Below, one piece after another: positions 1-64,000 of a stretch of 64,000 bases of DNA. Source of the stretch: Robiginitalea sp. (GTDB lineage: Bacteria; Bacteroidota; Bacteroidia; Flavobacteriales; Flavobacteriaceae); assembly GCA_024642005.1 (NCBI GenBank), contig JAHECA010000002.1, positions 2,756-66,755 on the forward strand, given 5' to 3'. A model generated the notes under the pieces. That model had not been told where the DNA came from. It worked only from the letters and a program-made list of their open reading frames with translations, and searched no databases. Position 1 is the first letter of the stretch. Every line of letters starts with the position of its first letter. Position numbers and translations under genes: made by a program.

Positions 1-33
1 AAAGCCTGCCCGCCATGCGGGCAGTGCTTTTTT
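1..33 (+). terminator. Strong hairpin terminator at the window edge
   Basis: A GC-rich stem (CTGCCCGC / GCGGGCAG, 3-nt loop) extended by AAAGC/GCTTT is followed by a T-rich run. It probably ends a plus-strand gene lying left of the window. The flanking A run means it could also work on the minus strand. Confidence 0.7.
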
Positions 34-77
34 GTTTTTCGCCCTTTCGCTCAAACAAGTTTGGCTCAGGGCGTAAA

Positions 78-110
78 AACAAAAAAGTCAGAGCATGCGC
101 TCTGACTTTT
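78..110 (-). terminator. Terminator of the tRNA transcript
   Basis: A perfect stem AGTCAGAGC / GCTCTGACT with loop ATGC lies just downstream (minus strand) of the tRNA-Leu gene. On the minus strand it is followed by a run of T. It most likely ends the tRNA-Gly/tRNA-Leu transcript. Confidence 0.8.
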
Positions 111-121
111 CCTCTTATCCG

Positions 122-206
122 TACTCGGGACGGGACTTGAACCCGTACGGCCGTTATGGCCATTGGATTTTAAGTCCAACGTGTCTACCAATTCCACCAC
201 CCGAGC
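122..206 (-). tRNA. tRNA-Leu (anticodon TAA)
   Basis: The minus strand folds as an 85-nt class II tRNA with acceptor stem GCTCGGG / CCCGAGT, discriminator A and a long variable arm (TGGCCATAACGGCC), as expected for leucine. The anticodon loop CTTAAAA gives TAA. The T arm GGGTTCAAGTCCC is intact. CCA is not encoded. It is transcribed together with, and downstream of, tRNA-Gly. Confidence 0.95.
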
Positions 207-252
207 AGGGCACAACAAAAAAACGCTGACGGGCAGCGTTTCTTTGGGCTTG

Positions 253-325
253 AGCGAAAAACGGGATTCGAACCCGCGACCTCCACCTTGGCAAGGTGGC
301 GCTCTACCAACTGAGCTATTTTCGC
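253..325 (-). tRNA. tRNA-Gly (anticodon GCC)
   Basis: The minus strand gives a 73-nt cloverleaf: acceptor GCGAAAA / TTTTCGC, D arm AGCTCAGTTGGTAGAGC, anticodon arm CACCTTGCCAAGGTG with anticodon GCC, and T arm GCGGGTTCGAATCCCGT. It lies 46 bp upstream of tRNA-Leu on the same strand. Confidence 0.95.
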
Positions 326-425
326 AGTAAAATAAGAACGGATGCATCTCGAAAGATGCGGAGGCAAATTTAATACTTTTTAGAGCAATCGAACAAATAT
401 TTCAGAAAATTTGCTCGGATGCAAC

Positions 426-3041
426 TCAGGAAGTAGCCCGTTTTTTGGCCGAAAGCAACCGCTTGATTTCATTGAGTTTCATAAGCGCTTCCACTGGGGT
501 AAGCGTGTCGATATCCAGGTGCAGGATTTCTTCCTTGATCTGCTCCAGCAGGGGGTCGTCCAGGTTGAAAAAGCTCAGTTGCAGGTCGTTGCCGGCCGAC
601 TGCAGCCGGTCGGTGAGCTCCTCGGAGGCATGTGACTTCTCCAGTTTTTTCAGGATTTTCTCGGCTTTCCCCACCACCTGCTGCGGCATGCCGGCCATCC
701 GGGCCACATGGATACCGAAGCTGTGCTCGCTGCCTCCGGCTTCCAGCTTCCGCAGGAAAAGTACCTTGTCCTTCAATTCCTTAACCGAAACGTTGTAGTT
801 GCGGATGCGCGGAAAGGTTGCAGACATCTCGTTGAGCTCGTGGTAATGGGTGGCGAAAAGCGTCTTGGCCCTGGAGGGATGTTCGTGCAGGTATTCAGCA
901 ATGGCCCAGGCAATGGAAATACCGTCGTAGGTGCTGGTGCCCCGGCCAATCTCGTCGAGCAAAATGAGGCTGCGCTCCGAGAGGTTGTTCAAAATCGAGG
1001 CTGCTTCGTTCATCTCCACCATGAAGGTCGATTCGCCCAGCGAAATGTTGTCGCTGGCCCCCACCCGGGTAAAGATCTTGTCGACCAGCCCCAGCCGGGC
1101 CGACTGTGCAGGCACGAAGCTGCCGATCTGGGCCAGCAGCACAATGAGGGCCGTTTGCCGCAAAATCGCCGATTTACCGCTCATATTGGGGCCTGTGATC
1201 ATGATGAGCTGCTGCTCTTCGCGGTCGAGCCACAAATCGTTGGGGATGTACGATTCCCCGGCCGGCAGTTGCCGTTCGATAACCGGGTGGCGCCCCTGTA
1301 CGATGTGCAGTGTGGTGTCCTGGGTCATTTCCGGGGCAACGTAGCCGTGGTCTCGCGCCAGGGTGGCAAAGCCGCAGAGGCAGTCGAGCTCGGCCAGGGT
1401 CTGGGCGTTGCGCTGCACCGGGGCGATGTATTCCTGCATCCAGACCACCAGCTGGGCAAACAGCTGTTGCTCCAGCTCCAGGATGCGTTCTTCGGCCCCA
1501 AGGATCTTGCTTTCGTATTCCTTGAGCTCCTCGGTAATGTACCTTTCAGCGTTGACCAGGGTCTGCTTGCGGATCCAGTTTTCAGGAACCTTGTCTTTAT
1601 GGGTGTTGCGCACCTCGATGTAGTATCCGAACACATTGTTGGAGGCTATTTTCAGGGAAGTGATGCCGGTGCGGGCCGATTCGCGCTCGAGCATCTGGTC
1701 GAGGTAGTCTTTCCCACTGTGTGCCAGCCCGCGCAGCTCGTCGAGTTCGGCTGAGAAACCCGGGGCGATGGTGCGCCCTTTCCCAATGCCCACGGGGGCT
1801 TCTTCGCAGAGCATGGCCTTAATGCGCTCCCGCAGGGGGTCACACGGGTCCAGGGCCTCGGCCAGGCGCCGCAGGGCGGCGGGTTCTGTTTGCCCCAGCT
1901 GGCTTTTTACAGGGATCACGGCTTCCAGGGAATTCTTCAGCTGCACCGTTTCGCGCGGGCTCACCTTGCCGGCGGCCACTTTGGCGATGAGGCGTTCCAG
2001 GTCGCCCATTCGCCTCAGGTGATCCTGAATGCGCACCAGTTCGCTATCGCGGGCCACGTAGTGGGCTACCACCTGGTGCCGGCTGCGGATGGCCTCCAGC
2101 TCGAGCAGCGGCAGGGCCAGCCAACGCCTTAACATGCGACCCCCCATGGGGGAACGGGTCTTGTCAATTACTTCCAGCAGGGGCACCCCTTTGGAGTCGC
2201 GGGTGCGGAAGAGCTCCAGGTTCTGGATGGTAAAGCGGTCCATCCAGACGAAATCGTCGCTGGCCAGCCGCCTCAGGGTGCGAATGTGGCCGAGCTGCCG
2301 GTGCTGGGTTTCGCCCAGGTAGTGCAGCACGGAGGCTGCCGCTATGATGCCCAGGGGCAGGTTCTCGACCCCGAAGCCCTTGAGGCCGCCGGTCTTGAAA
2401 TGACCGGTCAGGGTTTCCCGGGCGTAGTCTTCCTGGAACACCCAGTCTTCCAGGTAAAAGGTGTGGTATTCGGGCCCGAAGCGTTCGGCGAATTCGGAGC
2501 GGTGGTTTTTGGAGAGGAGCACTTCTTTGGGTGCAAAATTCTGGAGCCATTTGTCTATGCCTTCCGGGCTGGCTTCGGCCACGAAGAATTCCCCGGTGGA
2601 AATATCCAGAAAAGAGACCCCCATGCGATGGCGGTCGTAGTGCACGGCTGCCAGAAAATTATTGGCCTTGGCCTGCAGCAGTTCGTCGCTGAGCGACACC
2701 CCGGGGGTAACCAGTTCGGTAACCCCGCGCTTCACAATGGTTTTGGTCTGTTTGGCGTCTTCGAGCTGGTCGCAGATAGCCACCCGCAGCCCGGCTTTGA
2801 CCAGTTTGGGCAGGTAGGTGTTCAAAGCGTGGTGCGGGAAGCCCGCCAGGGCGGTCATATCGCCCCCGTTGTTGCGCTGGGTGAGCACGATGTCGAGGAT
2901 GTCTGCGGCTTTTTCCGCATCGGTGCCGAAGGTCTCGTAGAAATCGCCCACGCGGAACAACAGCAGGGCGTCCGGATACCGGCTCTTGATGCTGTTGTAT
3001 TGCTGCATCAGCGGGGTTTCTTTCTTGCTTTTGGCTGCCAA
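426..3041 (-). CDS. mutS: DNA mismatch repair protein MutS
   Basis: 871 residues, the normal MutS length. The N-terminal mismatch-binding domain carries the Phe-X-Glu motif in GDFYETFG (residues 32-39), which wedges into mismatched base pairs. The C-terminal ABC-type ATPase has the Walker A loop GPNMSGKSA near residue 618 and a Walker B/signature region with LLDEIGRGTSTYDG. MutS recognises mismatches and small loops and recruits MutL. The start used is TTG, because homologues share the AKSKKETPLMQQY segment before the first ATG (position 3008); an ATG start there is the alternative. The gene is divergent from the RNA methyltransferase gene. A TAATTTTG -7-like box lies directly upstream, which would leave almost no leader before the TTG. 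Confidence 0.96.
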   Translation of the reverse strand: MAAKSKKETPLMQQYNSIKSRYPDALLLFRVGDFYETFGTDAEKAADILDIVLTQRNNGGDMTALAGFPHHALNTYLPKLVKAGLRVAICDQLEDAKQTKTIVKRGVTELVTPGVSLSDELLQAKANNFLAAVHYDRHRMGVSFLDISTGEFFVAEASPEGIDKWLQNFAPKEVLLSKNHRSEFAERFGPEYHTFYLEDWVFQEDYARETLTGHFKTGGLKGFGVENLPLGIIAAASVLHYLGETQHRQLGHIRTLRRLASDDFVWMDRFTIQNLELFRTRDSKGVPLLEVIDKTRSPMGGRMLRRWLALPLLELEAIRSRHQVVAHYVARDSELVRIQDHLRRMGDLERLIAKVAAGKVSPRETVQLKNSLEAVIPVKSQLGQTEPAALRRLAEALDPCDPLRERIKAMLCEEAPVGIGKGRTIAPGFSAELDELRGLAHSGKDYLDQMLERESARTGITSLKIASNNVFGYYIEVRNTHKDKVPENWIRKQTLVNAERYITEELKEYESKILGAEERILELEQQLFAQLVVWMQEYIAPVQRNAQTLAELDCLCGFATLARDHGYVAPEMTQDTTLHIVQGRHPVIERQLPAGESYIPNDLWLDREEQQLIMITGPNMSGKSAILRQTALIVLLAQIGSFVPAQSARLGLVDKIFTRVGASDNISLGESTFMVEMNEAASILNNLSERSLILLDEIGRGTSTYDGISIAWAIAEYLHEHPSRAKTLFATHYHELNEMSATFPRIRNYNVSVKELKDKVLFLRKLEAGGSEHSFGIHVARMAGMPQQVVGKAEKILKKLEKSHASEELTDRLQSAGNDLQLSFFNLDDPLLEQIKEEILHLDIDTLTPVEALMKLNEIKRLLSAKKRATS

Positions 3042-3141
3042 GGCGTCTCAAAATTAGTGGATAGACGAAAATACGGGATTCGCCCGGCCCCGTCAAAGGC
3101 TGTTGATATCTTCGGATAACTTGGCATGCCCCGGGCCGGCC

Positions 3142-3171
3142 TTTACAAATGGCCCCAAAAGAGTACCTTTG
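3142..3171 (+). promoter_or_regulatory. Candidate promoter of the RNA methyltransferase gene
   Basis: TACCTTTG (3164-3171) fits the Bacteroidota -7 box TAnnTTTG, with a TTTA element 19 nt upstream. Transcription would start near 3178, just ahead of the ATG at 3189. This argues against the longer ORF starting at 3126. Confidence 0.55.
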
Positions 3172-3188
3172 CCTCAAGCTGCCCGCCC

Positions 3189-3722
3189 ATGCGCAAACTG
3201 AGCAACCCCGAACTGAACCGACTCGATGTGGACGCCTTTAAAGAGGCGCCCAAGACGCCTATTGTGGTGGTGCTCGACAACATTCGCAGCCTGCACAATG
3301 TAGGCTCGGTTTTCCGCACGGCCGACGCCTTCCGCATCGAAAAAATCATCCTTTGCGGCATTACGGCCACCCCACCCCACAAGGATATCCGTAAAACGGC
3401 CCTGGGGGCCACTGAAAGCGTGAACTGGTCGTACGCGAAAGACACCCTTGAAGCCATCGGCCAACTGGAGGCCACCCACCAGTGCTGGGCTGTGGAACAG
3501 GCCGAAAAATCGATCTCCCTTGAAGCCTTTGAGCCGCAGAAAGACGCGGCCTATGCCTTTGTTTTTGGCCACGAGGTGAAAGGCGTGTCTCAGGAGGTGG
3601 TAAACCGCTGCCGGGGGGTGGTGGAAATACCCCAGGGCGGCACCAAGCATTCGCTGAATGTCTCGGTGGCAGTGGGGGTGGTGCTCTGGGATCTGTACGC
3701 CAAACTGGCCCAAAAAAAATGA
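3189..3722 (+). CDS. SpoU/TrmH-family RNA 2'-O-methyltransferase
   Basis: 177 residues after trimming the ORF to the ATG that begins MRKLSN. The SPOUT fold is shown by motif 1 (LDNIRSLHNVGSVFRTADAF), motif 2 (FVFGHEVKGVSQEVV) and motif 3 (IPQGGTKHSLNVSVAVGVVL), which build the trefoil knot that binds SAM. It should methylate a ribose 2'-OH in tRNA or rRNA; the exact target cannot be read from sequence. There is no N-terminal substrate-binding extension, so it is the minimal catalytic form. It is divergent from mutS and convergent with folK. Confidence 0.85.
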   Translation: MRKLSNPELNRLDVDAFKEAPKTPIVVVLDNIRSLHNVGSVFRTADAFRIEKIILCGITATPPHKDIRKTALGATESVNWSYAKDTLEAIGQLEATHQCWAVEQAEKSISLEAFEPQKDAAYAFVFGHEVKGVSQEVVNRCRGVVEIPQGGTKHSLNVSVAVGVVLWDLYAKLAQKK

Positions 3723-3742
3723 CCCCGGCACGGATGCCGGGG
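3712..3742 (-). terminator. Terminator for the folK-dNK transcript
   Basis: The stem CCCCGGCA / TGCCGGGG with loop CGGA is followed on the minus strand by TCATTTTTTTT. The T run overlaps the last codons of the RNA methyltransferase gene. It serves the minus-strand gene; the plus-strand side lacks a T run. Confidence 0.65.
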
Positions 3743-3827
3743 CCAACTTGAGCGTTTGAGTTAGTTTGTTCCTTTTTGAAAGGGAGGCGCAAGAAAGGCA
3801 ATCGCCCCGTGATTTACAAAAAATCCC

Positions 3828-4985
3828 TTAAAATTTAACACCCGGGTCGGGGAGGGTATACTCGGCCATCCGGTCGAGCACCCACTCGTAGTCGGCCGGC
3901 CTGGCTACAAAGTCTATTTCGGCCAGGTCGATGACCAAAGACGGCAGTTGCGGGCTGTTTTTCATGAAATCGAAGTAGCCCCGGTGGATGCTCTCGAGGT
4001 ATTCGGCCGGGATGCCGCGTTCGTAGGCCCGTCCCCGGCGCGCGATCTGCTCCAGCAGACGCTCGGTGTGCTGGTAGAGGTACACGTACAGACGGGGCTT
4101 GCGCACGTCGGAATACATGAGCCCGAAAAGCCGGCGGTAGAGTTTGTATTCGTCTTCCTGCAGGGTAATCTTGGCGAAGATGAGGCTTTTGTAGATGTCG
4201 TAGTCGCTCACCATAAAGCGCTTGAAAAGGTCGAGCTGGCGGGTATCTTCAATGTATTGCTGGTAGCGGTCTGCCAGAAAGGACATCTCCAGCGGAAAGG
4301 CATAGCGCGACCGGTCTTCGTAGAACTTGGGCAAAAAGGGGTTGTCTGCAAACCGCTCCAAAATAAGCTTGGCCTGCATCTGTTCGGCCATGAGGGTAGC
4401 CAGGGTGGTCTTGCCTGAGCCGATATTGCCCTCAATGGCCACAAAGCCGAGTTCTGCAAAGAGGGAAGCCCGGTCGGGGTGGAGTTTCAGGTCGGTTTTC
4501 TGCACGGTTGCCCGGTCGTGGCAGGCCTGCAGCAGGTTTCGGGTGTCTTTGTTCAGCACCGGGTGGTAAACCTGGGGGGCAATGTCGGCCAGTGGCTTCA
4601 AGACGAACGCCCGCTCAGCCAGGCGGGGGTGGGGGAGTTCCAGCCCTTCTTGCCTCACCACTTCGCGCCCGTAGTAAACGATGTCGATATCGAGGGTGCG
4701 AGACCGGTACCCCCCTTCGGGCAGGCGCTCCCGCCCCAATTGCTGTTCAATATCGAGCAGGGTTCCCAGCAGGTCGGCCGGGGAGAGTCCGGTTTCCAGG
4801 GCCAGGCAGAGGTTTAAAAATTCCCCTCCGGCAAAACCCCAGGCAGGGGAGGCGTAAACCGGGCTGATGGCCGAAATGCGGCCGGCCCGTTGTCCGATTC
4901 GGAACAGGGCCTGCTGCAGGGTAAAAGCCCGGTTTCCCAGGTTGCTGCCCAGGGAGAGGTAGACGGTTTCTGCGGCTTTGTTCAC
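3828..4985 (-). CDS. folK: Fusion: HPPK (FolK) + deoxynucleoside kinase
   Basis: 385 residues from the GTG that begins (M)NKAAETVYLSLGSN; a further GTG at 5033 would add 16 residues. The first ~150 residues are 6-hydroxymethyl-7,8-dihydropterin pyrophosphokinase (LSLGSNLGNR at the start, then RSRTLDIDIVYYG and LPHPRLAERAFVLKPL). This enzyme activates the pterin for dihydropteroate synthesis in the folate pathway. From about residue 180 a deoxynucleoside kinase follows, with P-loop EGNIGSGKTTLA, DRYQQY and a lid-like RRGRAYE. The fusion recurs in Flavobacteriia as far as I recall. It links folate supply to deoxynucleotide salvage on one polypeptide. A second, free-standing kinase of this family lies at 43841-44455. 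Confidence 0.88.
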   Translation of the reverse strand: MNKAAETVYLSLGSNLGNRAFTLQQALFRIGQRAGRISAISPVYASPAWGFAGGEFLNLCLALETGLSPADLLGTLLDIEQQLGRERLPEGGYRSRTLDIDIVYYGREVVRQEGLELPHPRLAERAFVLKPLADIAPQVYHPVLNKDTRNLLQACHDRATVQKTDLKLHPDRASLFAELGFVAIEGNIGSGKTTLATLMAEQMQAKLILERFADNPFLPKFYEDRSRYAFPLEMSFLADRYQQYIEDTRQLDLFKRFMVSDYDIYKSLIFAKITLQEDEYKLYRRLFGLMYSDVRKPRLYVYLYQHTERLLEQIARRGRAYERGIPAEYLESIHRGYFDFMKNSPQLPSLVIDLAEIDFVARPADYEWVLDRMAEYTLPDPGVKF

Positions 4986-5115
4986 TGGGGAAAGGTACGC
5001 AAAATCCCACCGATCCGCAGGCCGGAATGACACCGGCTGTGACCGCCCGGCATGCCGCTGAAAGCCAGAGATCAGTGGGCTTCTGATGGTCGCTGCAAGT
5101 TCGGGGGCGAATGGT

Positions 5116-5123
5116 TATATTTG
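5116..5123 (+). promoter_or_regulatory. -7 box candidate of sppA
   Basis: TATATTTG matches TAnnTTTG. It puts a transcription start near 5130, about 13 nt before the sppA ATG. No clear -33 element is seen. Confidence 0.4.
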
Positions 5124-5142
5124 CCTGTATACTTGATTAGCC

Positions 5143-6897
5143 ATGGCTTTTTTGCGAAACCTGCTTGCAGCGATACTCGGCACTCTGGTGGCCTTCGGGA
5201 TCGTCCTGTTTATGTTCTTCCTCTTCCTGAGCCTGGCCGGTTCGACCGAACAGGTCCGCATCCAGCGGCATTCGGTACTCGATTTGAATTTCCCGTATCC
5301 GATCAGCGAATACAGCGGGTACGATGCCGAAGACCCCTTTTCGGTTCTCTTCGACCCCAGCATGGGCCTCAACGAGATTACCAAGGCCATCGCCATTGCC
5401 AGGACCGACGACCGCATCGACGGCATTAGCCTGGGCAGTTCCTACCTTATGGCGGGCCTTTCCCAGACACGGGCCATTCGTGAGGCACTGGCCGATTTCA
5501 AAAAGTCAGGCAAATTCGTTTATGCCTATGCCGACTTTTACATGCAAAAAGATTACTACCTGGCCAGCGTTGCCGATAGCGTTTTTATAAATCCGGCCGG
5601 CAATTTCGACTTTAAGGGCCTGGCCGCCGAAATTCTGTATTTCGGCGATTTCCAGGAAAAGTCGGGCCTGAAGATGGAGGTGGTGCGCCACGGTCGTTAC
5701 AAGAGTGCCGTGGAGCCCTTCCTGGGCAATGCAATGAGCCCGGAGAACCGGACGCAGCTGCAGGAATTGCTCGGCTCGATATGGGAGAGCATGCGGGCCG
5801 AAATGGCCGCAAGCCGGGATCTGCAACCCGATTCGCTCGACCGCATTGCCGACCAGCTGGGCGCGCGCGACCCGCAGCGGGCTTTGGCCACAGGGCTGGT
5901 CGATGGCATTATCTATGAAGACCAGTACGAAGCAAAGCTGCATCGCGAGAGCGGGGGAAGCGGGGACAAGCCTGAACGCCTGCCCCTGACGGAATACCTG
6001 CGCTACACCAAAAACAAGCGGCAATACGAGGGCACCGACCGCATTGCGGTGATCTATGCCCAGGGCGAGATTCTTTACGGCTCGGGAGGGCCTGCCTACA
6101 TCGGTCCTGAACAGATGCGCAAGGCCCTGCGCAAGGCCCGCGACGACAAGCAGGTAAAGGCTGTGGTGCTCCGCATCAACTCCCCTGGGGGCAGCGCCCT
6201 GAGCTCAGAGCTCATCTGGAGGGAAATCCAGCAGCTCAGGCAGAACAAGCCGGTGGTGGTCTCATTTAGCGACCTGGCCGCATCGGGCGGGTATTACATC
6301 GGGGTTGGCGCCGACATGATCGTAACCGAACCCACCACGCTTACGGGGTCTATTGGGGTGTTTGCCACCATCCCGAATATGAGCGGCCTGGCCGGAAAAA
6401 TAGGCATCAACTCCGAACAGGTGGGAACGCACCGGCAATCGGTAGACTATTCCTTTTTCGAGCCCATGAGCGACGACTTTCGCGACGTGCTGCGGCAGGG
6501 CATCGAAACGACCTATAACACCTTTTTGCAGCGGGTGGCCGAAGGCCGCAACCTTACCCTGGCACAGGCCGACAGCCTGGCGCAGGGTCGGGTGTGGAGC
6601 GGTACCGATGCCGTACGGCTGGGCCTTGCGGACCAGCTGGGGGGCATGCCCGAAGCCCTGGCATCGGCAGCCGGGCTGGCCGGTATCGACACCTACCGGA
6701 TTTTATCGCTGCCCAAATACAAATCGGGCCTGGAACGCCTGATGGACGACCTGCAAGGGGTTGGCGCAAAAGCGACTGAAAAGGCCCTCGAAGAAGAGCT
6801 TGGCGCCGACTGGGCCGGGTTGCTCCGCGAGATAAAGGCACAGCTCAGGCAGGAAGGCCTGCAGGCCCGACTGCCTTTCACCCTGAAAATCCATTAA
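5143..6897 (+). CDS. sppA: Signal peptide peptidase SppA, long (67K) form
   Basis: 584 residues. An N-terminal membrane anchor (roughly residues 8-30) is followed by two tandem S49 peptidase domains, the arrangement of the E. coli-type 67K protein. The general base lysine lies in RYKSAVEPF in the first domain (near residue 187). The nucleophile serine is in DLAASGGYYI in the second (near residue 380). It degrades leftover signal peptides in the cytoplasmic membrane. The downstream transporter gene begins three bases after the stop, so the two are probably co-transcribed. The gene is divergent from folK. Confidence 0.93.
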   Translation: MAFLRNLLAAILGTLVAFGIVLFMFFLFLSLAGSTEQVRIQRHSVLDLNFPYPISEYSGYDAEDPFSVLFDPSMGLNEITKAIAIARTDDRIDGISLGSSYLMAGLSQTRAIREALADFKKSGKFVYAYADFYMQKDYYLASVADSVFINPAGNFDFKGLAAEILYFGDFQEKSGLKMEVVRHGRYKSAVEPFLGNAMSPENRTQLQELLGSIWESMRAEMAASRDLQPDSLDRIADQLGARDPQRALATGLVDGIIYEDQYEAKLHRESGGSGDKPERLPLTEYLRYTKNKRQYEGTDRIAVIYAQGEILYGSGGPAYIGPEQMRKALRKARDDKQVKAVVLRINSPGGSALSSELIWREIQQLRQNKPVVVSFSDLAASGGYYIGVGADMIVTEPTTLTGSIGVFATIPNMSGLAGKIGINSEQVGTHRQSVDYSFFEPMSDDFRDVLRQGIETTYNTFLQRVAEGRNLTLAQADSLAQGRVWSGTDAVRLGLADQLGGMPEALASAAGLAGIDTYRILSLPKYKSGLERLMDDLQGVGAKATEKALEEELGADWAGLLREIKAQLRQEGLQARLPFTLKIH

Positions 6898-6900
6898 CCG

Positions 6901-7611
6901 ATGCAGCTCTCAGACCAAAAAGCGGCCTATCGCATTTACTTGTTTCTGGGGGCGCTCTTTATTACCTCCCTGGTGGTTTCCAACCTGATATTTCAGAAAT
7001 TCTTCTTCTGGAAGCCCTTCGGCGACGCCCATCTTTTTGGCGCTCCCCTGTTCGAGCTGTCGGTAGGCATTTTGCCGTATCCGGTCACCTTTTTGATTAC
7101 CGACCTGATTTCTGAGATCTACGGCCGCAAAAAGGCCAACCAGGTGGTCACGGCCGGCATTTTCGCCTCCTTTTTCTCCATGGGGATTATCCTGCTGGCC
7201 CACGTGGCCCCTGCCATCTCCGATTCCCCCGTAGACGACGCCACCTTCGGCCGGGTTTTTGCCCTGTCGCCCATTGCCGTGCTCGCTTCCATGATGGCCT
7301 ACCTCTTTGCCCAGTACATCGATATCGCCATCTACCATTTCTGGAAAAACCTCACAGGGGGAAGGCACCTGTGGCTGCGCAACAACTTTTCCACGTTTTC
7401 GTCCCAGACGGTCGACACCTTTACTGTGGTCTTTTTGCTCTGCACCTTCGGCGTACTGCCCTGGGACAAGTTTTACGGCCTGTTTGTGGCCGGGGTTATT
7501 TTTAAGATCATGATAGCCGTGCTCGACACCCCTTTCCTGTATTTGTTCGTATATATCTTCAGAAGGAGGTTTGGCCTGAAGCCTGCCGAAGAGCTCGCCC
7601 TCGAATTTTAA
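6901..7611 (+). CDS. yhhQ: Queuosine precursor transporter (YhhQ/DUF165 family)
   Basis: 236 residues with about six hydrophobic segments. The family pattern is clear: VVSNLIFQK, then VGILPYPVTFLITDLISEIYGRKKA, and WLRNNFSTFSSQTVDTFTV near the C-terminus. Members import queuine or preQ bases for the queuosine modification of tRNA. It follows sppA by three bases and likely shares its transcript. The role comes from the family; nothing in the neighbourhood adds to it. Confidence 0.88.
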   Translation: MQLSDQKAAYRIYLFLGALFITSLVVSNLIFQKFFFWKPFGDAHLFGAPLFELSVGILPYPVTFLITDLISEIYGRKKANQVVTAGIFASFFSMGIILLAHVAPAISDSPVDDATFGRVFALSPIAVLASMMAYLFAQYIDIAIYHFWKNLTGGRHLWLRNNFSTFSSQTVDTFTVVFLLCTFGVLPWDKFYGLFVAGVIFKIMIAVLDTPFLYLFVYIFRRRFGLKPAEELALEF

Positions 7612-7704
7612 TAAATATTTGGCGGTGGCCGCACACGTTTCGCCCCCTCTTCGGCGTTATTTACTTGCCGTAAGGCCTGTTCGGCCCAAATCCGCTGAGG
7701 CGCT

Positions 7705-10410
7705 ATGAAAAAAAAGAAATGGCTTAAAATAGTGGGGGGCCTGCTGGGGCTCGTCCTGTTGCTCCTGATCGCTGCCCCATTTTACCTGGAAGCCAAGTTT
7801 GGCACCCTGCTAAGAACTACCGTAAACAAATCCATTACCGGTCATTTTGACTTCGACAAGGCCGACCTGAGCCTGCTGAGCGATTTTCCGAACGTTCGGG
7901 TGTCGTTGAGTGGGATGCGGATTACAACCGCGGCCCCGTTTGAGGGAGATACCCTGCTCACCGCTGCTGAGGTACGCCTGGTGATGGGCCTGGGGGAGCT
8001 GTTCAGGGATGCCGGTGAGCCCCTGGGCCTGAGGGAAGTATATGTGGGCGGGGCCGATCTGCGGCTCAAGGTAAATGCCGATGAGGAGGTAAACTACCTG
8101 ATCGTGCGCGAAACCGAGCCTGCCACTGCTGCCGGAAGTACCGGGGAAAGCTACCGCCTCGAGCTGCAGCGGTACGACCTTGCCGACTCGCGCATCGCGT
8201 ATGACGACCTGGGTTCGGGCATGCAATTTGTACTGGAAGCCATCGGCCATTCAGGGAAGGGCGACCTTTCCCTCGATGCCTCCCAGCTCGATACCCATAC
8301 AGAGGCGCTTGTTTCCTTTCGCATGGACAGCGTGGATTACCTGCGCAAGAACCGCCTGAGCCTAGACGCCCTGATCGGGATCGACCTAAGCACCGACACC
8401 TACACTTTTTTGAAAAACGCGGGGACCATCAACCAGATGCCACTGGTCTTCACGGGCAGCCTGCAGCTCCTCGAAGACGGCCAGCAGGTAGACCTGCAGT
8501 TCAGCACGCCCGATTCGGACTTCAAAAACTTCCTGGCGCTGATTCCCGAGGCCTACTCCAAAAACCTGGACGGGGTGCAAACCACCGGGCAGTTTCGCCT
8601 GGAGGGCACGGTGAGCGGGAGAAACGACGACACCCGAATCCCGGGCTTCGACATCCAGATGGAGGCAACGGGGGCTTCTTTCAAGTACCCCAACCTGCCC
8701 ATGGGGGTAAACGATATTGCCTTTAAAGCCCAGTTGTTGAACACTACCGGCCAGACCGAAGATACCTTTCTCGAAATCCCGGAGGCCCGCTTTGCCATAG
8801 ACCGGGATGCCTTTGGGCTGCATGCCAGCATCAGGGAACTCACCGGCAACCCCCGGGTGGAAGGGGGAGTAAGGGGAACCATCAACCTGGCCAACCTGAG
8901 CAAAGCTTACCCCGTAGACCCCGGGCAGCAGCTCAGCGGCCTGCTGAAGGTCGACCTGCAGTCGGCTTTCGATATGGCTTCGGTAGAACAGGGTAAATAC
9001 GAAAACACCCGTACCTCGGGAACATTGCAGCTCACCAATGCCACCTTCCGCACGGCCTCTTTTACTGCGCCTGTGAACCTGCAGCAGGCCAGCCTGAGTT
9101 TCGATCCCAGGACCGCCCGGCTCGAAAGCCTGAAGGGGGGGCTGGGCAGCAGCGACTTTGATCTGACCGGCCGCCTGGAGAATTACCTTGGGTATTTTCT
9201 GAGCGAAGGCCTGCTTAAAGGGGACTTCAGCCTACGCGCCAAGCGCCTGGTTGTGGCCGATTTCCAGAGCCCCGAGGTGACGGATACCCAGGCAGAGGTG
9301 GCTGCGGCAGAGCCCTTCGCTATCCCGGCCAACCTCGATTGCACCATACGGGGACAGGCAGCCACCGTTATATACGACAAGCTGCCCCTGCAGGATGTTA
9401 CGGGCACCCTGCTGATCCGGGATCAAAGCCTTCTTTTTCAGGAGGTGCGCTCCCGTGCCCTCGAAGGGGCCCTCGCCCTGAACGGGGCACTAAGCACACG
9501 CACCGGGAAGCCGGAATTCCGCATGGACCTGGGAATTGACGGGTTCCAGATACAGGAAGCCCTGGCCTCAATCGATTTGTTCACTACCCTGGCCCCAATT
9601 GCCAAATTACTGGACGGCAAGCTCAATTCGCAGGTAAGCCTGAGCGGCCTGCTGAATAACGATTTTAGCCCCGACCTGATGAGCTTGGGGGGACGGGTGG
9701 TAGCCGAAGTGCTGGCGGCAAAGCCCAGCGGGCAGAAAGCCGAGGTGTTGCAGGCCCTGGACGATCGCATGAATTTCATAAACCTGCAGGAGCTTGACCT
9801 GAAGGGCCTTAAAACCTACCTGTCTTTTGAAAAGGGGAAGGTGGCCGTGAAGCCCTTTACCTTTAAATACCGCGACATAGGCGTTACTGTTGAGGGGAGC
9901 CATACTTTTGATCAGCAGCTCACCTACCAGGCCAACTTCGATGTGCCGGCCCATTACCTGGGCCCCGAGGTAAACCGCCTGCTTGCCCAAATCAAGGAAC
10001 CAGGCCTGGAGCAGACCACCATTCCCGTGGCGGCGCGAATTGGCGGCACCTATACCCAGCCCACGGTAGAAACCGACCTGCAGGCGGTCGTCAAGAACCT
10101 GACCGTTCGCCTGGTAGACTACCAGAAGCAAAAATTGCTGGCCGGCGGGCAGGCGAAGGCCGGGGAATTGCTGGGCAACCTGATGGGAGGGAGCCGCGAC
10201 AGCACGACTGCCGCCGATACCGCCCAAACAGATCTGGGCAATGTGGTAGGCGACGTGTTGGGTGCCGCCACCCAAAAGGCCCCTAAAGCAACAGATTCTG
10301 CGGCCGCCTCCGGGAACGATGCCGTTAAGGAGGCTGCCCGCAACGTCCTGGGCGGCCTTTTGAAAAAGAAGAAGGAGCCGGCAACTACTAAAAAAGACAG
10401 CGTGCAGTAA
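7705..10410 (+). CDS. AsmA-like envelope protein
   Basis: 901 residues. A lysine-rich start (MKKKKWLK) precedes one signal-anchor helix at about residues 8-27. The rest is a long, beta-rich periplasmic domain with AsmA-like features: DKADLSLLSDFPNVRVSL near the N-terminus and an AsmA C-terminal-type region around FKYRDIGVTVEGSHTFDQQLTYQANFDVP. The C-terminus is low-complexity and ends in lysine-rich KKKKEPATTKK. AsmA/TamB-like proteins are bridge-forming proteins thought to move lipids to the outer membrane. The gene stands alone, convergent with the DUF2797 gene 36 bp away. Confidence 0.8.
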   Translation: MKKKKWLKIVGGLLGLVLLLLIAAPFYLEAKFGTLLRTTVNKSITGHFDFDKADLSLLSDFPNVRVSLSGMRITTAAPFEGDTLLTAAEVRLVMGLGELFRDAGEPLGLREVYVGGADLRLKVNADEEVNYLIVRETEPATAAGSTGESYRLELQRYDLADSRIAYDDLGSGMQFVLEAIGHSGKGDLSLDASQLDTHTEALVSFRMDSVDYLRKNRLSLDALIGIDLSTDTYTFLKNAGTINQMPLVFTGSLQLLEDGQQVDLQFSTPDSDFKNFLALIPEAYSKNLDGVQTTGQFRLEGTVSGRNDDTRIPGFDIQMEATGASFKYPNLPMGVNDIAFKAQLLNTTGQTEDTFLEIPEARFAIDRDAFGLHASIRELTGNPRVEGGVRGTINLANLSKAYPVDPGQQLSGLLKVDLQSAFDMASVEQGKYENTRTSGTLQLTNATFRTASFTAPVNLQQASLSFDPRTARLESLKGGLGSSDFDLTGRLENYLGYFLSEGLLKGDFSLRAKRLVVADFQSPEVTDTQAEVAAAEPFAIPANLDCTIRGQAATVIYDKLPLQDVTGTLLIRDQSLLFQEVRSRALEGALALNGALSTRTGKPEFRMDLGIDGFQIQEALASIDLFTTLAPIAKLLDGKLNSQVSLSGLLNNDFSPDLMSLGGRVVAEVLAAKPSGQKAEVLQALDDRMNFINLQELDLKGLKTYLSFEKGKVAVKPFTFKYRDIGVTVEGSHTFDQQLTYQANFDVPAHYLGPEVNRLLAQIKEPGLEQTTIPVAARIGGTYTQPTVETDLQAVVKNLTVRLVDYQKQKLLAGGQAKAGELLGNLMGGSRDSTTAADTAQTDLGNVVGDVLGAATQKAPKATDSAAASGNDAVKEAARNVLGGLLKKKKEPATTKKDSVQ

Positions 10411-10446
10411 GGCAGAAATTGGGCCAGACCCTGGATTGAGATTGGT

Positions 10447-11241
10447 TTATCCGACTTCCAGTCCGACGAAATACCCCTCGCTGCCTCGCACATTAAATAC
10501 CGTATCGTCTTCGAAGAGCAGGTATTGCCCCTTGATGCCCATAAGCCTGCCTGCATACTCGGGCTGCTTGTCGAGGTTGAGGCTCTTTATCTTGCCCGGA
10601 TGCCGCAATACGGGGAATTCCAAATGGGTTTCCCGGGTCGATTCGATAAAGTAAGGCCGGGCTTCTTCCGGAATGTAGTCTTTCAGTCGGGCCCGCCAGG
10701 CGAACAGGTCTATATCTTCCAGCTTCCCGGTAAGCATGCTGCGCCAGTTGGTTTTGTCGCTCACATGTTCTTTCAGGGCCACCTCCGTAATACCCGCCAG
10801 GTAGCGGTTGGGGGTTTCCACGATTTCGATGGCTTCGTGGGCGCCCTGGTCGATCCAGCGGGTCGGGATTTGCGATTTGCGCGTTACCCCCACCTTTACG
10901 CTGCTGGAGTTGGCCAGGTACACCACATGGGGCTGCAGCTGGATTTTTTGCTCGTATGCCAGGTCGCGGTCTTCCTGCCCCAGGTGGGCCCGGCTCAGTT
11001 CGGGGTGCATGATCCAGTCGCCTGCCCGGGGCGTTTCAAAAAAGCAGCTCCGGCAGAAGCCCTGCCTGAAAATGGGTTTGTCTTCCCCGCATTGCAGGCA
11101 CTGGTATTTCAGAAAACGGATGACGAGGCGGCGTTCCAGCAGCTGGTTTACATGTACGAAGTCGTCGGGGAAGAGCAGGTAGTACTGGATGGGTTGGTCC
11201 CATTCGGTTTGCATTTTCTGTAAAACACCTTCGTATTGCAT
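10447..11241 (-). CDS. DUF2797 protein with zinc knuckle
   Basis: 264 residues, a Bacteroidota/actinobacterial family of unknown function. A CxxC...CxxC motif (CLQCGEDKPIFRQGFCRSC, around residues 49-67) is a probable zinc site. The middle reads VVYLANSSSVKVGVTRKSQIPTRWIDQGA. This resembles the start of GIY-YIG/T5orf172 nuclease-like domains (a YLA-type strand followed by VGVTR), but that is my reading and not a family annotation. It shares an inverted-repeat promoter with the GH3 gene and is convergent with the AsmA gene. I do not assign a reaction. Confidence 0.75.
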   Translation of the reverse strand: MQYEGVLQKMQTEWDQPIQYYLLFPDDFVHVNQLLERRLVIRFLKYQCLQCGEDKPIFRQGFCRSCFFETPRAGDWIMHPELSRAHLGQEDRDLAYEQKIQLQPHVVYLANSSSVKVGVTRKSQIPTRWIDQGAHEAIEIVETPNRYLAGITEVALKEHVSDKTNWRSMLTGKLEDIDLFAWRARLKDYIPEEARPYFIESTRETHLEFPVLRHPGKIKSLNLDKQPEYAGRLMGIKGQYLLFEDDTVFNVRGSEGYFVGLEVG

Positions 11242-11273
11242 GCCGGTCTGGTTTTTGGCCCGCGGAATATTCC

Positions 11274-11306
11274 TATCTTTAGCCTTCGCTAAAGCGTCTA
11301 AAGATA
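11274..11306. promoter_or_regulatory. Inverted repeat forming facing promoters (DUF2797 / GH3)
   Basis: TATCTTTAG (11274-11282) and its exact complement CTAAAGATA (11298-11306) are separated by 15 nt. Each arm reads as a -7 box (TATCTTTA) for one of the two divergent genes. A third CTAAAG copy at 11289-11294 offers an alternative short hairpin. A TTTG at 11254-11257 could be the plus-strand -33 element, with 16-nt spacing. Confidence 0.5.
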
Positions 11307-11313
11307 CCCAAAA

Positions 11314-12840
11314 ATGCCCATTCCGCTGTTCAATTCAATCGCCTCTTGGTTGCTGAAAAAGCGGTTCCATCAGATCGAGCTCTTCCTGAAATACCCGGCA
11401 GAGGTACAACAGGAAGTACTGCAGCAGTTGCTCGATTTCGCCGACGAGACGGAAGTTGGAAAAAGCTATGGTTTTGAGGGGATTACCGATTACGAAACCT
11501 TTGCGGGCCGTCTGCCTATTGTTACCTACGAGGAATTTGAACCGCTTATCGAGCGCAGCCGCAGGGGCGAACAAAACCTGTTCTGGCCAACTGAAATCAA
11601 GTGGTTTGCCAAAAGCAGCGGTACCACCAACGCCAAGAGCAAATTCATTCCGGTGAGCAGCGAGGCGCTGGAAGACTGCCATTACAAGTCGGCCAAAGAC
11701 CTGCTCTGCCTTTATTTGAACAACAATCCGAATTCCCAGTTGTTTACCGGCAAAAGCCTGAGGCTGGGGGGGAGCATGCAGCTGTACGAAGACAACGGCT
11801 CTTTTTTTGGCGATTTGTCTGCCATTCTGATCGACAACATGCCCTTCTGGGCCGAATTGAGCAGCACCCCCGGCAGCCGGGTTTCCCTGATGAGCGAATG
11901 GGAGAGCAAGCTCAAGGCCATCATCCAGGAAAGCATTCAGGAAAATGTAACCAGCCTGGCCGGCGTGCCCTCGTGGATGCTGGTTTTGCTTACCCAGGTA
12001 TTGAAAGATACCGGGAAGGGGCACTTGCTTGAAGTCTGGGATAACCTGGAGGTGTACTTTCACGGCGGGGTCAACTTCAACCCGTATCGCGAACAATACC
12101 GGCGTCTGCTGCCCCGCGATTCCTTCCAGTACTACGAAATCTACAACGCCTCCGAAGGATTCTTTGCCATACAGGACCGCAACAACAGCCAGGATTTGCT
12201 GCTCATGCTCGATTACGGCATCTTCTATGAATTCATCCCCATGGAATCGTACGGGACGCCCCACCAGCGGGTTATTCCGCTCTGGGAGGTGCAGACCGGA
12301 GTAAACTACGCCATTGTAATTACCACCAATGCGGGCCTGTGGCGTTACCAGGTGGGCGACACCGTGCGCTTTACCAGTACCGATCCTTACCGCCTGCGCA
12401 TTACCGGCCGCACCAAGCACCACATCAATGTTTTCGGGGAAGAACTCATCATTGAAAATACGGAGGACGCCCTGCGGAAAACCTGCGAACTCTGGCATGC
12501 CAGCATCAGGGACTACACGGTGGCTCCTGTTTTTATGTCGGAATCAGACAAAGGGGCCCACGAATGGCTCATCGAGTTTCGCCAGCCACCCAGCGACCTG
12601 CAGGCTTTCGGACGCGACCTGGACAAGGCCCTGCAGAGCCTCAATTCTGATTACGAGGCCAAACGCTATAAAAACATGACCCTTAACCCGCTGCTGCTCC
12701 ACCAGGCGCGGGAGGGCCTTTTCTACGACTGGCTCAAATCCAAGGGAAAACTCGGCGGGCAGCACAAGGTACCCAGGCTTTCCAACACCCGCGAATACCT
12801 GGAAGAACTCCTGGAGCGAAACCAGGAAGTGACCACCTGA
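11314..12840 (+). CDS. GH3-family acyl-acid amido synthetase-like protein
   Basis: 508 residues covering the full GH3 fold, an ANL adenylating-enzyme relative. Motifs include the phosphate-binding loop KSSGTTNAKSKFIP (about residue 106), EIYNASEGFF (about residue 275) and GLWRYQVGDTVRF. In plants GH3 enzymes adenylate small carboxylic acids such as auxin and conjugate them to amino acids. Bacterial members are common in Bacteroidota and their substrates are unknown. It is divergent from the DUF2797 gene and is followed by a 180-bp gap. Family assignment is firm; substrate is open. Confidence 0.88.
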   Translation: MPIPLFNSIASWLLKKRFHQIELFLKYPAEVQQEVLQQLLDFADETEVGKSYGFEGITDYETFAGRLPIVTYEEFEPLIERSRRGEQNLFWPTEIKWFAKSSGTTNAKSKFIPVSSEALEDCHYKSAKDLLCLYLNNNPNSQLFTGKSLRLGGSMQLYEDNGSFFGDLSAILIDNMPFWAELSSTPGSRVSLMSEWESKLKAIIQESIQENVTSLAGVPSWMLVLLTQVLKDTGKGHLLEVWDNLEVYFHGGVNFNPYREQYRRLLPRDSFQYYEIYNASEGFFAIQDRNNSQDLLLMLDYGIFYEFIPMESYGTPHQRVIPLWEVQTGVNYAIVITTNAGLWRYQVGDTVRFTSTDPYRLRITGRTKHHINVFGEELIIENTEDALRKTCELWHASIRDYTVAPVFMSESDKGAHEWLIEFRQPPSDLQAFGRDLDKALQSLNSDYEAKRYKNMTLNPLLLHQAREGLFYDWLKSKGKLGGQHKVPRLSNTREYLEELLERNQEVTT

Positions 12841-13020
12841 CCGGGCCTTGGCGCGCTGCCCAATTGCGCCAGGCCTTTGAAAGCCCGTGCCCGGGCACCC
12901 CACCAATTGGGATTTTATCGACGAATTGCACCCGGTAATCAAATAAAAATGGATATCTGAAGCCATTTCCGCAACTTCACATCCCTCATTAACCTACTTC
13001 TTCTTGTAATTCAAGCGATT
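12841..13020. other. Intergenic gap after GH3
   Basis: 180 bp. A GC-rich imperfect stem (CCTTGGCGC ... GCGCCAGG) right after the GH3 stop may be a weak terminator, without a T run. The rest is AT-rich leader for the next gene. I see no ORF or RNA gene here. Confidence 0.3.
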
Positions 13021-13590
13021 ATGGCAAACAGACTGGTTATTTTATCCGACATGTGGGGTTCCCGACGGGGGCTCTGGGTTACGTCCTACCTGGGCTATTT
13101 ACAGCAATATTTCGATATCGTTTACTACGACAGCCAGGAGCTGGCGGGCCTGGAGCGGGTTGTCAAGACACGCGAAGACCTGTGCCAGGCCCTGATTGAA
13201 GGCGGGTACGACACAGCCGTAAACCAATTGCTTAAGAAGGAGAAAACCCCCAGCCACTACCTGACATTCTGCGCGGGGGGCACCGTCGCCTGGAGGGCTG
13301 CCCTGAAAGGGCTGCCCATGAAATCGCTTTACGCCATTTCGCCCCTCTGGCTGGAACGTGAACAAGAAAGGCCTGATTGCCCGGTAAAACTCCTTTTCGG
13401 GGAATTGCATAAAGAACGCCCCACAGAGGAATGGGCCGAACAACTTGAAGTGCCGATGAAGGTCGAGCCGCTTTTTGGCCGGGAACTCTATTCAGATGAA
13501 AAAATCATCCGCAAGGTAAGTCTCGAATTGCTGGAAGATTTCGTACGGACGAAACACAAGTCGTTTACGAGACCGCTTTCAATTTTTTAA
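13021..13590 (+). CDS. Small alpha/beta-hydrolase-like protein, cysteine at nucleophile position
   Basis: 189 residues, shorter than typical alpha/beta hydrolases. The N-terminus ([16 protein letters not shown]) resembles strand 3 plus the oxyanion-hole turn, and [17 protein letters not shown] aligns with the nucleophile elbow. Where related proteins have serine (SxGG) this one has cysteine (CAGG). No clear catalytic histidine is seen near the C-terminus. It could be a cysteine-type hydrolase or a non-catalytic relative. The gene is convergent with clpX and the coding ends overlap by 26 bp. Confidence 0.7.
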
Positions 13591-14800
13591 TCGTCTCAAA
13601 GGAAAGCTTCTCTTCTGCATAAGGCTTGGTAACCTTGAACTCGGTTTCATCTGAACTGGGCAATTCGAACATGGCATCTGTGAAGATGGCCTCGCAGAGG
13701 GAGCGAAGCCCCCTGGCGCCCAATTTGTATTCCATCGCCTTGTCGACAATGTAATCGAGAGCCTGCTCGGTAATGCTGAACGTAATGCCGTCCATGGTGA
13801 AGAGTTTCTCGTACTGCTTGAGGATGGCGTTCTTGGGCTCGGTGAGGATGGCCCGCAGCGCTTTGCGGTCGAGTGGATTCATATGGGTAAGGACCGGCAG
13901 GCGCCCGATGATTTCGGGAATAAGGCCGAACTCCTTGAGGTCTTTCGGGATGATGTACTGCAGCACATTCTCGGCATCGAGGCTCTCTTCCCGCCGGGAA
14001 GCGCTGTAGCCGATGGCCTGCATGTTGAGTCGTTTGGTGATGATGCGCTCGATACCGTCGAACGCCCCCCCGGCGATGAACAGGATGTTCTCGGTATTCA
14101 CCTCAATAAACTTCTGGTCGGGGTGCTTGCGACCGCCCTTTGGCGGAACGTTTACCAGGGTGCCCTCAAGCAGTTTCAGGAGGCCCTGCTGCACCCCCTC
14201 CCCGGAAACGTCTCGGGTAATGGAAGGGTTGTCGCTCTTGCGGGCAATCTTGTCGAGTTCGTCAATGAACACGATGCCCCGTTCTGCCTTTTCCAGGTTG
14301 TAATCGGCCGCCTGCAGCAGGCGGGTCAGGATACTTTCGACATCTTCGCCCACATAGCCAGCCTCGGTGAGCACTGTGGCGTCCACGATGGCCAGGGGCA
14401 CATTCAGCATACGAGCTATGGTTTTGGCCATCAGGGTTTTGCCGGTACCGGTCTGGCCTACCATAACGATATTGCTCTTCTGGATCTCAACCTCGTCTTC
14501 CTTGCTTGAAGGCTGCAACAATCTTTTGTAGTGGTTGTAAACAGCCACCGAGAGCACTTTCTTGGTACGTTCTTGCCCGATTACATAGGTGTCAAGAAAA
14601 TCCTTGATTTCCTGGGGCTTGCGCAGGGTGAGCTCTGAGCTGAGGTCGCTGGTGCGCGACTGGCGCGACTCCTCGGCAACAATGCCATGGGCCTGCTCGA
14701 TACACCGGTCGCAGATATGTGCATCCAGCCCGGCGATGAGCAGATTAGTCTCGGGTTTCTTCCTGCCGCAAAATGAACATTCTAAATTTTCCTTTGCCAT
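13565..14800 (-). CDS. clpX: ATP-dependent Clp protease ATPase subunit ClpX
   Basis: 411 residues, normal for ClpX. The N-terminal zinc-binding domain ([26 protein letters not shown]) dimerises and binds adaptors. The AAA+ module has Walker [13 protein letters not shown], Walker [12 protein letters not shown] and the pore loop region around [11 protein letters not shown]. ClpX unfolds tagged proteins and feeds them to ClpP. It lies 82 bp downstream of clpP on the same strand. Its 3' end overlaps the hydrolase-like gene tail to tail. Confidence 0.97.
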
Positions 14801-14882
14801 GGGTTTGAAGTCCTGCTACTAAACTAACGTTTTATATGAAAAAAATTGCCTTCTGGCACGAAGCGCGGCGGCTTTGCCGTGT

Positions 14883-15566
14883 TTAAGAGGAACGCTCCCG
14901 TTCCAGGATTTCATCTATCATACCGTATTCCATCGCTTCGCCCGACCGCATCCAGTAATCGCGGTCGCCGTCTTCGTAGATCCGCTCATACGATTGCCCG
15001 CTGTGCTTGGCGATGATGCGGTAGAGTTCGTCTTTAACCTTGAGGACTTCCTGGGCGGCAATTTCGATATCGCTGGCCTGTCCCTGAGCTCCTGAAAGGG
15101 GTTGGTGAATCATCACCCGGCTGTGTTTCAGGCCGCTGCGCTTGCCTTTTTCGCCGGCGCACAACAGGACGGCGGCCATAGAGGCAGCCATGCCGGTACA
15201 GATGGTGGCCACGTCGGGCTTGATAAACTGCATGGTATCATAAATACCGAGGCCTGCATAAACGCTACCTCCCGGGGAGTTGATGTAAATCTGAATGTCT
15301 TTGGAAGAATCGGCGCTGGCCAAAAAGAGCAGCTGGGCCTGGACGATATTGGCCACCTGGTCGTTTATGGCAGTCCCCAGGAAAATGATGCGATCCATCA
15401 TCAGACGCGAAAATACGTCCATGGCGATAACGTTCAGCTGGCGCTCCTCAATGATGTTGGGGGTCATGCCCACCGGATACATGCTTGTAAGCCCGCGCTC
15501 GAGCTGCAGGCTGCCAATACCCCGGTCGAGCAGGGCGTATTTCTGGAATTCTTTGGCGTAATCCAT
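14883..15566 (-). CDS. clpP: ATP-dependent Clp protease proteolytic subunit ClpP
   Basis: 227 residues from the ATG that begins MDYAKEFQKYA, the usual start in this phylum; the ORF could extend 16 residues further up. The catalytic serine is in GMAASMAAVL (S129) and the histidine in SRVMIHQP (H154). It forms the tetradecameric protease barrel capped by ClpX. Gene order tig-clpP-clpX is the widely conserved one. A terminator behind tig suggests clpP-clpX has its own promoter. Confidence 0.96.
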   Translation of the reverse strand: MDYAKEFQKYALLDRGIGSLQLERGLTSMYPVGMTPNIIEERQLNVIAMDVFSRLMMDRIIFLGTAINDQVANIVQAQLLFLASADSSKDIQIYINSPGGSVYAGLGIYDTMQFIKPDVATICTGMAASMAAVLLCAGEKGKRSGLKHSRVMIHQPLSGAQGQASDIEIAAQEVLKVKDELYRIIAKHSGQSYERIYEDGDRDYWMRSGEAMEYGMIDEILERERSS

Positions 15567-15657
15567 CTGTGCTATACTACGGCTAAGGGCCTCCGGACCA
15601 ATCGAATCGGGCATTCCCTCTGGGAATTTCCACTTCGGTGCTCCCAGGGAGACCGGT

Positions 15658-15693
15658 TAAAAAAAAGGTGCCGAAACCTGCGTATTCGGCACC
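15658..15693 (-). terminator. Terminator of tig
   Basis: A 9-bp perfect stem GGTGCCGAA / TTCGGCACC is followed on the minus strand by nine T. It separates tig from the downstream clpP-clpX pair. Confidence 0.85.
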
Positions 15694-15756
15694 GTAAAGA
15701 TACTCATTTTACAGCTACCAAGGACTTGTAGCCTGATTTTTGAAATGGCCTCGGGC

Positions 15757-17079
15757 CTATCCGTAAACCTCTTTTACGAACTCTTCGTATGTAACTTCCT
15801 TGGTCTTCAGGTTTGCCTTTTCCTTGAACAGCCCAAGCATTTTCTGGCTCATCAGTTGCTCAGAAAGCCGTTTGATCTCGTCCTGGTTTGAAAGTACGCG
15901 CATGGCGATGTTCTCCAGGTCTTCTTCTTTCGGGTTTACCTGGCCGTATTGGGCCATCTGCGAGCGGATAAAGCCTTTGGCGAATTCCTTAAGCTCGTCG
16001 AACTGGATGTTCAGGTCGTGCTCCTTGATAAGTTTTCCTTCGATGAGCTGGTAGCGCAGGCCCTTTTCGGAGCGCTCGTACTCATCGCTGGCTTCTTCTG
16101 AGCTCAGGGGCTTCTCCCCGGTATTCTGCATCCATTTTTTGAGGAACTCGGCAGGCAGGTCGAATTTCACGGTCTCGATCAGGCGCTCGGTTACGTCATT
16201 GAGCAATTTCTGGTCGGCCTGCTGCAGAAATTGGGCTTCCGAATCGGCCTTGATCTTCTCACGCATTTCCTTTTCCGACTTTACGGCATCTTTTCCGAAC
16301 AGGCGGTCGAACAATTCCTGGTCGAGTACTGCCGGTTGGCGCTCGTTGACCTCGGCTATGGTGAATTGCACCTCGATATCGAGGTTTTCAGCCTTTTCGC
16401 GCGGAATGCCCAGCATGCTCGGCAAGAGGTAGTCCTCCTTGAGCAGTCCCTTGGTCTTCAGGCTCACGGTGTCGCCCACCTTTTTGCCTTTCAGGGCGTC
16501 GAGGGCCTTTTTGCTCTTGACCTTGCCCATTTCGAGGGTGGTCTTGTGCTCGATCGCTTCCGCTTCGTTAACAAAGGTGCCGTTAACCTCATCGGCGGCT
16601 CCTATCGCAGGGCGGGCAACCAGTTTGCCATACTGCCTGCGGATGCGGTCAACCTGCTCGTCGATCATTTTCTTGTCGGCAACGATCTGGTAGTGGGTAA
16701 TGGCTTTCTTGGTCTTCAGGGGTACTTCGAAGTCTGGGGCCAGCCCGAGTTCGAATTCAAAGGCCAGTTCTTCGGCATCCCAGTTAAAGTTGTCTTGCTG
16801 TTTGGGCAGGGGATTGCCCAGCACATCCAGCTTTTCCTCCACGAGGTACTTGTTCAGGTTGTCCTGCAACAGCTTGTTTACCTCGTCTACCAGCACGGCT
16901 TTCCCGTACTGTTTCTTGATGAGCCCCATGGGCACCTGTCCTTTGCGAAACCCCGGAATGTTGGCGTTTTTGCGGTAGTCTTTCAGGATCTTTTCAACTT
17001 TATCCTGGTAGTCATCTTTGCTTATGGCCACTTTCAGAACGGCGTTCAACGCATCGATCTGCTCTTTGGTGATGTTCAT
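15757..17079 (-). CDS. tig: Trigger factor
   Basis: 440 residues from the ATG that begins MNITKEQIDAL; the tracked ORF adds 20 unlikely residues. The N-terminal ribosome-binding domain has the signature IPGFRKGQVPMGLIKKQYG (about residues 37-55). The central FKBP-like domain is poorly conserved, as in other Bacteroidota, so prolyl isomerase activity is uncertain. The helical C-terminal chaperone arms follow. It docks at the ribosome exit tunnel and shields nascent chains. Confidence 0.93.
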   Translation of the reverse strand: MNITKEQIDALNAVLKVAISKDDYQDKVEKILKDYRKNANIPGFRKGQVPMGLIKKQYGKAVLVDEVNKLLQDNLNKYLVEEKLDVLGNPLPKQQDNFNWDAEELAFEFELGLAPDFEVPLKTKKAITHYQIVADKKMIDEQVDRIRRQYGKLVARPAIGAADEVNGTFVNEAEAIEHKTTLEMGKVKSKKALDALKGKKVGDTVSLKTKGLLKEDYLLPSMLGIPREKAENLDIEVQFTIAEVNERQPAVLDQELFDRLFGKDAVKSEKEMREKIKADSEAQFLQQADQKLLNDVTERLIETVKFDLPAEFLKKWMQNTGEKPLSSEEASDEYERSEKGLRYQLIEGKLIKEHDLNIQFDELKEFAKGFIRSQMAQYGQVNPKEEDLENIAMRVLSNQDEIKRLSEQLMSQKMLGLFKEKANLKTKEVTYEEFVKEVYG

Positions 17080-17108
17080 TAATTTCCTGTTATGGGTAAA
17101 ATGGGAGG

Positions 17109-17139
17109 CAAAATTAACGGATTTTACCCGGTTCGCCAA
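17109..17139 (-). promoter_or_regulatory. Candidate promoter of tig
   Basis: On the minus strand, TAATTTTG (17116-17109) matches TAnnTTTG and a TTGG element sits 19 nt upstream (17139-17136). The predicted start leaves a leader of about 20 nt before the ATG at 17079. Confidence 0.55.
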
Positions 17140-17173
17140 GTTTTCAACCCATTGTCTTTCAAACCCGGCCCGG

Positions 17174-17521
17174 TTAGGCCTTGTCGTCTTTCAGGAAGGT
17201 GAAAAGAATGGCCTGCAGCAGGGAGAGCAACAGGGAGAACAACAGGGCGGTCCAAAACCCGTCGACCGCAAAGCCCGAGACCAGTTTGCTGGCAAGCAAG
17301 ATGATAATGGCGTTGATCACCAGCAGGAAAAGCCCCAGGGTAAGAAGCGTTACCGGGAGCGTCAGGATAACCAGCAGGGGCTTTACGAGCAGGTTCAGCA
17401 AGCTCAGCACCACGGCTACCAGTACGGCGATCCAGTAAGACTCCACCGATACCCCGGGCAGGATGTTGGCCAGCAACAGCACCGCCAGGGCGGTTAGCAG
17501 CATGCGAAGGATAAAGTTCAT
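17174..17521 (-). CDS. Four-helix membrane protein, phage-holin-like superfamily (PF04020-type)
   Basis: 115 residues, almost wholly hydrophobic with four predicted membrane helices (about residues 3-22, 28-48, 52-75 and 86-109). The pattern NLLVKPLLVILTLPVTLLTLGLFLLVINA is typical of the family sometimes named mycobacterial 4-TM holin-like. Despite the name there is no sign of a phage here. Function is unknown. It lies upstream of tig on the same strand, 94 bp away. Confidence 0.8.
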   Translation of the reverse strand: MNFILRMLLTALAVLLLANILPGVSVESYWIAVLVAVVLSLLNLLVKPLLVILTLPVTLLTLGLFLLVINAIIILLASKLVSGFAVDGFWTALLFSLLLSLLQAILFTFLKDDKA

Positions 17522-17624
17522 GGCTGTATTAGTTTATTTCGGAAGATTGCTTCAGTGGTTGAATGAGCTAAGTTGCCAATGTGCAAATTAGCGCTTTACT
17601 GCGCTGTAAATTACGGTTAGCAAA

Positions 17625-19133
17625 TTAATTAATATACAACCCGGTATAGGCCAGTGGGTTAACCTTTGGCAGTAAGGCGCCGTATTTGGCTTCTATCACG
17701 GCGATAAACTGGTTGGCCAGCAAGGCAGAGCCCCTGGGGGCAGGATGGATCCCGTCGAGGGAGAACCCGCCTCCGGTGGCATAGGCGTCGGTTACCACAC
17801 TTCCGTCGGCCAGTGGTACACCCGTTTCCACAACCGTGTTGTAGTAACCATAGGCGTCTACCAGGCCTACATTGTAAAGTTGGGCCAGGGCCTCGATGGT
17901 CTGGTTATAGGCGGCGGTAGCCGTTGCAACGGCCTCCTGCTCTTCAGGGGTCAGGACCCACTTGTCGGCCAGGGGAATGGCCACCCCGTTAATGCTGGTC
18001 GGGTCGTTCGGGTTGGCAAGGGTACCGATGATAAGTTGCGAGGTAAATACCATAAGGTCATCAGCTGTGGCCTGACGCATGTTGATCAATCCGGGATTGT
18101 AGGGTGTCAGGTCAGTAAGGTCCTCATCCAAAATAACCACGGCATTCCCTGCTCCGGCCTGGAAGGAGATGGTGCGGCGGGCCAGTTCTTCGGCCGAGAT
18201 CACCCCGAGGCCTGCCAGTTGCGCGAGCCCCCCGTTGTATACGGCGTAGGCCCCGTTGAGCAGGGCGGCGGTGGCCGCGTCGAGCGGTACCGGGTTATGC
18301 GGCACGGTGGTAAAGTAGGGGAGGGTGGTTACATCGGGGATGTTGGCCACCACGCCTTTGGCGCCGTTGGCAGTAAGCGCCTGCAGCAGCGAGTTGTAAA
18401 CGCTGGCAAAGACGTTTGGGTCTGTAATGTCATTGCCCCCGTATGAGCTGGGGTCCAGGTTGCCGGTCTGGTCCACCCCGTTACCTCCTGATGAAGCGAA
18501 CGAGAGTACGTCGTTGCTGCCGATCCAGAGCGTAAAGAAAGAAGGAGACTGTGCCAGGGCATCACCCAGGACGGTCGCGGCAGGACCGGAGGCGAAGCGG
18601 GCGTAATACGGGTTGGCCAGGCCGGGGGCCACCCCGGCTACATTTCCGTAACCCGGGGCTACCAGGTGAAAGATCTTGGCTCCGGGAACCCCCATATTGT
18701 TGAAAGAGCCCGAAAGGGCATTGGTTACCTCTGTGGCGCCCTGCCCGCTAACCGGAACGGGGCTGGGGGAACCTGTGGAAAAATCGAGGTAAAGGCGGTT
18801 GCCCAGGCCAGGGATGGGTTGTCCGCCCAGGGTTAGGCCACCCAGGTTATCTGACATATAGGGAATGCTGAAATCGCCACCGCCGGCTTCGGCAAAACTG
18901 CCGGCCAGCATGTTCGGGTACGACGCATCCTGCCCCATGATGAACAGGGCACCGTCTGAAAATCCGGCAGTGAGCGAATTGCCGATAGCCACGTAATTGG
19001 AAAGGTCGGCGGAACCGCTGGTATATTCAATAGGTGGTTGCGGTTGCCCGGGGCCAGGAACAACGGGGTCGTCATTGTTGCAGGAAACCAGGAAAAGGCC
19101 AAAAACAGCCCAGAGTGCCAGGAGTTTTTTCAT
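17625..19133 (-). CDS. GDSL/SGNH-type lipoprotein hydrolase
   Basis: 502 residues. The signal peptide ends in a lipobox (FLVSC, Cys18), so it is a predicted lipoprotein. SGNH blocks are visible: VAIGNSLTAGF (block I, Ser53), LWIGSNDVLSF (block III, Asn) and the C-terminal DGIHPAPRG (block V, Asp and His). It should hydrolyse an ester, probably lipid, at the cell surface or in the periplasm. In Flavobacteriia such genes often sit beside FadL-type porins, but none is in this window. Its promoter region carries a TTATGCATGCATAA palindrome shared with etfBA. Confidence 0.85.
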   Translation of the reverse strand: MKKLLALWAVFGLFLVSCNNDDPVVPGPGQPQPPIEYTSGSADLSNYVAIGNSLTAGFSDGALFIMGQDASYPNMLAGSFAEAGGGDFSIPYMSDNLGGLTLGGQPIPGLGNRLYLDFSTGSPSPVPVSGQGATEVTNALSGSFNNMGVPGAKIFHLVAPGYGNVAGVAPGLANPYYARFASGPAATVLGDALAQSPSFFTLWIGSNDVLSFASSGGNGVDQTGNLDPSSYGGNDITDPNVFASVYNSLLQALTANGAKGVVANIPDVTTLPYFTTVPHNPVPLDAATAALLNGAYAVYNGGLAQLAGLGVISAEELARRTISFQAGAGNAVVILDEDLTDLTPYNPGLINMRQATADDLMVFTSQLIIGTLANPNDPTSINGVAIPLADKWVLTPEEQEAVATATAAYNQTIEALAQLYNVGLVDAYGYYNTVVETGVPLADGSVVTDAYATGGGFSLDGIHPAPRGSALLANQFIAVIEAKYGALLPKVNPLAYTGLYIN

Positions 19134-19185
19134 CGGATTTGTTTTGAGTTAGTTTGGCCCGGACTGCAAGCGGCCGGGACCCGAT

Positions 19186-19216
19186 CAAAATTAACCAAAT
19201 TTGCGAAACTCGCAAT
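19186..19216 (-). promoter_or_regulatory. Candidate promoter of the GDSL lipoprotein gene
   Basis: On the minus strand TAATTTTG (19193-19186) matches TAnnTTTG, with ATTG 19 nt upstream (19216-19213). The predicted leader is about 45 nt. Confidence 0.55.
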
Positions 19217-19232
19217 AAGCGGCTGTTAAAAA

Positions 19233-19246
19233 TTATGCATGCATAA
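19233..19246. promoter_or_regulatory. Candidate operator, perfect 14-bp palindrome TTATGCATGCATAA
   Basis: The palindrome lies 16 bp upstream of the -33 element of the GDSL lipoprotein promoter. A near copy (CTATGCGTGCATAA) lies between etfB and pdhB at 36371-36384. Such symmetry suits a dimeric MarR- or TetR-type regulator; the regulator is not identified in this window. Confidence 0.4.
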
Positions 19247-19263
19247 TAATAAAGGGCCCGCCT

Positions 19264-20034
19264 TCAGGAATTCATAAAATTAAGGCTTATCCTGTAGAAT
19301 TCGGCAGGTTTTTCGGCGTGCAGCCAGTGCCCCGCTCCCGCCACGGTCTCCAGGGCCGCCTGAGGGAAATGGGCCCGTATGCCCGGCAGGTCTTCATCGG
19401 CTATATAGGGCGATTTGCCACCCCTGAGGAAAAGGACCGGCCCGTCGAACCTGGCGCCGGAAGGCAGGGCAGCGCCAATGGCTTCCATGCTCAGGCTCAG
19501 CACCGGCAGGTTCATCCGGAAACCGAGCTGCCCGGGTTTCACCCAATGCAGGTTTTTCAGGAGAAACTGGCGAATGCCCCAGTCCGGGATGGATGCTGAC
19601 AACAGGTCGTCGGCCTGGTTGCGGGTCTCGATTTTGCCTTCGGGCAGGGCACTGAGCGCATCGATAATCCATTTGTGGTGGGGCGGGTAGTATTTGGGGG
19701 CTATGTCGGCCACCAGCAGTCGTTCGACACGTTCGGGGTACATACAGGCAAACAGCATGGCGGTTTTTCCCCCCATGGAATGCCCGATCACAGAGGCCCG
19801 GATGAGCCGATGGTAGTCCATATACTCGCGCAAATCTTCGACCATCGTTGGGTAGTCAAAGCGGTCTGACCAGAAGCTCCGGCCGTGGTTGCGCTGGTCA
19901 ATCAAATGTACCTGGAAGCCTGCTTCCGCGTACTGGCTGCCCAGTGATTTCCAATTGTCTGACATGCCCAGGAAGCCGTGCAGGATTATCAGCGGCCGGC
20001 CGCTGCCCAGTATTTTGGCATGCAGCAGATTCAT
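19264..20034 (-). CDS. YbfF-like alpha/beta hydrolase (acyl esterase)
   Basis: 256 residues from the ATG that overlaps the pdxJ stop (ATGA). Alpha/beta-hydrolase features: [14 protein letters not shown] (oxyanion region), DQRNHGRS, the nucleophile elbow [12 protein letters not shown] with catalytic serine, and a C-terminal [11 protein letters not shown] with histidine. It is closest to YbfF/ABHD11-type esterases acting on acyl-CoA or short acyl esters. The 4-bp overlap with pdxJ implies translational coupling; a functional link to B6 synthesis is not obvious. Confidence 0.83.
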
Positions 20035-20747
20035 GGGCTGAGCCGCTTTTGGTAGAGGGCGATCACGTTTTCCAGGCCCAGGTAGAGCGATTCGCAAATG
20101 AGGGCATGGCCGATGGATACCTCGAGCAGGCCGGTAACCTCCCGGGCGAAGTAGGCCACGTTGTCGAGGTTCAGGTCGTGGCCGGCATTTAGTCCCAAAC
20201 CAGCCCGTGCGGCTGCCTCGGCAGCCTGTACATAGGGGCGCACGGCAGCGGCCGGGTCGGTCCCGAACCGGTGGGCGTAGCCCTCGGTGTAGAGTTCCAC
20301 CCGGTCGGTGCCCGTATCGCGGGCAGCCGTTACGAAGTCCGGATCGGGGTCTACGAAAATGGAGGTGCGAATGCCGGCGGCCTGGAATTCGGCTATGACT
20401 CCACTGAGGAATTTGCCATGGGCCCGGGTATCCCAGCCGGCGTTGGAGGTAACCGCGTCGGGCGCGTCGGGCACCAGGGTTACCTGTTCGGGGCCCACCT
20501 CTAAAACCAGGTCGATGAATTCCGGGATGGGGTTGCCTTCGATGTTCAGTTCGGTAGTGACCACGGCCCTCAGGTCGCGGGCATCCTGATAGCGGATGTG
20601 CCTTTCATCGGGCCTGGGGTGGATGGTGATCCCCGCTGCCCCGAAGACTTCAATGTCCCTGACCGTTTTGACCAGGTCGGGCATGTTTCCGCCCCGGGCA
20701 TTACGCAGGGTGGCAATTTTGTTCACATTCACGCTCAATCGTACCAT
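20031..20747 (-). CDS. pdxJ: Pyridoxine 5'-phosphate synthase PdxJ
   Basis: 238 residues from the ATG of [20 protein letters not shown], the standard N-terminus; the tracked ORF extends 16 residues too far. PdxJ is a TIM-barrel enzyme that condenses 3-amino-2-oxopropyl phosphate with deoxyxylulose 5-phosphate to give pyridoxine 5'-phosphate. Diagnostic segments are [23 protein letters not shown] and [11 protein letters not shown]. It is the first gene of a two-gene unit with the esterase and is divergent from the CBS gene. A TATTTTTG box on the minus strand (20783-20776) is a possible -7 element. Confidence 0.95.
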
Positions 20748-20839
20748 GACGGGCTGTCTTACGTTATTTCTCGGGCAAAAATACGAATTAGGCATGCCTT
20801 TTGCGCTGTAAAATTAGTAATTTGCACCTCGATAAGACC

Positions 20840-21496
20840 ATGGAGATTCAGGACCACATAATCACCACCCTGCCGGTATTCGAACCGGGCGATTCCCTTA
20901 AGGAGGTCATCCTCTTTTTTGCCCAGTCTACCTATTCGCATGTTGCCGTTGCAGAGGAAGGTCGCTTTTTGGGCCTGCTCGGGGAAGCCGATCTCGACAG
21001 CTTTCTCGAGACCAGCCTGGTTGACGAATTCCGGTACCAGCTTGAAAGCTTTTCAGTGCTGCCCGGGGCAACCTGGCTCGATGTGCTGGAGGTCTTTGCG
21101 CGCAATGAGGCCAATGTGCTGCCCGTGGTGGATGCCGGGGGGCTCATCCTGGGATACTACGACCTTACCGAACTGGTGGGAATTTTTCGCGAAATGCCTT
21201 TTTTTAACGAGCCCGGGGCGGTGCTGGTGGTTTCCAAACCCCTGCGCGACTACAGCTTCAGCGAAATTGCCCAGATCGTGGAAGGCAACAATACCCGCCT
21301 TATGGGGGCCTTTATCTCGGCGATCCGCAATGAGGTGGCCGAAGTAACCCTGAAGATGGGCGATACCCATATCAATGAAGTCATCCAGACCTTTCGCAGG
21401 TATGGCTACAACATTCTTTCCGGCAGTGTGGACGACCACTTTATGGAAGACCTCAAGCAGCGCTCCGATTACCTGGATAAATACCTAAACGTTTAA
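20840..21496 (+). CDS. CBS-pair protein with ACT-like C-terminal part
   Basis: 218 residues from the ATG of MEIQDHIITTLPVF. Two CBS motifs fill roughly residues 1-120 (for example SHVAVAEEGRFLGLLGEADL and VLPVVDAGGLILGYYDL); they normally bind adenosine nucleotides. Residues about 125-200 look ACT-like (AVLVVSKPLRDYSFSEIAQIVEGNN), suggesting ligand-controlled regulation. The gene is 6 bp from nadK. An adenylate-sensing role linked to NAD kinase is an inference from this spacing only. Confidence 0.8.
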   Translation: MEIQDHIITTLPVFEPGDSLKEVILFFAQSTYSHVAVAEEGRFLGLLGEADLDSFLETSLVDEFRYQLESFSVLPGATWLDVLEVFARNEANVLPVVDAGGLILGYYDLTELVGIFREMPFFNEPGAVLVVSKPLRDYSFSEIAQIVEGNNTRLMGAFISAIRNEVAEVTLKMGDTHINEVIQTFRRYGYNILSGSVDDHFMEDLKQRSDYLDKYLNV

Positions 21497-21502
21497 TAGC
21501 CG

Positions 21503-22378
21503 ATGAAAGTCGCGCTCTACGGTCAGACCTTCAATAAGGAATCTGCCGGCCCGGCCGGGGAACTCCTCGATGAATTGTCTGTCTTGGGGGCCGAGGCTGT
21601 CCTCGAGGCCGAATTTGCGCAGTTTCTGGGCCTATCCGGCCCGGAGTACCCCACCTTTACCCTTAAAAAGGGCCTCGATCCTTCCTTCGACCTGTTCGTG
21701 AGCTTCGGGGGCGACGGCACCATTTTGCGGGCCATTACCTACATACGCGACCTGGGGATCCCGATAGTGGGGGTGAACACGGGCCGCCTCGGGTTCCTGT
21801 CCACCATCGGCAAGGAAGAGGTGCGCAGCCTGGTGCGCGATTTCAGCAAGGGTGCCTACCGCCTGGTGGAGCGAAGCCTGGTCAGTGCCCGCCTGAACGA
21901 TGCCGCTCCGGAAGCGGGATTTATGAATTTCGCCCTGAACGAGGTTACGGTAAGCCGCAAAGACACGACCTCCATGATTACCGTGGAAACCTACCTGAAC
22001 GGGGAATACCTTACTTCGTACTGGGCCGATGGTCTGATCGTGGCCACCCCAACCGGCTCCACGGGCTATTCATTGAGCTGTGGGGGCCCCGTAATAACGC
22101 CTACGGCACGCTCCCTGGTGATTACCCCCATCGCTCCCCACAACCTGAATGCCCGCCCCCTGGTTATCGCAGACGACACCGAAATCAGGCTTCGGGTATC
22201 AGGCAGGGAGTCGCAACACCTGCTGTCGCTTGATTCGCGCATTACCAGTGTCGAAAACGGCACCGAAATCTGCATCCGCAGGGCGGGCTTTACGGTAAAG
22301 ATGGTAGAATTCGCCTCGGAGAGCTTCCTGAAAACCATTCGCCACAAATTATTATGGGGGGAAGACCGGCGGAATTGA
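21503..22378 (+). CDS. nadK: NAD kinase
   Basis: 291 residues, normal for NadK. The diacylglycerol kinase-like fold shows the GGDGTIL motif (about residue 73) for nucleotide phosphate binding. It also has the conserved NEVTVSR and DGLIVATPTGSTGYSLSCGGP segments that bind NAD. It phosphorylates NAD to NADP in the cytoplasm and is the only known route to NADP. It follows the CBS gene by 6 bp in the same transcript. Confidence 0.96.
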   Translation: MKVALYGQTFNKESAGPAGELLDELSVLGAEAVLEAEFAQFLGLSGPEYPTFTLKKGLDPSFDLFVSFGGDGTILRAITYIRDLGIPIVGVNTGRLGFLSTIGKEEVRSLVRDFSKGAYRLVERSLVSARLNDAAPEAGFMNFALNEVTVSRKDTTSMITVETYLNGEYLTSYWADGLIVATPTGSTGYSLSCGGPVITPTARSLVITPIAPHNLNARPLVIADDTEIRLRVSGRESQHLLSLDSRITSVENGTEICIRRAGFTVKMVEFASESFLKTIRHKLLWGEDRRN

Positions 22379-22455
22379 CCCCCGCCAAGCGCAATAAAAC
22401 CCCCCAATTCCTGTTTATCAATGGAAACCGGATACAGCAAGGCGTTTAAAATTGC

Positions 22456-22463
22456 TATATTTG
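22456..22463 (+). promoter_or_regulatory. -7 box candidate of the DUF6089 gene
   Basis: TATATTTG matches TAnnTTTG. Predicted initiation near 22470 supports the ATG at 22481 over the upstream ORF start at 22421. Confidence 0.45.
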
Positions 22464-22480
22464 CAAACTTTTTGGAATTG

Positions 22481-23176
22481 ATGAGGATTGTTTTTGCCGT
22501 TCTGTGCCTGCTGCTGGCGGGCACCGCTCATGGACAGACTTACGAAGTCGGGCTGTTCGGCGGGGGGGTCAACAACATCGGAGATATTGGAAGGATGAAC
22601 TATATCTACCCTTCCGGCCCTGCGATGGGAGCCCTTTTCAAATGGAACAAAAGCCGTCGGTATGCCTGGAGGGCGCACATGCTGTACGGGCAGTTTACGG
22701 CAGACGACAGCAAATCGGATATGCCATCAAGGGAACAGCGGGGCCTGAGGATGAAGAACAACATCCTGGAAATCTCGGCTGGTCTGGAATTGAATTTCGT
22801 GGAGTACAACCTCCACAAACTGGGGCCGGCGTTTACCCCATATCTGTATACGGGAATTACGTATTTCAGGTACGATTACAATTATTTCGACGCCGGGCAA
22901 TTGATTAATACAAACCAGCGGGACGGGGCGTTTGCCATACCCATGACCGTTGGAGCTAAGTTGCGGCTGAATCAGTTACTGGTACTGGGGGGCGAAATTG
23001 GCGCCCGATACACCTTTACCGACAACCTGGATGCCAGCAACCCGGTGGGCAGCAATTACGAGGCGCAGGCCGACGGCCCGATCGGAAACATATTCAGCGA
23101 TGACTGGTACGTTTTCTCAGGGGTGACCCTTACCTTCACCTTCGGAAGGAAACCGTGCCAGGATTGCTTTGAATAG
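22481..23176 (+). CDS. DUF6089-type outer-membrane beta-barrel protein
   Basis: 231 residues with a clear signal peptide (MRIVFAVLCLLLAGTAHGQ). The mature part alternates polar and hydrophobic residues and ends in strand-like LTFTFGRK, as in small outer-membrane barrels. YEVGLFGGGVNNIGDIGR at the mature N-terminus is typical of the Bacteroidota DUF6089 family. Its function is unknown. It sits directly before uppS and bamA, a conserved setting in Flavobacteriia that hints at a role in envelope assembly. Confidence 0.78.
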   Translation: MRIVFAVLCLLLAGTAHGQTYEVGLFGGGVNNIGDIGRMNYIYPSGPAMGALFKWNKSRRYAWRAHMLYGQFTADDSKSDMPSREQRGLRMKNNILEISAGLELNFVEYNLHKLGPAFTPYLYTGITYFRYDYNYFDAGQLINTNQRDGAFAIPMTVGAKLRLNQLLVLGGEIGARYTFTDNLDASNPVGSNYEAQADGPIGNIFSDDWYVFSGVTLTFTFGRKPCQDCFE

Positions 23177-23184
23177 CATACGAG

Positions 23185-23925
23185 ATGGACACTATAGAAG
23201 TATTGAAACAAGGGCGCATCCCCGTGCACCTGGCCATTATCATGGATGGGAACGGGCGTTGGGCCAAGCAGCGCGGAAAACTCCGGGTCTTTGGCCATGA
23301 AAACGGAGTGCATGCAGTGCGGCGCACCGTCGAATTGGCTGCCAAACTGGGGATCGAATACCTTACCCTTTACGCCTTCAGCACTGAAAACTGGAACCGC
23401 CCCAAACTCGAGGTAGATACCCTGATGATGCTGTTGGTTGCCTCCCTGCGCAAGGAACTTGCCTCCCTTCATGAGAACAATATTCGCCTGCGTGCTATCG
23501 GCCGGTTAGATACCCTGCCCGCTAAGGTGCTAAAGGAGTTGAAAGAGGCTGTGGAACAGACCTCTGTGAACAGCGGCCTAACCCTTACGGTGGCCCTAAG
23601 CTACGGCTCTCGCGAAGAATTGACCTCTGCTTTTAAAGCCCTTGCTTTCAAAGTTAAAAATAACATAATTTCGCCCGAAAAAATTGATGAAACCATTATT
23701 AATGATCATCTTTACACGCACGATTTGCCAGATGTAGACCTGCTTATCCGAACCAGTGGCGAACACCGGATAAGCAATTTTTTATTGTGGCAAATTGCCT
23801 ATGCTGAATTGTACTTTACGGAAGTATTTTGGCCCGATTTCGGGGAAGACGACCTGTTTGAGGCCCTAAAGAGTTACCAGAACAGAGAACGACGATTTGG
23901 AAAAACTAGCGAACAACTCAATTAG
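23185..23925 (+). CDS. uppS: Isoprenyl (undecaprenyl) diphosphate synthase
   Basis: 246 residues. Cis-prenyltransferase motifs: HLAIIMDGNGRWAKQRG at the N-terminus with the catalytic Asp, YLTLYAFSTENWNRP in the middle, and LPDVDLLIRTSGEHRISNFLLWQIAYAELYF near the C-terminus. It extends farnesyl diphosphate with cis units to make the C55 carrier for peptidoglycan and surface polysaccharides. The bamA start codon follows the stop by four bases, so the two are surely co-transcribed. Confidence 0.95.
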   Translation: MDTIEVLKQGRIPVHLAIIMDGNGRWAKQRGKLRVFGHENGVHAVRRTVELAAKLGIEYLTLYAFSTENWNRPKLEVDTLMMLLVASLRKELASLHENNIRLRAIGRLDTLPAKVLKELKEAVEQTSVNSGLTLTVALSYGSREELTSAFKALAFKVKNNIISPEKIDETIINDHLYTHDLPDVDLLIRTSGEHRISNFLLWQIAYAELYFTEVFWPDFGEDDLFEALKSYQNRERRFGKTSEQLN

Positions 23926-23929
23926 TGGT

Positions 23930-26557
23930 ATGCCGGCATTCATATCACTGAGAAGGCTCCTCCTTTTTCTTGCTATCTTACTGACCTTTTCCGCTTACTC
24001 CCAGGATGTTGCCACGCCCGAGAGTAAGACCTATATTCTTGGGGGGCTCAAGGTAGTTGGGCTCCAGAGCTACAACGAACAGACAGTTAAGACCTATACA
24101 GGCCTGCGCGAAGGGCAGCCCATCACCATCCCCGGCGACAAGATTAGCGAGGTCATCAAAAAACTTTGGGGGCTCGACCTGTTTAGCGACGTTACCTTCT
24201 ATACCAGCGCCATTCGGGGCGATTCCCTTTTCCTGGAGCTCGAAATCCAGGAGCGCCCCTCCCTGAACAATGTCACCTTTTACGGTATACGCGACCGCAA
24301 GGCCGATGATATCATCGACGACGCCGACCTTAAAAAGGGCAAAAAGATTACCGAAAGCCTGATTGCCACCACGCGCAATTACATCCTCAACAAATACCGC
24401 AAAGAGGGCTACCTGAATACCCAGGTGCAGATTGCCACCAGCCCTGACAGCACAGAGACCAACGCGAGAAACATGGTCGTCAACATCAAGCGCGGCAGCC
24501 GGGTGAAGGTACGGGATATCATATTTGAGGGCAATGAAAAGCTCTCCGACGGCAAACTTCGGGGGGCGATGAAGAAAACCAAGGAAAGGCGCGTGGCGCG
24601 ATTCTGGAAGAAGTCGAAATATATCGAATCCGATTACCAGGAAGACCTTAAGGCCCTTGTAGATAAATATGCCGAGAGCGGGTACCGCGATGCCCGGGTG
24701 CTCTCAGACAGTGTGGTGCGGGTACGCGACAACCGCATCGACATCCGCATAGCCGTGGAGGAAGGCAACAAGTATTATTTCGGGAAAATCGATTTTATCG
24801 GAAACACGGTGTATTCAGACCGGCAGCTTACCCAGGTGCTTGGCATTCGGGAAGGCGACACCTACAACGGGGTGCAGTTGCGCAAGCGGATCGCAGACGA
24901 CACCAAGCCCGATTCCGAAAACCTGACCAACCTGTACCAGAACAACGGCTACCTCTTCTCGCAGATCAACCCGGTGGAGGTTTCGGCCGAGAATGACACC
25001 ATCAATTTTGAGATCCGCATCATCGAGGGTAAGGAGACCTTCCTGAATCGCATCACCTTTAGCGGCAACAACAAGACCAACGACCACGTTATCTACCGCG
25101 ACGCGCGCACACGCCCCGGGCAGCGCTACAGCAAGGACGACATTATCAGGACCATACGTGAACTCGGGCAGCTGGGCTTTTTCGATCCGGAGCAAATCAA
25201 GCCCGAGATCGAGAACCCCAACCCCAACGAGGGTACGGTAGACCTCAAATTCGACCTGGTAGAGTCGGGTGCAAGCCAGATCGAGTTGCAGGGCGGCTAC
25301 GGGGGCGGCGGCTTTATCGGCACCCTCGGGCTATCGTTCAACAACTTCTCGATTCAGAACCTCTTCAAGGGCGAATCGTATTCGCCCGTCCCCATGGGAG
25401 ACGGCCAAACCTTTGCCCTGCGGCTGCAGGCCAGCCGGACCTTCCGGGTATACAGCCTGAGCTTTTCAGAACCCTGGCTGGGCGGGCGAAAGCCCGTGCG
25501 TTTCAGCCTGTCGCTTTCGCGCACGCAACAGTTTGCGGCGAATTACAACAGCAGCGGCCGTATACAGGTAGACAAAAGCCAGCAGTTTTCCATTATGGGC
25601 ATCTCGGCCGGCCTGGCAAAACGGGTACAGTGGCCAGATGACTTCTTTGTGGTTTCGCACGCGGTGAGCTACCAGCTGTACGATTTTAAGAACTACCGCA
25701 CGGGGTTGTTCAACTTTGGGAACGGGCGTTCCAATTCCCTGGCCTATACGATCGGGATAGCCCGAAATTCCTCGGGCCCGGGTCCCATTTTCCCGATGAC
25801 GGGAAGCAATTTTGAGCTTTCGGCCAAGTTTACCCCTCCCTATTCGGCATTCAACGATAAAGACTACGCCTCGCTGAAACAGGAAACTGAGGATATAATC
25901 CTGGAACAGCAGGAGCTCGCCAGACAGGGGCTCGTCGGAAGCCCGGAATATGTGGCACTGTCGATGCGGCTCGAGGAGCTCGACCAGGAGCGGTTCCGCT
26001 GGCTGGAATACTATAAGGTCAAGTTCAGGGCCGACTGGTACACCCGCGTTGTTGGCAAACTCGTGTTGCGTACCAATGCCGAATTCGGATTTCTGGGCAG
26101 TTACAATCCCGATGTGGGCAAGGTGCCCTTCGAGCGCTTCTGGCTTGGCGGGGACGGTCTTGGAAACAACTTTACCCTCGATGGTCGGGAGACCATTCAG
26201 CTCCGGGGCTATGAGAACAACTCCCTTACCCCGCTTGACCCCGTTACCGGACAGGCAGAAGGGGCTATTGCCTATAATAAGTTAACCATGGAGCTGCGTT
26301 ATCCGCTGACCCTGAAACCAACCGCCTCGATTTATACCCTCTTATTTTTGGAAGGAGGGAACGCCTACAACAATTTTCAGGAGTTTAGTCCGTTTCAGTT
26401 AAAAAGATCGGCCGGAGTCGGGCTGCGCATATTCATGCCCGCCTTTGGCCTGTTGGGGATCGACTTCGGTTACGGCTTCGACGACGACTACAGGCCCGAT
26501 AACAATACCGGGCCAAGCGGTTGGCAGACACACTTTGTCATAGGCCAGCAGTTTTAG
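23930..26557 (+). CDS. bamA: Outer membrane protein assembly factor BamA
   Basis: 875 residues from the ATG beginning MPAFISLRRLLLFLAI; the tracked start is an upstream TTG inside uppS and is less likely. A signal peptide (to about residue 25) precedes a series of POTRA domains (about 30-430), for example VKVRDIIFEGNEKLSDGKLR and YYFGKIDFIGNTVYSDRQL. The Omp85 barrel follows and ends in ...GWQTHFVIGQQF with the terminal phenylalanine. BamA inserts beta-barrel proteins into the outer membrane. A charged insertion (around LKQETEDIILEQQELARQG) lies between barrel strands. The two following OmpH proteins are its natural periplasmic chaperones. Confidence 0.96.
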   Translation: MPAFISLRRLLLFLAILLTFSAYSQDVATPESKTYILGGLKVVGLQSYNEQTVKTYTGLREGQPITIPGDKISEVIKKLWGLDLFSDVTFYTSAIRGDSLFLELEIQERPSLNNVTFYGIRDRKADDIIDDADLKKGKKITESLIATTRNYILNKYRKEGYLNTQVQIATSPDSTETNARNMVVNIKRGSRVKVRDIIFEGNEKLSDGKLRGAMKKTKERRVARFWKKSKYIESDYQEDLKALVDKYAESGYRDARVLSDSVVRVRDNRIDIRIAVEEGNKYYFGKIDFIGNTVYSDRQLTQVLGIREGDTYNGVQLRKRIADDTKPDSENLTNLYQNNGYLFSQINPVEVSAENDTINFEIRIIEGKETFLNRITFSGNNKTNDHVIYRDARTRPGQRYSKDDIIRTIRELGQLGFFDPEQIKPEIENPNPNEGTVDLKFDLVESGASQIELQGGYGGGGFIGTLGLSFNNFSIQNLFKGESYSPVPMGDGQTFALRLQASRTFRVYSLSFSEPWLGGRKPVRFSLSLSRTQQFAANYNSSGRIQVDKSQQFSIMGISAGLAKRVQWPDDFFVVSHAVSYQLYDFKNYRTGLFNFGNGRSNSLAYTIGIARNSSGPGPIFPMTGSNFELSAKFTPPYSAFNDKDYASLKQETEDIILEQQELARQGLVGSPEYVALSMRLEELDQERFRWLEYYKVKFRADWYTRVVGKLVLRTNAEFGFLGSYNPDVGKVPFERFWLGGDGLGNNFTLDGRETIQLRGYENNSLTPLDPVTGQAEGAIAYNKLTMELRYPLTLKPTASIYTLLFLEGGNAYNNFQEFSPFQLKRSAGVGLRIFMPAFGLLGIDFGYGFDDDYRPDNNTGPSGWQTHFVIGQQF

Positions 26558-26618
26558 GCGTGCACGGCTCTTTTCCCGACCAGCTGAAGTGTTAAATGTT
26601 TCATTTTGAAATATTTAA

Positions 26619-26626
26619 TAAATTTG
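26619..26626 (+). promoter_or_regulatory. -7 box candidate of the first OmpH gene
   Basis: TAAATTTG matches TAnnTTTG. Initiation near 26633 favours the ATG at 26644 over the upstream ATG at 26596. No good -33 element is visible. Confidence 0.4.
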
Positions 26627-26643
26627 GCACGATATTTTCAAGT

Positions 26644-27483
26644 ATGAAAAGCAGTACGGGTATGATAGGACGAATTGCAACAGCCGTTTTGTTACTGGGG
26701 CTCACGGGAATTACGTGGGCACAGCGGGGCGTGAGAATCGCCTACGTGGATATGGAGTACATTCTGGAGCACGTAGATGAATACCGCGAGGCGAACGAGC
26801 AGCTCGAGAACAAGGTGTTTCAGTGGAAGTCTGATATAGATACCCGACAGGAGGCCGTCGACCAGCAGAAGCAAAACCTGGCGGCCGAGCGGGTGCTGCT
26901 AACCGACGAGCTCATCGCCGAACGGGAAGAAGAAATTGCCGTGCTCGAGAAGGAATTGTTTGATTACCAGCAAAACCGCTTTGGTCCGCGTGGCGACCTG
27001 GTGTTGCAAAAGCAACGGCTCATTCAGCCGATCCAGGACCAGGTGTTCAATGAAGTACAGAAGATCGGAGCCGATAAAAAGTATGATTTTATTTTCGATA
27101 AATCGGCGGATGTCGTAATGTTGTACTCCGAAAAAAGACACGATATCAGCGACTTGGTGCTGCGGGGCATCGCCCGCACGCGCAAGGTGAGCCAGCCCGC
27201 TAAAAAGGCGGAAACCAGGCTGGAGTCTTTTGAAGGGGAGGCCGAGGAACCCGTTTCTGAGGCCGTGCTCGAACGCCAGCAACGGACCGAGCAAGCCGAA
27301 GCAGCCCGCACCCAGGATGCCGAGGCCAGGCGGGCCGAACAATTGAAATTGCGCGAAGAACGCAAAAAAGCATACGAAGCCCGGCGGCAAAAATTGCTCG
27401 AAGAGCGGGAGGCCAAGCGCAAGGCCCGCGAAGAAGAGCTGAAGCCCAACGAGCAGGTAAACGACACTATAGGAAGTAACTAA
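26644..27483 (+). CDS. OmpH/Skp-family periplasmic chaperone (long)
   Basis: 279 residues from the ATG of MKSSTGMIGRIATAV. A signal peptide runs to about residue 26 (ITWAQ). The mature N-terminus RIAYVDMEYILEHVDEYREA is the OmpH start. A long coiled coil with a helical-hairpin turn follows, then the strand region KKYDFIFDKSADVVMLYSE. Unlike the next gene it has an extra C-terminal tail of about 90 residues very rich in Glu, Arg, Lys and Ala. Skp-like proteins hold unfolded outer-membrane proteins on their way to BamA. Confidence 0.88.
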   Translation: MKSSTGMIGRIATAVLLLGLTGITWAQRGVRIAYVDMEYILEHVDEYREANEQLENKVFQWKSDIDTRQEAVDQQKQNLAAERVLLTDELIAEREEEIAVLEKELFDYQQNRFGPRGDLVLQKQRLIQPIQDQVFNEVQKIGADKKYDFIFDKSADVVMLYSEKRHDISDLVLRGIARTRKVSQPAKKAETRLESFEGEAEEPVSEAVLERQQRTEQAEAARTQDAEARRAEQLKLREERKKAYEARRQKLLEEREAKRKAREEELKPNEQVNDTIGSN

Positions 27484-27527
27484 ACTAAATTCGAAATATT
27501 TTAACTCAAATACGCAAATTTAACATC

Positions 27528-28037
27528 ATGAAACACGTAGTGAAGGTGGCAGTAGCCGTTGTCTTGTTCGTAGCAGCCGCAGGCGTTGCCCGGGCCCAGA
27601 GCAAGACTGCTCATATCAATGTGACGGAGCTTTTGCAAGCCATGCCGGAAATGAAGGCTGCCCAGGCCGAACTCAAGCGCCTGGAAGAGACCTATCGGGC
27701 CGATATCCAGGGCTCCATGGAAGAACTGCAAAACAGATTCACCCAATACAACAACGAAGCCAGCTCTAAATCTGAGGAAGAAAACCAGAAGCGTGCCCTG
27801 GAACTGCAGGGTGCAGAGCGCAATATTGGTGAAGCTCAGCAGGCTGCCCAGCAGGAGCTGTCTAAAAAGCAGGCCGAGTTGTTTGAGCCCATCTCCAAAA
27901 AGGCCAAAACCGCCATTGAAAAAGTGGCAGCGGCGCAGGGCTTCCAGTACGTATTGGATTCGAGCCCGGGGTCTGGCGTTATCGTCGCCACTGGCAAGGA
28001 TCTGCTTGCGGATGTGAAAAAGGAATTAGGATTCTAA
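27528..28037 (+). CDS. OmpH/Skp-family periplasmic chaperone (short)
   Basis: 169 residues, the usual Skp length. The signal peptide is MKHVVKVAVAVVLFVAAAGVARAQ. The mature protein begins KTAHINVTELLQAMPEMK and is a two-armed coiled coil with a C-terminal YVLDSSPGSGVIVATG strand pair. It is a paralogue of the preceding gene, 44 bp downstream, and is followed by a strong terminator. It should act with BamA in outer-membrane protein delivery. Confidence 0.92.
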   Translation: MKHVVKVAVAVVLFVAAAGVARAQSKTAHINVTELLQAMPEMKAAQAELKRLEETYRADIQGSMEELQNRFTQYNNEASSKSEEENQKRALELQGAERNIGEAQQAAQQELSKKQAELFEPISKKAKTAIEKVAAAQGFQYVLDSSPGSGVIVATGKDLLADVKKELGF

Positions 28038-28060
28038 CAGCGCGTCCCAACGAGAAAAAA

Positions 28061-28088
28061 AAACCGCCCAGCTCCGGGCGGTTTTTTT
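28061..28088 (+). terminator. Terminator after the OmpH pair
   Basis: The stem ACCGCCC / GGGCGGT with a 6-nt loop is flanked by A and T runs (TTTTTTT after the stem). It ends the uppS-bamA-ompH unit. Confidence 0.88.
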
Positions 28089-28114
28089 ATTTTTGAGGGT
28101 AAGCGCATAACCCT

Positions 28115-28903
28115 ATGAACGAAGCCCCCATTGGGATATTCGACTCCGGAGTGGGCGGCCTGACCGTCTGGCACGAAATCGTACAGCTCTTGCCGGCAGA
28201 AGATACGCTCTATCTGGCCGACAGTGCCCATGCCCCATATGGGGAACGGCCTGCCGAAGAGATTCGAGCCCTGAGCCGAAAGAATACGGAATGGCTTCTG
28301 GAGCGGGGCAGCAAGATTATCGTTGTGGCCTGCAATACGGCAACTACCAATGCCATTGCCCAATTGAGGCGCGAATACCAGGTCCCTTTTGTCGGTATAG
28401 AACCGGCCATAAAGCCAGCCGCCCTGAACTCCCGCTCAGGCCGGGTGGGGGTGTTGGCCACCCGCGGAACTCTGGCCAGCGACCTGTTTGCGGAAACTTC
28501 CAAAGCCTATGCCGCGGGCATCCGTATTCTGGAACAGGAAGGGGTGGGGCTGGTGCGCCTTATTGAATCAGGGAATCTAGAAGACCCGGAACTCGCCGGC
28601 CGCCTGGAGACGCTGCTTGCGCCCATGCTGGAGGCCGGCATTGACCAGTTGGTGCTGGGGTGTACCCATTACCCGTTTTTGATACCTGTCCTGCGCACTT
28701 TGCTGCCCGAACAGGTGAAGATTGTCGATTGCGGCCTGCCGGTGGCCCGGCAGACTCAGGCTGTACTGGCGGCAAAAGGGTGGCTGCGCGACGCGGCTCA
28801 CAAGGGCAGTCACCAGTTGTTCACCAATGGTGATCCGGAGGTGATGGGCCGGTTACTGGAGCTGTTGGGGCATAGCGAACAGGCCCGCTTTGCCCCGTTT
28901 TAA
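28115..28903 (+). CDS. murI: Glutamate racemase
   Basis: 262 residues. The two catalytic cysteines are in VVACNTATTNA and LVLGCTHYPFL. The N-terminal IGIFDSGVGGLTV and ADSAHAPYGERP are the standard substrate-site motifs. It interconverts L- and D-glutamate for peptidoglycan stem peptides in the cytoplasm. It follows the ompH terminator and is convergent with folA, the coding ends overlapping by 4 bp. Confidence 0.96.
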   Translation: MNEAPIGIFDSGVGGLTVWHEIVQLLPAEDTLYLADSAHAPYGERPAEEIRALSRKNTEWLLERGSKIIVVACNTATTNAIAQLRREYQVPFVGIEPAIKPAALNSRSGRVGVLATRGTLASDLFAETSKAYAAGIRILEQEGVGLVRLIESGNLEDPELAGRLETLLAPMLEAGIDQLVLGCTHYPFLIPVLRTLLPEQVKIVDCGLPVARQTQAVLAAKGWLRDAAHKGSHQLFTNGDPEVMGRLLELLGHSEQARFAPF

Positions 28904-29397
28904 CACCGGTTGCGGAAGGTCAGAAAAGTAAAGGAAAAGGCGTGTCTGTCATCGGCCGGATGGTCTTCTGAGGCAATCTGCTCCCAGCAGGCCGGATTCA
29001 TATCAGGAAAGTAGGTGTCGGCTTCAAACCGGCCATGCACCCGGGTAAGCTCGATGCCCGTGGCATGCGGCAAGGCCTGCCTGTAAATTTCCCCACCCCC
29101 GATTACATAAACGCGGTCGCGGTCGGCCACCGCTTCAAGAGCCTCTTCCAGGCTGTATACCACCTGGCAGGAAGGATGGTCTACACGGTAGGTTCGGTCG
29201 CGGGTAATGATGATATGGAGCCGGTTGGGCAGGGGCTTCGGGAAGGTCTCAAAGGTTTTGCGGCCCATTACGATCGGGTGGCCGGAAGTCTGCTGTTTGA
29301 AGTGCCTGAAATCGTCGGGCAGGTGCCAGGGCAGCTCCCCTTCGCGCCCCAATTCGTTGCCGTCCCCGGCAGCCGCAATGAGGATGACCTCCCTCAT
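28900..29397 (-). CDS. folA: Dihydrofolate reductase
   Basis: 165 residues from the ATG of MREVILIAAAGDGNELGREGELPWHLP; the tracked ORF is much too long at its N-terminus. LPWHLPDDFRHFKQQT carries the acidic catalytic Asp and PIVMGRKTFETFPKPLPNR binds NADPH. VYVIGGGEIYRQAL is the second cofactor motif. It regenerates tetrahydrofolate, needed after each turn of thymidylate synthase, whose gene lies 2 kb away. Its start overlaps the stop of the 2TM gene (ATGA), indicating translational coupling. Confidence 0.95.
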   Translation of the reverse strand: MREVILIAAAGDGNELGREGELPWHLPDDFRHFKQQTSGHPIVMGRKTFETFPKPLPNRLHIIITRDRTYRVDHPSCQVVYSLEEALEAVADRDRVYVIGGGEIYRQALPHATGIELTRVHGRFEADTYFPDMNPACWEQIASEDHPADDRHAFSFTFLTFRNRC

Positions 29398-29789
29398 GGG
29401 CCGGTCTCTTTTTTTTTGCCAGGCTCGGGCAGGGCCGCTTCGGCTTCTACTTCGGCTTCCAGTTTTTTGATGCGTTCCTGCTGCAGGCGCAATAGTTTTT
29501 CCCGCTGTTCCCGTTCCCAGGCGGGCCCCATAAAGCGGTCGGTGATGTAGACGTTTACCACGTGGAGGGCCAGCAGGAAGGCCCACGCGCCCAGTACCCA
29601 GAGGTACCAGTTGTACTCGGCCCGATATTTCAGGATCTTGTTCAGGGTAACCAGGAACACGGCCCCGACCAGGAAGGCCGAAAAGTGGCGGAAAAGCCTT
29701 TTTTTCTTGCGGATGCGATGCTGGGCGTATTCCAGCTGGGCATGTTGTTCCGCGTTGAGCAGGGGGTCCTTCTTTTTCTTGAAAAACAT
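29394..29789 (-). CDS. 2TM-domain membrane protein
   Basis: 131 residues from the ATG of MFFKKKKDPLLN. A basic N-terminal helix (AQHRIRKKKRLFRHF) is followed by two membrane helices (about residues 37-53 and 62-82) and a charged, coiled-coil-like tail rich in Glu and Lys. This is the Bacteroidota 2TM domain, of unknown role. It is translationally coupled to folA and is divergent from the aminotransferase gene over a palindromic promoter. Confidence 0.82.
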   Translation of the reverse strand: MFFKKKKDPLLNAEQHAQLEYAQHRIRKKKRLFRHFSAFLVGAVFLVTLNKILKYRAEYNWYLWVLGAWAFLLALHVVNVYITDRFMGPAWEREQREKLLRLQQERIKKLEAEVEAEAALPEPGKKKETGP

Positions 29790-29797
29790 CTGAATAC

Positions 29798-29819
29798 CTA
29801 TCTTTACTAACAAAGATAG
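29798..29819. promoter_or_regulatory. Palindromic facing promoters (2TM / aminotransferase)
   Basis: CTATCTTT (29798-29805) and AAAGATAG (29812-29819) form an 8-bp perfect inverted repeat with a 6-nt spacer. On the minus strand it contains TATCTTTG, an exact TAnnTTTG -7 box. On the plus strand it contains TATCTTTA. The whole divergent gap is only 48 bp. Confidence 0.5.
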
Positions 29820-29837
29820 CGAATTCAAAGCCTCCCG

Positions 29838-30938
29838 ATGAAGCCGATTTCCTCCTTCCGCAACCATTTTCCGCTCCTGACCCAAAGCACCTACCTGAAT
29901 ACGGCAGCCTGGGGGCTGCTGCACGAAGACCTGCTCGAATGGCGGCAGGAACAGGACCTCGATTACCTGGTGGGCGGCAGCGACTATAAAATAGAAAGCC
30001 TGGCCTTGCTCGATCAGACCCGGGAGCGCCTGGGAGCCTGCTTCGGCTGCCCGGGACAGCGCATTGCCCTGGTACCCAATTTTTCGCTCGGACTCAACCT
30101 GCTGCTCGAGGGGCTGCCGCGCCATCAAAAAGTGGTGTTGCTCGAAGGCGATTACCCCTCTGTGAACTGGCCTTTTGAGAGCCGGGGTTACCCGTTGCGC
30201 TATGCCAAACTCGGGGCAGGGGTAGAAGAAGAACTGCGGGGACTCATACGGGAGTGGGGGGCAGAGGTACTTGCCCTGAGCCTGGTGCAGTGGGTGAATG
30301 GCCTGCTGATTACCCCCGCTTTTTTAAAGGAGTTGAAGCAGGAATTCCCCGATCTGCTCATCATGGCCGACGGCACACAGTTTTTGGGTGCCTTCACCCA
30401 CGATTTCGATGCCGGGGGCATCGATATTTTAGGCGCCAGCGGTTACAAATGGCTGCTTGGCGGCAATGGCAACGGGTTTGTGATGCACAGCCAGCTCGCT
30501 GAAGCCCGCATCGACCTGCGGTCTTCCGGCTTCAATGCCAGCGGGGGCGACCTCGCTGCCCGCGACCGCATTTCCTTCGCCCGCCGCCTGGAGCCGGGCC
30601 ACCTCGACACCCTGAATTTCGGCAGCCTGCATTTTTCGCTCGGACTGCTGCAAGACCTGGGCCTGGACCGGGTCGAAACCTATAACCGGGAGCTGGTTTC
30701 GAAGGTGAGGGCCACCTTTGCAGAACTCGGCATCCTGGACCCGGAGTTGGAGCAGCGCGAGGCGCACGGCACAATTTTCAACATTCCCGACCCCGGGGGG
30801 CTCTACAAGCACCTGCGCCAAAACGATGTGGTTTGCTCCCGGCGGGGCCAGGGCATTCGTTTTGGCTTCCACTGCTACAATTCGGAGGCCGACCTTGGCC
30901 GGCTCGCAGACTTGATACGGAATTACCGCCCTTCTTGA
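29838..30938 (+). CDS. Class V aminotransferase-family PLP enzyme
   Basis: 366 residues. The fold type I PLP enzyme is shown by STYLNTAAWGLLHEDL at the N-terminus and the conserved aspartate in LLIMADGTQFLGAF. The lysine-bearing ILGASGYKWLLGGNGNGF motif is where PLP would be bound. The family includes cysteine desulfurases and other aminotransferases or lyases. No active-site cysteine loop of desulfurases is seen, so I leave the substrate open. It stands alone, divergent from the 2TM-folA unit. Confidence 0.82.
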   Translation: MKPISSFRNHFPLLTQSTYLNTAAWGLLHEDLLEWRQEQDLDYLVGGSDYKIESLALLDQTRERLGACFGCPGQRIALVPNFSLGLNLLLEGLPRHQKVVLLEGDYPSVNWPFESRGYPLRYAKLGAGVEEELRGLIREWGAEVLALSLVQWVNGLLITPAFLKELKQEFPDLLIMADGTQFLGAFTHDFDAGGIDILGASGYKWLLGGNGNGFVMHSQLAEARIDLRSSGFNASGGDLAARDRISFARRLEPGHLDTLNFGSLHFSLGLLQDLGLDRVETYNRELVSKVRATFAELGILDPELEQREAHGTIFNIPDPGGLYKHLRQNDVVCSRRGQGIRFGFHCYNSEADLGRLADLIRNYRPS

Positions 30939-31098
30939 GAAGCTGGCAATGCTGCCTCCTGCTTTTTATCAAGTTGGGGGGTTTGTAATTTCATTTTTAC
31001 GAAATTCATAATTCTTAGTTAACCAATTGTCTATTAGGTTTTTTGTGCGTTGCTTTGCGGCGTGAAACCTGAATTAAATTCACCGAAAATTAAAAATC
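30939..31098. other. Intergenic gap upstream of the CBM48 gene
   Basis: 160 bp of AT-rich sequence. A 6-bp inverted repeat AATTTC / GAAATT (30987-31006) is present, and TAGGTTTT downstream is one base off the -7 consensus. I see no ORF or RNA gene. Confidence 0.3.
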
Positions 31099-31395
31099 AT
31101 GGCGATTAAAAAACAGTACCTGAAATCTAAGCCCGTATGCAAGGTAACCTTTACCGTACCTGCCGATGAAGCCAAAAAAGTGGCCGTTGTTGGGGATTTC
31201 AACAACTGGAACCCGAAGGGCAGCCTGCTCAAAAAGCTTAAGAATGGCACCTTCAAAGGCACATTTGACCTGCCGGCCGAACAGGCCTATGAATTCCGCT
31301 ACCTGGTAGACGGAAGTTATGTGAACGACGAAGCAGCCGACCGCTATCAGTGGAACGAGTTCGCCGGAGCTGAAAATGCTGTACTCGAGTTGTAA
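31099..31395 (+). CDS. Stand-alone CBM48/isoamylase N-terminal-like domain protein
   Basis: 98 residues forming a single early-set beta-sandwich. VTFTVPADEAKKVAVVGDFNNWNP is the CBM48/AMPK glycogen-binding signature and YEFRYLVDGSYVNDEAADRYQWNEFAG closes the domain. Such domains normally sit in front of glycogen-branching or debranching enzymes or in AMPK beta subunits. Here it is alone with no enzyme attached, a form common in Flavobacteriia. Carbohydrate binding is inferred from the fold. A terminator follows directly. Confidence 0.85.
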   Translation: MAIKKQYLKSKPVCKVTFTVPADEAKKVAVVGDFNNWNPKGSLLKKLKNGTFKGTFDLPAEQAYEFRYLVDGSYVNDEAADRYQWNEFAGAENAVLEL

Positions 31396-31423
31396 GAAAA
31401 CAAACGATACAAATTGCAAAGCG

Positions 31424-31453
31424 AAAAAGGCCTGCCGTGTGCAGGCCTTTTTA
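31424..31453 (+). terminator. Bidirectional terminator between CBM48 gene and thyA
   Basis: A 12-bp stem AAAAAGGCCTGC / GCAGGCCTTTTT with a 5-nt loop has A and T runs on both sides. It can serve the CBM48 gene and the convergent thyA. Confidence 0.88.
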
Positions 31454-31478
31454 TTTGCCACAGGCCCTGCTGAGCGGC

Positions 31479-32303
31479 CTAAACCGCCACGGCCCCCTTG
31501 ATATGCGGGTGCGGGTGGTAGTCTTCAAGGGTGAAGTCTTCGAAGCGGAACGCAAACAGGTCGGATACCTCCGGGTTGAGTTTCATGCGGGGCAGGGGTC
31601 GCAGCTCCCGGCTCAGTTGCAGCCTGATCTGCTCCATGTGGTTGTTGTAGATATGGGCGTCGCCGAAGGTGTGGACGAATTCTCCGGGCTGCAACCCGCA
31701 AACCTGAGCGATCATCAGGGTGAGCAGGGCGTAGGAGGCGATGTTGAACGGCACCCCAAGAAAAATGTCGGCCGAGCGCTGGTAGAGCTGGCAGGAAAGC
31801 CGCCCGTCGGCCACGTAAAACTGAAAAAAGGCATGGCAGGGGGGCAGGGCCGCCTTGCCTTCGGCGACGTTCCGGGCAAACGACTTGGACGTGTCGGGCA
31901 GTACCGAGGGGTTCCAGGCTGCCACCAGCATGCGCCGGCTGTCGGGGTTGTTGCGGATGGTGTCCACCACCTCGCTGATCTGGTCGAGATGCTCGTTGTT
32001 CCAGTTGCGCCACTGCTGCCCGTACACCGGGCCCAGCTCGCCGTTTTCGTCGGCCCATTCGTTCCAGATACGCACCCCGTGCTCCTGCAGGTAGCCGATA
32101 TTGGTATCGCCCCTGAGGAACCAGAGCAATTCGTAGATAACCGACTTCAGGTGGATTTTCTTTGTCGTGACCAGGGGGAATCCCTCAGCCAGGTCGAACC
32201 GCATCTGGTATCCAAAAACGCTCAGGGTTCCCGTGCCGGTGCGGTCGGCTTTGGCCTGTCCGTTTTCAAGCACGTGTCTCAGCAGGTCGTGGTATTGTTT
32301 CAT
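31479..32303 (-). CDS. thyA: Thymidylate synthase (ThyA)
   Basis: 274 residues. The catalytic cysteine is in [13 protein letters not shown]. Other conserved segments are [13 protein letters not shown] at the N-terminus, [11 protein letters not shown], and the dUMP-binding [22 protein letters not shown]. It converts dUMP to dTMP with methylene-tetrahydrofolate, producing dihydrofolate that FolA (28900-29397) must reduce. It lies downstream of the nucleoside transporter gene on the same strand with a 101-bp gap. Confidence 0.96.
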
Positions 32304-32404
32304 GAGGTTGCGGGTTAGGAAAGGCCTCCTTGTTGGCCGGGCTTAAAAATACGGATTCGACCCGGTTCAGCCGGCCGGGATGCCCGGCTTTTTTCCACAG
32401 CTTA

Positions 32405-33829
32405 TCAACCCAGGATCATCCCGGCGATGGTAGCCGAGAGGAGGGAGGCCAGGGTGCCCCCCAGTACGGCCCGCATGCCAAATTCCGACAGGGTGCGGCG
32501 CTGGCCCGGGGCAAGGGAGCCGATGCCCCCGATCTGGATGCCAATAGAGGCAAAATTGGCAAAGCCGCATAGCATGTAGGTGGCCATGATCACCGATTTC
32601 TGGTAGGCCAGGTGGGGCGCCTGCGCAGCGTCTTTGAGCTCTGCCAGTTGGATGTAGCCCACAAATTCGGAAGCTGCCAGCTTGATCCCCAGCAACTGTC
32701 CCATTTGCATGATATCGGCTCCGTCTACCCCGATAAGCCACATCAGGGGGGCGAAAACGGCCCCGAGCACGGCTTCGAGCGAGAGTTTTTCGTAAGGGGT
32801 GTGGGCAGCGATTACCTCGTTCAAAGCGGTGAGGCCACCGACCCACTCCAGGATGCCGTTGATCATGGCGATAAAGGCTACGAACACCAACAGCATGGCG
32901 CCCACGTTCACGGCCAGTTTCAGGCCCTCCGTAGTGCCATTGGCAATGGCGTCCAGCAGGTTGCTGCCAATTTTATCGGTGCTGATGCGTATTTCGGTGT
33001 CGATGGGTTCGGTTTGCGGATAGAGCATTTTGGAAACCACTATGGCCCCCGGGGCCGCCATAACCGAGGCGGCGATAAGGTGGCGTGCAAATTCCAGGCG
33101 CAATTCAGGGTCGTTCCCGCCCAAAAAGCCGATGTAGGCCGCCAGTACGCCCCCGGCCACCGTGGCCATACCGCCAACCATGACCAGCAGCATTTCAGAG
33201 CGGTTCATTTTTTCGAGATAGGCCTTGATCAGCAGGGGTGCCTCGGTCTGCCCCAGGAAGATATTGCCGGCGACGCTAAGGCTCTCGGGTCCTGAAATGC
33301 CGAGGGAGCGGGTGAGGAGCCAGGCCAGGCCGCGCACGATTTTCTGGATAATCCCCAGGTAGTAAAGCACCGAGGTCAGGGCCGAAAAGAAGATGATGGT
33401 GGGCAGAATCTGGAAGGCGAATACATAGCCGATGTTGGCGTTTTCGAGGTCCATCAGGCTGCCGAACAGAAAGGTGCTCCCGGCTGCGGTAAACTCCAGC
33501 ACCCCGTTGAAAAAGCGCCCCAGCTGGTTAAAGACCCATTGTACGGCAGGCACCTTCAGTACCCCTATGGCCAGGACCAACTGCAACCCGAGGCCAATGC
33601 CAGTAGTCTTCCAATTGATGCGCTTTCGGTTGTTGCTGAACAGGTAGGCGAGTAGCAGCAGCACAGCCATGCCAAGGGCACCACGCCCCAGGGATACCAG
33701 TCCGAAGCCGCTATTAGGGGCGATTGCTTCCCCCCCGGTTTGCTGCGCGCCCAGGCTTAAGGGCAAGAGCAGCAGCAGGCCTGTGCAGGCGAGGGAAAGG
33801 AGGATGGGGATTGACGACCGCGCCCTCAA
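32405..33829 (-). CDS. nupC: NupC-type concentrative nucleoside transporter (CNT family)
   Basis: 474 residues by the track's TTG start, which lies one base after the stop of the upstream gene; no ATG occurs before residue 54, so the true start is uncertain. An N-terminal signal-like helix precedes the CNT core. CNT features include GQTEAPLLIKAYLEKMNRSEM and PLMWLIGV, with SVIMATYMLCGFANFASIGIQIGG near the end. It imports nucleosides with Na+ or H+. This fits the neighbouring thyA and the two deoxynucleoside kinases as part of nucleotide salvage. Confidence 0.88.
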   Translation of the reverse strand: MRARSSIPILLSLACTGLLLLLPLSLGAQQTGGEAIAPNSGFGLVSLGRGALGMAVLLLLAYLFSNNRKRINWKTTGIGLGLQLVLAIGVLKVPAVQWVFNQLGRFFNGVLEFTAAGSTFLFGSLMDLENANIGYVFAFQILPTIIFFSALTSVLYYLGIIQKIVRGLAWLLTRSLGISGPESLSVAGNIFLGQTEAPLLIKAYLEKMNRSEMLLVMVGGMATVAGGVLAAYIGFLGGNDPELRLEFARHLIAASVMAAPGAIVVSKMLYPQTEPIDTEIRISTDKIGSNLLDAIANGTTEGLKLAVNVGAMLLVFVAFIAMINGILEWVGGLTALNEVIAAHTPYEKLSLEAVLGAVFAPLMWLIGVDGADIMQMGQLLGIKLAASEFVGYIQLAELKDAAQAPHLAYQKSVIMATYMLCGFANFASIGIQIGGIGSLAPGQRRTLSEFGMRAVLGGTLASLLSATIAGMILG

Positions 33830-33830
33830 G

Positions 33831-34466
33831 TTATTTGGCTCGTTTGGAAATTTCGTCCCTGATCTTGGCGGCTTTTTCGTAGTCTTCGCTGGCTACGGCC
33901 TTTTCGAGTTCCTGGTTGAGTTCTTCAAGGCTGAATTCGCGGTAGGGTGCGGCTGCCCCCGGGTCGATCTCGACCGTTTCGCTTTCCTGCAAAATCTCAT
34001 CAACCACAATGCTGCTTTCATCTGAGTCTTCCTTCTCACTATCCTTGGAAGAGAACTTCAGGTATATGCCGGCCTTGTCGAGAATGGTCTTGTAGGTGAA
34101 AATCGGGGCGTTAAAGCGCAGGGCCAGGGCAATGGCGTCGCTGGTGCGCGCATCGATAATCTCCTCGATTTTATCGCGCTCGCAGATAATGCTCGAATAG
34201 AAGACCCCGTCTACCAGTTTGTGGATGATTACCTGTTTGATCACGATGTCGAAGCGGTCGGCAAAGTTTTTGAACAGGTCGTGGGTGAGGGGGCGGGGCG
34301 GTTTGATTTCCTTTTCCAGGGCAATGGCGATAGACTGCGCCTCAAATGCTCCGATTACGATAGGGAGTTTCCGGTCTCCGTCCACCTCATTCAGGATAAG
34401 CGCATAGGCCCCATTCTGGGTCTGGCTGTAGGATATGCCCTTTATTTTAAGTCGTACCAGGCTCAT
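33831..34466 (-). CDS. Bifunctional nuclease (DUF151/BFN) family protein with UVR motif
   Basis: 211 residues from the ATG of MSLVRLKIKGISYSQT. The BFN domain occupies about residues 1-135 (for example LPIVIGAFEAQSIAIALE and IDARTSDAIALALRFNAPIF). After an acidic linker, the C-terminus (SLEELNQELEKAVASEDYEKAAKIRDEISKR) is a UvrB/UvrC-type UVR helix pair that mediates protein contacts. BFN members in plants and Thermotoga relatives have been linked to nuclease activity; what this protein does is not known. It lies between nupC and etfA. Confidence 0.85.
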   Translation of the reverse strand: MSLVRLKIKGISYSQTQNGAYALILNEVDGDRKLPIVIGAFEAQSIAIALEKEIKPPRPLTHDLFKNFADRFDIVIKQVIIHKLVDGVFYSSIICERDKIEEIIDARTSDAIALALRFNAPIFTYKTILDKAGIYLKFSSKDSEKEDSDESSIVVDEILQESETVEIDPGAAAPYREFSLEELNQELEKAVASEDYEKAAKIRDEISKRAK

Positions 34467-34552
34467 AGTCAATTTGAAACCAAATCAGGGCTACCGGGCT
34501 CCGGGGGGAACGAGGCCTTGAACCGCCGTGCAAAGGTACAAATTAACAAAAA

Positions 34553-35521
34553 TTAGGCGTTTTCGGCTTTAAATTGCTTTAATTTTTCGATGAGTTCGGG
34601 CACAACCTGGAAGGCGTCTCCCACCACTCCATAGTCGGCTGCTTTGAAGAAGGGCGCCTCCGGATCGTTGTTGATGACCAGCTTCACCTTTGAGGCGTTT
34701 ACCCCGGCCAGGTGCTGGATGGCCCCTGAGATGCCGATGGCTATATACAGGTTGCTGGCAACCGGGCGCCCGGTTTGGCCTACGTGTTCGCTGTGGGGCC
34801 TCCACCCCATATCGGAAACCGGCTTGGAACAGGCAGTGGCAGCCCCCAACACCTGGGCGAGCTCTTCGATCATGCCCCAGTTTTCAGGCCCTTTCAGCCC
34901 CCTGCCGCCGGAGACCACGATGTCTGCATCGGCGATGGAGATTTTATCGGTGGCCTTGTCGGTGGCCGTTACCTTGGCCCGGAAATCGGAATCCGGAAGC
35001 TGAGGGGCAAACGGACTGGCTGTGGCTGCCCCGGTGCTTTCCTCAAGGCCGTAAGCGTTGTTCGACAGGCCGATAATGGCCAGGGACCCGTCGACCTGGG
35101 TATGTGCGAAGCCTTTGTTGCTGAAGACGGTGCGTTTGACCACCAGGGGCTCGGTGCTGTCGGGCAGGGCCACCACGTTGGGGGCATACCCGGCCTTGAG
35201 TTTGCCGGCCAGCAAGGGGGCCATAAAACGGGCATCGGCGCTGGAACTCACCACAATCACCTTCGCTCTGTTGCTTTCGGCTGCCTGTTGCAGGGCCGTG
35301 GCCAGGGCACGGGGGTTGAAGCTTTCCAGGCGCGCGTCGGTCAGCTGCAGCACTTTGGCGATGCCGTGTTGGCCCAGAACGGCCGTATTTTCGGCATTTA
35401 CGGCAAGGGCGACGGCCTCGGTGCCCATTTGCCGGGCCAGGGCGCTGGCATAGCTGGCTACTTCGAGGGCGCTTTTCTTGAATTTCCCTTTTTCAGATTC
35501 GGTATAGACGAGTACAGACAT
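34553..35521 (-). CDS. etfA: Electron transfer flavoprotein alpha subunit
   Basis: 322 residues. The C-terminal FAD domain has VSGGRGLKGPENWGMIEELA, SDMGWRPHSEHVGQTGRPV and YIAIGISGAIQHLAGV, all standard for EtfA. With EtfB it accepts electrons from acyl-CoA dehydrogenases and passes them to ETF-quinone oxidoreductase. It follows etfB by 43 bp. The pair may be controlled through the palindrome at 36371-36384. Confidence 0.95.
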   Translation of the reverse strand: MSVLVYTESEKGKFKKSALEVASYASALARQMGTEAVALAVNAENTAVLGQHGIAKVLQLTDARLESFNPRALATALQQAAESNRAKVIVVSSSADARFMAPLLAGKLKAGYAPNVVALPDSTEPLVVKRTVFSNKGFAHTQVDGSLAIIGLSNNAYGLEESTGAATASPFAPQLPDSDFRAKVTATDKATDKISIADADIVVSGGRGLKGPENWGMIEELAQVLGAATACSKPVSDMGWRPHSEHVGQTGRPVASNLYIAIGISGAIQHLAGVNASKVKLVINNDPEAPFFKAADYGVVGDAFQVVPELIEKLKQFKAENA

Positions 35522-35564
35522 GTGATTCTCTTTTTGGGTGGGTGTGCGGCAAGTGCTGCGGGGC

Positions 35565-36311
35565 TCAGATTACCTTGGCCTCTTTGTGCAACAGGTTTAT
35601 CAATTGGTCCAATTGGTCGGGGGCCACCAGCTTAACGGCCCCTTTGGGGGCGGGCTTGTCGAAGCGCTGGTCTTGAGTGCCGGGGTTGGCATCCACAGGG
35701 GGCACCACGTTGAGCTTTTTCTGCCGGGCCATCATGATGCCGCGCATGTTCGGGATGCGCAGGTCGCTTTCCTCGACCAGGCCCTTCTGCCCGCCGATAA
35801 CCAGGGGCAGGGTGGTTTCCAGGGTTTCTTTTCCGCCGTCGATCTCACGCATGCAAACGGCTTTGTTGCCGTCCACTTCCAGGCCGATACAGTTGTTCAC
35901 GAAGTTCATATCGAGCAGGGCTGCCATCATGCCCGGCACCATGCCGCCGTTGTAGTCGATAGACTCCCTCCCGGCAATTACCAGGTCGTAGCCCCCGTTC
36001 TTGACCACTTCGGCCAGTTGCCGGGCCACAAAAAGCCCGTCTGCAGGCTCAGCATCAATGCGGATGGCCTCGTCGGCCCCTATAGCCAGTGCCTTGCGCA
36101 TGGTGGGCTCAACGGAGGCACCTCCAACTGTGGCCACATGCAGGGCTGCGCCCTGTTTTTCTTTCAGCCACATGGCGCGCGTCAGGCCGTATTCGTCGTT
36201 GGGGTTGATCACAAATTGCACCCCCGTGGTGTCAAAGGCCGTATGGTCGGCGGTGAAGTTGATCTTCGACGTGGTATCCGGCACATTGCTGATACAGACT
36301 AATATTTTCAT
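35565..36311 (-). CDS. etfB: Electron transfer flavoprotein beta subunit
   Basis: 248 residues. MKILVCISNVPDTTSKINF is the usual N-terminus; IAGRESIDYNGGMVPGMMAALLD and the C-terminal region bind AMP and contact EtfA. It is the first gene of the etfBA operon and is divergent from pdhB across a 180-bp region holding a palindromic operator candidate. Confidence 0.95.
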   Translation of the reverse strand: MKILVCISNVPDTTSKINFTADHTAFDTTGVQFVINPNDEYGLTRAMWLKEKQGAALHVATVGGASVEPTMRKALAIGADEAIRIDAEPADGLFVARQLAEVVKNGGYDLVIAGRESIDYNGGMVPGMMAALLDMNFVNNCIGLEVDGNKAVCMREIDGGKETLETTLPLVIGGQKGLVEESDLRIPNMRGIMMARQKKLNVVPPVDANPGTQDQRFDKPAPKGAVKLVAPDQLDQLINLLHKEAKVI

Positions 36312-36370
36312 AAGACCTTGGTTTAGGTGTGGAAAATGGCCGTAAAGATAGCCAAATATTTTCTAAAATA

Positions 36371-36384
36371 CTATGCGTGCATAA
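36371..36384. promoter_or_regulatory. Candidate operator, near-palindrome CTATGCGTGCATAA
   Basis: It matches the perfect palindrome TTATGCATGCATAA at 19233-19246 in 12 of 14 positions and shares the following AT-rich flank. It lies just upstream of a TATCTTTA -7-like box of etfB (minus strand, 36350-36343), where the -33 region should be. Confidence 0.4.
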
Positions 36385-36438
36385 TAAAAAAACCGCTTTT
36401 TTTGAGGTCCCGCAAACCGGTTATGAACGAACTTTTTC

Positions 36439-36446
36439 TATTTTTG
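36439..36446 (+). promoter_or_regulatory. -7 box candidate of pdhB
   Basis: TATTTTTG matches TAnnTTTG; initiation would be near 36453, leaving about 40 nt to the ATG at 36492. No clear -33 element. Confidence 0.4.
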
Positions 36447-36491
36447 TGCGCACTTAAATACGAACGCCACACCGGCAGAACCAAGCAGCCA

Positions 36492-37469
36492 ATGCGTACC
36501 ATACAGTTCAGAGAAGCCATTGCCGAAGCCATGTCGGAAGAGATGCGCCGTGACCAGTCCATTTACCTGATGGGCGAAGAAGTGGCCCAGTACAACGGGG
36601 CCTACAAGGCCTCCAAGGGTATGCTCGACGAGTTCGGGGCCAAGCGCGTGATAGACACCCCCATTTCGGAGCTCGGCTTTGCCGGGATTGCGGTCGGTTC
36701 GGCCATGATAGGCAACCGGCCCATCGTGGAGTTTATGACCTTTAACTTTTCGCTGGTGGGCATCGACCAGATTATCAACAACGCGGCCAAGATCCGTCAA
36801 ATGTCGGGCGGGCAGTTCAATTGCCCCATCGTGTTCCGCGGGCCCACGGCCTCTGCCGGCCAGCTGGCCGCCACGCACTCTCAGGCCTTTGAGAGCTGGT
36901 TTGCCAACTGCCCGGGCCTCAAGGTAGTGGTGCCCTCGAACCCCTACGACGCCAAGGGCCTGCTCAAATCGGCCATACGCGACAACGACCCCGTTATTTT
37001 CATGGAATCGGAACAGATGTACGGCGACAAGGGCGAGGTGCCCGAAGGGGAATACACCATCCCACTGGGGGTGGCCGAGATCAAGCGCGAAGGCACCGAC
37101 GTGACTATCGTCTCGTTCGGGAAAATCATCAAGGAGGCCTATGTGGCGGCCGACAAACTCGCCTCAGAAGGTATTTCCTGCGAGGTCATTGACCTGCGCA
37201 CCGTGCGGCCACTTGACATCGAGACCGTTTTGAAATCGGTCAAAAAAACGAACCGCCTGGTGGTGCTCGAAGAGGCCTGGCCTTTCGGCAACGTGGCAAC
37301 CGAAATCACCTATCAGGTGCAGCAACACGCCTTTGACTACCTCGACGCCCCGGTGGTGAAGCTCAACACGGCCGATACCCCTGCCCCGTATTCGCCGGTC
37401 CTGCTAGAGGCCTGGCTGCCCAACAGCGACGATGTGATCAAGGCTGTTAAGAAAGTGTTATATAAATAA
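36492..37469 (+). CDS. pdhB: Pyruvate dehydrogenase E1 beta subunit
   Basis: 325 residues from the ATG of MRTIQFREAIAEAMSEEM; the tracked ORF includes 55 spurious N-terminal residues. Transketolase-type pyrimidine-binding domain: YLMGEEVAQYNGAYKASKGM, DTPISELGFAGIAVGSA and FRGPTASAGQLAATHSQ. The C-terminal domain has VTIVSFGKIIKEA and LEEAWPFGNVATEI. It pairs with an E1 alpha subunit encoded elsewhere and, with E2 and E3, makes acetyl-CoA. It is divergent from etfBA and ends at a clear terminator. Confidence 0.92.
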   Translation: MRTIQFREAIAEAMSEEMRRDQSIYLMGEEVAQYNGAYKASKGMLDEFGAKRVIDTPISELGFAGIAVGSAMIGNRPIVEFMTFNFSLVGIDQIINNAAKIRQMSGGQFNCPIVFRGPTASAGQLAATHSQAFESWFANCPGLKVVVPSNPYDAKGLLKSAIRDNDPVIFMESEQMYGDKGEVPEGEYTIPLGVAEIKREGTDVTIVSFGKIIKEAYVAADKLASEGISCEVIDLRTVRPLDIETVLKSVKKTNRLVVLEEAWPFGNVATEITYQVQQHAFDYLDAPVVKLNTADTPAPYSPVLLEAWLPNSDDVIKAVKKVLYK

Positions 37470-37496
37470 TCCGACTCGGGCGCGCACCGTAACTTT

Positions 37497-37531
37497 AGCT
37501 TCCCCGGCCCGTTTCCGGAGAGGCTTTTTTT
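37497..37531 (+). terminator. Terminator of pdhB
   Basis: A stem of about 11 pairs (AGCTTCCCCGG / CCGGAGAGGCT, one mismatch) is followed by seven T. Confidence 0.8.
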
Positions 37532-37616
37532 ATTTGAAGACTACCCTGCGATCCCCGATTGCCCCCCATGACAGTGAACCGACCTGTCGCGGGCACCTGG
37601 CCCTAACACCACCTGC

Positions 37617-40112
37617 ATGAGAAACGCCATCCTCCTGCTACTGTTCTGCTGCAGCCTGCTGACGGCCACGGCCCAGACCAAGGTCGGAGGGGTGGTGCTC
37701 GACGAGCAGGACGAGCCGGTGGCCTTTGCCAACGTGGTTTTCAAGAATGGCGCCCAGGGCACCATCACCAACGAAAATGGCCGGTTCTATATGGAATCGG
37801 AACAGGTTTACGATACCCTGATGGTTTCCTTTGTGGGCTATGCCCGCCAGGAAATTGCCCTGCCCGGCCGCACGAATACCGACCTGCGCATTGTGCTGGT
37901 GTCTGGGGAGCAGCTCAAGGAAGTTGTGGTGTATTCGGGCCGCATGCCCAAAAAGAACAACCCGGCCGTGGAGATCTTGCGCAAAATATGGGCCAAGAAG
38001 CGGGTGAACGGCCTGCGGATGTTTGACCAGTACGCCTACGACGAATACGAAAAGGTGGAGTTCGACCTGAATACCATCGACAGCGCCATGATGAAGAGCC
38101 GCCTCTTCAAGGGGATGGAGTTTGTGTTCGAAGACCTCGATACCTCAAACATCACCGGAAAAACCTACCTGCCCGTATTTATCAACGAGAAGCTTACCAA
38201 GGTGTACGGCGACAACCCCCTCGGCCTTGAGAAAAAGGAGGTGCAGGCCAACAAGAACTCGGGCTTCAGCAACAACCAGGCCATCATCGCCTTTGTGCAG
38301 GACCTCTACTCCGACTACAACATCTACAACAACTACCTGGAATTCTTCGACAAGGCCTTTACCAGCCCGCTCTCGACCACCGGAATAGACACCTATAATT
38401 ACGTGCTGGCCGACAGCGCCTTTCTCGGCAACAAATGGTGCTACAACATCGTCTATTACCCGCGCCGCAAAAGCGAGCTCACCTTCCGGGGCGATTTCTG
38501 GGTAAACGATACCACCTTCGCCATCAAGAAGATCAACCTGGCAGTAACCCGCAGCGCCAATGTCAACTGGGTTAAAGACATCTATATCGAGCAGGAATTC
38601 GAGGTGCTCTCCGATTCGGTGTTCCTGCTCAGGCGCGATTACATGCTGAGCGATTTCGCCCTCACCAAGAAGGAAGATTCCAAGGGGGTATACGGAAAGC
38701 GCACCACCGTATACGACAACTACCGCTTTAACGTGCCCAGGCCAAGGGAGTTCTACAAGGTGCCTCCCGACCCCTTCGACCCGAGCGTGTACGAGCGGGA
38801 CGACGCTTATTGGGAGGCCAACCGCCTGGAGCAGCTCAACAAAGACGAAAAGGGGATCTACCAACTGCTCGACACCTTAAAAACAGTACCGCGGTTTAAG
38901 ACCTATTACGACATTGCCAGCATTTTGGGGTCGGGGTATATCGAGATCGACAAATGGAATATCGACCTGGGCGACATTTACAGCGGGTTCGGGTACAACA
39001 ATGCCGAGGGGATCAGACTCAGGGGCGGGGCCCGCACCTTCTTCAGCCAGAATGACCCGTGGCGGCTGGAGGGCTACGGGGCCTACGGTTTCCTGGATAA
39101 AAAATTCAAATACGGCCTGGCCGGGAAGTGGCTGCTCGACCGCAGGATGCGCCTGATCGTCTCGGGCGGGAACCGCCGCGATATCGAGCAGATGGGGCTG
39201 AACCTGACCGCCACCACCGACGTGATGGGGCGCAGCATCGCCTCGGGGTCAATCCTCACGGTGGGCACCAACAACCGGCTTACGAACATCAACCTGAGCA
39301 CCCTGGCATTCGAGGCCGAACCCGTCAACAACCTGCGGGTCGAGGCAGGGGCTTCGTTTCGCACGCTGCGGTCGGCCCTGCCCGAAGAATTCAGCCTCGA
39401 TTACCTGGACCCCGGGGCCCCGGGTGGTATTTCGTCAGAGATCAGGCAACTCGACCTGACCACCACCCTGGTGTATACCCCCGGCCGCCGAACCGTCGGC
39501 TTTGGGGTGGAACGCTATGAGGTCAACGACGAGTACAGCCGTCTTTTCTTGAGATATACCCTGGGGGTGAGCGGGTTTTTCCGAAGCGATTTCGACTACA
39601 CCCGCCTGCAATTCTCCTATACCCAACCCTGGCAGGTGGGCAGCCTTGGCCGGTTGTACACCACCCTCGAAGCCGGGAAGACTTTCGGGGCGGTACCCCT
39701 GGGCCTGCTGAGCGTGGTGCCTGGCAACCAGACCTACTTTACCATCTACACCACCTTTCCGAACCTCGATTTCTACGAGTTCGTGACCGACACTTACGTG
39801 GCCGGGCATATCGAGCATAATTTCAACGGCCGATTCTTTTCGCGCATCCCCCTGCTGCGCAAGTGGAACCTTCGGGAGATCGTTGGCCTGCGCGCGGTGT
39901 GGGGTGAGCTTTCCGAGGCCAACCGCGAGCTGAGCAGCCCGACCAACATCCCCCTGCAGGCCCCCACCGACCGCGTTTACTGGGAATACTCTTTCGGGGT
40001 GGGCAACATCCTGAAGATCTTCCGCATCGACTTCAACTTCCGGGGGAATTACCTGGACGATCCGGGTGCGCGCGACTTCAGCGTTACCGGCGCCTTCGGC
40101 TTTCAATTCTAG
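37617..40112 (+). CDS. DUF5686 outer-membrane protein with carboxypeptidase-D-like regulatory domain
   Basis: 831 residues. A signal peptide (MRNAILLLLFCCSLLTATAQ) is followed by a CarboxypepD_reg-like beta-sandwich (VGGVVLDEQDEPVAFANVVF to about residue 100). The long remainder is typical of DUF5686 (NPAVEILRKIWAKK, FVFEDLDTSNITGKTYLPVFINE), with an outer-membrane barrel at the C-terminus ending in phenylalanine (GAFGFQF). Members are common in Bacteroidota and are sometimes linked to surface polymer handling, but the role is unknown. It stands alone between pdhB and hppA. Confidence 0.83.
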   Translation: MRNAILLLLFCCSLLTATAQTKVGGVVLDEQDEPVAFANVVFKNGAQGTITNENGRFYMESEQVYDTLMVSFVGYARQEIALPGRTNTDLRIVLVSGEQLKEVVVYSGRMPKKNNPAVEILRKIWAKKRVNGLRMFDQYAYDEYEKVEFDLNTIDSAMMKSRLFKGMEFVFEDLDTSNITGKTYLPVFINEKLTKVYGDNPLGLEKKEVQANKNSGFSNNQAIIAFVQDLYSDYNIYNNYLEFFDKAFTSPLSTTGIDTYNYVLADSAFLGNKWCYNIVYYPRRKSELTFRGDFWVNDTTFAIKKINLAVTRSANVNWVKDIYIEQEFEVLSDSVFLLRRDYMLSDFALTKKEDSKGVYGKRTTVYDNYRFNVPRPREFYKVPPDPFDPSVYERDDAYWEANRLEQLNKDEKGIYQLLDTLKTVPRFKTYYDIASILGSGYIEIDKWNIDLGDIYSGFGYNNAEGIRLRGGARTFFSQNDPWRLEGYGAYGFLDKKFKYGLAGKWLLDRRMRLIVSGGNRRDIEQMGLNLTATTDVMGRSIASGSILTVGTNNRLTNINLSTLAFEAEPVNNLRVEAGASFRTLRSALPEEFSLDYLDPGAPGGISSEIRQLDLTTTLVYTPGRRTVGFGVERYEVNDEYSRLFLRYTLGVSGFFRSDFDYTRLQFSYTQPWQVGSLGRLYTTLEAGKTFGAVPLGLLSVVPGNQTYFTIYTTFPNLDFYEFVTDTYVAGHIEHNFNGRFFSRIPLLRKWNLREIVGLRAVWGELSEANRELSSPTNIPLQAPTDRVYWEYSFGVGNILKIFRIDFNFRGNYLDDPGARDFSVTGAFGFQF

Positions 40113-40227
40113 GGAATCCTGCCTTCTTAAAGCGTTCCCGGGAAACCGGCTTCACGGTGGCGGCAACAACCTGCATTCTTGTTCCTTCCCGGCTGGCGGG
40201 GCGATTTTTTATTGTCGGGTATTTTAC

Positions 40228-40235
40228 TACATTTG
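40228..40235 (+). promoter_or_regulatory. -7 box candidate of hppA
   Basis: TACATTTG matches TAnnTTTG, with a T run at the -33 position. It supports the ATG at 40284 and a leader of about 40 nt. Confidence 0.4.
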
Positions 40236-40283
40236 CAGCCGCTGAATTTTGATAAGAAAAACAGAAACAATAACAACTTGATT

Positions 40284-42674
40284 ATGGAACAAATCGTGAA
40301 TTTTTTGTGGGCATTCGGAATCCTGGGCCTGCTCTTTGTGTTTGTGAAGAACGCATGGGTATCCAAACAGGAAGAAGGTGACCCCAAAATGGCCCGTATT
40401 GCCAAAAACATCGCCGACGGGGCCATGTCTTTCCTCAAGGCTGAGTACAAGATTCTGGGCATCTTCGTGGCGGCGGTAGCCGTTCTGCTCTATTTCAAAG
40501 GGCAGAGTGAACCCGGCTCCAACGGGCTGGTCGCCCTCTCCTTTGTGGTAGGGGCCATTTGTTCGGCCCTGGCCGGCTTTATCGGGATGCGCGTGGCGAC
40601 CAAAGCCAACGTGCGCACCACCCAGGCCGCGCGCACCTCACTGAGCAAAGCCCTGGAAGTGGCCTTTGCCGGCGGTGCCGTGATGGGGATGGGCGTGGTA
40701 GGGCTTGGCGTGCTGGGTCTGAGCGGTTTGTTCATGTTCTATAGCGGGCAGGGCTGGGAAATCTCCGAGGTCCTGAACGTACTTTCGGGCTTCTCTCTGG
40801 GAGCCTCTTCCATCGCCCTCTTTGCCCGTGTGGGCGGGGGTATCTACACCAAGGCTGCCGACGTGGGAGCCGACCTGGTTGGCAAAGTGGAAGCCGGCAT
40901 CCCCGAAGACCACCCCCTGAACCCTGCCACCATCGCCGACAACGTGGGCGACAACGTTGGGGATGTAGCCGGGATGGGCGCCGACCTCTTTGAATCGTAT
41001 GTAGGTTCCATTATCGGTACCATGGTACTGGGAGCCTCTTTTGTGGGGCTGCCCGAATTCCAGGCGGCTTTTGACGGCCTGGGCGCCGTTTACCTGCCCC
41101 TGGTCCTGGCCGGAGCGGGGATCGTAATGTCGATCATCGGCACCTTCTTTGTGAAGGTTAAAGATGGCGGATCGCCCCAGAAAGCTTTGAACATCGGTGA
41201 ATTCGGTTCTGCCGGCCTGATGCTGGTAGTGTCCTATTTCCTGATTCAGGCCATGCTGCCCGAAACCTGGGTAGAAGGTGGCAAAACCTTCAGCTCCCTG
41301 GGCGTGTTCTGGGCCACCATCGCCGGTCTTATCGCCGGGTTGCTGGTAGGGAAGGTTACAGAATACTACACAGGAACGGGAACCAAGCCTGTGAACAATA
41401 TTGTCCGCCAGTCTGAGACCGGATCGGCTACCAACATTATAGCCGGTTTGGGTGTGGGCATGATGTCTACGGCCATCCCGATTCTGCTGATCGCTGCATC
41501 TATCCTGGTTTCGCATTACTTCGCCGGGCTCTACGGTATCGCCATTGCAGCCGTGGGCATGCTGGCCAATACCGGAATCCAGCTGGCGGTTGATGCCTAT
41601 GGCCCGATCTCCGACAATGCCGGAGGGATAGCCGAAATGGCCGAACTGCCCAAGGAAGTGCGCAAGCGTACCGATAAACTCGATGCCGTTGGGAATACCA
41701 CTGCTGCAATCGGAAAAGGTTTTGCCATCGCTTCGGCTGCCCTTACCGCCCTGGCTCTGTTCGCCGCCTTCATGAAGACCGCCAATGTGCGTACCATCGA
41801 TGTTTCGCAACCCGACATCATGGCCGGACTGCTGGTAGGGGCCATGCTGCCTTTCGTGTTTTCGGCCCTGGCGATGAATGCCGTTGGCCGGGCTGCCATG
41901 GCCATGATCGAGGAAGTGCGCCGCCAGTTCCGCGATATCCCGAAACTCAAGGCTGCCCTGGAGGTCATGCGGAAATACGATTCCGATATGACCAATGCCA
42001 GTGCCGAAGACCGCAAAATCTTTGACGCGGCAGACGGAGCGGCCGAATATGACAAATGCGTGGCCATATCTACCAAGGCCTCCATCAAAGAGATGGTATT
42101 GCCGGGGTTGATGGCTATTGCCGTACCGGTTGCCGTTGGTTTCATCGGGGGCGCCGAAATGCTCGGGGGCCTGCTGGCCGGGGTAACTTCTGCGGGAGTA
42201 CTGATGGCCATCTTCCAGTCGAACGCCGGAGGTGCTTGGGACAACGCCAAAAAAATGATCGAGGAGCAGGGCCGCAAGGGTACCGATGCTCATAAAGCTG
42301 CTGTGGTGGGAGATACCGTGGGTGACCCGTTCAAGGATACTTCAGGCCCATCGCTCAACATCCTGCTGAAACTCATCTCTGTGGTGGCCCTGGTAATCGG
42401 ACCGAGCATTGCGCTGTCGGCCGAGTCTGTTGCCGCCTACACCGAGCAAAAAGTGGAAGTGAGCAAAAAGGTTGAGGTGAACATGGAGCCGCACGAAGAC
42501 GGTACCGTTACGGCTTACATTACCATCACTAGCGAGAATAACGGGGAAACTTCCGTAACCGAGGAGTCTTTCACCGGCACGATTGCTGAAGTGAAGGCCA
42601 AGGTAGCCGAATTTCGCGATGGTGATACAGACATCAGAATCGAGCAGGAGCCGCGTGCTGAAAACAACCCCTGA
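40284..42674 (+). CDS. hppA: Membrane-bound ion-translocating pyrophosphatase, K+-dependent, Na+-type signature
   Basis: 796 residues from the ATG of [15 protein letters not shown], with about 16 membrane helices. The PPi-binding loop is [45 protein letters not shown] carries Ala at the position that marks K+-dependent enzymes (Lys in K+-independent ones). [11 protein letters not shown] has Glu where H+-only plant enzymes have Gly, as in Na+ pumps. It couples PPi hydrolysis to ion export across the inner membrane. After the last helix there is a hydrophilic, Thr/Glu-rich tail of about 75 residues ([17 protein letters not shown]...), absent from many homologues. A strong terminator follows. 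Confidence 0.94.
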
Positions 42675-42696
42675 TCTGGTTTATTATCATTCATGA

Positions 42697-42723
42697 CCCC
42701 CGCCGAAAGGCGGGGGTTTTTTA
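42697..42723 (+). terminator. Terminator of hppA
   Basis: Perfect stem CCCCCGCC / GGCGGGGG with a GAAA tetraloop, followed by TTTTTTAT. Confidence 0.92.
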
Positions 42724-42826
42724 TGCCCTTTGCAAAAATCAATGGATCGGTGTTGTAGGGATAGCACAGGAGTGCTAACTTCAAACTTTATGGAAAGAAT
42801 CCCGACTTTAATTCGCAGGGGCTGAG

Positions 42827-43831
42827 ATGGGCTGGCTGGGCAGAATCGATCCGCTGCAAATCGTGGCATTCCAGAGCTACGGTTCCCCCGGCAAGCTATA
42901 TGTTCGGGGCAGGGCGCTTGAAGACGAGGCCATTGACCTTGCCCAGAAAGGGACCGTGCAACTCCTGCTAAACACCTGGAAGCGCTTCGAGACCGATGAA
43001 ATCCGCAATACCCCCCTGGAGTTGTGCCTGCCCGACGGGCGCCGCTTTGACCTGAGCACCGATGCCGACGGCTACTATTTGTTGGATTTACCGGTAGATG
43101 GCCTGGAGCAGCTTGCCGATGGCGAAGGATGGGTGCCCTACCGGGTCTCGTACCGGGAAGAGTCGCTCAGCAGGCCCATTTTGCGGGAGAACAGTTTTGC
43201 GGGCGATTTTTTGATCCCTCCGGCAACGGCGCAGTACGGGATCATCACTGACATCGACGACACCATCCTGCACACGGGCGTTACCTCGTACCTGAAATGG
43301 CGGGTTATAGCCAACACCTTGTTCAAACGGGCCGAAAGCCGCATCGCCCTGCAAGGGGCCCCGGAGCTGTACCACCGGCTTCATTGGGGAAAGGGCGGCA
43401 AGGAGGCGAACCCCGTGTTTTACGTGAGCCACAGCCCGTGGAACCTTTACAGGTACCTGGAGTTTTTCCTGAGCCGCAACCGATTTCCGAAGGGCCCTAT
43501 CTTGCTGCGGTCGATGGCCAGCGTGCTGGGCCGCACCAGAAAGGGGAGCGTTCCCCACAAGCACCGCGAAATCGTAAATATCCTGAAAACGTATCCTGAG
43601 CTGCCCTTTGTACTGATCGGCGACAGCGCGGAGCGCGATGCCGACATCTACCTGGACCTGGCCAAAGCCTATCCTGGCCGCATTTTGGCCATATACCTCC
43701 GTTCGGTGCGCCACCCCGGGCGCATGAGGCGGGTGCGCAAGCTGTTGGCTGGCGCGCGCGATGTGCCGGCCGTGGTGGTTGACCACTCCGAAGAAGTGGC
43801 CCGGCATGCTGAGGGGCTTGGGATTTTGTAA
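42827..43831 (+). CDS. App1-like phosphatase (DUF2183)
   Basis: 334 residues. The catalytic DxDxT loop of the HAD-like family is GIITDIDDTILHTGVT (about residue 145), with VFYVSHSPWNLYRYL and LIGDSAERDADIY completing the site. The yeast relative App1 is a Mg2+-dependent phosphatidate phosphatase. Bacterial members share the catalytic region, so a lipid phosphatase is plausible. The N-terminal ~140 residues are a beta-rich region. The gene is convergent with the deoxynucleoside kinase gene, 9 bp apart. Confidence 0.85.
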   Translation: MGWLGRIDPLQIVAFQSYGSPGKLYVRGRALEDEAIDLAQKGTVQLLLNTWKRFETDEIRNTPLELCLPDGRRFDLSTDADGYYLLDLPVDGLEQLADGEGWVPYRVSYREESLSRPILRENSFAGDFLIPPATAQYGIITDIDDTILHTGVTSYLKWRVIANTLFKRAESRIALQGAPELYHRLHWGKGGKEANPVFYVSHSPWNLYRYLEFFLSRNRFPKGPILLRSMASVLGRTRKGSVPHKHREIVNILKTYPELPFVLIGDSAERDADIYLDLAKAYPGRILAIYLRSVRHPGRMRRVRKLLAGARDVPAVVVDHSEEVARHAEGLGIL

Positions 43832-43840
43832 GCCTGGAGG

Positions 43841-44455
43841 CTAAAACAAGCCGTGGATTTCGGCGTCGATCCTGTTGATTACCTCGCCCAGGTCTTCGGG
43901 CTTGTCAACAAAGTTGATCTTGTCTACATCGATGATCAGCAGTTTGCCTTTTTCATAGTGGTGAACCCAGGCCTCATACCTTTCGTTAAGTCGGCTCAGG
44001 TAGTCGATGGAGATGGAATTCTCGTACTCCCTGCCCCGTTTGTGGATCTGGTCTACCAGGTTGGGAATGGAGCTGCGCAGGTAGATGAGCAGGTCGGGAG
44101 GCTGTACCAGGCTCTCCATGAGTTCGAAGAGGCTGGTGTAATTCTGGTAATCACGGTTGGTCATCAGGCCCATCGCGTGCAGGTTGGGCGCGAAAATGTG
44201 GGCGTCTTCGTAAATGGTGCGGTCTTGTATCACGTTCTTCCCGCTTTCACGAATGCGGAGTATCTGGCGGTAGCGGCTGTTCAGGAAGTAGATCTGGAGG
44301 TTAAAGCTCCACCGCTCCATTTGGGTATAGAAGTCGTCCAGATAGGGGTTGTCGACCACATCCTCAAAGTGGGCTTCCCATTTGTAGTGTTTGGAGAGCA
44401 GGTTGGTGAGCGTGGTTTTTCCGGCGCCGATGTTGCCGGCAACAGCGATGTGCAT
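43841..44455 (-). CDS. Deoxynucleoside kinase, stand-alone
   Basis: 204 residues from the ATG of MHIAVAGNIGAGKTTLTNLL; the tracked ORF starts 23 residues too early. The P-loop is GNIGAGKTT. VIQDRTIYEDAHIF carries the DR-type catalytic region and KRGREYE is the lid. It phosphorylates deoxynucleosides for dNTP salvage; the preferred base cannot be read off. It is a paralogue of the kinase half of the folK fusion at 3828-4985, so the genome has at least two such kinases. The gene is divergent from the GLPGLI gene. Confidence 0.9.
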   Translation of the reverse strand: MHIAVAGNIGAGKTTLTNLLSKHYKWEAHFEDVVDNPYLDDFYTQMERWSFNLQIYFLNSRYRQILRIRESGKNVIQDRTIYEDAHIFAPNLHAMGLMTNRDYQNYTSLFELMESLVQPPDLLIYLRSSIPNLVDQIHKRGREYENSISIDYLSRLNERYEAWVHHYEKGKLLIIDVDKINFVDKPEDLGEVINRIDAEIHGLF

Positions 44456-44616
44456 AAGGCGATTCTTTACGGTTGGTCCCCCTCGAAAAGGGCACACAAT
44501 ATACGAAGTAATCAAGCGTATCAAAAGGGAAGTTCGGCATTTTTATGTGGAAAAAATCCGGCAAATGAGTGCGGCCGCATGCGGAAAAAAGGCATTCCCG
44601 TTAAACCTTGGGATGT

Positions 44617-44624
44617 TACCTTTG
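44617..44624 (+). promoter_or_regulatory. -7 box candidate of the GLPGLI gene
   Basis: TACCTTTG matches TAnnTTTG. Initiation near 44631 leaves about 20 nt before the ATG at 44651 but only 8 before 44639, so the later start is preferred. Confidence 0.45.
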
Positions 44625-44650
44625 TCTAACATCCGTAAATGTATAAACCG

Positions 44651-45553
44651 ATGCGAAACCAATTCAAAATCATTTGGGTGGCCCTTTGGTTCGCCTCAGG
44701 TGTCCAGGCACAGGAATTCCAGGGCGTGGCCACCTATCAGAGCAAAACCAGCGTCGATTTCAATTTCGAAGGGCGCAACATTCCTGAAGCCCGCCGGCAG
44801 GAGATTTTGGAAAACATGAAAAAGGCGATGGAACGCACCTACCAGCTCACCTTCGACCGCACCTCGAGTCTGTACGAGCAGGAGGCCTCCCTGGAAACCC
44901 CGGGGGCAAGTGGTCCCGGAGGGTTCCGCATGGCCTTCGGGCGAATGGGGGATGGCCTGTACTATAAAAATTTGCAGGAACAGGGCTATCGCAACCAAAC
45001 CGAACTCTTCGGAAAGGTATTCCTGATTCGCGACAGCCTGCAGAACTGGCAGTGGAAACTCGGGTCGGAAACCAAGAAAATCGGGAATTACACCTGTTAT
45101 AAGGCCACAGCCATCCGCAAAGTGGATACCGCGCGCATAAACCGCATGCAGCGGCGCTTTGGGCCACCCCCGCCCGAACCGGGAGCTGCCCGGGACAGTG
45201 TGAGCAAAGACAGCACCCGTGGCAATTCGCTCCTCTCGCGCCTGGAGTCCCCCAAAGACCAGGAAATCGTGGCCTGGTTTGCCCCTGAAATTCCTGTTAG
45301 CCAGGGGCCGGGGCCTTACTGGGGCCTGCCGGGCCTCATCCTGGAGGTAAACGACGGTACTACGGTTGTGCTCTGTTCCAAAATCGTCCTGAACCCGGAA
45401 GAAAAGGTGCGCCTCGACCCGCCTGACAAGGGGAAGGAAGTTAGCCAGCAAGAGTACGAAGACATCATGGAAGAGAAGATGGCCGAGATGGCCGAACGGT
45501 TCCGCTCGCGCGGTGGCCGGGAAGGGGGTATGCAAATCCGGATCCAGAACTAA
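44651..45553 (+). CDS. GLPGLI-family secreted protein
   Basis: 300 residues from MRNQFKIIWVALWFASGVQAQ, a signal peptide; an ATG four codons upstream is possible. The family's name-giving motif appears as GPYWGLPGLILEVNDG near residue 225, preceded by YTCYKATAIR and IVAWFAPEIPVSQGP. The C-terminus is rich in Glu, Met and Arg. GLPGLI proteins are Bacteroidota-specific, of unknown function, and tend to be encoded beside large outer-membrane barrels. That is the case here: the next gene starts three bases after the stop. Confidence 0.9.
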   Translation: MRNQFKIIWVALWFASGVQAQEFQGVATYQSKTSVDFNFEGRNIPEARRQEILENMKKAMERTYQLTFDRTSSLYEQEASLETPGASGPGGFRMAFGRMGDGLYYKNLQEQGYRNQTELFGKVFLIRDSLQNWQWKLGSETKKIGNYTCYKATAIRKVDTARINRMQRRFGPPPPEPGAARDSVSKDSTRGNSLLSRLESPKDQEIVAWFAPEIPVSQGPGPYWGLPGLILEVNDGTTVVLCSKIVLNPEEKVRLDPPDKGKEVSQQEYEDIMEEKMAEMAERFRSRGGREGGMQIRIQN

Positions 45554-45556
45554 AGG

Positions 45557-48244
45557 GTGCGGGCCCGGAGGTTTATTTTGTGGGCGGCCCTCCTGCTTAC
45601 CCTTGGTGGGGTAAGCGCACAGCGTATTACCCTCAGCGGCACGGTGCGCGACAGCCTGCAGAACCCCCTTGACATGGCCAATGTGGTGGCGGTGAACCAG
45701 GCCGACCAGACCCTGGAGGGTTTCGGCATTACCAGCCCCGAGGGGCTTTACCGCCTGCAGCTCAAAGCCAATGCTTCTTACCTGCTCAAAATAAGCTACC
45801 TCGGTTTTGAGCCTGTCGAAATAGCCATTGCCACCGGCACCGATGACCAGGTGCAGGATGTTTCCCTGCAGCCCAGGTCTGAGCAGCTCGAAGAGGTAGA
45901 GGTGGTCTATGAGATCCCGGTGAGCATCAGGGGCGATACCCTGGTGTACAACACGGATTCCTTTGTAACGGGCACCGAGAAAAAACTGGCTGACGTACTG
46001 GAAAAACTGCCGGGCATCGAGGTGAACGACGAAGGGGAAATAGAGGTGGAAGGCAAGCGGGTGACCAAGGTAATGGTCGAAGGGGAAGACTTCTTCGACG
46101 GCGATTCCAAGCTGGCTTCCAGGAATATCCCGGCCAAGGCCCTCGACAAGGTTGAGGTGCTGCGCAATTACAGCGAAGTGTCGCAGCTCTCGGGCGTTAC
46201 CAACAACCAGGACAATGTGGCCCTGAACATCAAGTTGAAGGAGGGGAAAAAGAAATTCTGGTTCGGGGAGGTCAGCGCAGGGGCAGGCCCCGATTCGCGC
46301 TATACCGTGAATCCCAAGCTCTTTTACTACAGCCCGCAGTACAGCATAAACCTGCTGACCAACCTGAACAACACTGGCGAAATCCCGTTTTCGGGCCGCG
46401 ATTACTGGAACTTTACCGGGGGCATGCGCGGGGCCACCCGCGCCGGAACGGGCACCCAGTTCACCACCAGTGCGTCGGGCCTGGGCCTTTCCATGCTGCA
46501 GAACAACCGGGCAAAAAACATCATTTCCCGCTTCGGGGCCCTAAACCTCAGTTACCAGCCTGCCGAGGCCTGGAGGCTTTCGGGTTTCGGCATCTATTCC
46601 CAGGCCAATACCCTCATGGAAACCCGGGCCTCACGCACCTTTATCAGCAGTAACGAGACCGAACAAACCACGGCCAAAACCGACCAAAACACCCGTTTGG
46701 GGTTGGTTAAGTTCGGGTCGAGCTACAAGGCCTCAGACCGGCTGCAGTGGAACTACGACGCCCTGTTGCGCCTTTCGGACGAGCAGGAGGGCGAGAACAC
46801 GCTTTCGGTGTCGTCGGTTACCGATTCCATCGCCGAGAAGCGGCGCCAGAAACCGCACCGGCTCACCCAGAATTCGAACCTGTATTACACGCTGTCTGAA
46901 TCGCATATTTTCGCCCTGGAGAGCCAGTACGAATACGCCGACGAAGACCCGTTTTACAATGCCATACGCGAGCAGCAGCCCTTTGCGGGCATCTTGCCCC
47001 TGGACGATACCCAGTCGCGCTACGACATCAGCCAGCGGCAGTATACCCAAACCCACCGGGTCGACGCCAAGCTCGATTATTTCTGGGTAACCAGCCCCAA
47101 AAGCCACCTGAACCTGAGCCTGGGCACTTTGCAGAGCAGCCAGCGCTTCAACTCCGCCATTTTCCAGACCCTCGATTCGGGGGCCGAGCAGACCCTTGAC
47201 GGTCCAGAGTTCGGCAACCAGGTGCAGTATTATTTTTCAGACCTTTTTACCGGGGTGCATTTCAAGTGGATCTCGGGGAAATTCACCTTTAACCCGGGCT
47301 TCCACATCCACCACTACCTGGCGCGCAACCGGCAGCTGGGCTCGGAGGTGAGCGACCGCCTGACCAACCTGGTGCCCGACCTTTTTGTAAACTGGCAGAT
47401 GAAGCAGTCGCAAAGCCTGCGCCTGAATTATTCGGTAGACCGCAATTTTACCGATATCAACAACCTGGCCCGGGGCTATGTCTTCAGCAACTACAATGCC
47501 CTGTACACCGGAAACCGCGACCTGGAAAGCGCCCTGTACCACAACCTGTCACTGAACTTTTTCAGCTTCAACATGTTCAGCATGCAGAACATTTTCGCCA
47601 GCCTGGCCTACAGCAAACGCATCGACTCGTTCAAAAGCAGTACGGCCATCGCGGGCATCAACCAGGTGAACACCACCATCAACTCGGCCCTGGACGATGA
47701 AACCCTGAGCGGCTCGGGCAACTTCCAGCGCACCTTCGGCCGGGTCAAGGTAAGCACGGCCGCCATCCTGAGCTATGCCAACACCAACAACATCGTGAAC
47801 AGCCAGCCCCAGAATTCGCGCTCGTTCACCCAGAATTACACGGCCTCTGTGGGGAGCAGTTTCCGGAAGGCCCCCAACCTGGAAGTGGGCTACCGCTATA
47901 ACGTGAACCGTTACCAGGCGGGTTCCACCACCTCTACCTATTTTACCGACCGCCCCTTTGCAAAGCTCGACGCCGCTTTCCTGAACAGGTTCATCTTCCT
48001 GGCCGATTACGATTACTACTTTTACCGCGACCGGGCGGGTACCATCGACAACCGTTATGGCTTTTTGAATGCCAGCCTGTCGTACCAGAAAAAGGACAGC
48101 AAATGGGAATACAGCGTGGAGGCACAGAACCTGACCGACAACCGCCAGCTGAACCAGGACAGCTACAACGACCTGTACTACCGCACTTCGGCTTATGTGG
48201 TGCAACCGTTTATTCTGGTGTTCAAGATCAAATATGAGTTGTAG
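45557..48244 (+). CDS. Large outer-membrane beta-barrel protein (TonB-receptor-like) with carboxypeptidase-like N-domain
   Basis: 895 residues from a GTG start. The signal peptide is (M)RARRFILWAALLLTLGGVSAQ. A CarboxypepD_reg-like domain follows (ITLSGTVRDSLQNPLDMANVVAVNQ, to about residue 110). A plug-like region comes next (LADVLEKLPGIEVNDEGEIEVEGKRVTKVMVEGEDFF). The remaining ~650 residues are aromatic-rich barrel strands of the OMP_b-brl_3 type. It is paired with the GLPGLI gene, three bases upstream. There is no SusD partner, so a SusCD-type polysaccharide uptake locus is unlikely; substrate unknown. Confidence 0.85.
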   Translation: MRARRFILWAALLLTLGGVSAQRITLSGTVRDSLQNPLDMANVVAVNQADQTLEGFGITSPEGLYRLQLKANASYLLKISYLGFEPVEIAIATGTDDQVQDVSLQPRSEQLEEVEVVYEIPVSIRGDTLVYNTDSFVTGTEKKLADVLEKLPGIEVNDEGEIEVEGKRVTKVMVEGEDFFDGDSKLASRNIPAKALDKVEVLRNYSEVSQLSGVTNNQDNVALNIKLKEGKKKFWFGEVSAGAGPDSRYTVNPKLFYYSPQYSINLLTNLNNTGEIPFSGRDYWNFTGGMRGATRAGTGTQFTTSASGLGLSMLQNNRAKNIISRFGALNLSYQPAEAWRLSGFGIYSQANTLMETRASRTFISSNETEQTTAKTDQNTRLGLVKFGSSYKASDRLQWNYDALLRLSDEQEGENTLSVSSVTDSIAEKRRQKPHRLTQNSNLYYTLSESHIFALESQYEYADEDPFYNAIREQQPFAGILPLDDTQSRYDISQRQYTQTHRVDAKLDYFWVTSPKSHLNLSLGTLQSSQRFNSAIFQTLDSGAEQTLDGPEFGNQVQYYFSDLFTGVHFKWISGKFTFNPGFHIHHYLARNRQLGSEVSDRLTNLVPDLFVNWQMKQSQSLRLNYSVDRNFTDINNLARGYVFSNYNALYTGNRDLESALYHNLSLNFFSFNMFSMQNIFASLAYSKRIDSFKSSTAIAGINQVNTTINSALDDETLSGSGNFQRTFGRVKVSTAAILSYANTNNIVNSQPQNSRSFTQNYTASVGSSFRKAPNLEVGYRYNVNRYQAGSTTSTYFTDRPFAKLDAAFLNRFIFLADYDYYFYRDRAGTIDNRYGFLNASLSYQKKDSKWEYSVEAQNLTDNRQLNQDSYNDLYYRTSAYVVQPFILVFKIKYEL

Positions 48245-48289
48245 CCCGGCAGCGAGCGCGGAGGGTTGCTGCTAATTTTCTCCCAGGAT

Positions 48290-48320
48290 TTTGACGGGAA
48301 TTTGAATTGCCGTATTTTTG
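48290..48320 (+). promoter_or_regulatory. metK promoter (TTTG-N19-TATTTTTG)
   Basis: TTTG at 48290-48293 and TATTTTTG at 48313-48320 have exactly 19-nt spacing, the Bacteroidota consensus. Initiation near 48327 gives a leader of about 157 nt that starts at the SAM-II-like aptamer. Confidence 0.7.
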
Positions 48321-48329
48321 ACCCCACAA

Positions 48330-48402
48330 TTGAGGATAGATTTGACTGATTGCAACCTCTGGTCCCGCACAGGCGGGGCCGCAAAAAATGCTAAAGCAGT
48401 TG
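48330..48402 (+). ncRNA. SAM-II-like riboswitch candidate in the metK leader
   Basis: The leader holds GATTTGA-CTG-A-TTGCA (48339-48354) inside a short stem GAGG / CCTC and, further 3', GCTAAAG-CAG (48390-48399). These match the SAM-II core (GAUUURA ... UUGCA ... GCUAAA). The CTG after GATTTGA can pair with the CAG after GCTAAAG, as the SAM-II pseudoknot requires. Between them lies an extra 8-bp hairpin GGTCCCGC / GCGGGGCC. The P1 stem is short. The class assignment is by eye, without a covariance search. Confidence 0.6.
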
Positions 48403-48483
48403 GCTGTTCCCTTTACGGGAGTTAGCCATTCTACTGTCTGGCATCGCAATCATCCCAAGCCTGTCTTCCGAAAGAAAAGAGCA

Positions 48484-49740
48484 ATGCCGTACCTGTTTAC
48501 TTCAGAATCTGTCAGCGAGGGACATCCCGACAAGATAGCCGACCAGATCAGTGACGCCCTGTTGGATAATTTCCTGGCTTTCGACCCCGAAAGCAAGGTG
48601 GCCTGCGAAACCCTGGTGACCACCGGGCAGGTAATCCTGGCCGGGGAGGTGAAGAGCCATACCTATGTAGACCTGCAACAGATCGCCCGCGAGGTGATCA
48701 ACCAGATCGGGTATACCAAGGGCTCCTATCAGTTTAGCGGCGATTCCTGCGGGGTGATATCCCTTATCCACGAGCAGTCTCAGGACATCAACCAGGGCGT
48801 AGACCGCGGCAGCAAGGAATTGCAGGGGGCCGGCGACCAGGGCATGATGTTCGGGTATGCCTGCCGGGAGACCGACAATTACATGCCACTGGCCCTGGAA
48901 CTCTCGCACCGCATCCTTCACGAGTTGGCCGAGCTGAGGCGGGAGGCCCGGGATATCCCCTACCTGCGGCCCGATGCCAAGGCCCAGGTAACCGTGGAAT
49001 ACTCTGACGATCACCAGCCCCTGCGCATCGATACCGTCGTGATCTCGACCCAGCACGACCCCTTTGATGCAGACGATGCCCGCATGCTCGCCAAAATCAA
49101 GCTCGACATGCTGCAGATCCTGATGCCGCGGGTCATTGCCGGCCTGCCCGAGCGGCTGCACGAATTGTTTGACGGGAAAGTGACCTACCACATCAACCCG
49201 ACCGGGAAGTTTGTGATCGGCGGCCCGCATGGCGACACCGGCCTGACCGGTCGCAAAATCGTAGTAGATACCTATGGGGGCAAGGGCGCCCACGGGGGCG
49301 GGGCATTCAGCGGAAAGGATCCGAGCAAGGTAGATCGCAGCGCGGCCTATGCCGCCCGCCACGCCGCCAAGAACCTGGTGGCCGCCGGGGTTGCCGATGA
49401 AATTTTGCTGCAGCTGAGCTACGCCATCGGCATTGCTGAGCCGACCTCCCTCTACGTGAACACTTACGGCACAGCCAAAGTGGGCCTGAGCGACGGGGAG
49501 ATTGCAGAGCGGGTGGCCGAATTGTTCGACATGCGCCCCTTCGCGATCGAGCAGCGGCTGAAGCTGCGCCATCCGATCTACCTGGAAACGGCGGCCTACG
49601 GCCATATGGGCAAGGCGCCCCGTACCGTTAAAAAGATATTCGAATCGCCGTACAACGGGCGGGTGGAAACCGAGGTGGAGCTTTTTACCTGGGAGAAGCT
49701 CGACACCGTAGCGGCGGTTAAGTCGGCCTTCGGGCTGTAA
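48484..49740 (+). CDS. metK: S-adenosylmethionine synthetase
   Basis: 418 residues from the ATG of [24 protein letters not shown]; the in-frame ATG at 48388 lies inside the aptamer and is unlikely to be used. Signatures are [12 protein letters not shown], the substrate-site motifs, and [25 protein letters not shown] near residue 270. It makes SAM from methionine and ATP in the cytoplasm. SAM is the likely ligand of its own leader and of the two downstream S-box elements. It heads the methionine and sulfur region. Confidence 0.96.
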
Positions 49741-49779
49741 AATTTTGGGCAGCAATGGGAGGAATCGCACGACTCCACC

Positions 49780-49787
49780 TATATTTG
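49780..49787 (+). promoter_or_regulatory. -7 box candidate for the SAM-I/metX transcript
   Basis: TATATTTG matches TAnnTTTG. Initiation near 49794 puts the SAM-I aptamer at the very 5' end of the transcript. Confidence 0.45.
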
Positions 49788-49812
49788 CCCAGACGTTCAA
49801 ACAAATATTGAC

Positions 49813-49950
49813 CGGTTATCAAGAAAGGCGGAGGGAGTAGACCCTGTGAAGCCTTAGCAACCCTTCAGCTTCCCTGAAGAAGGTGCTACATTCTAACCCG
49901 GTGCGGACCCCTGCCTGCAGGCGGTCTTCACTCCCCGGGAAAGATAACGC
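49813..49950 (+). ncRNA. SAM-I (S-box) riboswitch upstream of the metX fusion
   Basis: P1 GTTATC (49815-49820) pairs with GATAAC (49943-49948). The conserved core is present: AAAGGCGGAGGGA, ACCCTGTGAAGCC, TTAGCAACC and AAGGTGCTACATTC. P3 is the perfect stem CTTCAG / CTGAAG and P4 is closed by CCCGG / CCGGG. Just after P1 comes a short hairpin GGGC-TCT-GCCC with a T-rich tail. It should reduce expression of the metX fusion when SAM is high. Confidence 0.93.
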
Positions 49951-50044
49951 ATGGGCTCTGCCCCCTGTCCTTTCTTTTTAACTTAACTTATTGAGCCTGC
50001 GCCCCGGGAAAAAACCCCTTGTCGGCAGGCGCAACGCAGTAGTT

Positions 50045-53000
50045 ATGGAAACTTCGAACTTGCAACATATCAGGCTGGACGCCTACACTACCCTGAGCGG
50101 GTCAACCCAGCCCATTAACCTGTCGTACCAGTTGTTCGGCCGCCCCCTGCATGAGGCCCCCGTAGTGCTGGTGAACCACGCCCTTACCGGCAATTCAAAC
50201 GTGGCCGGCCCCGACGGCTGGTGGTCGTCTTTGGTGGGCCCGGGCAAATGCATAGATACCGAGACCTATACCGTGCTGTGCTTCAATGTGCCCGGCAACG
50301 GGTACGACGGCTTTATGATCGAGAATTACAAAGACTTCGTGGCCGCCGACATAGCCCGCATTTTCCTGATGGGGTTGGAAACCCTGCACATCCGCTCGCT
50401 TTTCGCCCTGATCGGCGGATCCCTGGGCGGGGGCATCGCCTGGGAAATAGCGGCATTGCGGCCCGGGCTGGCCGAGCACCTGATCCCGGTTGCTTCCGAC
50501 TGGAAATCGACCGATTGGCTCATCGCCAACTGCCAGATCCAGGAGCAGTTCCTGGTCAATTCCAAACAACCAGTGCACGATGCGCGCATGCACGCCATGC
50601 TCTGTTACCGCACACCCGAATCGTTCAAACAGCGTTTCCAGCGGAGCACGAACCAGGAGCGGCAGTTGTTCAACGTGGAGAGCTGGCTGCTCCACCACGG
50701 TGAAAAACTGCAGGAGCGTTTCCAGCTGGCCGCCTACAAGCTCACCAACCAGCTGCTGAAGACCATCGACATTACCAGGGGAGGGGAGGAGGCATTCTTT
50801 GAATTGCAGCAGAGTGACACCAACATCCACATTATCGGGGTAGACTCCGACCTGTTCTTCACCGCTTCTGAAAACAAGGAAACCTATAAGCAGCTGGCTC
50901 AGGCCAGCGGCAACGTGACCTATGGGGAGATCCATTCGGTACACGGGCACGACGCCTTCCTGATCGAATTCGAACAGATGGAGCAGCTGCTGCAACCGGT
51001 GTTCAGCCCGCCAGACCCAACCCGGGCGCTCAAGGTGCTCAAATTTGGCGGTAAATCGCTGGCCAACGGGGAAGGTATTGATCGTGTGCTCGATATCGTG
51101 ACCGGCAAGTTAGCCGCCGGCGGGCGCATCGTGCTGGTGCTTTCGGCCCGTGAAAAGGCTACCGACCAGTTGGAGGAGTTGCTGGATCTTGCCTCGGCAG
51201 GCAAAGACTACAAGACGGCTTTCGACCGGTTCGAGAAATACCAGCGGCACAGCTTTTCCCAGGTAAACCTCGGGCAGGGCTTTGTGGAACTGGCCCGTTT
51301 GTTGGAAGGGGTGCGCCTGTTGGGCGATTACAGCCCCAAGATCAAAGACCAGGTGCTCTCTTACGGGGAGCTGATCTCGGCGAACCTGGTCACCAAACTG
51401 TTGATTGGCCGCGGGGTGGATGCCCGCATGGTAGATACGCGCCCTTTGATCAAAACCGATTCCGCCTTCGGCAACGCCCAGGTGCACGAAGAGGTGTCGC
51501 GTGAAAACGTAAACCACTTTTTCGCATCGATCCCGCCCGGCACAGTGCCGGTGGTAACGGGCTTTATCGGCTCGAACCAGCTGGGAGAAACCACGACCCT
51601 GGGCCGCAACGGCAGCAATTATTCGGCCTCCCTGCTGGCCAATTTCCTGAATGCAGACGAATTGCAGAACTACACCCATGTAGACGGCATATTCACCGCC
51701 AATCCGGAACTCGTGCCCGGGGCACAACGCATCGCCCAGCTGTCGTATGGGGAGGCCAACGAGCTGGCCAATTTCGGGGCTACCATTCTGCACGCGAAGA
51801 CCATCATCCCGCTGCTGGAAAAAAATATTCCGCTGCGTATCCTGAATACCTTCGGGGGAGACGGAGAGGGGACCCTGATCAGCGCCAAGCCGAGCCGCCA
51901 CGGCATTCGTTCGCTTTCGGTGATCGAGAACGAGGCCCTGATCCACCTCGAAGGCAGGGGCCTGCTCGGAAAAGTCGGGGTCGATGCCCGCATCTTCCGG
52001 GCCCTGGGCCAGGCCGGGGTAAGCGTGGGAATTATTTCCCAGGGCTCATCCGAACGAGGTATCGGCCTGGTGGTGAAAGCCGAAATGGCCGAGCGGGCCA
52101 GAGCCGCCCTGGAAGCCGAATTTGAGGAAGATTTCCGCCGCAAAGACATCAATCGCATCCACAGTACCTCTGACGTGTCGGTGATCTCTATCGTGGGGCA
52201 AGACCTGAGTACCTTCCACAAACCTTACAATGCCCTGATCCGCAACCAGGTGGTGCCGCTGTTGTTCAACAATGCCGTGACGGGCCGGAACGTGAGCCTG
52301 GTGGTGCGCAAGGCTGACATGCTCAAGGCGCTGAATGTGATCCACGGGCAAATCTTCGGCATCAGCAAGAAGATTAACCTGGCCGTGATGGGCATCGGCA
52401 ACGTGGGGGGCACCCTGCTGGGGCAGATGCTGGAGTCGGCCGACAAGATCGAGGCGCGCAAGGGCATTCGCCTGAATGTTTTTGCCCTGGCCAATTCGCG
52501 CCAGCTGCTGCTCGACCACAAAGGCATTGGCCGAAACTGGAAGACGCGCCTGCAAAAACAGCCCGAAGGCTACCAGCTCGGCGAGCTGTTCGATTACGCC
52601 CGGGCCCACCACCTGGAAAACCTGATCATGGTCGACAATACGGCCAGCGCCGATTTTGTGGCCCATTACTTTGAATTCATCGAAAACGGCTTCGACCTGG
52701 TCTCGTCGAACAAGATCGCCAATACCCTGGGCTACGACTACTACCGACTGCTGCGCGACGAGCTGCAGAAATACCAGAAGCAATACCTGTACGAGACCAA
52801 TGTCGGGGCGGGCCTGCCGCTGATCGACACCATCAGGCTGCTGCACCTTTCGGGGGAGAACATCACCCGTATCAGGGGGGTCTTTTCCGGTTCCCTGAGT
52901 TATATTTTCAACACCTTTTCGAGTCAGGAGGTCGCCTTCTCGCAGGTTGTGCGGGAGGCCATGAACAAGGGGTTTACCGAACCCGACCCTCGCGAAGACC

Positions 53001-53455
53001 TCTCAGGCAGCGATGTGGGGCGGAAGTTGCTCATTCTGGCCCGGGAGCTCGACCTCCAGAACGAGTTTGCCGATATCCGGATACATAACCTGATCCCCGA
53101 GCCCCTGCGAAACGTCGGGCTGCCCGATTTTGAGCGCGAAATGGGGAGGCTTGATGCCGTGTATGCAGGCGTGAAGCAGGAGCAGCCTGCCGGCCAGGTA
53201 CTGCGCTACGTAGGAGAACTCTCCGGCGACTTGCAGCAAGACAAAGGGGTGCTGGAGGTAAAACTGGTATCGGTGCCCGACTCCAGCCCGCTGGGCCAGG
53301 TGAAGGGGGCCGATTCCCTCATTGAGATCTACACCGAAAGTTACGGCGAACACCCCCTGGTAATCCAGGGCGCCGGGGCCGGGGCGGCCGTTACCGCCCG
53401 GGGCGTTTTCGGGGATATTTTGCGCATTGCCGAAAAAGGCCATGCCGATTCGTAA
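50045..53455 (+). CDS. Trifunctional fusion: homoserine O-acyltransferase (MetX-like) + aspartokinase + homoserine dehydrogenase
   Basis: 1136 residues from the first ATG (METSNLQHIRL); the tracked TTG start adds 18. Residues 1-320 are a MetX-type alpha/beta hydrolase with the triad Ser126 (IGGSLGGG), Asp269 (VDSDLFF) and His302 (GHDAFL). Residues ~328-775 are a ThrA-like aspartokinase with ACT domains (KVLKFGGKSLA, TLGRNGSNYSAS, YTHVDGIFTANPELV). Residues ~777-1136 are homoserine dehydrogenase (AVMGIGNVGGTL, SSNKIANTL, NVGAGLPLIDTIRLL). The protein would phosphorylate aspartate, reduce the semialdehyde to homoserine and acylate it for methionine, leaving only semialdehyde formation to a separate enzyme. 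It is under a SAM-I riboswitch and followed by metZ. Confidence 0.93.
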   Translation: METSNLQHIRLDAYTTLSGSTQPINLSYQLFGRPLHEAPVVLVNHALTGNSNVAGPDGWWSSLVGPGKCIDTETYTVLCFNVPGNGYDGFMIENYKDFVAADIARIFLMGLETLHIRSLFALIGGSLGGGIAWEIAALRPGLAEHLIPVASDWKSTDWLIANCQIQEQFLVNSKQPVHDARMHAMLCYRTPESFKQRFQRSTNQERQLFNVESWLLHHGEKLQERFQLAAYKLTNQLLKTIDITRGGEEAFFELQQSDTNIHIIGVDSDLFFTASENKETYKQLAQASGNVTYGEIHSVHGHDAFLIEFEQMEQLLQPVFSPPDPTRALKVLKFGGKSLANGEGIDRVLDIVTGKLAAGGRIVLVLSAREKATDQLEELLDLASAGKDYKTAFDRFEKYQRHSFSQVNLGQGFVELARLLEGVRLLGDYSPKIKDQVLSYGELISANLVTKLLIGRGVDARMVDTRPLIKTDSAFGNAQVHEEVSRENVNHFFASIPPGTVPVVTGFIGSNQLGETTTLGRNGSNYSASLLANFLNADELQNYTHVDGIFTANPELVPGAQRIAQLSYGEANELANFGATILHAKTIIPLLEKNIPLRILNTFGGDGEGTLISAKPSRHGIRSLSVIENEALIHLEGRGLLGKVGVDARIFRALGQAGVSVGIISQGSSERGIGLVVKAEMAERARAALEAEFEEDFRRKDINRIHSTSDVSVISIVGQDLSTFHKPYNALIRNQVVPLLFNNAVTGRNVSLVVRKADMLKALNVIHGQIFGISKKINLAVMGIGNVGGTLLGQMLESADKIEARKGIRLNVFALANSRQLLLDHKGIGRNWKTRLQKQPEGYQLGELFDYARAHHLENLIMVDNTASADFVAHYFEFIENGFDLVSSNKIANTLGYDYYRLLRDELQKYQKQYLYETNVGAGLPLIDTIRLLHLSGENITRIRGVFSGSLSYIFNTFSSQEVAFSQVVREAMNKGFTEPDPREDLSGSDVGRKLLILARELDLQNEFADIRIHNLIPEPLRNVGLPDFEREMGRLDAVYAGVKQEQPAGQVLRYVGELSGDLQQDKGVLEVKLVSVPDSSPLGQVKGADSLIEIYTESYGEHPLVIQGAGAGAAVTARGVFGDILRIAEKGHADS

Positions 53456-53471
53456 TCAGAATGCCAAAGCC

Positions 53472-54650
53472 ATGAAAAAACTGCAACCAGAAACCGAGGC
53501 CATCCGCACCCAGATCCCGCGGAGCGAATTCCAGGAACACTCAGCCCCTCTTTACCTGAGTTCCAGCTTTGTCTTCGACGACGCCGAAGACATGCGGGCC
53601 TCCTTTGCCGAAGAGAAAGACCGCATCATCTATTCGCGCTACTCGAACCCCAATACCTCCGAATGGATCGAGAAGGTGTGCAAGATGGAAGGGGCCGAGG
53701 CCGGCTTTGCCTTTGCCTCCGGCATGGCGGCCGTCTTTTCGACCCTGGCCGCCCTGCTCGACAGCGGCGACCATATTATCTCGTCACGCTCGGTCTTTGG
53801 TTCTACCTCCACCCTGTTTGCCAACATTTTTCCGAAGTGGCAAATCAGCCATTCCTATTTCCGGCACGACCGGCTGCAAGACATCGAGGGGCTTATCCGG
53901 CCCACTACGCGTCTGATCTACGCCGAATCGCCCACCAACCCGGGGGTCGACGTGCTCGACCTTGAGGCCCTGGGACGCCTGGCCAAAAAGCACGGCCTGC
54001 TGCTGGTGGTAGACAACTGCTTCGCTACCCCTTACCTGCAGCAGCCCCTGCGCTTCGGGGCCGACCTGGTAATCCATTCGGGCACCAAGCTCATGGACGG
54101 GCAGGGCCGCGTTTTGGCTGGCATTACCGTGGGGAGTGCCGCCCTGATCGATAAGATATACCGCTTTGCACGCATTACCGGTCCGGCGCTCTCACCCTTC
54201 AATGCCTGGCTCCTCTCCAAGAGTATGGAAACCCTGGCCGTAAGGGTAGACCGGCATTGCGAGAACGCCCTCAAGGTGGCCGAATTTTTGGAAGGTCACC
54301 CAAAGGTTAACTGGGTCAAATACCCTTTCCTGAAATCGCACCCTCAGGTCGAACTGGCCCGCAAGCAGATGAAGGCGGGCGGCTGTGTGGTGGCCTTTGA
54401 AGTGCAGGGAGGCGTAGATGGGGGGCGCACCTTTTTCGACGGCATAGGCCTGCTGTCCCTCTCGGCCAACCTGGGCGACACCCGCAGCATCGTCACGCAT
54501 CCGGCCTCGACCACCCACAGCAAACTAACCCCGGAAGAGCGCCTGGAAAGCGGCATTACAGACGGTATGGTCCGCATTTCTGTGGGCCTGGAGCACCCCG
54601 ACGACATCTGCGCCGACCTGGCCCGTGCTTTGGATGGGGTTGGGGCCTGA
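53472..54650 (+). CDS. metZ: O-acylhomoserine sulfhydrylase (MetZ-type)
   Basis: 392 residues from the ATG of MKKLQPETEAIRTQ; the tracked start is a TTG inside the upstream gene. The Cys/Met-metabolism PLP fold shows YSRYSNPNTSEWIEKVCKMEGAE, FASGMAAVFSTLAALL, VVDNCFATPYLQQPL and the PLP lysine in VIHSGTKLMDGQG. It should join sulfide to O-acylhomoserine to give homocysteine directly. Acetyl- or succinyl-preference cannot be decided by eye. It is 16 bp from the metX fusion, whose product is its substrate. Confidence 0.93.
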   Translation: MKKLQPETEAIRTQIPRSEFQEHSAPLYLSSSFVFDDAEDMRASFAEEKDRIIYSRYSNPNTSEWIEKVCKMEGAEAGFAFASGMAAVFSTLAALLDSGDHIISSRSVFGSTSTLFANIFPKWQISHSYFRHDRLQDIEGLIRPTTRLIYAESPTNPGVDVLDLEALGRLAKKHGLLLVVDNCFATPYLQQPLRFGADLVIHSGTKLMDGQGRVLAGITVGSAALIDKIYRFARITGPALSPFNAWLLSKSMETLAVRVDRHCENALKVAEFLEGHPKVNWVKYPFLKSHPQVELARKQMKAGGCVVAFEVQGGVDGGRTFFDGIGLLSLSANLGDTRSIVTHPASTTHSKLTPEERLESGITDGMVRISVGLEHPDDICADLARALDGVGA

Positions 54651-54658
54651 GGCACAGG

Positions 54659-54666
54659 TATTTTTG
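54659..54666 (+). promoter_or_regulatory. -7 box candidate of the Rrf2 gene
   Basis: TATTTTTG matches TAnnTTTG, right after the metZ stop and 14 bp before the regulator's ATG. It would give a very short leader. Confidence 0.4.
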
Positions 54667-54679
54667 CTACCTTAGCAGT

Positions 54680-55087
54680 ATGCTTTCCAAAAAGACCAAA
54701 TACGGGCTCAAGGCGCTCACCTACCTGGCTCGTCGCAAAGACCGCAGCCCCGTTCAGATTGCGGAGATTGCCCGGCACGAAAACATCTCTCAGAAGTTCC
54801 TGGAGAGCATATTGCTGACCCTTCGCAAGAACGGCTACCTGGGTTCCCGAAAAGGGAAGGGCGGCGGGTATTACCTGATCAAGGACCCGGCTGAAATCCC
54901 CATGACCGGGGTTATGCGCGTGTTGGAAGGCCCCATTGCCATGGTGCCCTGCGTGAGCCTCAATTTTTACGAAACCTGCGATGACTGCCCCGATGAAGCG
55001 ACCTGCTCGGTGCACAAGCTCATGCTGCAAGTCCGCGACAGCGCCCTGGAGGTGTACCGCAACAACTCCCTGGCCGACATTATCTAA
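54680..55087 (+). CDS. Rrf2-family transcriptional regulator
   Basis: 135 residues. A winged helix-turn-helix fills the N-terminal half (TKYGLKALTYLARRK, AEIARHENISQKFLESILLTLRKNGYL) with the wing GSRKGKGGGYYLIKDP. The C-terminal part holds four cysteines in PCVSLNFYETCDDCPDEATCSVH, a spacing like IscR/CymR/NsrR relatives, so an Fe-S or redox sensor is possible. It sits between metZ and the sulfur reductases and is the obvious candidate to bind the repeated motifs at 55146, 55230 and 55911. That link is inference. Confidence 0.92.
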   Translation: MLSKKTKYGLKALTYLARRKDRSPVQIAEIARHENISQKFLESILLTLRKNGYLGSRKGKGGGYYLIKDPAEIPMTGVMRVLEGPIAMVPCVSLNFYETCDDCPDEATCSVHKLMLQVRDSALEVYRNNSLADII

Positions 55088-55145
55088 TTCCCAAACGTGC
55101 AGGCATTTCCTTGCCAAATAAGAAATTTGCGCCGTTTTCTGTTAT

Positions 55146-55172
55146 AAAACTAGTAAAACGATGGGGTAAATC
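55146..55172 (+). promoter_or_regulatory. Candidate Rrf2 operator, copy 1
   Basis: Contains CTAGTAAAACGATGGGGTAA, about 25 bp upstream of the -33 element of the cysH-like promoter. It matches copies 2 and 3 through the core CTAnTAAAacGATrGG. Confidence 0.5.
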
Positions 55173-55192
55173 GAAAAATTGAGTAAATTTAG

Positions 55193-55223
55193 TTTGCACG
55201 ATTCGGAAAGTGGCCTATATTTG
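55193..55223 (+). promoter_or_regulatory. Promoter of the cysH-like gene (TTTG-N19-TATATTTG)
   Basis: TTTG at 55193-55196 and TATATTTG at 55216-55223 with exactly 19-nt spacing fit the Bacteroidota consensus. The predicted start, near 55230, lies at the edge of operator copy 2. Confidence 0.75.
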
Positions 55224-55229
55224 TAAACT

Positions 55230-55250
55230 CTAGTAAAAAGATAGGATAAT
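55230..55250 (+). promoter_or_regulatory. Candidate Rrf2 operator, copy 2
   Basis: CTAGTAAAAAGATAGGATAA starts 7 bp downstream of the -7 box and covers the expected transcription start. A bound protein there would block initiation. Confidence 0.55.
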
Positions 55251-55255
55251 AAATC

Positions 55256-55879
55256 ATGTCATTCAGCCCGCAGCTAATCGACCACCTGAACCCCCAGCTT
55301 AAGGGGATTGCTCCTGAAGAAATCATTTCATGGGCCGTTGAAAGAGCCCGAAGGCCAGTTATTACGACCAACTTCCGCCCTTATGAGGTTGCCATTTTGC
55401 ACGCAGTTTCTGGCGTATTCCCGGAAATACCGGTCATCTGGTGCGATACCGGGTACAACACCCCCCAGACCTACCGCCATGCAGAAGAACTCATCGGGCG
55501 CCTGGGCCTGAACGTGCATTTGTACGTCCCCCGGCAAACTGCCGCTCATCGCGATGCCGTTATGGGGATGCCAGGGGTAGACGATCCCCGCCACCGCGAG
55601 TTTACCGAACAGGTAAAGCTGGAGCCCTTCCGCCGTGCCATGCAGGAGCACAAGCCCGATGTGTGGTTCACCAACCTGAGGCGCGGGCAAACTGCACATC
55701 GCGACAGCCTCGATATTTTAAGCCTGGACCGCTCCGGCATGCTGAAAGTGAGCCCCTTCTATTATTGGAGCGATACCCAGCTCGACGCATACCTGCACTC
55801 GTTCGGGCTACCCAATGAGCACCACTATTTTGACCCGACCAAAGTATTGGAAAACCGGGAATGCGGCCTGCATACCTAG
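55256..55879 (+). CDS. cysH: CysH-like phosphoadenylyl-sulfate reductase family protein
   Basis: 207 residues. The nucleotide-binding PP-loop region is VITTNFRPYEVAILHAV, with VIWCDTGYNTPQTYRHAEEL following. The family's C-terminal catalytic motif ECGLHT ends the protein. The paired cysteines that bind a [4Fe-4S] cluster in APS reductases are absent, which points to the PAPS-type enzyme. It would supply sulfite to the next gene product. The usual neighbours cysD and cysN (ATP sulfurylase) are missing here. A well-formed promoter and two operator copies lie directly upstream. Confidence 0.85.
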   Translation: MSFSPQLIDHLNPQLKGIAPEEIISWAVERARRPVITTNFRPYEVAILHAVSGVFPEIPVIWCDTGYNTPQTYRHAEELIGRLGLNVHLYVPRQTAAHRDAVMGMPGVDDPRHREFTEQVKLEPFRRAMQEHKPDVWFTNLRRGQTAHRDSLDILSLDRSGMLKVSPFYYWSDTQLDAYLHSFGLPNEHHYFDPTKVLENRECGLHT

Positions 55880-55910
55880 GTGAAGGTCCCCTATTTTTTT
55901 ATTTATAAAA

Positions 55911-55938
55911 CCTATATAAACGATAGGAATACTATAAT
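55911..55938 (+). promoter_or_regulatory. Candidate Rrf2 operator, copy 3
   Basis: CCTATATAAACGATAGGAAT contains the inverted repeat CCTAT-N7-ATAGG, the most symmetric of the three copies. TATTTTTT 12 bp upstream is a near -7 box, giving the same layout as copy 2, just before the sulfite reductase gene. Confidence 0.5.
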
Positions 55939-55941
55939 ATT

Positions 55942-58035
55942 ATGAAAAGCTTCCGCTCCGAACTTGAAAATCCGGTTGTCGAAAAAGATATCATTGCACT
56001 CGAACGCAAAATTCGGGAGTTTCGCGAGGGCGGCCTTCCCGAAGAGCGGTTTCGCAGCCTGCGGCTCGCCCGCGGGGTATACGGCCAGCGTCAGCCGGGC
56101 GTGCAGATGGTGCGGATCAAACTGCCCTACGGCAAGGTGAGCTCCCGTCAGCTTCGGCGGATCGCCGGGGTATCAGATACCTTTTCCACTGGAAAGCTCC
56201 ATATTACCACCCGCCAGGACATCCAGATCCACTATGTAGACCTCGAACGCACCCCCGAACTCTGGGCCGAACTGGAGCGCGACCAGGTAACCCTCCGGGA
56301 AGCCTGCGGCAATACGGTGCGCAACGTGACCGCCAGTGAAACGGCCGGGATCGACCCTTCGGAGCCCTTCGATGTTTCCCCCTATGCCCAGGCCGTGTTT
56401 GACTATTTTCTGCGCAACCCCGTCGGCCAGGAAATGGGCCGTAAATTCAAGGTTTCCTTCTCGGCCAGCGAGTCAGACACCGGCCTTTCCTATATGCACG
56501 ACCTGGGGTTCATCGCCAGCCTGCGAAACGGGGAGCGTGGGTTCCGCGTGTTGCTGGGAGGCGGCCTTGGAGCCCAGCCCCGCCACGCCGACCTGCTGTA
56601 CGATTTTTTGCCCCAGCAGGAGATCATCCCCCTGATGGAATGCGTGGTGCGGGTATTTGACCAGTACGGGGAGCGCAAAAACCGATCCAAGGCCCGCCTG
56701 AAATTTCTGCTGAAAGACCTGGGCCTGGAAGGCTTCAAAGCCCTGGTTGAGCAACAGCGGCTTGCCCTTCCCCTGCAGGAACTGGGTATCGAACATGGGA
56801 ACTACCCTGAGGTGAAACCGGCTGAAACAGCGCCGGAAATACCTGAGGTAAAAGACCAGGCCGCTTACCGGGCCTGGATGGCTACCAACGTGCTTCCCCA
56901 AAAGCAGGCCGGTTTCAAGGCTGTCGGGGTTCGGGTGTTCCTCGGGAATTTCACCACCGATCAGGCCCGCAGCCTGGCCAACCTTGCCGAGGGCCACGGG
57001 GCAGGCGAACTGCGTTTCTCCCTGCGGCAAAACCTACTGATCCCCTATGTAAGGGAGGCCTGGCTACCTTATTTTTATCAGGAATTATCGGCCATGGGCC
57101 TGGCTGCCCCCGGCTACAATTCGGCTGCAGACATCACGGCCTGTCCCGGCACCGATACCTGCAACCTCGGTATTGCCAGCAGCACGGGTATCGCCTCCGA
57201 GCTGGAACGGGTCATTGCCCGCGAATATCCTGAATTTCTTTACAACCCCGACGTGGTGATCAAGATAAGCGGCTGCATGAATGCCTGCGGCCAGCACACC
57301 ATGGCCCATATCGGCTTTCAGGGCATGTCGGTGCGCACCCCCGACCAACGGGTTGCCCCGGCCCTTCAGGTGCTTTTGGGAGGCGGCAACCTCGGGGGCG
57401 GGCAGGGCCTGTTCGCCGACAAGGTCGTCAAAATTCCCTCCAAGCGCGGGCCTATGGCGTTGCGGCTCATCCTGGACGATTATCTGTCACAGGGCAACAG
57501 GCGCCCGTACCATGAGTATTACCGGGAACAGGGCCAGCTCTATTTTTACGACCTGCTCAAGCCGCTTACAGCGGTAGACGATCTGGAGGAGGAAGACTTT
57601 ATCGACTGGGGAAACCGGGAAAAATACCAAAAGGAGATTGGAGTGGGCGAATGCGCCGGGGTGGTGATCGACCTGGTGGCCACCTTGTTATTCGAGGCTG
57701 AAGAAAAATTGGCGGAGGCCGCCGAGGCCCTGGTAGCCGGCAAATGGGCGGCAGCAATCTACCTGGCCTACAGTGCCCGGGTGCAGGCGGCCAAGGCCCT
57801 GCTAACGGCCGAGGACCACCCGGCCAATACGCATGCCGGCATTGTGGAAGACTTCGACAGGCGCTTCGGGCATACCGAAGCTTTCAGTGGAATCCCCTCC
57901 CTGGGCAGCCAGGTAGCGCTGATGCAGGAAACATCGCCTGCCGAATCCTTTGCCCGCCGGTACACGGAAGAGGCGCGGGCCTTTGTGAAACAGGCTGAGG
58001 CCTTCCGCCGCCAAACACTGAGTCATGCGTCCTGA
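55942..58035 (+). CDS. Siroheme sulfite/nitrite reductase with C-terminal HEPN domain
   Basis: 697 residues, about 120 more than a normal single-chain sulfite reductase. Two ferredoxin-like half-domains with SGKLHITTRQDIQIHYV and the cluster/siroheme ligands TACPGTDTCNLGI and SGCMNACGQH (four cysteines) give a six-electron reductase. From about residue 565 an all-helical extension resembles HEPN (EEKLAEAAEALVAGKWAAAIYLAYSARVQAAKALL). No Rx4-6H nuclease motif is seen in it, so RNase activity is unlikely. Sulfite rather than nitrite is favoured by the neighbours (CysH-like reductase, siroheme genes, metZ). The end overlaps cobA by 11 bp. Confidence 0.9.
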   Translation: MKSFRSELENPVVEKDIIALERKIREFREGGLPEERFRSLRLARGVYGQRQPGVQMVRIKLPYGKVSSRQLRRIAGVSDTFSTGKLHITTRQDIQIHYVDLERTPELWAELERDQVTLREACGNTVRNVTASETAGIDPSEPFDVSPYAQAVFDYFLRNPVGQEMGRKFKVSFSASESDTGLSYMHDLGFIASLRNGERGFRVLLGGGLGAQPRHADLLYDFLPQQEIIPLMECVVRVFDQYGERKNRSKARLKFLLKDLGLEGFKALVEQQRLALPLQELGIEHGNYPEVKPAETAPEIPEVKDQAAYRAWMATNVLPQKQAGFKAVGVRVFLGNFTTDQARSLANLAEGHGAGELRFSLRQNLLIPYVREAWLPYFYQELSAMGLAAPGYNSAADITACPGTDTCNLGIASSTGIASELERVIAREYPEFLYNPDVVIKISGCMNACGQHTMAHIGFQGMSVRTPDQRVAPALQVLLGGGNLGGGQGLFADKVVKIPSKRGPMALRLILDDYLSQGNRRPYHEYYREQGQLYFYDLLKPLTAVDDLEEEDFIDWGNREKYQKEIGVGECAGVVIDLVATLLFEAEEKLAEAAEALVAGKWAAAIYLAYSARVQAAKALLTAEDHPANTHAGIVEDFDRRFGHTEAFSGIPSLGSQVALMQETSPAESFARRYTEEARAFVKQAEAFRRQTLSHAS

Positions 58036-58792
58036 AGGCAAACTCACCCTGGTGGGGGCGGGCCCCGGCGATGCGGAACTGATCACCCTGAAGGGCCTGC
58101 GCGCTTTGCGCGAAGCCGACGTGGTACTGTACGATGCCCTGGTGAACCCGGAATTGCTGGAATACGCTCCGCGGGCCGAACAGCTGTTTGTGGGCAAACG
58201 ACTGGGCTGCCAGGCCTATGCCCAGCAACAGATCAATGAACTGATCGTGCAGCGGGGCCGCAGCTGCGGCCACGTGGTGCGCCTAAAGGGAGGCGACCCA
58301 TTCGTGTTCGGGCGCGGCGCAGAAGAAATGGAGTATGCCCTTTCGCAAGGCATGGAGGTGGCGGTGGTACCCGGGCTCTCGTCCTGTCTGTCGGTGCCTG
58401 CCTCCCTGCACATTCCGGCAACCCTGCGCGGGGTTGCCGAGAGCTTCTGGGTTATTACCGCCACCACACGCGATCACCGGCTAAGCGCCGATGTGGCCCT
58501 GGCGGCCCGTTCGTCGGCTACGGTGATTATTCTGATGGGCATGTCCAAATTGCAGGAGATCATGGCTTGTTTTGAGCGTGCCGGGAAGCCCGATACCCCG
58601 GTAGCCGTTATCCAGGAGGGAACTACGGCCCGCGAGCGCTCTGCCACAGGCACGGTACAGACAATAGCCAGCCAGGTAAACCGCCTGGGCTTGCGCAACC
58701 CGGCCGTGATTGTGGTGGGCGAAGTGGTAACAGCGGCCAAGGGGCTCGGCGTCTTGCAGCCCAAAGTCTTGAAGGCGCTTCAAACAACCTGA
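58025..58792 (+). CDS. cobA: Uroporphyrinogen-III C-methyltransferase
   Basis: 255 residues. SUMT motifs: KLTLVGAGPGDAELITLKGLRAL at the N-terminus, VVLYDALVNPELL, VRLKGGDPFVFGRGAEEM and VVPGLSSCLSVPASLHIPATLRG. It uses SAM twice to make precorrin-2, the first step from heme synthesis toward siroheme, the cofactor of the upstream reductase. Its start lies inside the end of that gene (11-bp overlap). Precorrin-2 goes to the next gene product. Confidence 0.95.
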   Translation: MRPEGKLTLVGAGPGDAELITLKGLRALREADVVLYDALVNPELLEYAPRAEQLFVGKRLGCQAYAQQQINELIVQRGRSCGHVVRLKGGDPFVFGRGAEEMEYALSQGMEVAVVPGLSSCLSVPASLHIPATLRGVAESFWVITATTRDHRLSADVALAARSSATVIILMGMSKLQEIMACFERAGKPDTPVAVIQEGTTARERSATGTVQTIASQVNRLGLRNPAVIVVGEVVTAAKGLGVLQPKVLKALQTT

Positions 58793-58794
58793 CC

Positions 58795-59388
58795 ATGGAA
58801 CGAAATAACCTGTATCCGATTTTCCTGAAGTGCAGCCAGCTTGAAATCTTGCTGGTGGGAGGAGGCCATGTGGCTGCCGAAAAGCTCCATTTCCTGATCA
58901 AATCGAGCCCCGACGCCCGGATAACCCTGGTGGCCCCGCTCGTTCGCGAAAATACGGCCGACCTTGCCGAGGCCCATGATGTCAGGATAATCAGGACCGA
59001 ATACCATGCCGGCTATTTGCAAGACAAGCACCTGGTAATCGCCGCTACCGACAACCCGGCGGTGAACCAGGCCGTGTACCGTGACTGCCGCCGCATCAAC
59101 CTGCTCGTGAATGTGGCCGACAACCCGCCCCTTTGCGATTTCTATATGGGGGGCATTGTAACCAAGGGTCACCTGAAGGTGGCCATCAGCACCAATGGCC
59201 AGTCGCCGACCACTGCCAAGCGGCTGCGTGAATTTTTCGAAGACATACTCCCAGACGACCTGAGCCGGCTGGTCGAAAACCTGCATGCCTACCGCCAAAC
59301 CCTGAAATCCGATTTCGAGGCCAAAGTACGCGAAATGAACCGGGTGACCCGGAAACTGGTCGCCCCAAAAACCGTGAAGGAATCATGA
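58795..59388 (+). CDS. Precorrin-2 dehydrogenase / sirohydrochlorin ferrochelatase (Met8p/CysG-N type)
   Basis: 197 residues. The NAD-binding Rossmann start LEILLVGGGHVAAEKLHFL is followed by LVIAATDNPAVNQAVYRDC and LVNVADNPPLCDFYMGGIV, where the Asp and surrounding residues form the shared active site. STNGQSPTTAKRLREFFE completes the domain. It oxidises precorrin-2 to sirohydrochlorin and may also insert iron, as yeast Met8p does. It lies two bases after cobA and overlaps the next gene by 4 bp (ATGA). Confidence 0.92.
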   Translation: MERNNLYPIFLKCSQLEILLVGGGHVAAEKLHFLIKSSPDARITLVAPLVRENTADLAEAHDVRIIRTEYHAGYLQDKHLVIAATDNPAVNQAVYRDCRRINLLVNVADNPPLCDFYMGGIVTKGHLKVAISTNGQSPTTAKRLREFFEDILPDDLSRLVENLHAYRQTLKSDFEAKVREMNRVTRKLVAPKTVKES

Positions 59389-60446
59389 TTGAAACCGATT
59401 TGCTCATTATTGGCGCCGGGCCTACCGGCCTGTTTACGGTCTTTGAGGCCGGACTGCTCAAGCTGCGCTGCCACCTGATAGACGCCCTGCCCCAGCCGGG
59501 CGGACAATGCGCCGAAATCTACCCGAAAAAACCCATTTACGACATCCCGGCCTACCCGGAAATACTGGCTGGAGACCTGGTGGAACGGCTCCTGGAGCAA
59601 ATTCGCCCCTTCCAGCCCGGGTTTACCCTGGGGGAACGGGCCGAAACACTGAAAAAGCTGGAAGACGGCCGTTTCGAGGTAACCACAAACCAGGGGACTC
59701 GCCACAGGGCCCCGGTGGTAGTCATTGCCGGCGGGCTGGGGTCGTTTGAACCCCGCAAGCCCGAGATAGCCAACCTGACCGATTTTGAGGGCAGGGGGGT
59801 GGCCTACATGGTGAAAGACCCGGAAGTCTACCGGGGCGGGAAGGTGGTCATCGCCGGTGGGGGTGATTCAGCCCTGGACTGGGCCATTTTCCTTTCAGAG
59901 GTGGCCGCCGAGGTTAGCCTGGTGCACCGCCGCAATGAATTTCGGGGCGCCCTCGACTCGGTGGAAAAAGCAGCTGCACTGGCTGCGGCCGGCAGGATCC
60001 GCCTGATAACAGAGGCCCAGGTAGACCGGCTCTACGGTGACACCCACCTGGAGGCCGTTGTAGTGCGGTACAATGAGGCCGAAAAAGGGGAAGCCTATGT
60101 AGAGGCCGACCACCTGATCCCGCTATTCGGGCTGTCGCCCAAACTCGGGCCCATTGGCGACTGGGGGCTGCAGATCGAGAAGAACGCCATCGTGGTGAAC
60201 AATGCCTACGACTACCAGACCAGCATTCCCGGGGTTTACGCGGTGGGCGATGTTAACACCTACCCGGGCAAGCTCAAGCTCATCCTCTCGGGTTTCCACG
60301 AAGCCGCGGTTATGTGCCAGAGCGCCTACCAGATTGTGCACCCCGGCAAGCGTTACGTGATGAAATACACCACCGTGGGAGGCATTGCCGGCTTTGACGG
60401 CAGCCTGAAGGAAGCCGCCAAAGAAGTGGTCCAGGCCCTGGGCTAA
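59385..60446 (+). CDS. Ferredoxin-NADP reductase, thioredoxin-reductase-like type
   Basis: 353 residues. The FAD motif is DLLIIGAGPTGLFTVFEAG and the NADPH motif is GGKVVIAGGGDSALDWAIFL. It lacks the CxxC redox pair of thioredoxin reductases, and GGQCAEIYPKKPIYDIPAYPEI is typical of the YumC-like ferredoxin-NADP reductases. In this operon its most likely job is to deliver electrons from NADPH through ferredoxin to the sulfite reductase. It is translationally coupled to the siroheme gene upstream and is the last gene before the second SAM-I element. Confidence 0.88.
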   Translation: MIETDLLIIGAGPTGLFTVFEAGLLKLRCHLIDALPQPGGQCAEIYPKKPIYDIPAYPEILAGDLVERLLEQIRPFQPGFTLGERAETLKKLEDGRFEVTTNQGTRHRAPVVVIAGGLGSFEPRKPEIANLTDFEGRGVAYMVKDPEVYRGGKVVIAGGGDSALDWAIFLSEVAAEVSLVHRRNEFRGALDSVEKAAALAAAGRIRLITEAQVDRLYGDTHLEAVVVRYNEAEKGEAYVEADHLIPLFGLSPKLGPIGDWGLQIEKNAIVVNNAYDYQTSIPGVYAVGDVNTYPGKLKLILSGFHEAAVMCQSAYQIVHPGKRYVMKYTTVGGIAGFDGSLKEAAKEVVQALG

Positions 60447-60772
60447 CCCGGGGCAGGGGGCCAAAAAAGCCCATGACCGCTTGCTTTTGAGCGGGGCTTG
60501 CCGTTTCTTTGCGGCAGTTCATTGCCACCCTGTCGAGTTATCAGGAAAGGTGGAGGGAATAGACCCGGTGAAACCTTAGCAACCCTTCGACCCCAGAGGC
60601 CCGGAGAAGGTGCTACATTCTAGCCTGCGGTTCCCAGCCACGCCGGGAAGACCCGCACGGACAGATAACGATCCCGCAAGGGTTCTGCCCAAAAAAAGTC
60701 CCATTCCTGTTCTACCTGCCTGTCAGCCCCTGAGGCCTGAAGGCTGGACGGCACTGGCAAAAATGGAATGCG
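60447..60772. other. Long leader region of the metH genes
   Basis: 326 bp without a plausible gene. It contains an imperfect CCGC/GCGG hairpin, a weak -7-like TTTCTTTG at 60503-60510 and the SAM-I aptamer. Then come about 100 bp of leader with a GGGTTCTGCCC hairpin before the ATG. Confidence 0.5.
60534..60670 (+). ncRNA. SAM-I (S-box) riboswitch upstream of split metH
   Basis: P1 GTTATC (60536-60541) pairs with GATAAC (60663-60668). The core elements AAAGGTGGAGGGA, ACCCGGTGAAACC, TTAGCAACC and AAGGTGCTACATTC match the first copy almost base for base. P4 is closed by TGCGG / CCGCA. After P1, CCC-GCAA-GGG and GGGT-TCT-GCCC compete for the same GGG. It should repress methionine synthase at high SAM. 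Confidence 0.93.
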
Positions 60773-61786
60773 ATGCCCGATTTGAATACCATACTGCGAG
60801 AACGTATCCTGGTCCTTGACGGGGCCATGGGCACCATGCTGCAGCGCCATAAGTTCGGGGAGGCCGATTTCCGGGGCGAACGCTTCCGAGACTGGCCCCA
60901 ACCCCTGCAGGGGAACAACGACCTGCTCTCGCTTACCCAGCCCGAAGCCGTGGCCGGGGTGCATCGCCTGTACCTCGAGGCCGGGGCAGATATCGTCTCG
61001 ACCAATACCTTTTCGTCAACAGCCGTGGGGATGGCCGATTACGGTATGGAATCGCTGGTGGGAGACCTCAACAGGGCGGCGGCCCGCCTGGCCCGGCGCG
61101 AAGCCGATGCCATGACAGCCCGCACCCCGGACAAACCCCGTTTTGTAGCGGGAAGTATCGGCCCTACCAACAAGACCGCCAGCATGTCGCCCGACGTGAA
61201 CGACCCCGGGTACCGGGCCATTTCCTTTGAAGCCCTGAAGGCCGACTACCGCGAGCAGGTAGATGCCCTGCTCGAAGGAGGGGTCGACCTGTTGCTGGTA
61301 GAAACGGTTTTCGATACCCTCAACGCCAAGGCAGCCCTGTTTGCCATTGAAGAAGCCAAAGAGGCCCGGGGCCTCGATACCCCGGTGATGGTGAGCGGCA
61401 CCATTACCGATGCTTCGGGACGCACCCTCTCCGGGCAGACTGCCGAGGCCTTCCTGATTTCGATTTCACACGCGACCTTGCTCTCAGTCGGGCTCAACTG
61501 TGCCCTGGGGGCCAGCCAGCTTGTCCCGTACCTCGAAGTTTTGGCATCCCGGGCCGACACAGCCATATCTGCTCACCCGAACGCCGGCCTGCCCAATGCC
61601 TTCGGCGCCTACGACCAGGGCCCTGCACAGATGGCCGGGCAGATCCGCGAATACCTGGAAAAGGGCCTGGTGAACATCGTCGGGGGTTGTTGCGGGACTA
61701 CGCCAGACCACATCAAAGCCATAGCCGAGCTTGTCAAAGAGTTCGAGCCCCGGGCGATTCCAAATTCCAAAAAGGTTAAGGGATGA
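60773..61786 (+). CDS. metH: Methionine synthase, homocysteine-binding module (split MetH, N part)
   Basis: 337 residues. This is the homocysteine S-methyltransferase barrel: [18 protein letters not shown] at the N-terminus and the three zinc-ligand cysteines in [10 protein letters not shown] and [12 protein letters not shown]. In most bacteria it is fused to the folate, cobalamin and activation domains; here these are in the next gene. The overlap ATGA couples the two, so they are likely made in equal amounts. Methylation of homocysteine with methyltetrahydrofolate is the last step of the pathway laid out in this region. Confidence 0.93.
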
Positions 61787-64000
61787 CACAACGCGCCTCC
61801 AGGTATTTGAAGTTGGCGGGCCTCGAGCCCCTTGTGGTTACCCCTGAAAGCAATTTCATCAACGTGGGGGAACGCACCAACGTGGCCGGGTCGCGCCTGT
61901 TTTTGCGTTTGGTCAAGGAAGGTAATTTCGAGGAGGCCCTCGAAATTGCCCGCAACCAGGTGGAGGGCGGGGCCCAGATTTTGGATGTAAACATGGACGA
62001 CGGCCTGATTGAAGGCAAACAGGCTATGGTTACCTTCCTGAACTTGCTCATGGCCGAGCCCGACATCGCCCGGGTGCCCATCATGATCGACAGTTCCAAA
62101 TGGGAAATCATCGAGGCGGGGCTGCAGGTGGTACAGGGCAAGTGTGTGGTCAATTCCATCAGCCTGAAGGAAGGGGAAGCCGTCTTTCTTGAGCAGGCCA
62201 AAAAAATAAGGCGCTACGGGGCGGCGGTTATTGTGATGGCTTTCGACGAAGCCGGGCAGGCCGACACCTACGAGCGGCGCATTGCAATTGCCCAACGCTC
62301 ATACCGCCTGCTTACCGAAAAGGTGGCGTTCCCGCCAGAAGACATCATTTTTGACCTGAATATCTTCCCGGTGGCCACCGGGATGGAGGAACACCGCCGC
62401 AACGCGGTAGATTTCATAGAAGCCACCCGCTGGGTGCGGGATAACCTCCCCTATTGCAGCGTAAGCGGGGGGGTGAGCAACGTTTCCTTCAGCTTCCGCG
62501 GCAACAATACCGTGCGGGAGGCCATGCACAGCGCCTTCCTGTACCACGCCATCAAAGCCGGCATGAATATGGGGATCGTGAACCCGGCCATGCTGGAGGT
62601 TTACGACGACATCCCCGAGCCCCTGCTCACCTATGTGGAAGACGTGTTGCTCGACCGGAAGGCCGACGCCACGGAGCGGTTACTGGAGTACGCCGAAACC
62701 GTACAGGGCAAGCAGAAAGAGCGCAGCGCCGACCTGAGCTGGCGCGAAGAACCCCTGCAAGACCGGATTACCCGGGCCCTGGTAAAGGGGATAGACCAGT
62801 ATATCGAGCAAGATGTGGAAGAGGCGCGTCAGGCGGCGGCCCAGCCCATCGAAGTGATCGAAGGCGCCCTGATGACCGGCATGAACGTGGTGGGCGACCT
62901 ATTCGGCAGCGGGAAGATGTTTTTGCCACAGGTGGTAAAATCGGCCCGGGTCATGAAGAAGGCCGTAGCCTACCTGACCCCGTATATCGAAGAGGCCAAC
63001 GCCATCTCGGGGGGCGGGCATGCAGCGGGCAGGGTACTGCTGGCCACGGTTAAGGGTGATGTGCACGACATCGGCAAAAACATCGTGAGCGTGGTGCTGG
63101 CCTGCAATAACTACCACATCGTGGATCTGGGGGTCATGGTTCCCCCGGAGCGTATCCTGGAAAAAGCCCGGGAAGAACGGGTAGACATCATAGGCCTCAG
63201 CGGCCTGATTACCCCTTCCCTCGACGAAATGGTGCACCTGGCCAAAGAAATGCAGCGGCAACAGTTTACCCTGCCCCTGCTCATTGGTGGGGCCACAACC
63301 AGCAAGGCGCATACGGCCGTAAAGATCGACCCGGAGTACGCTTCGGCTGTAGTATACGTGCCCGATGCGAGCCGGGCCGTAACCGTGGTGGGCGACCTGT
63401 TGCAGGCCGAGAGGTCCGAAGGCTACAAGCGGGCCCTTAAGGAGGAGTACAATACCTTCCGCAGCAAATTCCGGCAGCGGGCGCGCGCCAAAGACTACCT
63501 GAGCCTGGCCGAGGCCCGGGCCAATAAACTGCGCCTCGACTGGAAGCCTGAAGCTATACCCGTTCCCCGCCAGCTGGGGGTACAGGTGCTCGAGACACTC
63601 GACCTGAGGAAACTGGAACCCCTGATCGACTGGACCCCCTTTTTCCGCTCCTGGGACCTGCACGGCAAATTCCCGGGTATTTTGGAAGATGAGGTGGTGG
63701 GGGCACAAGCCACCCAATTGCACAAAGATGCCCGCGAGATGCTGCGGCAGCTGATCCGCGACCATTCCCTGACGGCCAGGGCAGTGTTCGGCTTGTTTCC
63801 GGCCAACACGGTAGGAGACGACGATATTGAAATCCGCCGACCGGAGGGTGCCACGGCACGCTTTCTGACACTGCGCCAGCAGGGCGACAAGCGGGATGGC
63901 GTGCCCAACCTGGCCCTGGCCGACTTCATTGCCCCGGCCGAAACCGGCATACAGGATTATATGGGCTGCTTTTGCGTTTCTGCGGGCTTCGGGGCAAAAG
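61783..64000 (+). CDS. metH: Methionine synthase, folate/B12/activation modules (split MetH, C part), cut by window end
   Basis: Not in the ORF track because it runs off the window; about 739 codons are present from the ATG of [14 protein letters not shown]. The pterin-binding domain comes first ([46 protein letters not shown]). A cap domain follows. The cobalamin domain has the histidine ligand in [17 protein letters not shown] plus LSGLITPSL and [10 protein letters not shown]. The SAM-dependent activation domain begins in the last ~130 residues and is incomplete at the window end. Start overlaps the preceding stop by 4 bp. Confidence 0.95.

Follow-up and report, generated by a model that had tools for sequence, protein, structure and literature searches.

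The principal finding is a gene of the marine bacterium Robiginitalea in which a MetX-like homoserine O-acyltransferase, an aspartokinase (AK) fold, a regulatory ACT region and a homoserine dehydrogenase (HSD) are joined in one reading frame. The product is probably a methionine-branch, SAM-controlled HSD–MetX enzyme with two consecutive steps on one chain, in which homoserine would be captured for methionine. What can be read from the sequence is the fusion itself, the intact MetX and HSD residues, the SAM-I riboswitch, a thrABC operon elsewhere in the genome, an altered AK site and the loss of the second ACT motif. The window referred to throughout is the whole 64,000-nucleotide stretch of DNA that was analysed; the coordinates of its relevant features are collected in Table 1.

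The gene is an uninterrupted frame of 1136 codons plus a stop (50045–53455, forward strand). An alternative in-frame TTG start lies at 49991, but the ATG at 50045 is favoured because of the lengths of the proteins in relatives. The order on the chain is MetX-like acyltransferase, AK, two ACT motifs and HSD, with the SAM-I riboswitch 5' of the gene. Pfam matches above the gathering cut-offs cover Abhydrolase_1 (residues 39–151), AA_kinase (330–601), ACT_9 (633–693), NAD_binding_3 (783–917) and Homoserine_dh (925–1126), which bears out the single three-domain frame of 1136 codons proposed in an earlier, sequence-only reading of this DNA. The ThrA-type AK-HSD I model NF006959 also matches (758.7 bits; cut-off 726). 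Homologues in the PDB are 2b61 and 2pl5 for the homoserine acetyltransferase part (HTA), 3c1m and 2j0w for AK and 1ebf for HSD. The AlphaFold2 model built from the homologue alignment (mean pLDDT 88, pTM 0.66) was matched by Foldseek to 3c1m and 2j0w (AK), 1ebf (HSD) and 5w8o and 2b61 (MetX).

The same single frame is kept in dozens of relatives at 51–82% identity, with dN/dS of the domains at approximately 0.07–0.15 (rough values, dS being near saturation in many pairs). This conservation, the low dN/dS and the confident model together argue that the frame is not a chance one. Separate, adjacent metX and AK-HSD genes in several relatives would be in keeping with an annotation or assembly artefact, in which a sequencing error had joined metX to thrA. 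However, many assemblies made independently, NCBI genome records (L014–L022) among them, show the same frame, which rules out such a frameshift, and the domains flanking the junction are under purifying selection on both sides; the probability of an artefact is negligible.

Table 1. Features of the fusion gene and its immediate neighbours (positions in the window).
Feature	Position	Strand	Basis
SAM-II riboswitch (48326–48404) and metK, upstream neighbour	48326–49740	+	RF01726, 57.8 bits; TIGR01034, 500.5 bits
SAM-I (S-box) riboswitch aptamer	49813–49950	+	Rfam RF00162, 70.3 bits (gathering cut-off 44.4)
Putative expression platform: short GGGC-loop-GCCC element, pyrimidine-rich tail	49951–50044	+	RNA folding; inferred
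MetX-like homoserine O-acyltransferase domain, residues 1–321	50045–51007	+	Pfam, NCBIfam, PDB alignment, fold match to 5w8o/2b61
MetX triad: S126; D269; H302	50420–50422; 50849–50851; 50948–50950	+	Alignment to 2b61
Short linker, residues 322–327, low confidence (pLDDT < 50 at 324–326)	51008–51025	+	AlphaFold2
Aspartokinase-fold domain, residues 328–625, non-canonical catalytic site	51026–51919	+	Pfam, residue alignment
AK replacements: N525 (LysC D202), H545 (D222), E555 (R232), T580 (K257)			
AK aspartate pocket kept: A368, T373, E442, F507, R521, S524; K333 also kept			
Regulatory ACT region, residues 626–770	51920–52354	+	Pfam, motif comparison
Homoserine dehydrogenase domain, residues 771–1136, and stop	52355–53455	+	Pfam, residue alignment
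HSD catalytic residues K890, E979, D985, D990, K994 (yeast K117, E208, D214, D219, K223)			
MetZ-like O-acyl-homoserine sulfhydrylase, next operon gene	53472–54650	+	Best NCBIfam match O-succinylhomoserine sulfhydrylase, 497 bits (below cut-off 522)

The MetX domain has an α/β-hydrolase fold with a Ser–Asp–His triad, as judged by alignment and by the fold matches to 5w8o and 2b61. The triad residues align with the catalytic residues of Haemophilus influenzae homoserine acetyltransferase (2b61) and are invariant in 66 of 66 homologues, in agreement with the intact triad noted from the sequence earlier. In addition to the fold and the catalytic Ser, Asp and His, the domain shares the HD motif and the ARMxxMLxYRT segment with 2b61 and the Leptospira enzyme (2pl5). 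It differs from these enzymes in being shorter and fused to AK-HSD, and it lacks the insertion loop that follows NVxG in 2b61. The curated models align over residues 19–321 but with scores below their cut-offs, at 176.6 bits for TIGR01392 (cut-off 500) and 176.7 bits for NF001209 (cut-off 331). The TIGR01392 cut-off was reached by no match in 60 relatives or in the control genomes, which suggests that it is narrow. Given the scores below the curated cut-offs, the acyl donor could be either acetyl-CoA or succinyl-CoA.

In the HSD domain, the residues that match the yeast catalytic set are invariant in all 84 sequences compared, which together with the Homoserine_dh match upholds the assignment of a homoserine dehydrogenase. 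The two ACT motifs have fared differently when compared with the thrABC paralogue. The first is kept (ISQGSSE at residues 664–670; ISQxSSE in most relatives), whereas the QGSSE motif of the second is replaced by LLFNNAV (residues 739–745). Every ThrA paralogue has the QG(A/S)SE motif in ACT2, and no MetX-linked protein does. In the Arabidopsis enzyme, the counterpart of the ACT2 Gln mediates threonine inhibition of HSD, and through this change the HSD of the fusion may be insensitive to threonine.

A SAM-I switch had been proposed upstream of the gene, and the Rfam match confirms it. SAM-I is likewise found 5' of metX or the met operon in most of the relatives scanned, including those in which the genes are split. 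The leader folds far better than its shuffled counterparts (z = −4.4 by RNA folding), with a predicted alternative pairing between the downstream element and the 5' strand of the SAM-I aptamer. Similar platform elements are discernible by eye in the Robiginitalea leaders L014, L022, L055 and L057, and no standard terminator was scored in the leader. SAM would be expected to switch the fusion gene off. The SAM-II and SAM-I switches stand side by side in the window; the SAM-II element overlaps the listed metK start (48388), and the true start therefore probably lies further downstream.

The methionine context suggested by the sequence-only reading is confirmed, with metK upstream and metZ and sulfate-assimilation genes downstream. 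The metZ frame could start at a TTG (53427), although relatives suggest the ATG at 53472. A gene for an Rrf2-family regulator (54680–55087, forward strand) lies between metZ and the sulfate-assimilation genes, and the window also holds a PAPS-reductase-family gene, a sulfite/nitrite reductase and sirohaem genes. A second SAM-I riboswitch (60535–60671) stands 5' of metH, which is apparently split into two overlapping frames on the forward strand, a homocysteine-methyltransferase part (60773–61786) and the remainder (61783–63999). At L016–L021 and other loci, a second sulfhydrylase (approximately 424–430 residues, approximately 35% identical to MetZ) lies upstream of metX; it is present in most non-Robiginitalea relatives, in the place occupied by metK in Robiginitalea.

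Elsewhere in the host genome there is a thrA-thrB-thrC operon (contig C77) and a lysC-like gene (contig C62), as had been predicted when a further aspartokinase was expected outside the window. The lysC-like protein (L081:3890–5137) is short, at 416 residues, with Ser at the Lys257 position and Asp202 kept. A genome-wide look for a competing metX found neither a second metX nor any metA in the Robiginitalea host, leaving the fusion as the only MetX found.

On this basis, the HSD part would convert aspartate semialdehyde to homoserine and the MetX part of the same chain would acylate it, with expression governed by the SAM-I riboswitch within the methionine operon and the separate thrABC operon serving threonine. 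Because the gene is SAM-I controlled and lies in a methionine operon, methionine synthesis probably takes up the homoserine that this enzyme makes; a flux dedicated to methionine is what we infer. The original proposal placed both the first and the committed methionine step on one chain. This stands for HSD and MetX, which are consecutive; it does not stand for AK and HSD, since the chain does not carry the aspartate-semialdehyde dehydrogenase step between them.

The MetX-AK-HSD fusion is common in the family and not peculiar to the window genome. The closest named relatives are from Robiginitalea and other Flavobacteriaceae (71–82% identity), and the fused form, counted by open-frame length, is present in 21 of 36 sampled genomes of the same family. 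A survey of relatives also placed it in some further families within the order. When 297 genomes drawn evenly across the phylum were searched by BLAST, which would miss distant MetX, the matches listed included single ones spanning MetX and AK-HSD only in the window's own family. We found no description of a MetX-AK-HSD fusion in the open-access literature, where an earlier description may nevertheless exist, and the papers on AK-HSD fusions that were consulted make no mention of MetX.

Other architectures occur at the metX locus. MetX and AK-ACT-HSD are separate and adjacent at, for example, L030, L036–L041, L065, L068 and L069. MetX lies beside HSD alone at L063, L064, L072, L074 and L075, and beside an ACT-HSD of approximately 513 residues, with the kinase missing and ACT retained, at L076 and L077. 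At L066, L067, L070 and L073 no HSD was found within the stretch read, which is short for L066. In a quick HSD tree with modest supports, the HSDs of L076/L077 and of L064/L074 fall within the AK-HSD clade, and the kinase has therefore probably been lost at least twice; the L072 HSD clusters with the ThrA paralogues in this tree. The kinase-less metX loci still adjoin HSD, and some of them nest in the AK-HSD tree, which suggests that the coupling of HSD to MetX is the constant part. The covalent link itself is not essential, since MetX and AK-HSD are encoded separately in several lineages, and in some no HSD accompanies MetX within the stretch read.

Two further fusions were found. In genome G048, at the same locus as L007, a distant MetX (30% identity) is fused to AK-ACT-HSD (L042, 1904–5293). 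Its MetX groups with the unfused L005 in a distant clade (support 100/100), and the fusion therefore looks independent; its AK has Asn at both the D202 and the K257 positions. In G059, a 747-residue MetX-HSD fusion without a kinase lies behind a SAM-I element (L043, 4103–6343, reverse strand). The same assembly holds an 1132-residue fusion on another contig, and contamination is possible.

The AK residues, numbered as in E. coli LysC, were compared across 52 MetX-linked AK domains and 21 ThrA paralogues. The kinase had earlier been taken for a working ThrA-like enzyme; this finds no support in that form, the catalytic Asp and Lys being replaced in every MetX-linked domain examined. D202 is Asn and K257 is Thr, Asn, Ser, Glu or Tyr in 52 of 52, such that neither residue of the ThrA-type Asp202/Lys257 network is retained in any (0/52). 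D222 is His or Asn in 50 of the 52, and nearly all have an acidic or small residue at the R232 position. By comparison, D202, D222 and K257 are retained by 21 of 21 ThrA paralogues. Canonical AKs have 38 near-invariant positions, five of which are lost in the MetX-linked set, including D202, D222 and V258. The changes fall among the catalytic and ATP-site residues (list from PMC3195717), whereas the aspartate contacts (A40, T45, E119, F184, R198 and S201; list from PMC5481828) are kept, with Tyr at F184 in 2 of 52. D162 of NAGK, a key catalytic residue that positions two catalytic lysines (PMC2851564), aligns with LysC D202, although the alignment is weak. A new Arg, R369 (LysC position 41), is invariant in the MetX-linked domains, and residue 337, near the site, is Lys or Arg in most. 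The median dN/dS is 0.15 for AK and 0.14 for HSD (both rough, with dS near saturation in many pairs); this similarity indicates that the AK domain is maintained under purifying selection and rules out a decaying one. Judged by its residues, the domain belongs to the kinase family and is conserved, yet it departs from the canonical form; with both the catalytic Asp and the catalytic Lys of the fold replaced, its AK activity is putative.

Two small draft genomes, G044 and G057, bear on this activity. Their MetX-linked AK-HSD (AK residues N202, N222, T232 and N257) contains the only AK found; LysC, ThrA and DapA were not found, an absence that in draft genomes is not proof. Both keep intact asd, thrB, thrC, HSD and MetX. 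Each of the other checked genomes with a MetX-linked AK has at least one further AK, and G353 and G354, which belong to the genus of G044 and G057, keep a LysC-type AK and DapA-family matches. The pattern is as if the lysine branch alone had been lost, and this minority lineage with a sole AK argues that the MetX-linked AK domain works there.

The window protein shares the AK-ACT-ACT-HSD order and the HSD catalytic residues with E. coli ThrA, but has the extra N-terminal MetX, the replaced AK catalytic Asp and Lys and the lost ACT2 Gln motif, and its gene is SAM-I controlled in a met operon rather than in thrABC. E. coli MetL (AK-HSD II), another AK-HSD on the methionine side, likewise shares its operon with the gene for an enzyme that uses O-acylhomoserine, metB in E. 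coli and metZ in the window. The ACT ligand motifs are degenerate in MetL as in ACT2 of the window protein, and both lack Lys257; MetL carries Pro there, so that this residue is not strictly required in an AK. However, MetL keeps Asp202, Asp222 and Arg232 and has no MetX domain, and the window protein scores below the NF007003 cut-off (517.9 against 582).

A protein with all three activities, in which AK (as an ordinary kinase of the ThrA type), HSD and MetX each act by canonical mechanisms, would account for the NF006959 score, the intact K333 and aspartate-binding residues, and the finding of no other AK in G044 and G057 despite their asd, thrB and thrC. It is nevertheless unlikely in view of the losses at Asp202, Lys257 and Asp222 and of the role of the aligned NAGK residue. 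A better candidate, though one to which we give somewhat less than even weight, is a dead AK (a pseudokinase) that acts as a scaffold or aspartate sensor linking MetX to the HSD dimer in a bifunctional protein. This would explain the selective loss of phosphoryl-transfer and ATP residues beside invariant aspartate contacts, the two other AKs in the host genome, the entire absence of the kinase domain from several relatives and a dN/dS that speaks for retention rather than decay. There is a parallel in E. coli ArgA, an N-acetylglutamate synthase in which a kinase-fold domain fused to the enzyme is described as inactive (PMC555942); the enzyme and pathway differ, and inactivity of the kinase domain in the fusion is putative.

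The simple pseudokinase was initially favoured, but is weakened by G044 and G057, which retain asd, thrB and thrC with no other AK found. DapA is also missing from these two genomes, whereas their sisters keep LysC and DapA-family genes, and the new R369 and the mostly basic residue 337 suggest rewiring. The MetX-linked AKs may tentatively be viewed as a working clade without the catalytic Asp (LysC D202, NAGK D162) and Lys (K257), with a rewired site comprising R369, the mostly basic residue 337 and Asn525; the methionine enzyme would then be truly trifunctional and its kinase mechanism unusual. Overall, a working kinase, in most such cases by way of a rewired and possibly weak site, appears somewhat more likely than a dead aspartate-binding scaffold.

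The chain joins the last step shared by threonine and methionine to the first methionine-only step, with HSD and MetX covalently linked on the methionine side of the branch point. Dedication to methionine is not universal, since in G044 and G057 the AK-HSD must also feed threonine. The MetX-HSD fusion has apparently arisen three times within one bacterial order, and the automatic name 'bifunctional aspartate kinase/homoserine dehydrogenase I' may, within this order, cover proteins that are not ordinary aspartokinases. With the aspartate pocket intact, the phosphoryl-transfer residues replaced in all members and two genomes apparently dependent on the domain, either the 'essential' catalytic Asp would be dispensable or the domain would be an aspartate-binding pseudokinase.
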